From NCBI GenBank assembly GCA_022843825.1, contig JALHMX010000017.1, positions 1 to 44,346 on the forward strand: 44,346 bases of DNA, in the 5' to 3' direction. Shown one piece after another: positions 1 to 44,346 of this stretch. The notes beneath the pieces are model-generated. The model was not told the origin of the DNA. It did no database searches and saw only the letters and a list, made by a program, of their open reading frames with translations. Position 1 is the first letter of the stretch; the number at the start of each line of letters is the position of its first letter. This DNA is from Pseudobdellovibrionaceae bacterium. Lineage in GTDB: Bacteria > Bdellovibrionota > Bdellovibrionia > Bdellovibrionales > Bdellovibrionaceae. The translations under genes and the position numbers were made by a program.

Positions 1-31
1 ACTTTTCGGGACTCAGCGCGTTCCGAAAAGT
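1..31. repeat. Inverted repeat, possibly half of a larger palindromic dispersed element
   Basis: Positions 1-11 and 21-31 form an inverted repeat of 11 pairs with one G-T wobble around a 9-base loop. The right arm continues into AGCCTGACCCCTTTT (31-45). The motif GGGGTCAGGCT (here on the opposite strand) is typical of REP-like palindromes linked to IS200-like REP-associated transposases. The matching left extension would lie outside the window, so the full element cannot be confirmed. No transposase is visible here. It could also act as a transcription terminator for a gene to the left. Confidence 0.4.
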
Positions 32-116
32 AGCCTGACCCCTTTTAGGAAGCTGGGCCTTGGTCTTAAAATGAGATTTGGTTACAAAAATAAGGCTCCG
101 GTTTAAATTATGTCGA

Positions 117-122
117 TATAAT
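117..122 (+). promoter_or_regulatory. Candidate -10 box upstream of the first gene
   Basis: A perfect TATAAT lies 10 bases before the ATG at 133. No convincing -35 is seen at the usual distance, and there is only a weak AAGAG ahead of the start. If it is used, the mRNA would have a leader of a few bases at most. Confidence 0.3.
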
Positions 123-132
123 AATAAGAGTT

Positions 133-678
133 ATGAAGAGCATAAATAAAATTATAAATACTTTACTGGTTATTGCATCTTTAGTAGTCGGTGGAATTTT
201 TATTTATGGCTCGTTTAATCAATCGGCAGACCAGGCAATTGATCAAAGTTCTGTGGGTACGGAGGCCTCAGTAGAGGATCTACATAGTGATCGTGATGAA
301 TTAACAAACCGGTATATGAAAGAGATTCAATCAAAATTGAGAAATGAAAAACTACAGTCTGCTAAAGATCTTAAGCGGGCGCAACTCAACCAGCCCCCTC
401 GAAAAATTAAAGACGAAGATTGGACGCACATTCCACTTGAGCAGCAAATTACAAAGGACTATTCTAATGATGACCGTCAGGAAATTACTCGATCTACGGC
501 TGGTAATCAGTCCGATGGAGTAAAATTAAATAAACATACAGCGAAAGAATTTATTCAAGCCGCGCGCCGCAATGGTTATCACGTTATTCTTTCGGAAACC
601 TTTGAGGTGATCAGCATCACACCAATCCGCAATACCACCGGAGAATACGATAGCTACGAAAGTCATGAGTCGAATTAA
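133..678 (+). CDS. Small membrane-anchored protein of unknown function
   Basis: The family is not recognised. The 181-residue product has one hydrophobic segment at about residues 8-27, after a short basic N-terminus, so it is either a membrane anchor or an uncleaved signal. The rest is hydrophilic, rich in charged residues, Gln and Asn, and probably lies in the periplasm. The C-terminal ~50 residues (KEFIQAARRNGYHV... to the end) look like a small folded unit. The ATG at 133 is used because it precedes the hydrophobic helix directly. A terminal segment of the type AARRNGYHVILSETFEVI hints at an alpha/beta fold, but nothing specific can be claimed. It lies 66 bases before the lipoprotein gene on the same strand and may be co-transcribed with it. 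Confidence 0.6.
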   Translation: MKSINKIINTLLVIASLVVGGIFIYGSFNQSADQAIDQSSVGTEASVEDLHSDRDELTNRYMKEIQSKLRNEKLQSAKDLKRAQLNQPPRKIKDEDWTHIPLEQQITKDYSNDDRQEITRSTAGNQSDGVKLNKHTAKEFIQAARRNGYHVILSETFEVISITPIRNTTGEYDSYESHESN

Positions 679-744
679 TAATTTCTAGATATAGGTCCAG
701 TGATTTTTTTAGCAGAGTGCTATATTTTCTTCATAGGAGGAATC

Positions 745-1824
745 ATGACCAAAATATTACTTTTTACTTTAACTTTATCACTCTTAGTGGGATGTCAGAA
801 AAAAGAAGAACCAGCAACTGAGAATATAGCTTCTGGAGTTGTTTCCAATTTATCGAATGTCAGCGCAAACTATACGCCGACGTCGTTAGACTCAGTCAAT
901 TCGTCAAGCGTGCATCAAGCATCAGATCCCTGTGCTGGCGTCAATGACTTCGCTGTCTGTCAATCGAACCTAATTCGTGAATATCTAAGAATAGGGAAAA
1001 ATACGGTGGATACTTTAGCTCAACTAGCTAACTCAATCGGAGGTTCACTCGGGCAAGTACCAGATGGCAATAGTGGGACGAGCAATGACGGTAAGGTCAG
1101 CTGGAATCGAACGACCTCAACAGTGTGGTCAGTGCTAGCACGAGGACTTTCTGGGAACCCGCTGGCTCACTTTTCTATTAATGGAAATGTGTACAGTTTA
1201 AAAATGGATGCCAACCAAGATGAAAATAATCCTCGGGCACAACAATTTGAAGCGACTGTCACGTATAGTGATGCCAACAATTGGACTGTAGATATATTTT
1301 CTAGTAATTTAGTTTGTGACCCTAATGACGTAGGGGCGCCTTCGAAAGCCAGAGTGGTTTTAACTAAAGCGAATGGTTTGTGGTCAGGTAAAGCTATGCT
1401 ATATATGCCACGTTGGCAGTCTCCAGGTACAACATTAACTTGTGCTACGGCCTATGGGTTGCCCGGATCTGAAATCACTCTTTATACGGATTTCGTAGGA
1501 AATGATACTTCAACTAAAGCTGCACTGTATCTGATTCCTGCGACAGAAAATACGGCAGGATTGCCTGGCATTGCAGGTTTTGATCTTCCTGATTTTTGCA
1601 CGAACTTCGCAACATCTTGTGACGGCCCTGGAGAACCAACGGCCCTGATGCTAGCAGCTTACCCGAATAATTGGTGCACAACTGGCGCAGGAACTTCACC
1701 GACATGGGGTAATAATTGTAATACGAATGCCCCAGTTAATGCCGCAGCATTTTCAAGCGCTGCCCTTTGGACGACGCCCAGCCAACTTAAAGCTAGAACA
1801 GTAACCGTACCACCGACTTTATAA
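745..1824 (+). CDS. Putative outer-membrane or surface lipoprotein, unknown function
   Basis: The start is the ATG at 745, five bases after a strong AGGAGG. An upstream in-frame start at 700 lacks a ribosome site and would spoil the signal. From 745 the product is 359 residues and begins with a classical lipoprotein signal: Lys3, a hydrophobic stretch, then the lipobox LVGC with the lipidated Cys at residue 17. The residue after it is Gln rather than Asp, so outer-membrane sorting is plausible. The mature part is Ser/Thr/Asn-rich and low in charge. It has paired cysteines, including a Cys-rich C-terminal third (CTNFATSC, NNWCTT, NNCNT) that suggests disulfides in the periplasm or outside the cell. 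No enzyme motif was found. The gene ends just before the groEL terminator hairpin, facing groEL. Confidence 0.75.
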   Translation: MTKILLFTLTLSLLVGCQKKEEPATENIASGVVSNLSNVSANYTPTSLDSVNSSSVHQASDPCAGVNDFAVCQSNLIREYLRIGKNTVDTLAQLANSIGGSLGQVPDGNSGTSNDGKVSWNRTTSTVWSVLARGLSGNPLAHFSINGNVYSLKMDANQDENNPRAQQFEATVTYSDANNWTVDIFSSNLVCDPNDVGAPSKARVVLTKANGLWSGKAMLYMPRWQSPGTTLTCATAYGLPGSEITLYTDFVGNDTSTKAALYLIPATENTAGLPGIAGFDLPDFCTNFATSCDGPGEPTALMLAAYPNNWCTTGAGTSPTWGNNCNTNAPVNAAAFSSAALWTTPSQLKARTVTVPPTL

Positions 1825-1825
1825 A

Positions 1826-1856
1826 TAAAAAAAACCCCTCGTATTTCTACGAGGGG
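1826..1856 (-). terminator. Intrinsic terminator of groESL
   Basis: A nine-pair perfect stem, CCCCTCGTA / TACGAGGGG (1835-1843 with 1848-1856), closes a TTTC loop. Read on the minus strand it is followed at once by eight T residues (1827-1834 on the plus strand are A). This is a textbook rho-independent terminator for transcripts from groEL. On the plus strand the hairpin also follows the lipoprotein stop but has no T tract, so it would work poorly in that direction. Confidence 0.9.
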
Positions 1857-1886
1857 CTAAAGATATCAGAGCTTGAGAGATCAGAT

Positions 1887-3542
<1,656 letters not shown>

Positions 3543-3583
3543 TTAATAATTTAATTTATTTATTTTTTCAGTCTTAAGTTCAA

Positions 3584-3883
3584 TTACTGAACTATTCCTA
3601 AAACATCTTCTTCACGCATCATAATATAGTCTTCACCTGAAAATTTGATTTCAGTTCCTGCATATTTAGCGAAAAGCACCTTATCGCCCACTTTTACATC
3701 TAAAGGCATAACTTTTCCTTCTTCAGTGATGCGGCCTTTTCCTGCGGCTACGATTTGACCACGCTGTGGTTTTTCTTTAGCTGTGTCTGGAATAAATAAT
3801 CCTCCAGCTGTTTTTGTTTCTTCTTCCATACGACGAACAAGAATACGATCATGTAACGGGCGAACGCCTAGTTCTTTAGTCAT
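3584..3883 (-). CDS. groS: Co-chaperonin GroES (Hsp10)
   Basis: This is the 99-residue lid subunit that caps GroEL as a heptamer. Recognisable segments are the RPLHDRILV strand at residues 8-16, the mobile-loop region with [10 protein letters not shown] near residues 25-34, and the C-terminal [15 protein letters not shown]. Length is typical. A strong GGAGG stands ahead of the ATG. It is the first gene of the groES-groEL operon. No CIRCE inverted repeat (TTAGCACTC-N9-GAGTGCTAA) was found upstream, so HrcA control is not evident. A candidate housekeeping promoter lies about 75 bases upstream. Confidence 0.97.
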
Positions 3884-4210
3884 TTTTCCTCCAAGAAAAT
3901 TTATCCCTAATAGGGGGTTAAAAATATTGTGTTAATTCGATTTTAAGTGCCAGATCAATATGGATTGCCCTTAAAGGAAGTCAAGTCTACGGACTTTAAA
4001 ATAGTCAATTTTGTCTCATTTTATATATATTGCATGCCTAAACCTTGGGCTGAGGTTCAAAACTCGACAAGTGACCAAGTTTTTAGGATTACAAGGTATT
4101 ATATTGATCGACAGCTAACCCTTTGATCTGATGAAAGAGTCCTACAAATACGTATGGAAACGGCCATGGATGGGCTGTCCAGATAGATTTGCTGAGCACG
4201 GAGGCACGGC
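3884..4210. other. Divergent intergenic region between groES and a small plus-strand gene
   Basis: These 327 bases hold the candidate groESL promoter and the leader of the small gene at 4211. On the plus strand there are AT-rich runs (TATATATATT near 4022, TATTATATT near 4097) that could serve as -10 boxes, but no well-spaced -35 partner was found. No RNA gene, coding ORF or known riboswitch is recognisable. Confidence 0.5.
3957..3984 (-). promoter_or_regulatory. Candidate sigma-70-type promoter for groESL
   Basis: On the minus strand TTGACT (3984-3979) is separated by 16 bases from CATATT (3962-3957). This gives 5/6 and 4/6 matches to the consensus boxes and would leave a leader of roughly 70 bases. 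A short palindrome CCCTA-A-TAGGG (3905-3915) lies in that leader. A clean sigma-32 or CIRCE site was looked for and not found. Confidence 0.35.
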
Positions 4211-4402
4211 ATGAAGCGGGTTTTAGAAACCTTTTCTCAACACTCAAAAATAGAAGTCGATGTCATCGAGACAGAACTTTTTGCTGCATTCAAAGCTTTA
4301 GAGACGGATGCGAATAACTTAACAGTCGATGAGCTTCGTCAATCTTTGCTTCTATATCTAGATGAAATTTTTTATGGTACTTCGCCGGATAAAGTTCAAT
4401 AA
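4211..4402 (+). CDS. Small acidic helical protein of unknown function
   Basis: The ORF encodes 63 residues. It is accepted because ACGGAGG sits six bases before the ATG and because its composition is protein-like: acidic, with heptad-like Leu/Ile spacing and no low-complexity stretch. The sequence looks entirely alpha-helical and lacks a signal peptide or membrane segment, so it is probably cytosolic. It may be a small dimeric or adaptor protein, but no family is recognised. It converges with tatC, whose stop lies 37 bases beyond its own. Confidence 0.6.
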   Translation: MKRVLETFSQHSKIEVDVIETELFAAFKALETDANNLTVDELRQSLLLYLDEIFYGTSPDKVQ

Positions 4403-4433
4403 CTAGTGAACAAACGTAAAGTTCAGTAGTTAG
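4390..4433 (+). repeat. Short imperfect direct repeat between two convergent genes
   Basis: TAAAGTTCAATAACTAG (4390-4406) recurs as TAAAGTTCAGTAGTTAG (4417-4433), with 14 of 17 bases identical and a 27-base period. The first copy overlaps the stop codon of the small gene. There is no hairpin with a T tract here, so no terminator can be called for either convergent gene. It could be a local duplication. Confidence 0.45.
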
Positions 4434-4438
4434 ACAGT

Positions 4439-5182
4439 TTACGTGCTCTCAGACTGGGTTGATTTTTTTTCAAACATTCCTACAAGAAAAACGGAAAGTT
4501 CATACATAAGTATTAGAGGAACCATAAGCAAAATCATACTTATAGCGTCTGGCGGAGCAGCTACAGCAGACAGAGCGGTCATAGAGACTATAGCGTAACG
4601 GCGGTATTTTTTTAAGAAGGCCTGCGAGACAACACCCATAGCCCCCAAGAACGTAATAATGACCGGCATTTGAAAAGTCAGTCCAAACAAAATAGCTGTA
4701 TGAGTGAAAAAACCTAAATAACTGTTTATGGTGATCATGGGCTTGTCGATGTCACCTCCAAATGTCATCAAAAATTTAAAGGCCATTGGAAAAACGATGA
4801 AGTAACAAAACAGTATTCCCAGTGCAAATTGCAGAGTTCCAAATAAAATAAAACCGGCTGCAAATTTTTTTTCATTTTTATATAAGGCTGGCGAAATAAA
4901 TTTCCAAATCTGATAAAGCCAAAATGGGGCCGAGATCATAGCTCCTGTAATGAATGAAATTTTAATATGCGCTATAAATTTGTCCAAAGGACCAGTAAAT
5001 ACTAATCCGCCTTGAGGCAGATAGTGGGCTATAGGGTGTCTTATGATATCAAAAATATGTTCACTCACTCCCCAGCAAATAAGCATACCCACGAAGATAG
5101 ACAAAGCGATTCGGAAAATTCTAATGCGAAGTTCTGTGATATGTTGAATAAGATTCATTTCGCCAGTGTCAGATGGGTTCAT
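4439..5182 (-). CDS. tatC: Sec-independent protein translocase TatC
   Basis: TatC is the multi-spanning receptor for twin-arginine signal peptides in the inner membrane. From the ATG at 5182 the product is 247 residues, with the family N-terminus MNPSDTGEMN...HITELRIR (the conserved HLxELR equivalent). Six hydrophobic segments follow, including the FWLYQIWKFISPALY region after the second. The C-terminal hydrophobic segment and short basic tail are normal. A longer reading from 5218 adds a basic leader with no family support. The start overlaps the 3' end of the TatA/B gene by 14 bases, so the two are translationally coupled. It is the last gene of a four-gene operon. Confidence 0.95.
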   Translation of the reverse strand: MNPSDTGEMNLIQHITELRIRIFRIALSIFVGMLICWGVSEHIFDIIRHPIAHYLPQGGLVFTGPLDKFIAHIKISFITGAMISAPFWLYQIWKFISPALYKNEKKFAAGFILFGTLQFALGILFCYFIVFPMAFKFLMTFGGDIDKPMITINSYLGFFTHTAILFGLTFQMPVIITFLGAMGVVSQAFLKKYRRYAIVSMTALSAVAAPPDAISMILLMVPLILMYELSVFLVGMFEKKSTQSEST

Positions 5183-5453
5183 TTTTTTTATCTTTATCTT
5201 CGTTAACAAGATCAACATCTGAATTTTTATCAGCTATTTTTTTTCTCATATCATCTGGGGTCAGTTTTACATCTGATGTAATTTGTGATTTAACATCCTT
5301 TAGTTCGTCAGAGACTTCGGAAAATATTCCACTTGTTTGACGTTTAAAGTCATTAACTAGTCGCCCCAAATTGCGCATAATTTCTGGTAATTTATCAGGA
5401 GGAACGACAAGAAGAATGACAATTCCTAAAATGATCAAATGACTTATACTCAT
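5169..5453 (-). CDS. tatB: TatA/TatB family twin-arginine translocase component
   Basis: The 94-residue protein has the family architecture: a short N-terminal membrane helix (about residues 3-18), a hinge with PPDKLPEIMRNLG, then an amphipathic helix (LGRLVNDFKR) and a charged, flexible C-terminal tail. The Glu in LPE and the longer acidic tail resemble TatB more than TatA, but assignment within the family is not certain. The ATG at 5453 is preferred over an in-frame TTG two codons upstream. It lies directly before tatC with overlapping ends. No separate tatA is visible here, so either this protein serves both roles or tatA lies elsewhere. Confidence 0.85.
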   Translation of the reverse strand: MSISHLIILGIVILLVVPPDKLPEIMRNLGRLVNDFKRQTSGIFSEVSDELKDVKSQITSDVKLTPDDMRKKIADKNSDVDLVNEDKDKKNEPI

Positions 5454-5468
5454 GCCCAAGAAAGTATA

Positions 5469-6077
5469 TTAGATTTTTTTAACTTTCAATTGTTCTTTTG
5501 GTACAGTGACGACGCCCAGTTCAATCAGCTTTTCACGCGCCAGATCGGAACCTGTACGCATATAGCGCTCATAAAGCTTAAGAATATCCTGTTCAGACTG
5601 CAGAGCGGATTTATCACTAATGTAGCTAAGCAAATCTGCAAAATCGATAAACTTTTTTGAGAATGTTGAGTATATGTTGGCCGTGGTGCCTTCTTTAGTC
5701 CAAGCTGCTAAATTAGAATAAGCCGAAGCTCCGATACCCATATAGTAATCAATATCAACAGATTTTCTTTGAAGCGAATCCCCAAAAAAGCCTGAAAGAT
5801 AAAGCGCCTTATCTGCTAAGATCTTCATATAGGCTTTGTTTTTTGGGTCGCTAGCACTTAGCGCAGTTAAATAAAGTTCTGCAAAAGTTTCTGGCGGCTT
5901 TTCGATAGACTCATCCATGAAAGGCGAGAAAAGATTTCGCGAATCAATGTAGTGACTGAGTAAATTAAGAATATAGGCTTCGGTAGGGGGCAAAATTTTA
6001 AAATTGCGATATTCACAAGCTTCCTTAAGAAGCTCAGAGAAATGTTGTTCTGGAGAAATAAAAATAACGTTACTCAT
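5469..6077 (-). CDS. Conserved-looking cytoplasmic protein of unknown function
   Basis: The 202-residue product has no signal peptide or membrane segment and is predicted to be mostly helical. It has a Tyr/Asp/Leu-rich middle and a basic C-terminal tail (LKVKKI). No domain is recognised. The ATG at 6077 overlaps the end of the penicillin-binding protein gene by 8 bases (TTATGAGTAA), the usual sign of coupled translation. A start four codons upstream has no advantage. The stop is 15 bases before the TatA/B start. Its place between a periplasmic transpeptidase and the Tat translocase suggests an envelope-related job, but this is context only. Confidence 0.75.
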   Translation of the reverse strand: MSNVIFISPEQHFSELLKEACEYRNFKILPPTEAYILNLLSHYIDSRNLFSPFMDESIEKPPETFAELYLTALSASDPKNKAYMKILADKALYLSGFFGDSLQRKSVDIDYYMGIGASAYSNLAAWTKEGTTANIYSTFSKKFIDFADLLSYISDKSALQSEQDILKLYERYMRTGSDLAREKLIELGVVTVPKEQLKVKKI

Positions 6078-7275
6078 AATATTTTTCAAACATCATTTGT
6101 GCTAACGCCGATGATTTAACAGTCCATTTCTTAACATTAACGGTTATTGCCGCTACTGCTATTTTTGAGTTGCCATCTGTCGCATACCCCACAAACCAAT
6201 CTGTTTTCCCTTTAGGATTTCGTCCCGTAAAGTGTCCAGTTTTTCCACCCATTTCAATGGCCTTAAATTTTTTGGTGCGGACCATTTGCCGGAATGTTTT
6301 TCGAGATGTCCCTGTAAGAACCGTTTGCTCCATCATATCTTTTATTTTTGCTGCAGACGCCTTAGTCATGACGGGAGCATTAAAAACGGACTGTCCTTTA
6401 TATACGACTTCGTCTGCGTCATTCAAAACGCGATCAACGATGTAAGGAGTTACCATTCGTCCTTCATTTATAATAGCAGCTGCTATCATAGCTCCATGAA
6501 CAGGGCTTAAAGTATTGCGATTATTGTAGCCAGCAGCCACTTGAGTAAGCTCAAATCCTTTTTTACTTGGAACATTAGCCACACTTCGCTCGATACTAAA
6601 ATCAGTCATTATTTTGTTATTAAACATAAATTTATCTGCATAATCAGATATAATTTCGGGGCTTAAATTTTCTAATGTTAAGCGACCAAACGCAGTATTA
6701 ATAGATCGCGCAAAGGCATCTTTAAGGGTAATAAAGCGAGTCCACTTATTAATTTTATCTGACAGAACATTACTTTTATGTAAGGTATAGTTTGCTCCGT
6801 TAAAAGCAATTCGATGTTTAGGGTCAACTTTGGCATGATCTACAGCGGCGGTAGCTGTTACGACTTTAAAAACACTTGCTGCAGGAAAAGAGGCGCGCAA
6901 ATTTAAATTTTCCGCATTGGGATGACCTTTTTGCTGACTAGCCATGGCTAATATTTTTCCGGTCTCGGCGTTAATCATTACGATAGCGCCATAGTCTGGC
7001 TTATATCGTCGAAGCATCATTTCAGCACGTCGCTGTAAAGCTTTGTCTATTGTGTATTTGACTTCGTAAGTGTCTTTATGGTTATCCAGTTCAATAAAAG
7101 CTGAAGCTGGAAATCTGTTTTTACGAATTTCACTGCTAATGGCCTGCGAGATATTTTTCTTTGCTTCAAAAAATTTTTCCGGAGAGGTCTCTGCTAGAGC
7201 TGATTGCTTTGTGATTGAAAACAAAGCGATTGCTCCTAATGTAATAAATGCTGAAGATAAAGTTAGCCGTACCAT
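6070..7275 (-). CDS. Secreted penicillin-binding transpeptidase-domain protein
   Basis: This 401-residue protein carries the three active-site motifs of DD-transpeptidases: SxxK as S134-V-F-K137, SxN as SIN near residue 190, and KTG as GGKTGHF near residue 340. The N-terminus (about residues 1-28, ending SALA) is a signal peptide or anchor. It is much shorter than FtsI or PBP2 and lacks their long N-terminal dimerisation domain, so it is essentially a stand-alone catalytic domain. It presumably cross-links peptidoglycan in the periplasm. It heads the operon with the 5469-6077, tatB and tatC genes. No clear Shine-Dalgarno is present within 12 bases of the ATG. Confidence 0.9.
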   Translation of the reverse strand: MVRLTLSSAFITLGAIALFSITKQSALAETSPEKFFEAKKNISQAISSEIRKNRFPASAFIELDNHKDTYEVKYTIDKALQRRAEMMLRRYKPDYGAIVMINAETGKILAMASQQKGHPNAENLNLRASFPAASVFKVVTATAAVDHAKVDPKHRIAFNGANYTLHKSNVLSDKINKWTRFITLKDAFARSINTAFGRLTLENLSPEIISDYADKFMFNNKIMTDFSIERSVANVPSKKGFELTQVAAGYNNRNTLSPVHGAMIAAAIINEGRMVTPYIVDRVLNDADEVVYKGQSVFNAPVMTKASAAKIKDMMEQTVLTGTSRKTFRQMVRTKKFKAIEMGGKTGHFTGRNPKGKTDWFVGYATDGNSKIAVAAITVNVKKWTVKSSALAQMMFEKYYE

Positions 7276-7402
7276 AGTCGAGTTTCACATCCTTGTGCAT
7301 ACCAGTTAATTAGACTTACATTTAATGATAACTGAAGAAAAATAATTTTTCAAGCTTGCTAAGCGTTGTCTAGATCCCAAGCTCGAGTTACAGTTCTATA
7401 TT

Positions 7403-8020
7403 ATGAAAACAAAAGATAGAATTTTACTGGTGTCTTTGGAGCTTTTTAATAAAGATGGAGCCACTGAAGTCACCACAAACGATATAGCTAAAGCATTGAA
7501 GATGAGTCCAGGTAATTTATATTTTCACTACAAGAATAAAGAGCAAATTATTCGCGAGATTTTTAAAAAGATGATGGTTGACGCGCAGACGATATGGCGT
7601 CCCCAAACTAAAATTGCTAAACGCAAGGAGCGTTTTCAGTTGGAAGATTTTGTAGATAAAAATTTGCTATTGTACTGGAAATACAGATTTTTTCACCGAG
7701 AGATGTATATACTTCGAAAAAAAGATGCTGATTTATCTAAGTTATGGCATCGGCATCTTAAAAAAATCAGTGTGCTTATGGTTATCCTTTACAAACACTG
7801 GGTTAAGTCCGGCTATATGATAAAAATTCAGTCTCGAAGTGAAATGGAATTTTTAGCAGAATTGTTATTTGTTATTTCGAACAGTTTTATGCAGTTCTTT
7901 GAAACTCGCGACAGAGGTGCGGTTCCAAGTCCTCGCACGATTGAAAAAGCTAAGCGGCATATAATGCGAATGTTGATTCCCTATTTGAGCGAAGAGACTA
8001 AAAAAGAGGTTTGTTTATGA
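7403..8020 (+). CDS. TetR/AcrR-family transcriptional regulator
   Basis: The 205-residue product has a classical N-terminal helix-turn-helix. Residues 4-25 form the first helices (RILLVSLELFNKDG), and TTNDIAKALKMSPGNLYFHYKNKEQI (about 25-50) carries the recognition helix with the family signature LYxHFxxKExL. The C-terminal part is helical and would be the ligand-binding and dimerisation domain; its ligand cannot be told from sequence. The ATG has no Shine-Dalgarno and follows TATATT directly. The gene overlaps the next one by four bases (ATGA), so regulator and secreted coiled-coil protein are co-translated. It is divergent from the PBP operon, a possible target along with its own promoter. 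Confidence 0.92.
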   Translation: MKTKDRILLVSLELFNKDGATEVTTNDIAKALKMSPGNLYFHYKNKEQIIREIFKKMMVDAQTIWRPQTKIAKRKERFQLEDFVDKNLLLYWKYRFFHREMYILRKKDADLSKLWHRHLKKISVLMVILYKHWVKSGYMIKIQSRSEMEFLAELLFVISNSFMQFFETRDRGAVPSPRTIEKAKRHIMRMLIPYLSEETKKEVCL

Positions 8021-8394
8021 AAATATTTTTCGTTTTAATTTTTGGTATTAGTTTACATATCCCAACAGTCAGCAATAGCGCAAAAACGACCCGGAAAACG
8101 GCCAACGATTCATGTGCCAGCTTTATAAGCGATTTTAAACAAATGAGACAAGCTCAGGACTCAATTCAGCAGTCGTTGATTTCAAATCACGACATGATGG
8201 CCGATAGTCTGAAAACTTATGCGGATGCTTTAAAAGAGACCAGCGGTAAAGCCTACAAGCAGGTTACTGAAAACATGCATAAAGCTAGTGAATCAGTAAG
8301 AAAAAGAAAAACAAAGGCAGAGGATATAGCTAAAGAATTCGCGAAAAAGTCCTTAGAACTGCAAAAAACAGCTGAAAAGTGCATAAAAAAATAA
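8017..8394 (+). CDS. Small secreted coiled-coil protein, unknown function
   Basis: From the ATG at 8017, overlapping the regulator stop by four bases and preceded by AGAGG, the product is 125 residues. The N-terminus (residues 1-22, ending near NSA) is a signal peptide. The mature part is a long, Lys/Glu/Ala-rich amphipathic helix, very likely a coiled coil, with two cysteines (CASF near residue 34 and a C-terminal CIKK). The composition recalls phasin-like or apolipoprotein-like helical proteins, but the secretion signal argues for a periplasmic role. An in-frame TTG at 8011 is a worse start. The function is unknown. Confidence 0.75.
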   Translation: MKIFFVLIFGISLHIPTVSNSAKTTRKTANDSCASFISDFKQMRQAQDSIQQSLISNHDMMADSLKTYADALKETSGKAYKQVTENMHKASESVRKRKTKAEDIAKEFAKKSLELQKTAEKCIKK

Positions 8395-8410
8395 TATTAT
8401 ACAACATAAC

Positions 8411-8429
8411 GCGCCCGAGCATTAGGCGC
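8411..8429 (+). terminator. Weak hairpin after the TetR operon
   Basis: GCGCC (8411-8415) can pair with GGCGC (8425-8429) around a 9-base loop, 17 bases after the stop of the coiled-coil gene. What follows is AT-rich (ATATTATTAAAAT) but not a proper T tract, so termination is possible, not established. Confidence 0.3.
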
Positions 8430-8526
8430 ATATTATTAAAATACTATATAATTCGAATATTTGAGGAATTTCACTTACTTTAAGATTTTTATTGCAAAAG
8501 TTACAAAATTCCTTTTTCATATCTGC

Positions 8527-8617
8527 AGTTCCAATTTGGAACTTAAGTTATTGGAAAAGGTTTCCGATAAGCAGCATCCAGGACCTAAGTCGAGCATTGG
8601 TCTAGTCTTTAAAGACT
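8527..8617. promoter_or_regulatory. Three palindromes upstream of the DksA-like gene
   Basis: Within 91 bases lie AGTTCCAA-T-TTGGAACT (8527-8543), GGAAA-AGG-TTTCC (8553-8565) and the perfect 14-mer AGTCTTTAAAGACT (8604-8617). They occupy the 277-base region before the DksA-like gene, whose strong AAGGAGG follows at 8661. They could be operator sites for dimeric repressors or form a structured 5' leader. No known riboswitch consensus is recognised. Confidence 0.4.
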
Positions 8618-8671
8618 GATTAACCGCTTCAAAAGACAAAGTGTTCTAAGGTGCATTAACAAGGAGGATTC

Positions 8672-9145
8672 GTGGCAAAGTTAACAGCTGTTAAAGAAAA
8701 ACCAGCAAAAGCATCTAAGGCGTCTTCAGTTGCTTCCGTAAAAGAAATTAAAGTGACGGCTAAGCCTGTCGCGAAACCTCAAGGTTTATCTGAAGGCTTA
8801 ATCTCTGAGTGTCGTGAAAAACTTTTACTTATTAAATCTGATTTACTTAATCGCGTAAAAGAAGCCCGCGGCAAGCTTGATCAATTCGAGCGCGGTGGAG
8901 ACGAAGCTGACCAAACCATGAGATTATTGGCTGAACAAGAAATGTTGACCTTAACAGATCGACTAAGATCACAACTTTTAGAAATTGAAAGCGCCTTAGG
9001 CCGCATTGAAAACGGTCATTTTGGATACTGTGAAGAAACAGATGAGATGATCGAAGTGGAGCGCTTGCGGGCTATTCCATGGACACGATTGAGCATCGAA
9101 GGCGCAGAAATTCGTGAATCCGTTAATAAGCGATACGCGCGATAA
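8672..9145 (+). CDS. DksA/TraR-family RNA polymerase-binding protein with degenerate zinc finger
   Basis: DksA proteins enter the secondary channel of RNA polymerase and act with ppGpp. The 157-residue product begins with a GTG four bases after AAGGAGG. It has a Lys/Ala-rich N-terminal extension (about 1-37), then the coiled coil with the tip motif DEADQT (the usual DxxDxA with Thr for Ala) and a C-terminal zinc-finger region. Of the four zinc cysteines only the first survives: GYC-EE-T, then 17 residues, then S-IE-G. The remaining fold markers (GRIENGHFGYCEETDE, LRAIPWTRLSI) are clear. It is thus probably a zinc-independent DksA paralogue, as described for Pseudomonas DksA2. It could modulate transcription of the adjacent glycan locus, but this is not shown. 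Confidence 0.88.
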   Translation: MAKLTAVKEKPAKASKASSVASVKEIKVTAKPVAKPQGLSEGLISECREKLLLIKSDLLNRVKEARGKLDQFERGGDEADQTMRLLAEQEMLTLTDRLRSQLLEIESALGRIENGHFGYCEETDEMIEVERLRAIPWTRLSIEGAEIRESVNKRYAR

Positions 9146-9184
9146 AGTATTGATCCTCTGATAGAGTAGTGGCAGTATCGGGTG

Positions 9185-10558
9185 ATGAAATTCACTCCTA
9201 TTATATTAAGCGGTGGTAGTGGTACGCGTTTATGGCCCGTCTCTAGAAAACAATATCCTAAGCAATTCTGTGACTTATTAGATAAATCGTTACAAACCCT
9301 AACAATAGAGCGTCTGCAAAAATATGGCGCTGGTGTGATTGTAACTTCCGCGACCTTAAAAACCTTAACTGAAAAAAATATTCTTCAAAATAATTTAAAA
9401 ATATCCAAAGTCTTGTATGAACCCGTTGGAAAAAACACTGCACCGGCGGTGGCTTTAGCCTGTCGTTACTTAGAGTTTCAAGGAAAGTCTGAAGAAATTA
9501 TTGCAGTATTCCCATCGGATGCGCAAATTTTGAAGCCTGAAGTTTTAGATACTGTTTTAAAGACAGCTATAGATCAGGCCCAATCAGGTTCCGTAGTGAC
9601 TTTGGGAATTCAGCCAAAAGCCCCAGAAACTGGTTTTGGCTACATTCAGGTTAAGCACGGAGCTACTTTGAATCAAGTTGCAGAGGTTTTAAAGTTTCAT
9701 GAAAAGCCAAATTTAGATAAAGCTAAAGAATTTTTGGCTGATGGCAATTTTTTTTGGAATGCCGGCATTTTTATTTTTAAAGTTTCAAAGATGATCGAAC
9801 ATTTTAAAAAATATGAGCCTGAGTTATGGCAAAAAATAGCTGTGTTAAAAAATGATTTATCTAACTTAGAAGAAATTTATGGGTCGTTGAAAAGCATTTC
9901 CTTGGATTATGCTGTTATGGAAAAGCTTAACTCTAACGAACTTAAGTGTATCCCCTGTGAAATGGGTTGGAGTGATTTAGGTTCGTGGGATGTCGTGGTA
10001 GAAAACGCAACGGGTAATGTGAATCCCACCCAGGTTGGCGCTAAAGGTAATGCTGTGTTTTCCAGAGAAAATAAAAAATATGGTCTGGTCGGATGTGATG
10101 ATCTTATTGTGGTGGATACCGCCGATGCACTTATGATCTGTAAAAAAGGCGAATCACAAAAGGTTAAGGATTTAGTCGAAAGCTTTGAGAAAACCGATGC
10201 CAAAATTGTTACACAGCATACCGTTGAGCACCGCCCCTGGGGAAAATTTGAAATTTTACGTGATGAGGCTTATTTTAAATCAAAAATTATCACTGTGGAG
10301 CCAGGCCAGCAAATTTCTTATCAATCGCACGCAAAGCGCTCTGAACATTGGGTGATTGTGCAGGGTGAAGCATTTGTTATTTTGAACGATGAAGAAATAA
10401 AAAGAAAAGCGGGCGAATATATTTTTATTCCAGTAGGGGCTAAGCACAGAATTATTAATCGTTCACAGTATTCTGTGGAGTTTGTAGAAGTTCAAACGGG
10501 AACATATTTCGGCGAGGATGATATCGTAAGATATCAAGATGACTATGGTCGAGCATAA
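9185..10558 (+). CDS. manC: Mannose-1-phosphate guanylyltransferase / mannose-6-phosphate isomerase (ManC)
   Basis: ManC makes GDP-mannose from mannose-1-phosphate and GTP. The product has 457 residues from the ATG at 9185; an in-frame GTG lies one codon upstream. The nucleotidyltransferase domain opens with ILSGGSGTRLWPVSR (residues ~7-21), followed by KQFCDL, FPSDA and the FFWNAGIF segment. The C-terminal ~110 residues form the cupin isomerase domain with HRPWGKFEIL and PGQQISYQSHAKRSEHW, the type II bifunctional layout. No Shine-Dalgarno is visible. A weak TTGATC-17-CAGTAT pair ends six bases before the ATG, compatible with a leaderless start. It opens the polysaccharide locus and feeds Gmd, 18 bases downstream. 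Confidence 0.95.
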   Translation: MKFTPIILSGGSGTRLWPVSRKQYPKQFCDLLDKSLQTLTIERLQKYGAGVIVTSATLKTLTEKNILQNNLKISKVLYEPVGKNTAPAVALACRYLEFQGKSEEIIAVFPSDAQILKPEVLDTVLKTAIDQAQSGSVVTLGIQPKAPETGFGYIQVKHGATLNQVAEVLKFHEKPNLDKAKEFLADGNFFWNAGIFIFKVSKMIEHFKKYEPELWQKIAVLKNDLSNLEEIYGSLKSISLDYAVMEKLNSNELKCIPCEMGWSDLGSWDVVVENATGNVNPTQVGAKGNAVFSRENKKYGLVGCDDLIVVDTADALMICKKGESQKVKDLVESFEKTDAKIVTQHTVEHRPWGKFEILRDEAYFKSKIITVEPGQQISYQSHAKRSEHWVIVQGEAFVILNDEEIKRKAGEYIFIPVGAKHRIINRSQYSVEFVEVQTGTYFGEDDIVRYQDDYGRA

Positions 10559-10576
10559 TGACTTTATGGAGCTAAT

Positions 10577-11608
10577 TTGAAAAAAGCATTTATTACAGGA
10601 ATAACAGGACAAGATGGATCTTATTTAGCAGAGTTTTTATTAAACAAAGGCTACGAAGTTCATGCTATATTAAGACGTTCTTCTGTATTTACGACTGCTC
10701 GCATAGAGCATATTTTTAGAAATCCGCAGCTTAAAACGTATCATGGTGATTTAACGGACTCGAGCAACTTACATACCCTTTTGGCTAAAATACAGCCTGA
10801 TGAGGTTTATAATCTAGGAGCACAATCGCATGTCGCAGTATCTTTTGAAGTTCCAGAGTACACAGCTGAAGTCGATGCAGTAGGTACTATTCGGTTGCTT
10901 AACGCTATTAAAGATCTCGGAATTAAGACAAGATTTTATCAAGCTTCAACTTCAGAATTATTTGGCGGCTTACCCAATACTGCTCCGCAAAGTGAAATCA
11001 CTCCGTTTTATCCAAAATCGCCATATGGAGCTGCGAAACTTTATGCTTACTGGATTACGGTGAACTATCGTGAAGCCTATGATCTTTATGCGTGTAATGG
11101 AATTCTATTTAACCATGAGTCTCCTCGACGTGGAGAGACTTTTGTCACTAAAAAAATTACTCGCGCTGTCGCCAAAATTAAAAAAGGCCAGCAAAAAAAA
11201 ATAAGTTTAGGAAATTTAGATGCCCAACGTGACTGGGGCTACGCCAAAGAGTACGTCGAGGCGATGTGGCTCATGTTACAACAAGAAAAACCTAAAGATT
11301 ACGTCGTTGCAACAGGGAAAGTTTATACAGTTAGACAATTTGTGGAATATGCTTTTGAAGAAGTAGGTATCAACTTAAAATGGCAGGGTGTCGGCGTTAA
11401 TGAAAAAGGCTACGATGCTAAAACAAATGAAGTTTTGGTCGAGGTAGATACAAAGTATTATCGCCCAGCAGAAGTTCAATTGCTGTGGGGAGACGCTCGA
11501 CTGATTGAAGAAGAGTTAGGCTGGAAACCTAAAGTTCAATTAAAAGAGCTTGTCAGCTTAATGGTTAAGTATGATTTAGAAAATGACGGATACGGTGGTC
11601 AAGAATGA
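10577..11608 (+). CDS. gmd: GDP-mannose 4,6-dehydratase
   Basis: Gmd converts GDP-D-mannose to GDP-4-keto-6-deoxy-D-mannose, the branch point to fucose, rhamnose, perosamine and relatives. It is a 343-residue extended SDR. The NADP-binding motif [12 protein letters not shown] is at residues 8-19, and the family markers include QASTSELFG, the catalytic YGAAK and the strongly diagnostic [12 protein letters not shown]. The start is a TTG at 10577, five bases after GGAG. It is supported because it gives exactly the family N-terminus ([14 protein letters not shown]). The gene overlaps the following SDR by four bases (ATGA), so the product is likely handed straight to that enzyme. Confidence 0.96.
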
Positions 11609-12519
11609 TCATTGTTACAGGTGCTACAGGATTTTTAGGTAAGCGGGTTTGCAAGTTATTAGACACTAAAAATATTTCTTATCAAAAGACCTCCCTATCT
11701 ATGGGTCTAGATCTTCGTGAACAAAAAAAGACCGTAGATTTTTTTTCCAATTTTAAATCTGCGGTGGTTTTAAACTGTGCTTCTTTTGTGGGAGGCATTC
11801 AATATGGTTACAAGTATCCTGCTGATTTATTTAAAAACAATTGTGAAATAATAAACAATTTGTTTTTTGCATGTCATAAAGCTGGAGTAAAAAAAATTAT
11901 CAACCCTATTTCTAACTGCGTATATCCGGCCAAGGCAATGTTGTTTAAAGAAGATGAAATATGGAATGGACCTATGCATGATTCAGTGCTCGTCTATGGA
12001 ATGGTCCGTAAAGCGTCTTGGGTTGCATCGTGGGCCTATGCTAAACAGCACAACTTAGACACTATTAACTTGGTCATGTCGAACATGTACGGCCCCGAAG
12101 ACCACTTTGAAGAAGATCGTTCCCATGCTTTAGGCGCACTTATTATGAAGTTTGTTAAAGCAAAAACGGAAAATGCACCTTATGTCACCGTTTGGGGAAC
12201 CGGTACGCCAGTCCGAGAATGGTTGCATGTTGATGACGGTGCAGAAGCTATGGTTCGTGCTATGGATGCTAAACCAACAATTGATTTTGTGAATGTAGGA
12301 ATAGGAACCGGTATATCCATTAAAGATTTGGCTTTAAAGATTAAAAATGCAGTGGGTTTCAATGGCGAACTCGTATTTGACACAACGAAGCCTGATGGTG
12401 CTTATTATAAAACTGTTGAAGGATCTAGGGGCATCGCTTTGTTAAATTGGAAGCCTTCGCGCGAGTTGGATGCAGAAATTGTTAAAACAGTAGAATGGTA
12501 TAAAAGACATGTCGGATAA
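11605..12519 (+). CDS. GDP-L-fucose synthase-like SDR (epimerase/reductase)
   Basis: The 304-residue protein resembles GDP-fucose synthase (Fcl/WcaG), which epimerises and reduces GDP-4-keto-6-deoxymannose. Matching segments are [10 protein letters not shown] at 6-15, VGGIQ near 62, the ISNCVYP equivalent of SSCIYP (S103, C105), [13 protein letters not shown] (H174) and [16 protein letters not shown]. Cys105 and His174 align with the two epimerisation acids/bases of E. coli Fcl. The catalytic YxxxK is altered: Tyr131 is followed by Arg at the Lys position and then Lys136. The product sugar is therefore uncertain: fucose, a C3 or C5 epimer, or another 6-deoxyhexose. It is coupled to gmd by a 4-base overlap. 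Confidence 0.8.
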
Positions 12520-13075
12520 TATTTTTTTTGATATCAAAAAAATTAAAAAAATGGGCCAAAATGTTATTATTGGAAAAACAGTTCGCATTCGTTACCCTGA
12601 ATTGGTGGAAATTGGAGATAATGTAATCATTGATGATTTTACTTATATTTCAACGGCGCTTAAAATCGAAAATTATGTGCATATTGCTTCTGGTGCAAAA
12701 ATTATTGGAGGACGTGAAGCCACCGTTACATTTAAATCTTTTTCAACTTTAGCTCCGCAGGTGGTTTTAGCTGCCGGAAGTGACGATTATATTGCAGGAC
12801 TAGCCACTCCATTGGTACCGAGAGAGTTTAAAGGAAATGTCGACATAGGAGATATTATTATTGGTCGCCATAGTATTGTTGGTTCTGGTTCCGTTATTTT
12901 ACCAGGAGTTGAATTCGGAGAAGGAGCCTCAGTGGGAGCACTCTCTTTAGTTAAAAAGAATTTAGAGCCTTGGTATTTATATGCAGGAATTCCTGCAAAA
13001 AAAATGAAAAAAAGAGATAACGTTAAGATTTCAAACTTAGAAAAAGAATTTTTAAACTCTTTTAATCAAAAATAA
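12509..13075 (+). CDS. Left-handed beta-helix sugar acyltransferase (hexapeptide repeat)
   Basis: The 188-residue product consists mainly of hexapeptide repeats ([LIV]-G-x4): for example VEIGDNVIIDDFTYI near 31 and IIIGRHSIVGSGSVILPGVEFGEGASVGA near 124-153. It ends with the typical AGIPAKKMKKR tail of WbbJ/LacA-type O- or N-acetyltransferases. It probably transfers acetyl from acetyl-CoA to a sugar hydroxyl or amine. It overlaps the upstream SDR by 11 bases, placing it in the GDP-6-deoxyhexose block. If the DegT enzyme at 18827 makes a 4-amino sugar, this could be its N-acylase; otherwise it O-acetylates the glycan. Confidence 0.8.
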   Translation: MSDNIFFDIKKIKKMGQNVIIGKTVRIRYPELVEIGDNVIIDDFTYISTALKIENYVHIASGAKIIGGREATVTFKSFSTLAPQVVLAAGSDDYIAGLATPLVPREFKGNVDIGDIIIGRHSIVGSGSVILPGVEFGEGASVGALSLVKKNLEPWYLYAGIPAKKMKKRDNVKISNLEKEFLNSFNQK

Positions 13076-13998
13076 TGCTGAATGAATATAAAATAGCCAT
13101 TATTGGAAGTTCAGGATTTCTTGCAAAAGAATTATTTAGTGCAATTGCTGATAAAAAACCAGTGCTGTCTTTAGGGCGACATCGTCCAGCATCCGTAAGT
13201 GATAATAATTTTATTTATTTAGATTTAAGTAAACCCCTAATAAAAAGCCCTTCATCTCAGGCAATCAAAATTGATACAGTAATATTCAATGCGGCCTTTA
13301 AAGGCCGATTCAAGGAGCCCTCGCCAGAGTGGTCTTCTCAAGGACAGATCTGTGCCCCTGATTTTGATTTGTTATTTAAAACTTTAAATTTTGAAGTCTC
13401 GCGTTTAATCACCATAGGATCCTCTGAAGAATATGGTGCCCGTGATACCGATCAATTGATTAAAGAAGATGAGCAGCTAAATCCACAATCTTCCTATGGT
13501 TATTGGAAAGTCAAACTTTATGAACAAGGATTAAAATGGTCAATGCAGAACAGTAAAGATTTTATTCATCTCAGACCGTTCAATATCTATGGTGTAGACG
13601 CAGATAAAAATATGTTTTTAAGATCATTGATAGAAACTTTATTAAAAGATGAAAAGTTCACCATGACTTTGGGACAGCAATACAGAAGTTTTGTTCACAT
13701 CAGTGTTATTGTTGAAACCATTTTAACACTGGTAGATGAGCTTAGATGGGAACAGTTTTGCAGAAAGAATTCCTTGAATGTCAGCAGTCCATTTTATTTT
13801 CAGCTGCAAGAGGTGGCGCATATAGTTCATTCACTTATAAATAAAGGCTCCTTAAATATTGGAGCCTTACCTTACAGGGATGAAGAGGTGTGGCACCAGA
13901 AGCCAGACCTTACTCTTTTAAATAAGCTTATTAAACGAGATTTGAATCTCGATTTTAAAAAAGAAATGCAAGAACTTATTAACGCATTTTCACAGTGA
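13075..13998 (+). CDS. NAD-dependent epimerase/dehydratase family protein (SDR)
   Basis: This 307-residue extended SDR has a Rossmann start AIIGSSGFLAKELF (residues 8-21), TIGSSEEYG around residue 120, the catalytic YGYWK and the substrate-domain motif LRPFNIYG. Ser, Tyr and Lys of the triad are all present, so it should be active. Substrate class cannot be fixed. It could reduce or epimerise the 4-keto sugar made by RfbG or Gmd, since the CDP-sugar genes lie on the other side of the convergent junction. The ATG overlaps the preceding stop (TAATG). Its 3' end overlaps the GT2 gene on the opposite strand by 20 bases. Confidence 0.82.
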   Translation: MLNEYKIAIIGSSGFLAKELFSAIADKKPVLSLGRHRPASVSDNNFIYLDLSKPLIKSPSSQAIKIDTVIFNAAFKGRFKEPSPEWSSQGQICAPDFDLLFKTLNFEVSRLITIGSSEEYGARDTDQLIKEDEQLNPQSSYGYWKVKLYEQGLKWSMQNSKDFIHLRPFNIYGVDADKNMFLRSLIETLLKDEKFTMTLGQQYRSFVHISVIVETILTLVDELRWEQFCRKNSLNVSSPFYFQLQEVAHIVHSLINKGSLNIGALPYRDEEVWHQKPDLTLLNKLIKRDLNLDFKKEMQELINAFSQ

Positions 13999-14893
13999 TA
14001 AGGCGAAAAAGTTTAGAGACCACACGAACTATAAGGTATTTCGGACAACACACAAAAAATTTAAAAGCATTCCAAAAAATAACTTTCGAAGTAAAACCCA
14101 TAAGTCGACGTTGTGGGTGTCTAAGTAAGTATTTTATCCAGATTGTATATTTGTAACTCAACAACAAGTTCAAGTCTTCCGGTGCGTTTGCTGATAGATA
14201 TTTAACAAGTTTGTTAATGTGATAAATATTAATTTGAGATGACATGTTTTTGCCATGCATTCGATACTTAGCAATAATTGAAGTTGAAATGTATATAGGT
14301 CCATTATTGACGGCCTCAAAAAGAAATGAGGTGTCTGAATAGCCTCCTCCTTTAAAGGGCGCTAGCTTTATGCTTTGCACACAATTCGATCGGTATAAAA
14401 AAGTGGGAAAAGCGGGATGAGAGCTTGTATGCAACAAATAATTTCTAAAAAAGTCACGTGAATTTTTCATCATCGAGTCTTGTGCATTTCTCATAAATAA
14501 AATGTTGGTGTGCATTTTATCTTTAATGATATACGAATTACCACCTACAGCTGACAGATCTGAATTCGAGTTCATTATTTTAATATAATCAGATAAACAG
14601 TTAGGCAAAAGAATATCATCATCATGAAACATCATAAAATATGTGGCCGCAACTTCACTTAAAATAAGATTAGTGTGATCGGTATAACTTAGATTATTTC
14701 TATAAACTACTTTCAGTTTATCATTTTTAGCAAATTTTTCTAAAAAATTTTTAATTTCAGGCTCAGTCGAATTATCTGAAACAATGACTTCATAGTTTTC
14801 ATAGTGTTGAACTAAGCAAGATTGCAGGGACTCTTTAAGATAGTCTAATCGATTTCTAGATAATATGAAAATTTGAACAAAAGGTTGATTCAC
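13979..14893 (-). CDS. Family 2 glycosyltransferase
   Basis: The 304-residue protein has the GT-A fold of GT2 enzymes: FILSRNRLDYLKESLQSCLVQ at 9-29, the VIVSDNST nucleotide-binding strand at 37-43, and the metal-binding HDDD (D91-D93). The C-terminal part contains WIKYLLRHP and a hydrophobic, basic helix that probably touches the inner membrane. It should add one sugar to the undecaprenyl-linked repeat unit on the cytoplasmic face. The start is a GTG at 14893, six bases after the rfbG stop, with AGGA upstream. It is the last gene of a seven-gene minus-strand block. Donor and acceptor are unknown. Confidence 0.88.
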   Translation of the reverse strand: MNQPFVQIFILSRNRLDYLKESLQSCLVQHYENYEVIVSDNSTEPEIKNFLEKFAKNDKLKVVYRNNLSYTDHTNLILSEVAATYFMMFHDDDILLPNCLSDYIKIMNSNSDLSAVGGNSYIIKDKMHTNILFMRNAQDSMMKNSRDFFRNYLLHTSSHPAFPTFLYRSNCVQSIKLAPFKGGGYSDTSFLFEAVNNGPIYISTSIIAKYRMHGKNMSSQINIYHINKLVKYLSANAPEDLNLLLSYKYTIWIKYLLRHPQRRLMGFTSKVIFWNAFKFFVCCPKYLIVRVVSKLFRLITVKMR

Positions 14894-14899
14894 GTTAAA

Positions 14900-15958
14900 T
14901 TATCTTTCCTGATATTCAGAAATTTGTCGTAAGGTATTATCTACGACTGATTCACCTTGCAGACGCCTTTTGTGCCAGTCTACCGTGGCTTCTAATGCTA
15001 TATCTAAATTCCAACGAGGTTTCCAACTAAGACTTGTCTTGGCCTTAGAGCAATCTAAGGCTAGTAAATGGGCTTCGTGTGGATTATTATCTGAATGTAC
15101 AACTTCATACTTAATAGCATTATTCCAAAACCGATTCATTGCTTGCAGAATATATTCGACGGTGCGGTGATCTGAATCCTCAGGTCCAAAATTAAACGCT
15201 GAAGCACAAGCTAGATCCTGCTCGTAAAGTTTTTGAGCTAATTGTAAGTAGCCATATACAGGTTCCAGTACATGTTGCCATGGGCGGACTGCAGAGGGAT
15301 TTCTTATGCTTAAGACATTTTTGTTGATCACTGATCGAACAGTGTCTGGTATTAGTCGATCTTGCGCCCAGTCGCCGCCACCAATTACATTTCCTGCGCG
15401 ACCGCTAGCCAGAAGCACACCCGACTGGTTAAAGAAAGAATTGCGATATGCTGAAGTAACCAGTTCAGAGCAGCCTTTACTGTTGCTATAGGGATCGTAG
15501 CCCCCCATGGGCTCGTGCTCTTTATAGCCAGCCTTACGCTCATGATTTTCATAACACTTGTCACTTGTTACGTTAACTATTGATCGAACAGAAGATGTTG
15601 ATCTAATAGCCTCAAACAAATTAACCGTTCCAATAACATTAGTCATGTAGGTTTCTAATGGCTCTTGATAAGAATAGCGCACGAGAGGTTGCGCAGCCAT
15701 ATGAATCACTATTTCAGGTTGAGCTTCTTTTATAGATTTTTTAAGTTGGTCTAAGTGTCGAACATCGCCAAGAATCGAATTCATATCTTGGGAAATTCTG
15801 AGTTCATCGAAAAGACTGGGTTGAGTAGGTGGCTGAAGCGCATACCCAGTGACATGGGCCCCCATTTTCAATAGCCATAGACTTGTCCAAGAGCCCTTAA
15901 AGCCTGTATGCCCAGTTAAGAAAACTTTTTTATTTTTCCAAAAACCAAAATCTACCAT
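14900..15958 (-). CDS. rfbG: CDP-glucose 4,6-dehydratase
   Basis: RfbG converts CDP-D-glucose to CDP-4-keto-6-deoxy-D-glucose with bound NAD. The 352-residue product from the ATG at 15958 has the characteristic start FWKNKKVFLTGHTGFKGSW, the catalytic YSNSKG (YxxxK), NVTSDKCYEN and RAGNVIGGGDWA, all diagnostic of this enzyme rather than RmlB. The longer reading from 15988 adds ten residues without family support. The chosen start overlaps the rfbF stop (ATATGGTAG). RfbF and RfbG stand in their normal order. The next enzyme of the classical 3,6-dideoxyhexose route (RfbH) is missing here. Confidence 0.95.
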   Translation of the reverse strand: MVDFGFWKNKKVFLTGHTGFKGSWTSLWLLKMGAHVTGYALQPPTQPSLFDELRISQDMNSILGDVRHLDQLKKSIKEAQPEIVIHMAAQPLVRYSYQEPLETYMTNVIGTVNLFEAIRSTSSVRSIVNVTSDKCYENHERKAGYKEHEPMGGYDPYSNSKGCSELVTSAYRNSFFNQSGVLLASGRAGNVIGGGDWAQDRLIPDTVRSVINKNVLSIRNPSAVRPWQHVLEPVYGYLQLAQKLYEQDLACASAFNFGPEDSDHRTVEYILQAMNRFWNNAIKYEVVHSDNNPHEAHLLALDCSKAKTSLSWKPRWNLDIALEATVDWHKRRLQGESVVDNTLRQISEYQER

Positions 15959-16719
15959 ATTTTCCAAGGCGCTTGGCTTGTGTTCCAAAGCTGTTCAAGA
16001 TAATTTTTGTCTCGCAAGGTATCCATAGGTTGCCAGAAACCGTTATGTTTATAGGTGTGCAGTTGCTTCGAGCTTGCCAATTGTTCTAAAGGCTCTCGCT
16101 CCCAAGAAGTCTCATCACTACCGATTAAATTAAGAGTTTCTGGCTTAAGTACGAAAAATCCGCCGTTAATCCAATGCCCATCACCCACAGGCTTCTCATT
16201 AAATTTCTTAACTAAAGATCCTTCGATAGATAAAGCTCCAAAGCGACCCGGCGCTTGAGTCGCAGTCACGGTGGCCATGCCTTTGTGCGAATCGTGAAAT
16301 TTAATCAGCTCTTTAATATTGATATCTGCTACGCCGTCTCCGTAGGTCATGCAAAAATCTTCATTATTTAGATATGACTTTATTCTTTTAAGTCGACCAC
16401 CTGTCATAGTATCTAAGCCAGTATCAACCAGCGTAACTTTCCAGGATTCAGAATTATTCTGATGAATTTCCATTTTATTATTTTTTAGATCAAACGTAAT
16501 ATCAGATGTATGTAAAAAATAATTCGCAAAATATTCTTTGATGACATAACTTTTATAGCCACAACAAATAATGAAATCGTTTAGCCCATGTGAAGAGTAT
16601 ATTTTCATGATGTGCCAAAGAAGTGGTCGACCACCAATCTCAATCATGGGTTTAGGTTTAAGATGGCTTTCCTCGCTGATACGGGTGCCAAGGCCCCCCG
16701 CAAGTATGACAACTTTCAT
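15952..16719 (-). CDS. rfbF: Glucose-1-phosphate cytidylyltransferase
   Basis: RfbF makes CDP-glucose from glucose-1-phosphate and CTP. The 255-residue protein has the nucleotidyltransferase signature LAGGLGTRISEES at 6-18, KPKPMIEIGGRPLLWHIM near 22-40 (the family KPMV/I-IGG), the TYGDGVAD metal-binding motif near 126-132, and GGFFVLKPE. The pattern G-GTR-I-SEE and the YGDG motif separate it from RmlA. Length is normal. It lies upstream of rfbG with overlapping ends and 25 bases downstream of the flippase gene. CDP-activation implies a CDP-6-deoxyhexose in the glycan. Confidence 0.95.
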   Translation of the reverse strand: MKVVILAGGLGTRISEESHLKPKPMIEIGGRPLLWHIMKIYSSHGLNDFIICCGYKSYVIKEYFANYFLHTSDITFDLKNNKMEIHQNNSESWKVTLVDTGLDTMTGGRLKRIKSYLNNEDFCMTYGDGVADINIKELIKFHDSHKGMATVTATQAPGRFGALSIEGSLVKKFNEKPVGDGHWINGGFFVLKPETLNLIGSDETSWEREPLEQLASSKQLHTYKHNGFWQPMDTLRDKNYLEQLWNTSQAPWKIW

Positions 16720-16744
16720 AGTTAAACTCCTGAAGCTACTATAG

Positions 16745-18040
16745 CTAAATTTTTGCTGCTTTGAACAGCTTAAAATACACCAGCAATGAAAAAACTACCC
16801 CAGTAATACATAAAGCCAGATTGGCGGCCAAAAATGTGTAGGCTCCTCCCATGGCTTGATAGTTTTCAACAAGATAGAAAGCCGAGGAAAAGAAAGTGAT
16901 TGTGCCTATCGCATAACTAAACAGGACCATGTGCGGATATCCTAAAGAGTTTAAGTAAGTTTCTGTTAAGCCAAAGACCATGTAAGCAATAGCAGCTAAT
17001 GAGAAAATACGAATAAGAACATATGTGTCGGCAGATAAATTTTTATCAACAAAGAAAGTAACAATCTCTGAAGAAAAAAAGGATAAGGGTAGATAATAAA
17101 AAATGCTAATAGAAAAAATACTTACTAATCCAAATAATAAAATTCTTCCGACATTTTCCTGTGTAGCATGCTTTTTTATAAGAACAGGATAAATCGTAGA
17201 ATAAACAGCATAAATTAGAAAATAAGCGCGAACATTAAGATCAAATGCAAACGAGTACGATCCAAAATTGTCTTTAGAAAGTTTCTGAATCACAAGTAAC
17301 TTATCTCCGGCAAATAAAAGTAATGATAATACAGAGATGATCATCGACATCCAACCCAGCTGAAAATTGTTTTTTAACTCTTGATAGTCAAAGGTCGGAT
17401 TAAAATCAGTGATCTTTGAAAAACTTTTATAATCCAGATAAAGCTTAAGGACCGATCCGGTAAACACAAAGTAGATGTAGTTATGTGAATTCAGGCTTAG
17501 AAAAAGCACAAACAACAGCCCTGCTGATTTTACGGCATCCAATATAAATCGGTGAAGATTAATTCTAGAAATTTTTTCTTGGGCCTGCAAAACAACGACA
17601 AAGTAAGAACTCATAACTAAAAAACTAATCGATAATCCATAAAGAATCATTTCAACGGCATGATCAGGTGATAAGAAAAAATAGTTAGACATCGATTTTG
17701 AGTAAATTATAGAAAGCAGAAAAATTATTCCCGCGATGCTGAGATAAAAACTAAATCCACGATCAATAATATATTTTGCAATAGAATTTTTAGTGGCTAT
17801 GGCGCGCATGTACCGAAGCCCTAATGCATAAGAAAATCCAGCATCAATCAAAGCAACAAAACCGTGAATTAATAAAAATATGGCAATGATACTATACTCT
17901 TTTTCGCCGCGAGCACGAATAAATAGTGGGATTGCTATGAGATACATTAAAGTTGTGGTTATTTTATAGAATACGGAAAAAATAATATTATCTCGGCGGT
18001 CACTTTTTTTCAGATAGGGTTGTAAGAATTCTATTACCAT
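16745..18040 (-). CDS. wzx: Polysaccharide flippase (Wzx-like)
   Basis: The 431-residue protein is very hydrophobic, with about 12 predicted membrane helices, and has the general layout of Wzx/MATE-like exporters. It would move the lipid-linked repeat unit across the inner membrane. Sequence conservation in this family is low, so the call rests on topology, length and context. The ATG at 18040 overlaps the stop of the upstream gene by seven bases. A TTG three codons earlier is less likely. It lies between glycosyltransferase and CDP-sugar genes. A second flippase of a different family is present at 27973-29376. Confidence 0.85.
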   Translation of the reverse strand: MVIEFLQPYLKKSDRRDNIIFSVFYKITTTLMYLIAIPLFIRARGEKEYSIIAIFLLIHGFVALIDAGFSYALGLRYMRAIATKNSIAKYIIDRGFSFYLSIAGIIFLLSIIYSKSMSNYFFLSPDHAVEMILYGLSISFLVMSSYFVVVLQAQEKISRINLHRFILDAVKSAGLLFVLFLSLNSHNYIYFVFTGSVLKLYLDYKSFSKITDFNPTFDYQELKNNFQLGWMSMIISVLSLLLFAGDKLLVIQKLSKDNFGSYSFAFDLNVRAYFLIYAVYSTIYPVLIKKHATQENVGRILLFGLVSIFSISIFYYLPLSFFSSEIVTFFVDKNLSADTYVLIRIFSLAAIAYMVFGLTETYLNSLGYPHMVLFSYAIGTITFFSSAFYLVENYQAMGGAYTFLAANLALCITGVVFSLLVYFKLFKAAKI

Positions 18041-18822
18041 TTTGGCCAAATTTTATTCCTTATAAAGCGCGACAAAGAAATTAATAAATTTTGCAATTTG
18101 GGTGGAGCATAAATATAAGCTAATCCTCGGATTTTACGTAGACCACTTAACAAGTCCTCTTTGCGCGACATTTGAGGTCGGTAGTTAAGATCTGGATAAA
18201 CATTATTTTTATTCAAAAATTGTACTGCTGATCTGAACCACTTACCTTTTTCTACTCCGTGTATATAATTAAAAAACGTATAGCTAGTTCCCATAAATTT
18301 ATTAAACTGAGTAGAGCGGGGTACGCTTTGAGTCTCAAATTCCCATGCTGATTCACCAGGTTTTAAAATTTGCATAAGAACGTCTTTCTTCCATACGGCA
18401 TACAAGGCCGTTCTATAGGCCTCATTATTTTTAAAATACCCAATTTCTTTGTCAATCCAATCTGTAGGTTGGGGGTAGGGGCGAAATCTAAAGTAGTCAG
18501 GTTGATGCACTTCGATAATTGAGATAAGCTTTTGCTCCGCCTCAGCTTGCACTGGTTTAGAAAAGAAGACATCGTCAAAAAATAGAATGATATATGTTTC
18601 AGGTATTTGCGCAAGACAGTTTAAAAAACTGCTGGTCCAATCCTTATCAGGTCCAGAAAGTACATTAGTGAAGTCTTTTAGTAAGGCGGGCTTTTCATTT
18701 GAAAATAAATACTTCTTAAAAGGACAGGTGGGCCAGTTTTTTTCTAGCATAAGTGCAAATGGCTGCCAGAGATCCGAATATTTATCACAGGAAAGCACAA
18801 CAAGGGCAATATCAGCTTTCAT
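18034..18822 (-). CDS. Probable glycosyltransferase of a poorly known family
   Basis: The 262-residue product starts with an alpha/beta unit ALVVLSCDKYSDLWQPF (about 5-21) followed by a strand-acid motif IILFFDDVFFS near residue 73-83. This fits a GT-A fold with a DxD-like metal site. The rest includes FRFRPYPQPTD and a basic, aromatic C-terminus. No exact family is recognised. The neighbours (DegT aminotransferase upstream by 4 bases, Wzx overlapping downstream) place it in repeat-unit assembly. No signal or membrane segment is seen. It could be a transferase specific for the CDP-derived sugar. Confidence 0.65.
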   Translation of the reverse strand: MKADIALVVLSCDKYSDLWQPFALMLEKNWPTCPFKKYLFSNEKPALLKDFTNVLSGPDKDWTSSFLNCLAQIPETYIILFFDDVFFSKPVQAEAEQKLISIIEVHQPDYFRFRPYPQPTDWIDKEIGYFKNNEAYRTALYAVWKKDVLMQILKPGESAWEFETQSVPRSTQFNKFMGTSYTFFNYIHGVEKGKWFRSAVQFLNKNNVYPDLNYRPQMSRKEDLLSGLRKIRGLAYIYAPPKLQNLLISLSRFIRNKIWPKW

Positions 18823-18826
18823 GAGG

Positions 18827-19933
18827 CTAGCCTTTGTAAAACTGAACTATATGGGAAGTGATATAATTAACTTCTTCATTAGTTAGTTGAGTAGCTGATG
18901 GCAACCATAACCCCTTTTCTCCAACAAGGTTTGATACAGGATGTTCTCCAGGTTGAAGATAGGCCTTTTGTTTGTTAATAGGCGGATACATTATGCGCGT
19001 TCCGATGTTTTTAGATTTTAAATAATCTTGAAGTTCACTGCGATTCTCGCATATTGAATCAAAAAACCATGGCGCCGTAATTTTTAGATTATTTTTAAAT
19101 AGTCGTATACCATCTACACCTTTAAGATTTTCTTCATAAATACGAGCAATTTCTTTTTTACGCTCAACGCGCGATGAAAGTTTTTTCATTTGTTCGATGC
19201 CAAGGCAGGCCTGAAGCTCGGTGAACTTAAAATTAAAGCCAATCGAATCATGAACATCATTTCCACCTGTGGAGCGACCAAAATCTTTTAAGCGTCTCAA
19301 CTTAAAAGCCAAATCATCATTGTTGGTAATCAGACAGCCGCCTTGACCGGTAGAAATAATTTTGGGTGCAGAAAAAGAAAAACTTCCAACATCACCAAAG
19401 GTACCAACGTGTGCTCCACTAACCTCAAAGGATCCTAGGGACTGTGCTGCATCTTCGATAAGAGTGAGTCCTTTTTCTTTACATAGTGTGACAAAAGATT
19501 GAATCTTAGAGGCTGGATAGCGTCCATTAGCAGAAACCAGCATAATTGCTTTAGTTTTTGAAGTTATAGCTTGTTTTGTAAGTTCTAAGTCTAAACATAA
19601 TGTCTCAGGCTCTACATCAACAAAAATGGGATTTGCCCCAATCATTTTAACTGAATTTGGTGATGCAATCATCGTGTAATTAGGAATAATAACTTCATCG
19701 CCATAGCCGATATTTAAAGCTAAGGCAGCCAAGGTTAAACTAATGGTTCCGTTATTGACAACAATGCAATGTTTAGCGCCAGTGTATTGCGCTATCATAT
19801 TTTCAAATTCAGTTGTCCTTTTAAATTCTGTCATAAAGCCGTTTTCGTCTAAGTAGCTTATGATAGATTTTTTTTCTTCGTCACCAAACCAAGGTTGCAT
19901 TTGCATGATGAACTGACTTCCAACAGCGCTCAT
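18827..19933 (-). CDS. DegT/DnrJ/EryC1/StrS sugar aminotransferase
   Basis: This 368-residue PLP enzyme most likely transaminates an NDP-4-keto-6-deoxy sugar. Visible motifs are NNGTISLTLA (about 60-69), EDAAQS with Asp161, and the PLP-lysine segment FSFSAPKIISTGQGG with Lys191. The Lys shows it is an aminotransferase, not the RfbH-type 3-dehydrase, which has His there. Length is normal. Because it sits with rfbF and rfbG, the substrate could be CDP-4-keto-6-deoxyglucose. GDP-4-keto-6-deoxymannose (as in PerA) is an equally allowed alternative given gmd nearby. It overlaps the cupin gene by four bases. Confidence 0.88.
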   Translation of the reverse strand: MSAVGSQFIMQMQPWFGDEEKKSIISYLDENGFMTEFKRTTEFENMIAQYTGAKHCIVVNNGTISLTLAALALNIGYGDEVIIPNYTMIASPNSVKMIGANPIFVDVEPETLCLDLELTKQAITSKTKAIMLVSANGRYPASKIQSFVTLCKEKGLTLIEDAAQSLGSFEVSGAHVGTFGDVGSFSFSAPKIISTGQGGCLITNNDDLAFKLRRLKDFGRSTGGNDVHDSIGFNFKFTELQACLGIEQMKKLSSRVERKKEIARIYEENLKGVDGIRLFKNNLKITAPWFFDSICENRSELQDYLKSKNIGTRIMYPPINKQKAYLQPGEHPVSNLVGEKGLWLPSATQLTNEEVNYITSHIVQFYKG

Positions 19934-20343
19934 GGCTTTATCTCAAATCGACGGCGATCCTTATCGGCGCCTACATAAGGTCCATTTTTTATTTCAAGCA
20001 CTTGAGTATCATCTTGCATGATCGTATATCCATGGCCACCGCGTAGTAAAATAATAACATCACCTGCGCTAACCTCTATATCTGTTATTTTTTTTTCATC
20101 AGTTCCAAAAATGTGAGCTTGTATTTTACCTTGTTTGACGAAAATGACCTCTTGAGTCCATAGCACTTGTCGAGGCACCTCATTATGAATATGAGGAAGA
20201 AGATGTTTTTCCTTATCGTAACCCCAACTTCCTACCTGGATAAAATCTTGGTCCTGCGAGAAAAAAGACAGACCTTTTTTCCAAACGTCTTCGCTTTTAA
20301 TCAGTCGCGCCAGTACGATACCCTTTTCTTTAATTTCAGTCAT
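19930..20343 (-). CDS. Cupin-domain protein of polysaccharide clusters
   Basis: The 137-residue protein is a single cupin barrel. The first motif region holds HIHNEVPR (about 51-58), the second has GDVIILLRGGHGY (about 94-106). It ends with LEIKNGPYVGADKDRRRFE, which I associate with small cupins near FkbM and aminotransferase genes in other polysaccharide clusters. It does not match FdtA/RmlC closely, so ketoisomerase or epimerase activity is only a possibility. AAGGG precedes the ATG. It is the first gene of the minus-strand block, coupled to the aminotransferase by a 4-base overlap, so it may act on the same sugar. Confidence 0.75.
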   Translation of the reverse strand: MTEIKEKGIVLARLIKSEDVWKKGLSFFSQDQDFIQVGSWGYDKEKHLLPHIHNEVPRQVLWTQEVIFVKQGKIQAHIFGTDEKKITDIEVSAGDVIILLRGGHGYTIMQDDTQVLEIKNGPYVGADKDRRRFEIKP

Positions 20344-20451
20344 AAAACCCTTATTTTAGTGGTCAGTTTATATGACTTAAAATGGCCTACGAAAATACAG
20401 AAGGCAAGATATTTGCTTGTCGAAATTGCACAAAAGGGATAGCGTAATTCA

Positions 20452-21141
20452 ATGTTTAAAGTATCAACAAAGGCCAGACGTAAAATTCATTATTTGGCGA
20501 GCTTTCTTAGGTCAGTTTTTTCGCGAAATGTTCGAGCTAAAAGTTACTATAAGTGGCTTAAAGATGACGCAGAGAAAATTCGTTATCAATACGATGGGAT
20601 ACTTAACGAAGATTCTATTGTATTTGATGTAGGCGGCTTTGAAGGCGAATTCGCCGAACAAATATATGAAAAATATAAATGTACTGTTTATGTCTTTGAA
20701 CCAGTGCCTGACCACTGGAGCATTTGTGTAGATAAATTTAAAAATAATTCTAAAATAAAGGTCTACAAATTTGGCTTATCGGATAAAAACCAGCAGATGA
20801 GATTTTCAGTTGCATCAAATGCCTCATCTTCCAATCATAGTGAAAACCAACAAACTATAGAAGTTGAACTTAAATCTATGATTGAGTTCATGCGTAATGC
20901 GAATATAAAAAAAATTGACCTACTCAAATTAAATATTGAGGGTGGAGAGTATGATTTGTTACCTCCTCTTATTTCAAGCGAAGAAATTAAGAAAATTTCT
21001 TTTTTGCAAATTCAATTTCATGATTTTACAGAAGATATGCGTCGGAATAAATCAGTTATAACTAACGATTTACAAAAAACTCACCAAAGAACATACAATT
21101 ATGAATTTGTATGGGAAGGCTGGAAGCGACTTGAAAACTGA
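20452..21141 (+). CDS. FkbM-family methyltransferase
   Basis: The 229-residue protein carries the SAM-dependent FkbM fold: VFDVGGFEGEFAEQI (about 60-74) is the glycine-rich motif I, CTVYVFEPVPDHW the motif II acidic strand, and KIDLLKLNIEGGEYDLL the family-specific post-motif. Such enzymes O-methylate sugars in surface glycans. No signal peptide is visible. The ATG has no Shine-Dalgarno; GATAGC lies seven bases upstream as a possible -10. The gene stands alone, divergent from the cupin block and convergent with the GT4 gene at a gap of one base. Confidence 0.88.
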   Translation: MFKVSTKARRKIHYLASFLRSVFSRNVRAKSYYKWLKDDAEKIRYQYDGILNEDSIVFDVGGFEGEFAEQIYEKYKCTVYVFEPVPDHWSICVDKFKNNSKIKVYKFGLSDKNQQMRFSVASNASSSNHSENQQTIEVELKSMIEFMRNANIKKIDLLKLNIEGGEYDLLPPLISSEEIKKISFLQIQFHDFTEDMRRNKSVITNDLQKTHQRTYNYEFVWEGWKRLEN

Positions 21142-21142
21142 T

Positions 21143-22303
21143 TTAGTGGTTTTTCTGTTTAAGTAATTTTGCATAAAGTGAATAAAGAAGGTTATGCAAA
21201 TGCTGGCTATCATAGTTAGAAACCACATTATGTAAAGCATTAGATGAAAGCTTTTGATATAAAGCTTTATCATCGTGGATACGCCTCATAGCTTGGACTA
21301 GGGCTGAAATATTCTGAGGGGGAACAAGTAATCCAGTCACTTGATCGCTGACAGAGTCAGTTAATCCTGGAATTGTCGTCCCTATCGTAGGTAAACCTAG
21401 CGCTCCCGCTTCTATCACAGTAGAGCCGAAGCCTTCGCGGTAACTCGGAAGACAAAAAACATCAGCTAATGCAAAATACTTTTCAGGCTCCTGAGTGGAT
21501 GGAATAATAATAATGTGAGGGTGTGCAGCTACAAAACGATCGATATCGCTTTCAGTTTCATCAGGCCCCACCAAAAGTAGCCAAATATTTTTAACTTCTT
21601 TATTGAGTTCTTTAAAAGCACTAACAAGTTCATAGATTCCTTTGTCTCTACATTTTCTTCCCAAGAAAACAAAAATAAATCCGGTTGAATCAATACTTAG
21701 TTCTTGTCTAAAGGCAGAACGCTTTTTGGACAACATCGCATAATCGTATTTTTTTAGATCCACTCCCGTTAAGGAGCCTTTGCCTAAAACGGATAAGGGC
21801 TGACGCTTGTTATGAATACCATGTTCTAGTAGAAAATGAGATTGAGAAGGACTATCTGTTAAACAAATGCTGCTGAGTTTAACAATCAGTCGATCACACA
21901 TAATTAAAAGAAATCTCATAGGATTACTTAAGTGAGTCCAAGTTTGTCCGGTAAATGTATGTATGCGAATGGGAACGCGCGCGATCCACCCCGCTAACGC
22001 AGATATCAACCCCGCCTTAGGCATGATGGAGTGAATAATATCGGGTCGGGTTTGGCGGATGAGCTTAATGAGTTGTATAAGGGCTATAAAATCATTAATT
22101 AACGAGATTTGTCGCGGAATTTTTAAGTCAATAAGTTCTAATTCAGGAAAGATGGATCTGAGTTTAGAGACCTGGTCGCCCACTAAGATAATATGGTATT
22201 TTTGGTAATCATTATGTTTAAAGGTGTTCTGTAAATGAAAAACCGCAGCGCTGGAAACGGTCACCACTCTCATTATTTTATATCTACGGTTAGAATTTTC
22301 CAT
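21143..22303 (-). CDS. Family 4 glycosyltransferase (GT-B)
   Basis: The 386-residue protein has the two-domain GT-B layout. The C-terminal domain contains FVFLGRKCRDKGIYELVSAF (sugar-nucleotide site) and the retaining-enzyme EX7E motif in REGFGSTVIEAGALGLP. The N-terminal half has HSIMPKAGLISALAG and IRIHTFTGQTW. This resembles transferases that add sugars early in O-antigen or capsule units. The family usually begins right at the first beta-strand, so the internal ATG at 22273 (MRVVTVSS) may be the real start; neither start has a good ribosome site. It is a single-gene unit, divergent from asnB, and its stop almost abuts that of FkbM. Confidence 0.9.
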   Translation of the reverse strand: MENSNRRYKIMRVVTVSSAAVFHLQNTFKHNDYQKYHIILVGDQVSKLRSIFPELELIDLKIPRQISLINDFIALIQLIKLIRQTRPDIIHSIMPKAGLISALAGWIARVPIRIHTFTGQTWTHLSNPMRFLLIMCDRLIVKLSSICLTDSPSQSHFLLEHGIHNKRQPLSVLGKGSLTGVDLKKYDYAMLSKKRSAFRQELSIDSTGFIFVFLGRKCRDKGIYELVSAFKELNKEVKNIWLLLVGPDETESDIDRFVAAHPHIIIIPSTQEPEKYFALADVFCLPSYREGFGSTVIEAGALGLPTIGTTIPGLTDSVSDQVTGLLVPPQNISALVQAMRRIHDDKALYQKLSSNALHNVVSNYDSQHLHNLLYSLYAKLLKQKNH

Positions 22304-22308
22304 CTTGC

Positions 22309-22414
22309 TTAGTCTAATTTAGAGGCGTGTCAAAAACGAGGTTTTTTTTGCTAAGAAGCTCAATTTTTATACAAAAAATACTGATGTAAGCGTGGCGAAA
22401 TTGGGTTAGTCTAA
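22309..22414. promoter_or_regulatory. Divergent promoter region with a repeated near-palindrome
   Basis: The site TTAG-T-CTAA occurs twice in the same orientation, at 22309-22317 and 22406-22414, once near each divergent gene start (GT4 on the left, asnB on the right). A perfect -35 TTGACA for the minus strand is at 22333-22328, but its -10 partner is not clear. Two copies of one 4+1+4 palindrome could bind a shared regulator. Confidence 0.35.
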
Positions 22415-22440
22415 GCTCTTTCAAAAATGGACTTAAGAAG

Positions 22441-24228
22441 ATGTGCGGAATATTCGGATATTTAAATACCACAGGGCAAAGCTTAGACGCTGATCAAATT
22501 CATCAGATGGGTTCTGTGTTAAAACATCGTGGCCCTGATGATCAAGGCATTCATTTTTTCCAAAATGGTGCATTAGGTAATCAACGTCTTTCAATTATCG
22601 ATATTCAAGGTGGCCATCAACCTTTCGTTTCAAAAGATGGACAAATTGTTGTTGTACAAAATGGAGAAATCTTTAATCACATAGAGTTAGCAGAGGAGCT
22701 TAAAAAATCTGGAGTTCAATTTGATACTCAATCAGATACAGAAGTTATTCTAAGACTGTACGAAAAATATGGAATAGATTTTGTTTCCCGGCTAAATGGA
22801 ATGTTCAGCATCGCTATCTATGATGGGCGAATTAAATCGACATTTATCATACGTGATCGTATCGGCGTTAAGCCGCTGTATTTGTTTCGCGATGGAGCAA
22901 ATATTTTTTTCGCATCCGAAATAAAAGCTTTTTTCTCAGTAGGGCTAAGAAAAAAAATATCGCTTCAGGCCTTGGATTTATTTTTAAGTTTTAATTACAT
23001 CCCACTGCCGTATACTATTTATAATGATGTTCAGCATGTTATGCCAGGACACTATTTGAAAATATCATCACAAGGAATCTCTGAAGTGCAGTGGTGGGAT
23101 TTGGCTGCTCGTGAAACATCTCAGCGAAGCGAAGCAAGTTGGATTGAAGAGCTGCAGTATCTTTTAAGTGATGCGGTACGATTGAGACTTCGAGCAGACG
23201 TTAGATTCGGTGCTTTTCTTTCGGGTGGTCTAGATTCATCAGCCATTGTGGCTTTAATGGCAAAGCATCTTCAAAGTCCGGTAAGGACTTTTTGTATAGG
23301 CTTTGATGATCCTAAGTATGACGAAAGCCCCTACGCTGAGGAAGTAGCTAAAAAATTTAAGACTCAACATATTTTAGATATTGTCTCTCCTAACATGTTA
23401 AGTATATGGCAAAAAGTCATGTATCACTGTGATCAACCGCATGGAGATATGTCTTTTTTGCCTACGTACAGAGTCAGTGAATTAGCAGCGGGACATGTAA
23501 AAATGGTTCTGACCGGTGATGGCGGAGACGAGCTATTTGGTGGCTATGAAAAATATATGAATTTCTTTAATGGTCCTTTAGCTGTAGAGCCCGAGCAGCA
23601 GTTTCAGCAAAAATATTTTAATAATATATCTTTAATGGACACATCGTTTAAAAATTACCTTTACAGTAGCAATATCATTTCAAAAATAAATATGAATGCG
23701 TCATTTGATTTAGCCAAAAATCTTTATGCTAAGTCTTCGCATTGGGATCGTATTAATCAGGCTTTATATATTGATACGATGCAATTGTTACCAGGTAATA
23801 ATTTACCTAAGGCTGATCGCATGGGCATGGCGGTTTCGCTGGAGGCTCGCACACCATTTTTGGATTATCGAATTACTGAATTAGCCTTCAGTATGCCGGG
23901 CCGAATGAAAGTCGGCGAAACACAAACCAAGTATTTGTTGAAAAAAGCAGTAAGCCCTTTAATCGGAGATACTTTAGCTTATCGAAAAAAGCAGATGTTT
24001 ACTGTACCTGTAGGTGATTGGTTTCGCACAACATTGTCAGAGTATTGTTATGAACATCTTATAAAAAAGAATTCGGTGAGCAAAATATTATTTAAAGAAG
24101 AAAGCATTAATCAGATGCTTAAAGCACATATTAATGGTTCAGCTAATTATACACGTGAAATCAGAGCTATGTTAGCCATTGAGCACTGGGCTCATGCTTT
24201 TGATATTAAATCCGATGAAATTCTTTGA
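22441..24228 (+). CDS. asnB: Glutamine-hydrolysing asparagine synthase-family amidotransferase
   Basis: The 595-residue product has both AsnB domains. The N-terminal class II glutaminase starts with the nucleophile Cys2 (MCGIFGYLN), with RLSIID and NGEIFNH around residues 49-80. The synthetase domain has the ATP-pyrophosphatase loop SGGLDSS at 261-267 and TGDGGDELFGGYEKY. The catalytic sites look intact. In free-standing form it would make asparagine. In polysaccharide loci such enzymes are often thought to amidate a sugar or an attached acid, so either role is possible here. It is a single-gene plus unit whose 3' end overlaps the aldolase gene on the other strand by 37 bases. Confidence 0.92.
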   Translation: MCGIFGYLNTTGQSLDADQIHQMGSVLKHRGPDDQGIHFFQNGALGNQRLSIIDIQGGHQPFVSKDGQIVVVQNGEIFNHIELAEELKKSGVQFDTQSDTEVILRLYEKYGIDFVSRLNGMFSIAIYDGRIKSTFIIRDRIGVKPLYLFRDGANIFFASEIKAFFSVGLRKKISLQALDLFLSFNYIPLPYTIYNDVQHVMPGHYLKISSQGISEVQWWDLAARETSQRSEASWIEELQYLLSDAVRLRLRADVRFGAFLSGGLDSSAIVALMAKHLQSPVRTFCIGFDDPKYDESPYAEEVAKKFKTQHILDIVSPNMLSIWQKVMYHCDQPHGDMSFLPTYRVSELAAGHVKMVLTGDGGDELFGGYEKYMNFFNGPLAVEPEQQFQQKYFNNISLMDTSFKNYLYSSNIISKINMNASFDLAKNLYAKSSHWDRINQALYIDTMQLLPGNNLPKADRMGMAVSLEARTPFLDYRITELAFSMPGRMKVGETQTKYLLKKAVSPLIGDTLAYRKKQMFTVPVGDWFRTTLSEYCYEHLIKKNSVSKILFKEESINQMLKAHINGSANYTREIRAMLAIEHWAHAFDIKSDEIL

Positions 24229-25034
24229 GCAACTTTTGCAACTTGAGTATTAAATAATTTTTGATCGTGTAAAACTTCTTTTTCACTTCGCGCAAGAGCC
24301 TTATTATAAACTTCGCGAATAAGTTTTACTTCATTAGCAAAATCCATATTTTTAATATGATTTATATCATTTGAATTTCCAGTAAATGCACGGGACAGAA
24401 TAACACGCTTCGATTTAAGTCGAGCATGTTCTTTAATAATAAGTTCAGGGGCAACGTCTGAACTTTTGGAAATAGAACCTACGCCGCCAATGCCGTAAGA
24501 AAGATTATTTTTTTCAGCGACTTGGCAAAGAAAGTCGATAATTCCACCACTGACTGATTCGTATAGAAAGTCCAATTTAAACGTTAACTTCAAATCATTA
24601 AGTCCAAAATGAACTTCGTCAATCGGCAAGCTCAAGATAGATTCAGCTCGGGCCACCGCTGTTGCAGTTTCTAAAAGCAGGTTTGTTTTACAACGACCAT
24701 TAACTGCTTTAAGAAAAGCCTCAACTTCCTCAACGCGATTAAAATACGGAAGCATGATACAATCAGCGCCGGCATCAATGGATTTTGATACCTCATCGGC
24801 AGTTGTTATGTTTGGAGGATTAATCCGAACCATAACGTCAGCCTTTTTAACAACTTTTTTTACGTTTTCGATGTCTTTATAGGTATGACTATTAATCGGC
24901 AGGTTATGATTTTTTTGTCGCTCTTCTTTACCTAAAACTTCAAGATCAATAAATATGCGATTGACCCCGCACTCTTCAACATAAAGAGCTAAACTTGGAT
25001 CTGGGGTAATAAGCATCAATTGAAATTCATTCAT
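24192..25034 (-). CDS. HpcH/HpaI aldolase/citrate lyase-family protein
   Basis: The 280-residue product is a class II, metal-dependent aldolase fold: IDLEVLGKEERQ (about 29-40), VMVRINPP with Arg70, DAGADCIMLPYFN near 87-99, and the metal ligands Glu122 in LLLETATAV and Asp147 in HFGLNDLKL. These enzymes join or cleave pyruvate-type enolates and aldehydes. Such a gene is unusual in an O-antigen locus. It could make or remodel an acyl or keto-acid decoration, or provide a precursor. It is the last gene of the long minus block, five bases after the GT-B gene. Its substrate is unknown. Confidence 0.82.
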   Translation of the reverse strand: MNEFQLMLITPDPSLALYVEECGVNRIFIDLEVLGKEERQKNHNLPINSHTYKDIENVKKVVKKADVMVRINPPNITTADEVSKSIDAGADCIMLPYFNRVEEVEAFLKAVNGRCKTNLLLETATAVARAESILSLPIDEVHFGLNDLKLTFKLDFLYESVSGGIIDFLCQVAEKNNLSYGIGGVGSISKSSDVAPELIIKEHARLKSKRVILSRAFTGNSNDINHIKNMDFANEVKLIREVYNKALARSEKEVLHDQKLFNTQVAKVAQRISSDLISKA

Positions 25035-25039
25035 TAAAT

Positions 25040-26248
25040 CTATTGTCCTAATAGATTAGCGAGAATATCACTTATTTTATGAGTTGCAACAGGTACGGCT
25101 GAATTGATTATTGTTTGGGGGCTATGCCGTTGCTCAGCCACATTTTTTATTATAGAGGGCAGCTCATCCAGAGTTTCAACTCCCTGAGCTCCATAGACAG
25201 AAACAAGATTAAAACTGAGAAAAGTGGTCGTATTGGTGTGCTGTAAAACTTTTTTGCCAATTAAACAGGCTTCGACGCCTACTGTTGAATATAGAGTGTA
25301 TAAAATGTCAGTGGCATGCAAAACCGTGTATAAATCTTCATCTTTATTAGAGAAATAGACATTAATAGGCAGGTTTTCAGGAATTACTAAAATATCATTC
25401 GGATGAGGACGGATGACCACAGCAAACTCGGGATTGGAAGAAGCAAACTCAATCAGCTTAGCTTCAATAGAATTTGAAAGAGTTTTGTCCTGTGGCAAAG
25501 CTGAACGTGCCCAGAGCAGCATTGTTTTTTTCACGATGCCCTTAGACTTACGATAGGCTTGGGCTTTTTCTATATATACCGGATCATAGATATGATCAAA
25601 AGCAGGGTTGCCAGTTTGGATAATTCCATTAACACGGCCTAATTTTGCAAACAAATTTTGTGTAAACTCATTGAGTACACAAACAGTGGTTCCTAAATTT
25701 AAATCCACAATGGGCTGCATGTCTTTAACATCAAAAGCATCCACTAGACATATAGATTTAATTTCAAGATCTCGTGCAGCCACTAAGGCAGCACGTTCAG
25801 AGCGCGGTGAACTGGTGGATACGACGATGTCCGGGTGAACTTCTTGTAGAATTTTAGTCATACTTTTAACAGGAAAAAAAATAAATCGGCCGCTTTTTTG
25901 ATAGAGCTCCCACGCCGGCAGCTCACCATGTTCTTGAACTAGTTCATAGAAGTTTGTACCAAGATAAGCATAAGTTTCCTCAATAGGTAGATCGACACTG
26001 TTTTGCTGCAATTGACTAAGGTTTTTTCCATATTCAGTTGATTGAGGAAATAAGTGAGAAAAATTTTTGTAAGAAATGAAAGGGATGTTTTTTTGTTTTA
26101 ATTTAATTTGTGCTGCGGTCAAACCAAACACAATTAACTCATAGCTTGGATTTGTTTTTAGATGTTCATACAATGGTATGATCATATTTACGTGGCCACC
26201 GCCATATGCAATAAAAAAAATCTTTTTCTTTTTAATTTTGAACACCAC
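25040..26248 (-). CDS. GT-B-fold polysaccharide protein, possible glycosyltransferase
   Basis: The 402-residue product begins with a basic stretch and then the strand-loop FFIAYGGGHVNMIIPLYEHL (about 11-30), typical of GT-B or UDP-GlcNAc 2-epimerase folds. The C-terminal domain has FAVVIRPHPND and then DILYTLYSTVGVEACLIGKKVLQHTN, a pattern shared with capsule sialyl/Kdo/glycerophosphate transferases. It lacks a membrane segment. The start is GTG at 26248, overlapping the phosphoglycosyltransferase gene by 17 bases. It is the best candidate here for the transferase of the CMP-activated nonulosonic acid, but this is only inferred from fold and context. Confidence 0.6.
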   Translation of the reverse strand: MVFKIKKKKIFFIAYGGGHVNMIIPLYEHLKTNPSYELIVFGLTAAQIKLKQKNIPFISYKNFSHLFPQSTEYGKNLSQLQQNSVDLPIEETYAYLGTNFYELVQEHGELPAWELYQKSGRFIFFPVKSMTKILQEVHPDIVVSTSSPRSERAALVAARDLEIKSICLVDAFDVKDMQPIVDLNLGTTVCVLNEFTQNLFAKLGRVNGIIQTGNPAFDHIYDPVYIEKAQAYRKSKGIVKKTMLLWARSALPQDKTLSNSIEAKLIEFASSNPEFAVVIRPHPNDILVIPENLPINVYFSNKDEDLYTVLHATDILYTLYSTVGVEACLIGKKVLQHTNTTTFLSFNLVSVYGAQGVETLDELPSIIKNVAEQRHSPQTIINSAVPVATHKISDILANLLGQ

Positions 26249-26804
26249 GCTTAAATAAAATTTTAAAAGTCCGCATCAAAATATAAATATCAAGATACAT
26301 GCTAACATGTTTGACGTAAAAAAAGTCAAGTTGCTTTCTTTGCTTCTCAGTACACTCAGAGCGCTTTATGGCCTGTGCAAGCCCACTGATGCCAGGCTTA
26401 ACTTGATGTCTCATCTGCCATTGATTTTCTGTATACAGATTTCTTTGAACGGGCAAATCAGGTCTTGGGCCAATCAAACTCATATTTCCTAAAAGCAAAT
26501 TCCAAAACTGGGGAAGCTCATCCAAGCTGAATTTACGAAGAAAGCCTCCGACCCTTGTAATTCTACTGTCGCCTGTGTCGGTAAAGTAATTACCGCTATT
26601 TTTTGGACTATAAGTCATAGTTCTTAACTTATAAATTACAAAGGGCTTAGTTCTATATCCGATTCGTGTTTGTTTGAAAATTGCGGGCCCTTTAGACTCT
26701 AGTTTAATTAAAAGGGAACATAACAAAATTATCGGAAGACTAACTAAAGCACCAACGAAGCCTATTAGCCGGTCTATAAAATTTTTTAAAAAAAGCTTAT
26801 ACAT
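26232..26804 (-). CDS. Initiating phosphoglycosyltransferase (bacterial sugar transferase, PglC/WcaJ-like)
   Basis: This 190-residue monotopic enzyme transfers a sugar-phosphate from a UDP-sugar to undecaprenyl phosphate, starting the repeat unit. It has an N-terminal hydrophobic reentrant helix (FVGALVSLPIILLCSLLI, about 17-34) with the following KLESKGPAIFKQTRIG, the YKLRTM motif, FSLDELPQFWNLL and IGPRPDLP. The length matches the short PglC type, without the long N-terminal domain of WcaJ. It is the only such enzyme in the window, so it probably primes the entire glycan. It overlaps the Wzy-like gene by eight bases. Confidence 0.93.
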   Translation of the reverse strand: MYKLFLKNFIDRLIGFVGALVSLPIILLCSLLIKLESKGPAIFKQTRIGYRTKPFVIYKLRTMTYSPKNSGNYFTDTGDSRITRVGGFLRKFSLDELPQFWNLLLGNMSLIGPRPDLPVQRNLYTENQWQMRHQVKPGISGLAQAIKRSECTEKQRKQLDFFYVKHVSMYLDIYILMRTFKILFKRGVQN

Positions 26805-27945
26805 TCAATTCTTTCAAGGCGCCTTTAAGATTTTTTTCAAAATATAAAGCGCTGAGTAAATAAATCAGTACAGGAATAACTCCTAAGAATACTGAGCGAC
26901 CAATCAAACCACCAACCATAAATCCAATAAGACAGAGCCAAAGTGGCTGATATAAAAATTGTCTGCACTTGTAAGCAACTATCAGCATAATCAGGATAAC
27001 TAACAAAAGCACACTCAATCCAAAGTTATTTTCAACAATTGCACTTAGCCAGCCGTGCTGGAGATAGCCACGAATTGTATCCGCAAAATTATCTTTTTTA
27101 AAGTGGAGATAATTTTTTATAACACCGGAACTAACAAGATAAGCTTGTAAGAAAGTAAAAAATAAAAGACCACCTATTTTGATGTAACTAGGCTGTCTAC
27201 TTTTGAATATTTCATATAAAAGATGTGAAATCACCAAACCTAAGAATACAAAATTAACGCCGCTGCTGATATGGCTAAGAGTAAGACATAAAAACATAAG
27301 GGCTAAATATTTTAAAGTATTTGAGGCACTAGAAGCTTTTACTAACAGAATCTTGCTTAAATAAATGTAAATACTTACAGCTAAAAACAAAAAAAGCAGT
27401 CGTCCATTCATCAAAAATCCAAGACTTGAAAAAATGAATACACTGGCAAAAAAACTAAAATTAAAATATTCAGAACTCTTGAAAGATTTAGAAATAAGTA
27501 AACTGCAGATGAGAATGATAACAAGAGCCAATATCGAAAAAAAGTAATGTGGGTTAATATTAAAGTTTAACCAAGCAGCTATTGCCGGATAAAGCAGGAG
27601 GGCTCGGATGGTATGACTTTTCTGAGACAGTAACGTGTAGATAGTACTTTTTTCGCCGACGGCTAATAAACTTTGTTCTACTTTTTCTTTTAATAGAGTT
27701 AAAGTTTCCGCCGAATTACAAGTTTCTTCATTTTGAGTAGATGCTCGTTGGCTGACCAGCATTTTATTTGTATAGATTTTCTGTTGTTGTATAATTTTAC
27801 AGTATTCAAAGGTGTTGTGGGCAGCCATTTCTCCACGATAGTGATCAGTCACCTGTGACCAGACTACAAACTGCTTGTGCTTAGTAAGAACACTTAACAG
27901 GAGTAGTACAAATAGACCAATAGATAACACCTTGAATAGCTTCAC
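26797..27945 (-). CDS. Multi-spanning membrane protein, candidate O-antigen polymerase (Wzy-like)
   Basis: The 382-residue protein has an N-terminal helix, a long hydrophilic, probably periplasmic, loop (about 25-125) and then about nine membrane helices. Wzy polymerases have almost no sequence signature, so this call rests on topology and its place between a flippase and the phosphoglycosyltransferase. An early loop is unusual, as most Wzy proteins have their large loop in the C-terminal half. A membrane glycosyltransferase is an alternative. The start is GTG at 27945, five bases after AAGGA. Confidence 0.6.
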   Translation of the reverse strand: MKLFKVLSIGLFVLLLLSVLTKHKQFVVWSQVTDHYRGEMAAHNTFEYCKIIQQQKIYTNKMLVSQRASTQNEETCNSAETLTLLKEKVEQSLLAVGEKSTIYTLLSQKSHTIRALLLYPAIAAWLNFNINPHYFFSILALVIILICSLLISKSFKSSEYFNFSFFASVFIFSSLGFLMNGRLLFLFLAVSIYIYLSKILLVKASSASNTLKYLALMFLCLTLSHISSGVNFVFLGLVISHLLYEIFKSRQPSYIKIGGLLFFTFLQAYLVSSGVIKNYLHFKKDNFADTIRGYLQHGWLSAIVENNFGLSVLLLVILIMLIVAYKCRQFLYQPLWLCLIGFMVGGLIGRSVFLGVIPVLIYLLSALYFEKNLKGALKELNV

Positions 27946-27972
27946 TAAAATCCTTCCGATTCTCTAGTCATG

Positions 27973-29376
27973 TCAAAATAAAATATACACCAGTGCAGAG
28001 AAAATAAAAGCTCCAATAACTGTGAATACATTTCTTTTGTTAAAATATAAATCCTTGAATTTGATGTCCAGATACTTTTGCATGAAATATATGTTAAAGC
28101 CTAGGACTAGAGTATAGAAAATATTAAGCCCTAAAAAAGCACCGATTACGCCATGGCTAGATGAAAAGGATACTATAGCGACGAAGCCAAAAGGGGCCGC
28201 TATAAAGCTGGATTTAAGCGGCGTTTTTACATCATTTTGGGAGTTCATCAAAACAATATAATATTCATTAAGGGCGCGAATGCCTAAAAACGCTATAGTT
28301 AAAGCGCAGGCAATAGCTAGCGTCGGAATTTGAAGATGATCGAGTATTTTAAGCTGATTAAAATAGGGTAAAGTTTTAATTATTAAAGTTGGACCTATTA
28401 TGCAAAGAGGTAAAGTTGCCAACAGAATCAACTCGTGCGTTTTTCTATTCAACCTAAGGTAGTCATCTTTATTTTCAACATACAATTTGCTCAGCTTTGG
28501 GAAAACAACCGCTGCTATGATAGAGCTTCCTAAGGCTAATGGAAATTCAGTAAATTTATACACATAATTGAAAATAGATAATCCCCCAGCGCCCGAAAAA
28601 TAACTGCTCATGCTGCGGGCAAATATGGGGATAACCTGTATAATTAAACCAGTCGAAAGAGCTTGAGTAAATCGATAAAAATCATTCCTTTGTAAACTAA
28701 GATGATCATTGGATGAAAGTGGGTTTTGCTGGCGGTAAATTTTAAAAATCTGCAGGGCTTGAACAAGCCACCGCAGAACTGAGCCGCTAATGACTGCGGC
28801 TGTTACGTAGTGCATTGATTCAGGTCCGGCAATAAACTGAATTGCAAAGATAATTAATACATTAAAGATAACATTTTCTAGACCGATAAGACCAAATTTA
28901 TTTTCATTCTGTAAAAATAATCTAGACACACTATTAAGTGCTAAAAAGGGAATGGCAAAAAGTGTCCATTTTAATTGAGAAACAAAAATATCTGAAGACT
29001 GCTGAGCAGGGAGAATGGCATTAGCCAGTAAATCTATATTTAAAAACAGTAGCAAGCTCAGCAAACTAAAGCTTATTAAAAAAGTAGAGCTTAGCTTTAA
29101 AAAATAACGAAATTTTACGTCGTTACTTTTCCTTTGAATTTTTGGAATAAAAACAGCGGCCGTGGCATTACCTATAAAAATGTTTATGATGATGTCAGGC
29201 AGGGTAATCAAGGCTATAGCTATATCTGCAGTAGAGCTGGCCCCTAGGTGTCCGGCTAATGTTAACTCGCGCACAATTCCTAATATGCGGCCTAAAAATA
29301 AGCCCAAAAACAAGAAAAGTCCTGATTGAACAAGTGAGTCTTTGTTTAACTTTATAGAGCTTAAGGAGATTCCCAA
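27973..29376 (-). CDS. MurJ/MviN-family lipid-linked oligosaccharide flippase
   Basis: The 467-residue protein has about 12-14 membrane helices and the MurJ-type N-terminus GLFLGRILGIVRELTLAGHLG (about 20-41), followed by ADIAIALITLPDIIINIF. It is shorter than typical MurJ (about 510). In this setting it probably flips the undecaprenyl-linked repeat unit, not lipid II. The only good start is a TTG at 29376, which overlaps the amidotransferase gene by 16 bases. The window thus has two flippases of different families, this one and the Wzx at 16745. Confidence 0.85.
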   Translation of the reverse strand: MGISLSSIKLNKDSLVQSGLFLFLGLFLGRILGIVRELTLAGHLGASSTADIAIALITLPDIIINIFIGNATAAVFIPKIQRKSNDVKFRYFLKLSSTFLISFSLLSLLLFLNIDLLANAILPAQQSSDIFVSQLKWTLFAIPFLALNSVSRLFLQNENKFGLIGLENVIFNVLIIFAIQFIAGPESMHYVTAAVISGSVLRWLVQALQIFKIYRQQNPLSSNDHLSLQRNDFYRFTQALSTGLIIQVIPIFARSMSSYFSGAGGLSIFNYVYKFTEFPLALGSSIIAAVVFPKLSKLYVENKDDYLRLNRKTHELILLATLPLCIIGPTLIIKTLPYFNQLKILDHLQIPTLAIACALTIAFLGIRALNEYYIVLMNSQNDVKTPLKSSFIAAPFGFVAIVSFSSSHGVIGAFLGLNIFYTLVLGFNIYFMQKYLDIKFKDLYFNKRNVFTVIGAFIFSALVYILF

Positions 29377-30575
29377 ATCGGCTTTCTAAGCTTCCAGGTG
29401 CCACCTTCATTTTTCCAAAGGTGTGGTGAGCGACCTTTATCGCATAATTCATGAAAATGCTCAGGCTTCATTTCAATATAATCCATGATTTCGTTGAAGT
29501 ATTTATCAGGAAACTCACCATCAAATTTTTTGACTAAGGCAACGCCCTCTTCACGCGTAAGATGCTTGTTCCTAATTTCCTGAGAAGCATCATAGGTAGC
29601 GCGGCCAATACCAAACTTAACGTAAGTTGTATAATAGTGAAGATCATCAATTTTATCATCAATACTGTTGTATTTGGAGTATGTCCCTTGGGTTCTGAAT
29701 GGTCGGGCTTTAAATCCAGTGTTGTCCACAGCATAGTAGTAAACCTCTTGCGGAGTCCACTTCAGATAGTATCCAAGGTAGTGGACTTCGATTTTAGATT
29801 TTTCTAACTCATCAGCATTAAGGGGTAAAAATGACATCAAATCTGAAAGTCTAACTTGATATTTTTCTTTAAGTTCCTTAATAGATACGCCACCCAAATA
29901 TATTTCATCTAAGTGTTTGAAACTAAAATAAGACTTATCACGTAATGAAACTGCGTTGTCTGCAATTGGATTTCCGTATTCGACTTCATTTTCACCGTAA
30001 AAAATTAAGGGAATACCATATTTAGCAGCAATCTTCGGCGCTAAGTTCTTCTGTCCCAAAATAAAGGTTTGGAATGGATGTAAAAGATTTTCAATAGACA
30101 GACGAGTTAATAATTTCATAACTGCGCCGTTACGATTAAAACTGATATTGTCGAACCCGCCGACATCAATCCAATTTTTGAAATTTTGGTAGCCATACTG
30201 GGTATACAAAATTGGCGGCCAAGTTACTGTCAGTGGATTCATACCATATTTATATTTTAAAACATGAGCTTGATAGGCGCTATCTTTCCCACCGCTGCCG
30301 GGAACTAAACAATCATAACTGCCGTCATTTTTTCGGTGTTTATCTAGAAGCTTAAGAAGTTGCTCTTCCCTGTTTTTCCAATCGATTTTTTCCTTTTCTT
30401 CGGCCACTTTGCAGGCATCACAAACACCTTCAGAATCGATGTGTAAAGTTACTTTTTTTGATTGTGCTGTATGTTTAAATTCTTGAGTTGAGGCAGGGCG
30501 TTGATTCGACATCACACATTTTACACAGTATGTGATATCTGTTGGTAGTCCGTACTTTGTTTCTAACTTTTCCAT
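29361..30575 (-). CDS. N-acetyl sugar amidotransferase (WbpG/PseA/PtmG-like)
   Basis: The 404-residue enzyme probably converts an acetamido group on a sugar to acetamidino, using ammonia from HisH/HisF. It has two Cys pairs near the N-terminus (C17-x2-C20 and C52-x2-C55), probably a metal site, and the PP-loop SGGKDS at 94-99. The ATG at 30575 follows AGGA and begins the family-like domain. A longer reading from 30680 would overlap hisH by 98 bases and is rejected. Relatives work on Pse/Leg nonulosonic acids (PseA, PtmG) or on diacetamido uronates (WbpG); with the adjacent legionaminic acid genes the former is favoured. Confidence 0.9.
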   Translation of the reverse strand: MEKLETKYGLPTDITYCVKCVMSNQRPASTQEFKHTAQSKKVTLHIDSEGVCDACKVAEEKEKIDWKNREEQLLKLLDKHRKNDGSYDCLVPGSGGKDSAYQAHVLKYKYGMNPLTVTWPPILYTQYGYQNFKNWIDVGGFDNISFNRNGAVMKLLTRLSIENLLHPFQTFILGQKNLAPKIAAKYGIPLIFYGENEVEYGNPIADNAVSLRDKSYFSFKHLDEIYLGGVSIKELKEKYQVRLSDLMSFLPLNADELEKSKIEVHYLGYYLKWTPQEVYYYAVDNTGFKARPFRTQGTYSKYNSIDDKIDDLHYYTTYVKFGIGRATYDASQEIRNKHLTREEGVALVKKFDGEFPDKYFNEIMDYIEMKPEHFHELCDKGRSPHLWKNEGGTWKLRKPIWESP

Positions 30576-30582
30576 AATCGTC

Positions 30583-31218
30583 CTATATACTATTAAGCCA
30601 ATTTTTATAAAATAATAAACCTTGTTCCGCACTTTTCTCTGGGTGTCCTTGTATTCCACAGATGTTATTTTTTTGAACAATGGCAGGGTAATTGTATTCT
30701 AAGTAATTGCAAGATGCAATTACGCAGGTTTCATCATAGGGTTTGGCATGATAAGAATGAACAAAATAAAACTTATCAGTCTCAGTGAGTCCCTTTATTA
30801 AGGGGTTATCAAGTTGAGAAGCGTTAATATGAAGTTTATTCCAGCCTATAAATGGAGTATTTAGCTTTGCACCGGCGAATGTCTCCGGAAACTTAATCAC
30901 TTCGCCCTCAATAAGTCCTAAACCTAAATGTTCACCAAACTCATGGCTTTTGCTAAAAAGCAGCTGCAATCCTAAACACACTCCCAACAAGGGTTTACCT
31001 TTTTGAGATTGTTCGATTAAAACCTGGTCAAGTTGAGTGCTTTTAAGGCGCTTCATGGCTTCGTTAAAGGCTCCTACCCCAGGAAGTAAGATACCGTCAC
31101 TTTGACTGATTTCACGGGCAGACTCTGTAACCAGAGGTTCAACCCCACAATTCTTCAAAGCTTGCTTTATACTGAAAATATTGCCCAAGCCGTAATCAAC
31201 AATAGCTATCTTTTTCAT
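30583..31218 (-). CDS. hisH: HisH-like glutamine amidotransferase
   Basis: The 211-residue class I glutaminase has Cys81 in GVCLGLQLL and the His192/Glu194 pair in GIQGHPEKS. It provides ammonia from glutamine. Although it is a HisH homologue, no other histidine gene is nearby and it lies directly between a HisF-like gene (4-base overlap) and the WbpG/PseA-type amidotransferase. It is therefore likely to be the glycan-dedicated copy. The other his genes would be expected elsewhere in the genome. Confidence 0.9.
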   Translation of the reverse strand: MKKIAIVDYGLGNIFSIKQALKNCGVEPLVTESAREISQSDGILLPGVGAFNEAMKRLKSTQLDQVLIEQSQKGKPLLGVCLGLQLLFSKSHEFGEHLGLGLIEGEVIKFPETFAGAKLNTPFIGWNKLHINASQLDNPLIKGLTETDKFYFVHSYHAKPYDETCVIASCNYLEYNYPAIVQKNNICGIQGHPEKSAEQGLLFYKNWLNSI

Positions 31219-32069
31219 ACTGACCTACAGACAATATTGTATTTTTTAAGCTCTTCGACAACAGCCGATAGAGATACTGGTTTTATTTTTTGAAAAGCCC
31301 GATTCTCTTGAAGAAAGCGCGTATTACCCTCAGACTTTGTTTGCTGTAAAGTATTTATTTTGGTGATCAAATCATAATGAAAAATCGATGCAACGGCCAC
31401 TCCATTAACATTGGTCTGTTGAACCAGCTGTACTATATCATCAACGGAAGAGGCTCCGCCATGAGCAACGACCGGTACTTTAACAAGATCTGATACTCGT
31501 CCGACCAGCTCGACATCAAAGCCGCTTCCAGAGCCCTCTCGATCAACAGCAGTAATGACGATTTCACCTGCACCTAAATTTTCAGCTTCTTTAGCCCATT
31601 GGAATACATCGACGCCGGTGTGTTCACGTCCATTATCTATAAACGCTAAATATTTTCCATCAGGTTGCCTAATAGCCTCTATGCAAACGACGATCGTAGA
31701 CGATCCAAATTTATTGGAAGCCTCTGAAATTAATTGGGGACGACGAATAACTGCGGTATTCAGGGCCACTTTGTCTGCACCATTGTTAAGAACCTTTTGA
31801 ATATCTTCAAGGCTGCGCAGCCCGCCCCCTACGGTTATGGGAATAAAAATATCTTGAGCAATATTAGAGATCATACTGACGAGGCTATTGCGCTCATACA
31901 GACTGGCGACGACATCCATGTAAAATAGTTCACACGCTCCAGCGCGGTAGTATTCTTTAGCAAAAAGATCTGGATTACCTAATACACGCAAACCTTCAAG
32001 CTGAATACCTTTAACAAGATTTGGTCCCTTGATATCCAATCTAGGTATAAGTCGAATAAATCGGTTCAT
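31215..32069 (-). CDS. hisF: HisF-like ammonia-channel subunit with altered catalytic residue
   Basis: This is a 284-residue beta/alpha barrel, about 30 residues longer than HisF through an additional C-terminal segment. Phosphate-binding loops (TVGGGLRS near 79-86, AHGGASS) and the barrel interior are conserved. Catalytic Asp11 of imidazole-glycerol-phosphate synthase is kept as Asp12 (IPRLDIK), but Asp130 is replaced by Glu131 (VVCIEAIR). That suits a protein that only channels ammonia from HisH to the sugar amidotransferase. AAGG precedes the ATG. It is the first gene of the minus-strand block. Confidence 0.88.
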   Translation of the reverse strand: MNRFIRLIPRLDIKGPNLVKGIQLEGLRVLGNPDLFAKEYYRAGACELFYMDVVASLYERNSLVSMISNIAQDIFIPITVGGGLRSLEDIQKVLNNGADKVALNTAVIRRPQLISEASNKFGSSTIVVCIEAIRQPDGKYLAFIDNGREHTGVDVFQWAKEAENLGAGEIVITAVDREGSGSGFDVELVGRVSDLVKVPVVAHGGASSVDDIVQLVQQTNVNGVAVASIFHYDLITKINTLQQTKSEGNTRFLQENRAFQKIKPVSLSAVVEELKKYNIVCRSV

Positions 32070-32186
32070 TTAGAAACCTTTTCTGTGATATTTACTAGGG
32101 TAATACCCTATCAGACGCCAGACCGATTATCCAACTAAAAAATGGTCATGCTTGCTAACTGTTTGGCCTATAGCTTAGCTGCCTGA

Positions 32187-32215
32187 TTGCGCACCTTCAG
32201 TATTGGTGTTATATG
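32187..32215 (+). promoter_or_regulatory. Candidate extended -10 promoter for the PtmE-like gene
   Basis: TTGCGC (32187-32192), 17 bases, then TATATG (32210-32215) preceded by TG at 32207-32208. Transcription would start about three bases before the ATG at 32225, where no Shine-Dalgarno is present. A second hexamer, TAGAAT (32217-32222), is too near the ATG to serve a normal start. Confidence 0.3.
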
Positions 32216-32224
32216 TTAGAATAG

Positions 32225-33280
32225 ATGTTAAAAGAAGATATTAAGAAGCTCATTGTAGACGGAAATACTCCCATAATACAGGCGATGAAAGTTATTGATG
32301 AAAATACGGCTAAGGTGGCTTTGGTCGTCGACAGTCATGATAAGTTAATCGGTACAGTTACAGATGGAGATATTCGTAGAGGTTTAATTCAAAACAAGTC
32401 TACTAATGACACGGTTCAGTTGATTATGAATCCAAACCCTACTGTATTTCAGTATGGAGAGTCTAAAGAGCTAATAGATCAATTAATGAAAGCTAAGAAG
32501 ATTTATCAGATTCCATTAGTAGATCCGCAAGGTAAAATTGTTGATCTTATTTTGTCGGAGCAATTGTTTGATCCTGAAGAGAAACCAAATATCGTTGTAT
32601 TGATGGCTGGTGGGTTAGGTTCTCGATTAGGCGAATTAACAGAAAATTGCCCTAAGCCTATGTTGAATGTGGGTGACAAACCCATTTTACATGGAGTTAT
32701 CGAAAATTTGAAAGCTCATGGATTTAATCATTTTATAATTTCGGTCAACTACAAAGCAGAAATCATCGAGGAATATTTTAAAGATGGTAGCGCCTATGGA
32801 GTTCATATTTCTTATATTAAAGAAAAACAGAAAATGGGTACGGCTGGGTCTTTAAGTTTATTGAAAAAGGAAAATAAGTACCCATTTTTAGTTATGAATG
32901 GTGATGTTTTAACTAAAGTTGATTTTACACAGTTTCTTTCACAGCATGTTCAATCAAATAATCTAGCAAGTATGTGTGTGCACAAATATGAAAGCCAGAT
33001 TCCATTCGGAGTAGTCCATGTTTCAGGCGACAAGATTGTTAGTATTGAAGAAAAACCAATATATGATCATTTAGTTAGTGCTGGTATTTATGCTCTTGAT
33101 CCCGAAATATTAAGCTTGATACCTGAAAACTCGTTTTTTGATATGCCCACTTTATTTAGAAAAATTATTAGTTTGCACCCAGGTCGCGCGGGAGTTTTCC
33201 CTGTATATGAATATTGGATTGATGTTGGTCGCAAAGACGATTTTAATAGAGCTCAAAAAGACTATAAAAAGGTTTTTTAA
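32225..33280 (+). CDS. ptmE: CBS-domain nucleotidyltransferase, PtmE-like (GDP-glucosamine synthesis)
   Basis: The 351-residue protein joins two CBS motifs (about 13-65 and 70-118) to a nucleotidyltransferase domain starting LMAGGLGSRLGELT (126-139) with NCPKPML and NYKAEIIEEYF. This fusion is characteristic of PtmE, the glucosamine-1-phosphate guanylyltransferase of the Campylobacter legionaminic acid route. It points to GDP-linked rather than UDP-linked precursors. The CBS pair may sense an adenine nucleotide. It heads the plus block with TAATG coupling to the next gene. PtmF, PgmL and GlmU, the other early enzymes, are not in the window. Confidence 0.85.
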   Translation: MLKEDIKKLIVDGNTPIIQAMKVIDENTAKVALVVDSHDKLIGTVTDGDIRRGLIQNKSTNDTVQLIMNPNPTVFQYGESKELIDQLMKAKKIYQIPLVDPQGKIVDLILSEQLFDPEEKPNIVVLMAGGLGSRLGELTENCPKPMLNVGDKPILHGVIENLKAHGFNHFIISVNYKAEIIEEYFKDGSAYGVHISYIKEKQKMGTAGSLSLLKKENKYPFLVMNGDVLTKVDFTQFLSQHVQSNNLASMCVHKYESQIPFGVVHVSGDKIVSIEEKPIYDHLVSAGIYALDPEILSLIPENSFFDMPTLFRKIISLHPGRAGVFPVYEYWIDVGRKDDFNRAQKDYKKVF

Positions 33281-34197
33281 TGAAGAAAATTTTAATTGTA
33301 GGCTATGGATCTATAGGGAAGAGACATAAAGAAAATTTTGAAACGCTCAAATGCGACGTTGCTTTGGTCTCAAGAAGAACTATTGATATTAAGCAGTGCT
33401 ACCCAAGCATTAAAGAAGGTATTAGTAATTTTAATCCAGATATTGTTTTTATTTGTACTGAAACTGAATCACACTTTAAAGATTTAGTTCAAATACAGAA
33501 GTCAGGTTTCCGCAAATTAATTTTGATTGAAAAACCGGTTTTCGATGACAAACCTATTGAATACAAACAATTTAGTGATTTAAATATACGAGTAACCTAT
33601 AATCTAAGATTCAATCACTTGCTCCTAGCTTTAAAAGCTGAGTTAACTTCTGAGAAAGTTATCAGTGCAGTAGTTTATGTGGGTCAGTATTTGCCGAACT
33701 GGCGTAAAGATGTCGATTATCGTAAAACTTATTCAGCCTACGCTCAAAAGGGCGGTGGAGTTTTATTGGATTTAAGCCATGAACTTGACTACTGTAATTG
33801 GCTTTTTGGTAAGGCTACTGGGGTATTTTGTCAACAGGGTAAATGGAGCTCCTTAGAAATTGACTCTGTAGATACAAGTAGTTTGCTCATTCAGTATGAG
33901 AATTGTAAATCGGCCATTCTCCATTTAAATTATATAGATCGCGCGACCCAAAGATTTATTGTCGTTAATACTGATCGTGCAACATATAAACTAGACTTGA
34001 TTAGTTCAACATTTTGTAAAGATGGTGTCGAAATAAAAATAGTTCATGACCTGAAGGACTCCTATATGAGAATGAGTGAAAATATTTTGTTTGATAGCGC
34101 TAATCAGTTAACTACCTACGCAGAGTCGATTGATGTTGTGAATACTATACAACAAGCTTCCGTATCAAATAGCGAGAAGGCCTGGAAACATTTATGA
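33280..34197 (+). CDS. Gfo/Idh/MocA-family oxidoreductase
   Basis: The 305-residue NAD(P)-dependent enzyme begins with the Rossmann motif ILIVGYGSIGKRHKENF (4-20) and has LILIEKPVF (the EKP catalytic lysine) near residue 86-94, then the substrate-domain motif GGGVLLDLSHELDYCNWLFG. Its reaction is not evident: oxidation or reduction of an activated sugar intermediate. Comparable oxidoreductases are often seen next to ptmE/legF genes in nonulosonic acid clusters. Its start overlaps the previous stop and its end overlaps legF by four bases, so it is probably part of the pathway. Confidence 0.85.
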   Translation: MKKILIVGYGSIGKRHKENFETLKCDVALVSRRTIDIKQCYPSIKEGISNFNPDIVFICTETESHFKDLVQIQKSGFRKLILIEKPVFDDKPIEYKQFSDLNIRVTYNLRFNHLLLALKAELTSEKVISAVVYVGQYLPNWRKDVDYRKTYSAYAQKGGGVLLDLSHELDYCNWLFGKATGVFCQQGKWSSLEIDSVDTSSLLIQYENCKSAILHLNYIDRATQRFIVVNTDRATYKLDLISSTFCKDGVEIKIVHDLKDSYMRMSENILFDSANQLTTYAESIDVVNTIQQASVSNSEKAWKHL

Positions 34198-34904
34198 AAA
34201 GAATCTGTACCATATGTGCTCGGGGTGGATCTAAAGGTGTAACAAGTAAAAATATTAGATTAGTCGCTGGACTACCCTTGATAGCACATAGTATTTTGGC
34301 AGCTGAAGAATCAGCGCTTTTTGATAAAATTAGTGTAAGCTCGGATTCAGATGAAATTCTGGCAGTCGCTCAAAAATATGGAGCAGATATAATTATACGG
34401 CGCCCTGCTGATTTGGCAACAGACATGGCGGCCAAACTTCCCGTTATTCAACACTGTTTTCTTGAGTCTGAAAAAATGGCCAATCAACAGTTTGATCTTC
34501 TGGTCGATTTGGACTGCACATCTCCACTAAGAAATGTTCACGATATTATAAATAGTGTAAAGTATTTAGAGTCAAATTTGGAAGCCTCTAACCTTATTAC
34601 CGGCGCTAAGGCTCGTCGATCTCCCTATTTTAATCTGGTGCAACTCAATGATGATGGATATGTTAGGTTGGCAGCTGCTTCAGAAAAGACTATAGTTAGG
34701 CGGCAGGATGCGCCATTATGTTATGATATGAATGCATCGATATATATTTGGCGGCGACAGCAATTATTGGATTCAAAAAATGTACTTCAAGATAAAACGA
34801 TCATATATGAAATGCCCGAAGAGAGATCGTTGGACATAGATAGTTTATTTGATTTTGAAATAGTATCATTTTTAATGGAGCGTCGTAATGAAACTAAAGG
34901 ATAA
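34194..34904 (+). CDS. legF: CMP-nonulosonate synthetase (NeuA/LegF/PtmB family)
   Basis: The 236-residue protein activates a nine-carbon keto-acid sugar with CTP. It shows the family N-terminus CTICARGGSKGVTSKNI (5-21), GLPLIAHSI, VSSDSDEIL, the RRPADLATD motif and a closing LDIDSLFDFEIV (the SLDIDTxxD-like metal site). In the company of LegB, C, H, G and I its substrate should be legionaminic acid; NeuAc would be the alternative. The ATG forms an ATGA overlap with the oxidoreductase. Confidence 0.9.
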   Translation: MKRICTICARGGSKGVTSKNIRLVAGLPLIAHSILAAEESALFDKISVSSDSDEILAVAQKYGADIIIRRPADLATDMAAKLPVIQHCFLESEKMANQQFDLLVDLDCTSPLRNVHDIINSVKYLESNLEASNLITGAKARRSPYFNLVQLNDDGYVRLAAASEKTIVRRQDAPLCYDMNASIYIWRRQQLLDSKNVLQDKTIIYEMPEERSLDIDSLFDFEIVSFLMERRNETKG

Positions 34905-35643
34905 AGTTATTGTCGTCACGGGTGGAGCAGGTTTGATTGGTGCGGCTTTTTGCCGAGCTATATCTGCTGAGGGCGGCATAGTAGTCATTGCTGATGTAGA
35001 TGTTGATAGCGCCCAAAATATAAGTGATTTAATTCCAAATTCCACAGCAATTCAGTTGGACATTAACTCCAAATCTTCTATAGAAGCAGTCATTGTAAAC
35101 TTACATAAAAAGTATAAAAAAATTGACGCTGTGGTAAACAATGCATATCCGCGAAACAAAAATTACGGCAAGCATTTTTTTGACGTCACCTACGAAGATT
35201 TTTGTGAGAATTTAAATATAAATTTGGGTGGATACTTTCTGACGTCGCAGCTTTTTGCAAAATTTTTTAAACAACAAAATTATGGAAATATTATTAATAT
35301 TTCATCAATATACGGTGTGATTCCGCCACGTTTTGATATTTATGTAGATACAAAAATGACAATGCCGGTTGAATACGCTGTTATTAAGTCAGGGTTAATT
35401 CATCTTACAAAATACATGGCAAGCTACTTCAAGAGTGACAAAATTCGTGTTAATAGCATAAGTCCTGGAGGGGTAGCAAACGGTCAGCCGGAGTCATTTT
35501 TGAAAAAATATGCAAACTATTGCAACAGCAAAGGGATGCTTGATCCGCAAGATTTAGTTGGAGCATTAATTTTTCTATTGTCTGATGATTCTAAATATAT
35601 TCATGGGCAGAACATTATCATAGATGATGGTTTTACTTTATAA
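34888..35643 (+). CDS. ptmA: Short-chain dehydrogenase, PtmA-like
   Basis: This 251-residue classical SDR has TGGAGLIGAAFCRAI (11-25), the family-diagnostic NNAYPRN near residue 86-92, Ser in INISSIYG, the catalytic YAVIKSG and a closing HGQNIIIDDGFTL. The AYPRNK segment and the neighbours match PtmA, linked to legionaminic acid synthesis in Campylobacter, where its precise reaction is not clear to me. It overlaps legF by 17 bases, and its 3' end overlaps legG on the other strand by 11 bases. Confidence 0.85.
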   Translation: MKLKDKVIVVTGGAGLIGAAFCRAISAEGGIVVIADVDVDSAQNISDLIPNSTAIQLDINSKSSIEAVIVNLHKKYKKIDAVVNNAYPRNKNYGKHFFDVTYEDFCENLNINLGGYFLTSQLFAKFFKQQNYGNIINISSIYGVIPPRFDIYVDTKMTMPVEYAVIKSGLIHLTKYMASYFKSDKIRVNSISPGGVANGQPESFLKKYANYCNSKGMLDPQDLVGALIFLLSDDSKYIHGQNIIIDDGFTL

Positions 35644-36820
35644 TTTGAACGTCGAAAAATTTTTTAAATGTAAACTCGCGATTATCATGTGTGATTTGAT
35701 CAATTCGATCAGCAATAAGGCCAGAAGTTCGACCATTTCCAAAAGTACTAGGTGTATTAGTTTCAGTCAGGTTATTTTTCATTCTAACAACAGTGTCGAA
35801 ATTAAATCTCATGCAATCCGAAACAGATCCTAAATCAATAACACTTGTTTCTCTTTCTCTTCCCTCTTGTCTGTTGCCTATGTTCAGTGTTGGTGTTTTT
35901 AAGCTATACGCCTCTAAAATGCCACTAGATGAGTTTCCCAGGACAGCAGTGGCTATTTTCATGACTGACAAATAGCGAGTTAATCCCAATGACTCCTTCA
36001 TGTAAACATACTGAGAACCTAGCTGAGCTTGAAAGTCGTTCAAGATATTTCTTATAGCTTGTGCTCCGGGATCACTGTTTACACCAGTTATAATAACGAA
36101 AGCATTGTGAGACTTTAAGCGATCTGCAACTTTCATTAAAAAACTTTTTAAAATTTCAGCGCCATAGTCCGCGGAATTCGTTTCAGGATGGAAAGTAAAT
36201 AAGTAGGTTTCTGCTGGAATTTTAATACCCAGATCGTTCTGTAGCTCTTCGCGGGACATCAATTTGTGGTGTAAAGCGTTTTCGACTCCGAGTGCGCCGA
36301 CATTGAAAACGTCGGCAGGATTTTCCCCCATTTGAATAACTCTTTGGCGATAAATTTCGCAGGCGGTAAAATGCCAGTTCGACAGTTTAGTTAAGCAATG
36401 ACGGAATTTATCATCTAGAGCTCCGTAGGTCAGCTCGCCACCATGGAGGTGGGCTAAAGGAATATTCAAAGACGAGCATGCTAATCCAAAGCAGAGTGCT
36501 TCGTGGCGGTCCCCCAGTACGATCGCAAAATCAGGAGGGTCTTTTTGTAAGTACTGACTGTACAGTAAAAGTGACTCACTCATAACTCGAATATTTCTAA
36601 GTTGCGGATCCTCATTCATGTTTTGATGGATTTTATAAAAGACATGCTGAGGAAACGCGACTTCAATCTCCTCAATTGTGTTTCCAAAATTTTTATCAAA
36701 GTGAGTTCCTGCAGCGAATATACGAACTTCTAATTTTTTATTGGAAATTAGCTGATTGATTAAAGGCTTAAGTAGTCCAAAGTCAGCACGAGTACTGGTG
36801 TAAATCGCAATACTTTTCAT
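35633..36820 (-). CDS. legG: Hydrolysing NDP-sugar 2-epimerase (LegG/NeuC family)
   Basis: The 395-residue protein has the GT-B fold of NeuC: IAIYTSTRADFGLLKPLINQL (4-24), FAIVLGDRHEALCFGLACSSLNIPLAHLHGGELTYG (about 97-133 region, with the conserved GDR and HGGE), and the C-terminal GNSSSGILEAYSLKTPTLNIGNRQEGRE. It removes the nucleotide and inverts C2 to give a free 2,4-diacetamido mannose-type sugar. With LegB/C/H present the substrate is the bacillosamine-type NDP sugar, so LegG is preferred to NeuC. It overlaps legI by four bases. Confidence 0.92.
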   Translation of the reverse strand: MKSIAIYTSTRADFGLLKPLINQLISNKKLEVRIFAAGTHFDKNFGNTIEEIEVAFPQHVFYKIHQNMNEDPQLRNIRVMSESLLLYSQYLQKDPPDFAIVLGDRHEALCFGLACSSLNIPLAHLHGGELTYGALDDKFRHCLTKLSNWHFTACEIYRQRVIQMGENPADVFNVGALGVENALHHKLMSREELQNDLGIKIPAETYLFTFHPETNSADYGAEILKSFLMKVADRLKSHNAFVIITGVNSDPGAQAIRNILNDFQAQLGSQYVYMKESLGLTRYLSVMKIATAVLGNSSSGILEAYSLKTPTLNIGNRQEGRERETSVIDLGSVSDCMRFNFDTVVRMKNNLTETNTPSTFGNGRTSGLIADRIDQITHDNREFTFKKFFDVQIIK

Positions 36821-37827
36821 ATCAAGTCACCGGCGACATAATTTTTTTTAGCTTGAGTTCCTAAAACCTCATACCACTTCATCGGAGAGATTCCTGTACC
36901 TGGACGACGAGTGGTTATGTTTTCCTTGGAAAAAATTTCTCCAGCTTTAATTGACGTGGCAGCAACGATGGATTTTCGTGCTATCGCACGGTTTTTAAGT
37001 TCGCTTGTTGAAGGAGACTTTGTTGACGAACCTAAAGCTTTTTCGATTTCTCGAATGCTTCGGATCATATGTTTAAGTTCATTAGGTTCTAATGAGGCGG
37101 CATGATCAGGGCCAGGTAAATTGCGATCCAAGGTAAAATGTTTTTCAATAACCGTAGCTCCTAAGCTTACAGCTGCAATGGGAATTGCAATACCTAGCGT
37201 GTGATCCGAATAGCCGTAGGCTAAGCCTAAGTCTTTTCCTAAGGTAAGCATAGCTAGTAAGTTTACATCTTCCATTTTAGCAGGATAATCAGTAGTGCAA
37301 TGAAGCACAGTTAAGGAATCTTTCGGCGTTCCATTTTTAATAAGAACATTGACGGCTTGCTGAACTTCGCTAAATTCGCACATACCTGTTGAAACAATAA
37401 CGGGTGCTTTGGTTTGTCCAATTTTTTCAAGGTACGGCAGATTAGTGATTTCACCGCTGGGAATTTTCCAAAGCTTTAAATTAAGAGATTGCAAAAAATC
37501 CAAACTTTCGAAATCGAAAGCAGTTGATAGAAAACCAATGCCTAGTTTTTTACATTCTTGGATTAGAACATGATGATCATCATAAGAAAGTTCAAGCTTC
37601 TTTAGCATTTCATACTGAGTGTCGGCGGATTGATTTGATTTACCTAAATTTTCTTTTTGATAATCAGCGGTCGGGGTGGATGTCGTGGTTAGTAGGGAGG
37701 CTTTAAAAGTCTGAAACTTGACAATATCAGCTTTCGCCTCTGCAGCAATACGAACTAATTTAAGTGCTTGCTCTAAAGAGCCATTATGATTTACGCCGGC
37801 TTCAGCAATTATTAAAGTTTTTTTCAT
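36817..37827 (-). CDS. legI: Legionaminic acid synthase (NeuB family)
   Basis: This 336-residue enzyme condenses the 2,4-diacetamido-6-deoxymannose with PEP. Markers are LIIAEAGVNHNG (5-16), IVKFQTF, FDFESLDFLQSLN, KIPSGEITNLPYL, LHCTTDYPA and VIEKHFTLDRNLPGPDHAAS; the C-terminal ~60 residues form the SAF domain (RKSIVAA... to GDLI). The ATG at 37827 overlaps the legH stop (AAATGA). An upstream reading to 37869 adds 14 unsupported residues. Synthases for Neu, Leg and Pse are similar; Leg is chosen from the full pathway context. Confidence 0.93.
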   Translation of the reverse strand: MKKTLIIAEAGVNHNGSLEQALKLVRIAAEAKADIVKFQTFKASLLTTTSTPTADYQKENLGKSNQSADTQYEMLKKLELSYDDHHVLIQECKKLGIGFLSTAFDFESLDFLQSLNLKLWKIPSGEITNLPYLEKIGQTKAPVIVSTGMCEFSEVQQAVNVLIKNGTPKDSLTVLHCTTDYPAKMEDVNLLAMLTLGKDLGLAYGYSDHTLGIAIPIAAVSLGATVIEKHFTLDRNLPGPDHAASLEPNELKHMIRSIREIEKALGSSTKSPSTSELKNRAIARKSIVAATSIKAGEIFSKENITTRRPGTGISPMKWYEVLGTQAKKNYVAGDLI

Positions 37828-38402
37828 TTGTGAAAAACTCCGGCTGTTAAAACAGATCGTGGAGGACAAGAAAATCCTTCCTTTGTAACGGCTAAACTTC
37901 CAAGAAAAGATTCCCTTTGTAAGTACGCATTTCCATTAAGAACAGCCCCAGTAGAGACATGGCAAAAATCTTCGACAGTGGCCTCGTGCTCGATCAATGC
38001 CTTAGTGTTAATAATGCAATGAAGGCCCACACTCGCATAACTATTGACGAGGGCATCATGCATAATGATAGTGCCTGCTTTAATAAGCGCAGTGGGGGAT
38101 ACGTAAGCTCGCGGTGAAATTACGGTGGCGACTTTGGCGTTAAGTTGCGTAAGAAGTACGGCAATTTTCATGCGAACCTCTGGAGTTTTAATTTGTCCTA
38201 AAGTAATTAAAAATTCATTATCTGAGTTTACATAGTCCTTAATATTTTGATCTGTTCCGATTATAGTATAAGGCCCAATTTTCTTACCTACATTGTCAGC
38301 CAAATCAAAAAGACCTTCAATTTGAAACTGCTTTGTAGACTCGATGACATCTATACAAGATTTGCAGTGGCCACCGGCTCCGATAAGATAAATTTTCTTC
38401 AT
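37824..38402 (-). CDS. legH: Amino-sugar N-acetyltransferase (LegH, NeuD/PglD family)
   Basis: The 192-residue protein has a small Rossmann-like N-terminal domain (YLIGAGGHCKSCIDVI, 4-19) followed by a left-handed beta-helix with hexapeptide repeats (VISPRAYVSPTALIKAGTIIMHDALVN...), the layout of PglD, NeuD and LegH. It acetylates the 4-amino group of the NDP-4-amino-4,6-dideoxy-GlcNAc made by LegC. The conserved catalytic His is probably in LIEHEATVEDFCHVS. Overlaps of four bases on both sides show tight coupling to legC and legI. Confidence 0.9.
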   Translation of the reverse strand: MKKIYLIGAGGHCKSCIDVIESTKQFQIEGLFDLADNVGKKIGPYTIIGTDQNIKDYVNSDNEFLITLGQIKTPEVRMKIAVLLTQLNAKVATVISPRAYVSPTALIKAGTIIMHDALVNSYASVGLHCIINTKALIEHEATVEDFCHVSTGAVLNGNAYLQRESFLGSLAVTKEGFSCPPRSVLTAGVFHK

Positions 38403-39541
38403 TTAATCCTCACGCTACTAGGTATATTTACTAAGCGATCTGCAATAGATTGCGCATGGCTTAAATCCGTTGCCTGACAATCTTTGTACATAGGAAGCTC
38501 TGGCATTAATCTCCATACTGGACGGCAGATCACATTGTTTGCGTTAGCTTCTTCAAGGAATTTATTGCGTTGCTCTTGATTATCTAGAAAAATGGCGTTG
38601 AGCCAATAATTAGATCGAGCCCCTTCAGGCTCATTCAAAAATTGAATTCCTTTTTTATTAAAATATTCGGAATAGACTTGAGCCGTCTGACGCTTATTTA
38701 AAACGAATTCTTCTACTCGTTCAAGCTGCGCACAAGCTAAAGCGGCGTTTAAATTTGGCATACGGTAGTTAAAACCTACCTCATCATGATAAAAATCCCA
38801 TTTATGAGGGACTTTGGCGGTGGTCGTTATATGTTTTGCTCTTTTCGCTATATCGGCATCGTTAGTAACAATCATGCCGCCGCCACCAGAAGTGACTATT
38901 TTATTTCCATTAAAACTAAATACACCTAGTTTTCCAAATAGGCCGGTATGCTGACCTTTGTAAAGGCTTCCCAGTGACTCTGCCGCATCTTCGACAACGG
39001 GAATTTTGTATTTGTCACAAACAGCAATAATTTCATTTATTTTTACAGGATGGCCAAACACATGCATGGGAATACAAGCTCTGATTGTCCGTCGCGTTTT
39101 TTTGTTTATACATTTGGATCCTTCGACGACACAGTTGGTTTCTAAAAAATTTTGCAAAGACTCAACAGACATGCCTAAATTTTTAGGGTCGCTATCAACA
39201 AAAATAGGCTGCGCGAAACAATGTTTAATCGCATTTGCAGTGGCGGCAAAAGTTAAAGCTTGTGTAATAACCTCATCACCCGGCTGTATGCCAAGTAGCC
39301 ATAATGTAGTATGAATTGCGCTAGTTCCATTAGAAGTAACAATTGAGTACGGCGCCTTGGTATAGGCGGAAAAACTTTTTTCAAAGTTATTAACATAGGC
39401 GCCCACGGTGGATACAAATGTGGAATCTATCGCATCCATGACATACTTGCGTTCATTCCCTGAAAAAATGGGCTCATGTAAGCCTATGCAGTTTTTATCT
39501 GGATACAATGATTTAATAAAATCTAGAGTGTCTTTAAACAT
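38399..39541 (-). CDS. legC: NDP-4-keto-sugar aminotransferase (LegC, DegT family)
   Basis: The 380-residue PLP enzyme makes the 4-amino sugar from the LegB product. Features are VTSNGTSAIHTTLWLLGI (68-85), EDAAESLGS with Asp185, and the PLP-lysine motif VFSFNGNKIVTSGGGGM with Lys214. The long N-terminal part starting FIKSLYP and LHEPIFSGNE fits the LegC branch. It overlaps legB by eight bases and legH by four. It differs from the other DegT enzyme at 18827, which has SAPK and sits with CDP-sugar genes. Confidence 0.92.
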   Translation of the reverse strand: MFKDTLDFIKSLYPDKNCIGLHEPIFSGNERKYVMDAIDSTFVSTVGAYVNNFEKSFSAYTKAPYSIVTSNGTSAIHTTLWLLGIQPGDEVITQALTFAATANAIKHCFAQPIFVDSDPKNLGMSVESLQNFLETNCVVEGSKCINKKTRRTIRACIPMHVFGHPVKINEIIAVCDKYKIPVVEDAAESLGSLYKGQHTGLFGKLGVFSFNGNKIVTSGGGGMIVTNDADIAKRAKHITTTAKVPHKWDFYHDEVGFNYRMPNLNAALACAQLERVEEFVLNKRQTAQVYSEYFNKKGIQFLNEPEGARSNYWLNAIFLDNQEQRNKFLEEANANNVICRPVWRLMPELPMYKDCQATDLSHAQSIADRLVNIPSSVRIK

Positions 39542-40517
39542 TATAAATATTGGCCTTGTATTTTTTAAGATTGTCCTGGTTCATAAACCACTCAACAGTT
39601 TTCTTTAGACCCTCTTCAATATTAACTTGAGGTTGATAGTTCGTCAGTTGCTTGATCAGCGAATTATCACACCACAAACGATGAACCTCTGAATTTTCAG
39701 GACGAATGCGAACCTCATCTAAAATGACTTCGGCTTCAACATTCATAATTTTTTTAATTAAACTAAATGTGTCACCAATGCTGATCTCATGATTAGATCC
39801 GATATTCACTGTTTGGCCTATAGTTTTTTCAGATTCAGCTAATGCTAAAAATCCATGGCACGTATCAACGACATAATTAAAATCTCGTGTAGGCCGCAAA
39901 TCACCAAGTTTTATCGCCTTTGCTCCTTGAGCCAACTGGGTGATGATCGTAGGTATGACTGCACGTGCAGACTGACGTGGACCATAAGTATTAAAGGGGC
40001 GCGCGGTGGTTAAGGGCAACTGAAAGGAATTGTAAAAACTCATGGCCATCATGTCGGCTGAAATTTTCGAAGCGCTATAAGGAGACTGCGGTTGGAGCGG
40101 ATGTTTTTCATCGATAGGGACATATTGAGCGGTGCCGTATACCTCGCTAGTTGAGGTATGTATAACTCGGCTGACGTTATTTCTGAGAGCGGCCTTGCAA
40201 ATGTTGAGCGTGCCGTTAACGTTGGTTTCTACATAGCTCTGAGGGGCGGTGTAGGAATACGGAATCGCAATTAGTGCAGCCAAATGATAAACAGTATCTA
40301 TACCTTTAGTGATATCATCACAGAAGAAAGGATCGCGCACATCTCCAGTTACAACGTCGATATCTTTAAGAATCGAACTTTGCTCAAGCCAACCCCAATT
40401 ATTAAATGAGTTGTACTGAGCCAAAGCCGTTACATTATATCCTTTTGAAACTAATAGTTCAGTCAAATGAGATCCAATAAAACCATCAGCGCCAGTGATA
40501 AGTACTTTTTTAGACAA
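39534..40517 (-). CDS. legB: NDP-GlcNAc 4,6-dehydratase (LegB-like SDR)
   Basis: The 327-residue extended SDR starts the legionaminic acid-specific chemistry by forming the 4-keto-6-deoxy intermediate. It shows VLITGADGFIGSHLTE (5-20), HTSTSEVYGTA (Thr-Ser-Glu), YSASKISAD (YxxxK) and RPFNTYGPRQSARAVIPTII, the last typical of LegB. The start is a TTG at 40517, six bases after AGGAG, giving the family N-terminus. Given the PtmE-like gene its substrate is probably GDP-GlcNAc, but UDP-GlcNAc cannot be excluded. It is the first gene of the B-C-H-I-G block. Confidence 0.92.
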   Translation of the reverse strand: MSKKVLITGADGFIGSHLTELLVSKGYNVTALAQYNSFNNWGWLEQSSILKDIDVVTGDVRDPFFCDDITKGIDTVYHLAALIAIPYSYTAPQSYVETNVNGTLNICKAALRNNVSRVIHTSTSEVYGTAQYVPIDEKHPLQPQSPYSASKISADMMAMSFYNSFQLPLTTARPFNTYGPRQSARAVIPTIITQLAQGAKAIKLGDLRPTRDFNYVVDTCHGFLALAESEKTIGQTVNIGSNHEISIGDTFSLIKKIMNVEAEVILDEVRIRPENSEVHRLWCDNSLIKQLTNYQPQVNIEEGLKKTVEWFMNQDNLKKYKANIYNV

Positions 40518-40601
40518 CTTTGTCTCCTCTGCTTAATGGTTATTTTTATGACAGCCTGAACGTTATTTCAAAGACTTTATCGCATGACGAAGATATAAGC
40601 A

Positions 40602-41471
40602 TCAAGATTTTATTTTGACCATGTTAGTAACGCCAGTTTCAGAGGAAAAAGGAGCAGCGTAGTTTAAAACATCATTGGACACTTTTGAATCAAAATAGAA
40701 ATTATAGAAAAGTTTTTTTGCGATATGTTTTTTAGAGTAAAAAAGTAATGTTTTCATAAAGGCTGGCAATCTTATAAACCACCGTCGTTTTCCTATCGCC
40801 TTCATGATCATTATCATGAGTGACTCTAGGCTTAAGGGCTCACTATCTTGAGGTATCAAAACGCCTTGCGGCTTTTTTTGCACAACGAGATCTAAAAAAT
40901 GAACAAGGTTTCCAATATAAATAAAACTTTTTAGATTTTTTTCTCCTTTGAACGGAGTTATAGGCAATGTGTTAACAAGTCGAACGAGTGATAGCATATT
41001 ACCCTTACAGTGCTCGCCATAAACCATCGGCGAACGAATAATGCTGACAGTGAAGTTGGGACTTTGGAGACTTTTTAGCTCTTCTTCGGCCTTAAGTTTA
41101 CTGATCCCATAGGGGGAATTAGGTCGGCAGGGACTGTTTTCAGTCAGTGCACAGTTTTCAGTATCATCGTCTGATAACCCGTAAACGAGCGAAGAACTCA
41201 TAAAAATAAAGTGTTTTACTCCAGCTGTCTTTGCTGCTTGAGCTAAAGCGAATGTCTGTTTAACGTTAATTTTAAAATAAATTTCAACAGGAATTCCTAT
41301 TTTATCGTGAACAACACCTGAGGTGTGTAGAATACAATCATAGGAAGTAAGATTTAAGTTATGAATGTCTGTTTTGGATAGACTTATTCCTTGTATAGAA
41401 TATTTATGCTGATAGCTATTGGTAAAAGCAGTGCCTATAAAGCCGGTGTGACCGGTAACTAAGATATTCAT
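40602..41471 (-). CDS. NAD-dependent epimerase/reductase (SDR)
   Basis: The 289-residue extended SDR has ILVTGHTGFIGTAF (3-16), FMSSSLVYG near residue 103, the YGISKLKAEEEL catalytic YxxxK, and IIRSPMVYGE. It resembles WbpV/QnlA-like reductases and UDP-hexose 4-epimerases, but the substrate is not settled. The C-terminal region is hydrophobic and basic (LFYSKKHIAKKLFYNFYF) and may touch the membrane. From the ATG at 41471 a GGGAG lies six bases upstream. An upstream start at 41507 is rejected. It is divergent from rmlB and 84 bases upstream of legB. Confidence 0.82.
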   Translation of the reverse strand: MNILVTGHTGFIGTAFTNSYQHKYSIQGISLSKTDIHNLNLTSYDCILHTSGVVHDKIGIPVEIYFKINVKQTFALAQAAKTAGVKHFIFMSSSLVYGLSDDDTENCALTENSPCRPNSPYGISKLKAEEELKSLQSPNFTVSIIRSPMVYGEHCKGNMLSLVRLVNTLPITPFKGEKNLKSFIYIGNLVHFLDLVVQKKPQGVLIPQDSEPLSLESLMIMIMKAIGKRRWFIRLPAFMKTLLFYSKKHIAKKLFYNFYFDSKVSNDVLNYAAPFSSETGVTNMVKIKS

Positions 41472-41539
41472 TAAAAGCTCCCTGATCACTACACTAACAC
41501 GACACAACGCAACACATCAAGGTGGAGTTAAAAGGGTTC

Positions 41540-41548
41540 TGTGATAAT
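41540..41548 (+). promoter_or_regulatory. Extended -10 element of the rml operon
   Basis: TGTGATAAT (TG-n-GATAAT) matches the extended -10 consensus with a single deviation in the hexamer. It ends eight bases before the rmlB ATG, and no Shine-Dalgarno lies between. Transcription would begin at or just before the ATG, predicting a leaderless mRNA. No -35 box is seen, as is common with an extended -10. Confidence 0.45.
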
Positions 41549-41556
41549 ACTACGTC

Positions 41557-42573
41557 ATGACATTACTTATAACAGGTGCGGCAGGTTTTATTGGAAGTTC
41601 GTTTTTAAGGGTGGCTTTAAAACATAACCTGCATAATAAAATTGTGATTGTTGATAGTCTGACCTACGCCGGCCGCTTAGAAAATTTTGAAGACCTTGTC
41701 GATAGTAAAAATGTTTTTTTTGAGAAATGCGATATTCGTCAGTTCGATCAGTTACAACAAATTTTTCATAAATATCAACCTACAGCTATTGTTCATTTAG
41801 CCGCCGAATCCCATGTAGACAATTCGATTTCAGGGCCACGTGTATTTATAGAAACAAATGTTTTAGGAACATTCAACATGCTTGAATGTTCACGTCAGAT
41901 TTTTACAACACTGAATGATATAGAAAAGAGTAAATTTAAATTTGTGCATATATCTACCGATGAAGTCTTCGGACAACTGGGTGAGACGGGGCGTTTTAGT
42001 GAAACTACGCCTTATGACCCAAGCTCCCCGTATTCGTCGTCTAAAGCTGGAAGCGATCATTTAGTGCGAGCGTGGCATCACACTTATAAAGTTCCAACGA
42101 TAGTTACTAACTGTTCCAATAATTATGGTCCTAGACAATTTCCTGAAAAACTAATTCCACGCATGATTTTGAATGCATTACGTGAAGAAAAACTTCCTGT
42201 GTATGGCCAGGGTATGAACGTGCGTGACTGGATATACGTTGATGATCACGCCGAAGGCGTATGGCTGGCGCTAACATGTGGCCGAGCAGGGGATACATAT
42301 TGCTTCGGCGGAAACTCTGAAAGAAAAAATATAGATGTAGTTAAAGCTATCTGTAAAATTTTGGATCGTAAAAAACCAAGAAGTAATGGTCGTAGTTACG
42401 ATGATCTTATCGAATTTGTCGAAGATCGCATAGGTCATGATTTTCGTTATGCTATCGACGATACATATGCTCAGAAAGTTTTAGGGTACAACAGACGTTT
42501 TAAAACTTTTGAAGAGGGACTTGAACATACTATAGATTGGTATTTAGAATATAACACCAAAGGTAAAGGATAA
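41557..42573 (+). CDS. rmlB: dTDP-glucose 4,6-dehydratase
   Basis: RmlB performs the second step of dTDP-L-rhamnose synthesis. The 338-residue protein has [12 protein letters not shown] (5-16), [12 protein letters not shown], the catalytic T134-D135-E136 in [10 protein letters not shown]159-x3-K163 (YSSSK), and [17 protein letters not shown], which is strongly diagnostic. [11 protein letters not shown]-type motif is present as [14 protein letters not shown]. Length is normal. It starts the rmlBACD operon and lies two bases before rmlA. Confidence 0.97.
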
Positions 42574-42575
42574 AT

Positions 42576-43451
42576 ATGAAGGCTATTGTTTTGGCTGGAG
42601 GGTCAGGTTCGCGTTTATATCCGTCGACGAAGTCATTAAGTAAACAGCTGCTTCCGGTCTATGATAAGCCCACTATTTATTATCCGATATCAGTTATGAT
42701 GCTTTCAGGACTGCGGGAGATACTTATTATTTCTACTCCACGTGACATACCTATGATTCAAGATTTATTGGGCGACGGCTCTGAATTAGGAGTCAGTTTT
42801 AGTTATGCGGTACAGCCGGAGCCTAAAGGAATTTCTCAAGCCTTTTTAATTGGAGAAAAGTTTATTAATAATGATTCTTGCGCTTTGATTTTGGGGGACA
42901 ATTTATTTTATGGAACTGAATTGGCCGCCACTACTCAGCAGGCCGCTCGGCAAAAAAGCGGCGCTACAGTATTTGCCTATCATGTTAATGATCCAGAAAG
43001 ATATGGAGTCGTTGAATTTGACAAGTCAGGTAAAGCTATAAGTATCGAGGAAAAACCGACGCATCCTAAATCTAATTGGGCGGTGACAGGACTTTATTTT
43101 TACGACTCAAATGTCGTTGAATATGCGAAGACATTGAAGCCCTCGAAGAGAGGTGAACTAGAAATTACCGATCTTAATAAAATTTATTTAGAAAAAAATG
43201 CACTTTCAGTAAAAACTTTTGGACGTGGTACGGCGTGGTTAGATACCGGGACTCATGAGTCTTTGCTAAGTTCATCGGTATTTGTGCAAACAATTGAACT
43301 AAGACAAGGGCTTAAAATTGCCTGTTTAGAAGAGATCGCCTATTTTATGAATTATATCACGCTAGATGATCTGGCACAGATTGCTGAAAAGTACCCCTCC
43401 AGCACATATGGGTTATATTTAAAAAATCTTGTTAAACAAGCGCAGAAGTAA
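42576..43451 (+). CDS. rmlA: Glucose-1-phosphate thymidylyltransferase
   Basis: RmlA forms dTDP-glucose from glucose-1-phosphate and dTTP. The 291-residue product has [15 protein letters not shown] (6-20), [66 protein letters not shown] (near 145-180, exact family pattern) and [11 protein letters not shown]. Length matches the short-form homotetrameric enzyme. AAAGGA precedes the ATG inside the rmlB end. Confidence 0.97.
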
Positions 43452-43455
43452 AAAT

Positions 43456-44004
43456 ATGTCGAATGTTAAAACTTTTTCTATCGAAGGGCCAAAGCTTCTT
43501 ACATTAAATAAATATTCAGATTCTCGCGGATTTTTTACTGAGCGGTATAAAGAATCTTATAAATCTTTGTTGGGAATTTCTTCGCATTTTGTTCAAGATA
43601 ATTTTTCTAGGTCACATAAAAATGTTGTTCGTGGTCTTCACATGCAGCATTCGCCGGGTCAGGGAAAATTGGTGACCTGTTTAAGTGGTGAAATTTTAGA
43701 TGTGGTCGTAGATATTCGTAAAAATAGTCCTAGTTTTGGCCAACATATCGCTATTCCGCTAAAAGGTGATGAACCTGCGCTTCTTTGGATACCTGCAGGT
43801 TTTGCTCACGGGTTTTCTACATTATCAGAAATCGCCGATGTGCTTTACAAAGTAGACTGCATTTATGCCGCCGATAAAGAAGCCAGCATTAAATGGAATG
43901 ATCCCGATTTAAAAATAGATTGGAAGGTCTTATCAGCCATCGTCAGCGATAAGGATAATAGGTGTTCTAGTTTTGCGGATTATAAAAGGAATCCGATTTT
44001 TTGA
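43456..44004 (+). CDS. rmlC: dTDP-4-dehydrorhamnose 3,5-epimerase
   Basis: The 182-residue cupin-fold epimerase starts at the ATG at 43456, four bases after the rmlA stop; a TTG nine codons earlier would overlap rmlA and is not needed. Family features: DSRGFFTERYKE (22-33), QDNFSRSHKNVVRGLHMQ with the catalytic His62, GEILDVVVDIRKNSPSFG, WIPAGFAHGF and a Tyr-containing VLYKVDCIYAADKEASI. It inverts C3 and C5 of the keto sugar. It overlaps rmlD by one base (TGATG). Confidence 0.96.
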   Translation: MSNVKTFSIEGPKLLTLNKYSDSRGFFTERYKESYKSLLGISSHFVQDNFSRSHKNVVRGLHMQHSPGQGKLVTCLSGEILDVVVDIRKNSPSFGQHIAIPLKGDEPALLWIPAGFAHGFSTLSEIADVLYKVDCIYAADKEASIKWNDPDLKIDWKVLSAIVSDKDNRCSSFADYKRNPIF

Positions 44005-44346
44005 TGAAAACACTCGTCATTGGTCTTAGTGGACAGCTGGCCTCTAGTTTTAAAAAAGTAGATCTAAAGAATAAATTTGTTTTTGTTGGTCAAAATCAGT
44101 TCGATTATCAAAATAGCGCTTCGATCTATCAAATACTAAAACGTGAAAAGCCAGAGGTTGTTATAAACTGTGCAGCATATACTTTGGTGGACTTAGCCGA
44201 GTCTGAAAAAGAGAAGTGTGAAAAATTGAACGTCGAATTTGTAAAATATATTATTGATTGGTGTGTTGAATACAATAGTAAGCTTATTCACTTTTCCACA
44301 GATTACGTTTTTGATGGAATCAAGCAAGGTGAATATACTGAGCAGG
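44004..44346 (+). CDS. rmlD: dTDP-4-dehydrorhamnose reductase, 3' end outside the window
   Basis: About 114 residues of RmlD are present before the window ends. Visible features are the Rossmann start TLVIGLSGQLASSF (3-16), INCAAYTLVDLAESEKEKCEKLN (the typical VDxAE motif) and LIHFSTDYVFDG with the catalytic Ser/Thr. It would complete dTDP-L-rhamnose. It is coupled to rmlC by the TGATG overlap. The ORF is open to the window edge, so this is truncation by the window, not a broken gene. Confidence 0.93.
   Translation, partial: MKTLVIGLSGQLASSFKKVDLKNKFVFVGQNQFDYQNSASIYQILKREKPEVVINCAAYTLVDLAESEKEKCEKLNVEFVKYIIDWCVEYNSKLIHFSTDYVFDGIKQGEYTEQ

Follow-up and report, generated by a model that had tools for sequence, protein, structure and literature searches.

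A widespread DksA-family protein of Bdellovibrionales lacking three zinc ligands and four of the five ppGpp site 2 residues

The locus and its product

The window, meaning the whole stretch of 44,346 nucleotides analyzed here, comes from contig JALHMX010000017.1 of a Pseudobdellovibrionaceae bacterium. Positions 8672–9145 carry a gene, referred to here as A, with an upstream region of recognizable signals:

8480..8505, + strand: conserved A/T-rich block, a putative promoter element (TAAGATTTTT.ATTGCAA.A.TTACA), from the alignment of 9 loci of the same genus
8528..8542, no strand assigned: 15-bp palindrome GTTCCAATTTGGAAC, one instance of the GTTCCA-N3-TGG(A/C)AC element that precedes A, adjoining the sigma28 motif
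8543..8569, + strand: sigma28 (FliA) promoter motif TTAAG-N16-CCGATA, an exact match to the attack-phase consensus given in PMC3627812
8661..8667, + strand: ribosome-binding site AAGGAGG, read directly in the sequence
8672..9145, + strand: coding sequence of A, a zinc-free DksA/TraR-family protein of 157 amino acids with a GTG start, in a stop-to-stop frame of only 161 amino acids
8810..8812, + strand: codon of C47, an additional cysteine invariant in A and aligned with E. coli F40
8900..8917, + strand: coiled-coil tip DEADQT, residues 77–82, at the turn between model helices 41–70 and 78–114
9029..9103, + strand: zinc-finger remnant C120-x2-T123-x17-S141-x2-G144, from the alignment to E. coli DksA

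The protein belongs to the DksA/TraR superfamily (PF01258, 30.9 bits against a cut-off of 24.9). Its scores do not reach the cut-offs set for DksA equivalogs, namely TIGR02420 (54.2 of 115.5 bits) and NF033459 (49.2 of 105 bits), nor that of NF008045 (26.7 of 289 bits). The C4-type paralog of the same genome is also under the TIGR02420 cut-off, at 84.5 of 115.5 bits. A does not fit the TraR type, given its 157 residues, the 30- and 37-residue helices of its model and a TIGR02419 score of 16.2 against 59.7 bits. The Lys/Ala-rich N-terminal extension pointed out in the preliminary description occupies about residues 1–37; it is modeled at low confidence and is different or absent in 17 aligned relatives. 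A mobile origin of the gene was rejected because only 15 plasmid records and one phage record match it, all at less than 60% identity. A structured RNA leader was likewise rejected (fold z-score of -1.78, with 13 of 200 shuffled sequences folding equally well), and Rfam gave no match at the gathering threshold between 8300 and 9300.

Predicted fold

A phmmer search of the PDB with A returned four matches, of which P. aeruginosa DksA2 (4ijj) is the best (E 1.3e-10), followed in order by 2kq9, E. coli DksA (1tjl) and 6ptg. The AlphaFold2 model, built from 18 sequences with a mean pLDDT of 68.3 and a pTM of 0.52, contains helices at 41–70, 78–114 and 139–155. It thus shows the long antiparallel coiled coil and the C-terminal helix of the DksA type, the last helix at low confidence; the globular part is poor, with pLDDT below 50 for residues 139–152. 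With this model, Foldseek places the two chains of 4ijj at the top of its ranking (E 3.6e-5 and 9.4e-4), ahead of 1tjl in third place (3.0e-3). In VIA-align the two structures give the longest alignments listed, 120 residues, at Z 11.7 for 4ijj and 10.9 for 1tjl, which is a tie. Z scores of 11–12 are below the tool's safe level for helical hairpins; hairpins without relation to A score up to Z 10.6 over 76 residues, and the VIA score is therefore not decisive by itself. Overall, a DksA fold without the zinc ligands is well supported.

Zinc-finger remnant, coiled-coil tip and an additional cysteine

Conservation was assessed in a set of 172 DksA-like open reading frames, 153 of them different; collapsing one with identical last 100 residues and adding two PDB pieces gave 154 aligned rows. 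The group counts omit Leptospira L120, and the 32 C4 rows include PDB 2kq9 and E. coli DksA. A rows are those fetched as the best match of their genome and B rows those of a second zinc-free paralog, a division made by fetching and not by a resolved tree; the two are not cleanly separate in the 55-row tree described below.

As the preliminary description had stated, three of the four zinc cysteines are lost: C114, C117, C135 and C138 of E. coli DksA align with C120, T123, S141 and G144 of A. The combination C-T-S-G occupies these positions in 68 of the 69 A rows (C 69/69, T 69/69, S 68/69, G 69/69). Since it is kept across the A rows, the loss of the ligands is not chance, and as judged from the aligned sequences it is a trait of the whole clade.

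The tip of the coiled coil also reads as had been described, with D71-x-x-D74-x-A76 of E. coli replaced by D77-E-A-D80-Q-T82. Both aspartates of the DxxDxA motif are present, in the window protein as in all 69 A rows, and the alanine is replaced by threonine. This threonine is found in 67 of 69 A rows and so is not peculiar to the window gene. For Orf82 of phage P2, a TraR homolog, the absence of the matching alanine is offered as a partial reason for lower activity (PMC9239242), and the substitution in A therefore counts against the role proposed for it below. Two divergent zinc-free DksA-like proteins with a broken tip (DxxG) were seen in two genomes of family f2, at L086:2324-2692 and L090:2512-2913.

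All 68 readable A rows and 38 of 44 B rows have a cysteine at position 47, close to the coiled-coil base; it is missing from every one of the 32 C4 rows and the eight proteobacterial zinc-free rows. C47 and C120 are the sole two conserved cysteines of A; any other cysteine column is filled in at most 2 of 69 A rows. This pattern would suit a redox switch, in which a C47–C120 disulfide or another ligand takes the place of zinc as lock or sensor of the globular domain, and one cited paper describes the zinc finger of DksA as a thiol switch in its title. However, the B protein of the source genome has histidine at this position, and the cysteine pair may be kept for packing. On the alignment evidence a redox switch is considered quite improbable.

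Paralogs and distribution

PF01258 matches three proteins of the source genome: A, encoded in the window, and B and C, whose genes form a tandem on contig 13. Like A, B is of the zinc-free type, and C keeps the C4 arrangement (CESC...CISC); the second, C4-type dksA that had been proposed as a check on this locus is thus present. The same tandem of a zinc-free B and a C4-type C was observed in those loci of families f1, f7 and f10 that were read with C present (L001, L035–L053). In one genome of the window's genus two A-like matches were seen (G010:C83 and G010:C33), which are 88% and 78% identical to A of the window.

Some match was obtained in every one of 59 genomes of a first search, the source genome included, and A was not found in four of them (G007, G011, G023 and G027), one of which is 99% complete. 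A second set consisted of the 106 genomes of the class that are at least 90% complete, 103 of which belong to the order. A match at E <= 1e-36 exists in 100 of these 103, the exceptions being G007, G023 and G096. In 13 single-match genomes of the order exactly one PF01258 protein exceeds the cut-off, and it is always zinc-free and of the A/B type. Seven of the 13 also hold PF01258 matches below the cut-off, at 12–21 bits. The same search recovered the C4 paralog of G059, so the C4 type is detectable by it. Two matches over the cut-off were found in each of G040, G044, G052, G054 and G057; nine of these ten proteins were read and are zinc-free, and one G054 copy is known as a match only. The single matches over the cut-off in three genomes of another family of the class (G112–G114) are of the C4 type. 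Mean pairwise identity over the same 24 genomes is 0.655 for A, 0.512 for B and 0.457 for C, which makes A the most strongly conserved paralog.

These data bear on the proposal, made in the preliminary description, that A is a zinc-independent paralog like Pseudomonas DksA2, which would replace the C4 paralog when zinc is short. The structural half of the proposal stands: the best match is the zinc-free fold of 4ijj, DksA2 being the closest solved structure, and a C4 paralog is encoded in the same genome. In its favor also, P. aeruginosa DksA2 is described as repressed by Zur and produced only under zinc starvation (PMC9213440). The part that restricts A to zinc limitation is not supported. 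Matches of the A type occur in nearly the whole order, A is conserved better than either of its paralogs, and in 13 genomes the A/B type is alone over the cut-off. A role accessory to a C4 DksA thus describes the source genome and does not describe the clade.

Two trees were computed, one from 144 rows, with 10 rows of named loci omitted, and one from 55 picked rows; few columns and long branches limit both. With the zinc columns removed, A groups with B in a single clade (100/99.9), and a second one (99/97) unites the proteobacterial DksAs, those with zinc ligands and those without. Constraining all zinc-free rows to one clade lowers the log-likelihood by 22.3 with a p-AU of 0.040, a rough value because the tree rows were chosen after an earlier tree. 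A common origin of all zinc-free DksAs is therefore weakly rejected, and these sequences favor, though not with certainty, an independent zinc loss within the order.

Residues of ppGpp site 2

In E. coli DksA, K98, R91 and K139 contact the phosphates of ppGpp, L95 contacts the base and R129 makes a direct contact; the K98A and R129A proteins keep RNA polymerase binding and give no ppGpp support at site 2 (PMC7676912). The corresponding residues of the window protein (R91/L95/K98/R129/K139) are R-Q-E-I-A, one of five being retained, and A does not resemble DksA at this site. The full set R-L-K-R-K is found in E. coli DksA, in DksA2 and in three outgroup DksAs. Four of the five C paralogs of families f7 and f10 carry it too, the fifth having methionine for leucine.

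R-Q-E-I-A occurs in 58 of 69 A rows, and the remaining rows depart from it at one or two positions; none of the 69 carries Lys 98, Arg 129 or Lys 139. When A and B rows are taken together, R-Q-E-I-A is present in 79 of 113, alanine is invariant at 139 (113/113), Arg 129 and Lys 139 are missing throughout, and Lys at 98 occurs in the two divergent rows L086 and L090. On the RNA polymerase side, beta' N680 and K681 are both retained in each of the six rpoC genes read; a search of a seventh genome for rpoC gave no match. RelA/SpoT and omega are encoded once each in all seven genomes searched. This set of substitutions suggests that A is probably blind to ppGpp at site 2, and a loss of ppGpp binding is predicted, although other residues could rebuild a ppGpp site.

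Changes at site 2 were also observed among C4 paralogs. In the C proteins of family f1, to which Bdellovibrio and the window belong (L001, L035–L051, L091–L093 and L138), L95 and K98 are lost in 22 of 22 (one has Arg at 98), K139 is lost in 21 of 22 and the second tip aspartate is glutamate in 12 of 22. The C proteins of f7 and f10 keep K98, R129 and K139.

It might be that A is an ordinary ppGpp-coupled DksA that has merely lost zinc, as in alphaproteobacteria. In R. sphaeroides and S. meliloti the zinc-free forms act like DksA (PMC9239242), and RelA/SpoT, omega and the two rim-helix residues are all present in this group. However, among the eight proteobacterial zinc-free rows, the three alphaproteobacterial ones, like DksA2 and the Pantoea protein, keep at least R-L-K-R, which A does not, and L117 lacks L95 alone. 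The tree also separates A and B from the proteobacterial rows, with the likelihood cost given above for a joint zinc-free clade. An ordinary DksA is consequently regarded as unlikely. The remaining two rows, from betaproteobacterial plasmids (L113 and L116), are zinc-free with a degraded site 2, which counts against a simple story.

Promoter region and genomic context

The motif at 8543–8569 is the sole match to TTAAG-N15-17-CCGATA in the window when both strands are scanned, and FliA is encoded in the source genome. The N16 consensus was described in B. bacteriovorus for 92 of 140 attack-phase promoters and ascribed there to FliA (PMC3627812). The N15 or N16 form is present at nine of ten loci of the window's genus, the tenth (L010) having CCGAAA. 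In the alignment of nine such upstream regions the conserved block is followed by the palindrome GTTCCANNNTGGAAC and then directly by TTAAG, with CCGATA 15 or 16 bases further on in eight of the nine. A scan scored with a sigma28 consensus exceeded all 60 plain shuffles at ten of ten loci of the genus and at one of 45 others (L028). A sigma70 promoter was considered and rejected, a consensus scan of 8380–9260 giving none. In the B. bacteriovorus relatives that the scan covered (L019, L022, L095, L098, L100 and L125) the sigma28 motif was not found ahead of A, a point against the role proposed below, though expression there has been reported as attack-phase.

In a genome that is probably that of B. 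bacteriovorus HD100, A lies at 3.4227 Mb, B and C at 3.738 Mb and fliA at 3.2328 Mb. At roughly 0.97 kb per HD100 gene number, the dksA gene Bd3519 would be expected around 3.43 Mb, in agreement with the position of A and not with that of B or C. Bd3519 is thus probably A. Transcription of Bd3519 falls on exit from attack phase (PMC2797640), and fliA is bd3318 (PMC3627812). From its promoter motif, A is probably an attack-phase factor in the window's genus.

The exact palindrome pattern occurs at three places in the source genome, the reversed control at none; across 13 genomes there are 0–4 exact copies per genome and a single reversed site in total (G112). With at most one mismatch it lies upstream of 43 of the 153 different DksA-like reading frames, all in the A set and none in a C4 row (raw count). 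Much of the order carries this element, GTTCCANNNTGG(A/C)AC, ahead of A, and copies elsewhere lie at L173, L176–L179, L183, L185, L186 and L188. An order-wide regulon marked by the palindrome was rejected, the other exact sites being near genes that look unrelated (a protease, a LysR gene and others, from translations read by eye). Judged by eye, the palindrome does not look like the Zur box.

One Fur-family protein was found in the source genome, closer to Fur (109.6 bits) than to Zur (46.6 bits) with all scores below the cut-offs, and no Zur candidate was found in that genome. The gene of this sole match (L151:420-1908), whose product scores best as Fur, adjoins folE2. Elsewhere folE2 is often a member of zinc regulons. 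A TetR-family gene and a gene for a small secreted helical protein precede A in the window (7403–8394); among 67 other A loci, read with flanks of mixed length, the TetR gene is present in 28 and the small secreted protein in 18. The mannose-1-phosphate guanylyltransferase gene that follows A is shared with one of the 67 (L006, same genus). Pfam matches further downstream, at 9182–15988, include GDP-mannose, epimerase, hexapeptide-transferase and glycosyltransferase genes. No zinc-response neighborhood was seen around A.

Promoter and context thus add to the case against A as a spare for zinc starvation: the promoter motif is sigma28-like, the one Fur-family protein is nearer Fur than Zur, and the neighbors (TetR regulator, small secreted protein, GDP-mannose genes) are unlike those of the zinc-free Pantoea DksA, namely folE2 and a GTP-binding protein (COG0523 by inference). 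Distribution, the lack of a Zur candidate and the promoter type together led to its rejection as the main role, and a replacement of the C4 paralog under zinc shortage is judged very improbable.

Comparison with characterized relatives

The zinc-free DksA fold, the C-x2-T in the first half of the finger and the top rank in both sequence and fold searches liken A to DksA2 of P. aeruginosa (4ijj). The two differ in the finger as a whole (C-T-C-A in DksA2, C-T-S-G in A), and DksA2 retains the tip alanine and all five residues of the ppGpp site, in contrast to the tip threonine and single site residue of the window protein. DksA2 is described as a Zur-controlled spare, whereas A is a widespread form with R-Q-E-I-A. 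The S. meliloti pSymB copy (L114) is also zinc-free, with C-T-S-A, but retains R-L-K-R and the tip alanine and takes another position in the tree. R. sphaeroides RSP2654, compared here by its published description only, and S. meliloti SMc00469 are zinc-free and said to work like DksA, and the C4 finger is not universal among working DksAs (both from PMC9239242). The plasmid TraR/DksA proteins of Janthinobacterium (L113) and Vogesella (L116) are zinc-free (C-T-C-A), and their site 2 is degraded (R-Q-E-C-Q and R-K-D-N-Q) as in A. Unlike A, they retain the tip alanine, lack C47, are plasmid-borne and group with the proteobacterial rows.

E. coli DksA (fold match 1tjl) has the coiled coil, the two tip aspartates and the C-terminal helix in common with A, and differs in having the C4 zinc finger and a complete site 2 for ppGpp, neither of which A keeps. 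TraR acts without ppGpp. TraR and Orf73 of phage lambda are secondary-channel factors of the same superfamily, but they are short (73 residues for TraR) and retain the C4 zinc finger (PMC9239242). A literature search over titles and the openings of abstracts, with most subscription journals outside it, returned nothing on zinc or ppGpp residues of these proteins, and the text of PMC12622784 does not mention dksA.

Proposed role

Taken together, the observations argue, with somewhat better than even confidence, for A as a standing, zinc-free secondary-channel factor of the DksA type, belonging to the attack phase in the window's genus and independent of ppGpp at a dismantled site 2. The coiled coil would enter the secondary channel of RNA polymerase, the binding being predicted from the family and the intact tip aspartates. 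The globular domain would be held together without zinc, and zinc independence would be expected in vitro. A would serve as a standing regulator of its order and not as a spare for zinc shortage, and in the window's genus the sigma28 promoter would drive its expression. The ppGpp-binding face would be dismantled, and the effect of A on RNA polymerase would then be expected not to depend on ppGpp at site 2. Against this role stand, besides the points already raised, the four first-search genomes without A, the sub-cut-off PF01258 matches in seven of the 13 single-protein genomes, and the weak model of the globular part with its VIA score below the safe level.

Zinc-free DksAs are already known, and those tested are described as DksA-like in function. 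Here the loss of the zinc ligands is joined to the loss of the ppGpp-face residues and to a fixed new cysteine, in the best conserved of three paralogs. A broader reading, that much of the order gave up the DksA–ppGpp site 2 and that these predators run a ppGpp-blind, zinc-free and possibly thiol-gated RNA polymerase factor, is put forward tentatively, as somewhat less than an even prospect. If site 2 was indeed abandoned, stringent control would be left to site 1 or to other routes, and would differ in these predators from the E. coli model. The series of A, C and outgroup proteins offers natural controls for the DksA functions that need ppGpp at site 2, and the sigma28 promoter would tie A to the non-growing, hunting state of the cell.
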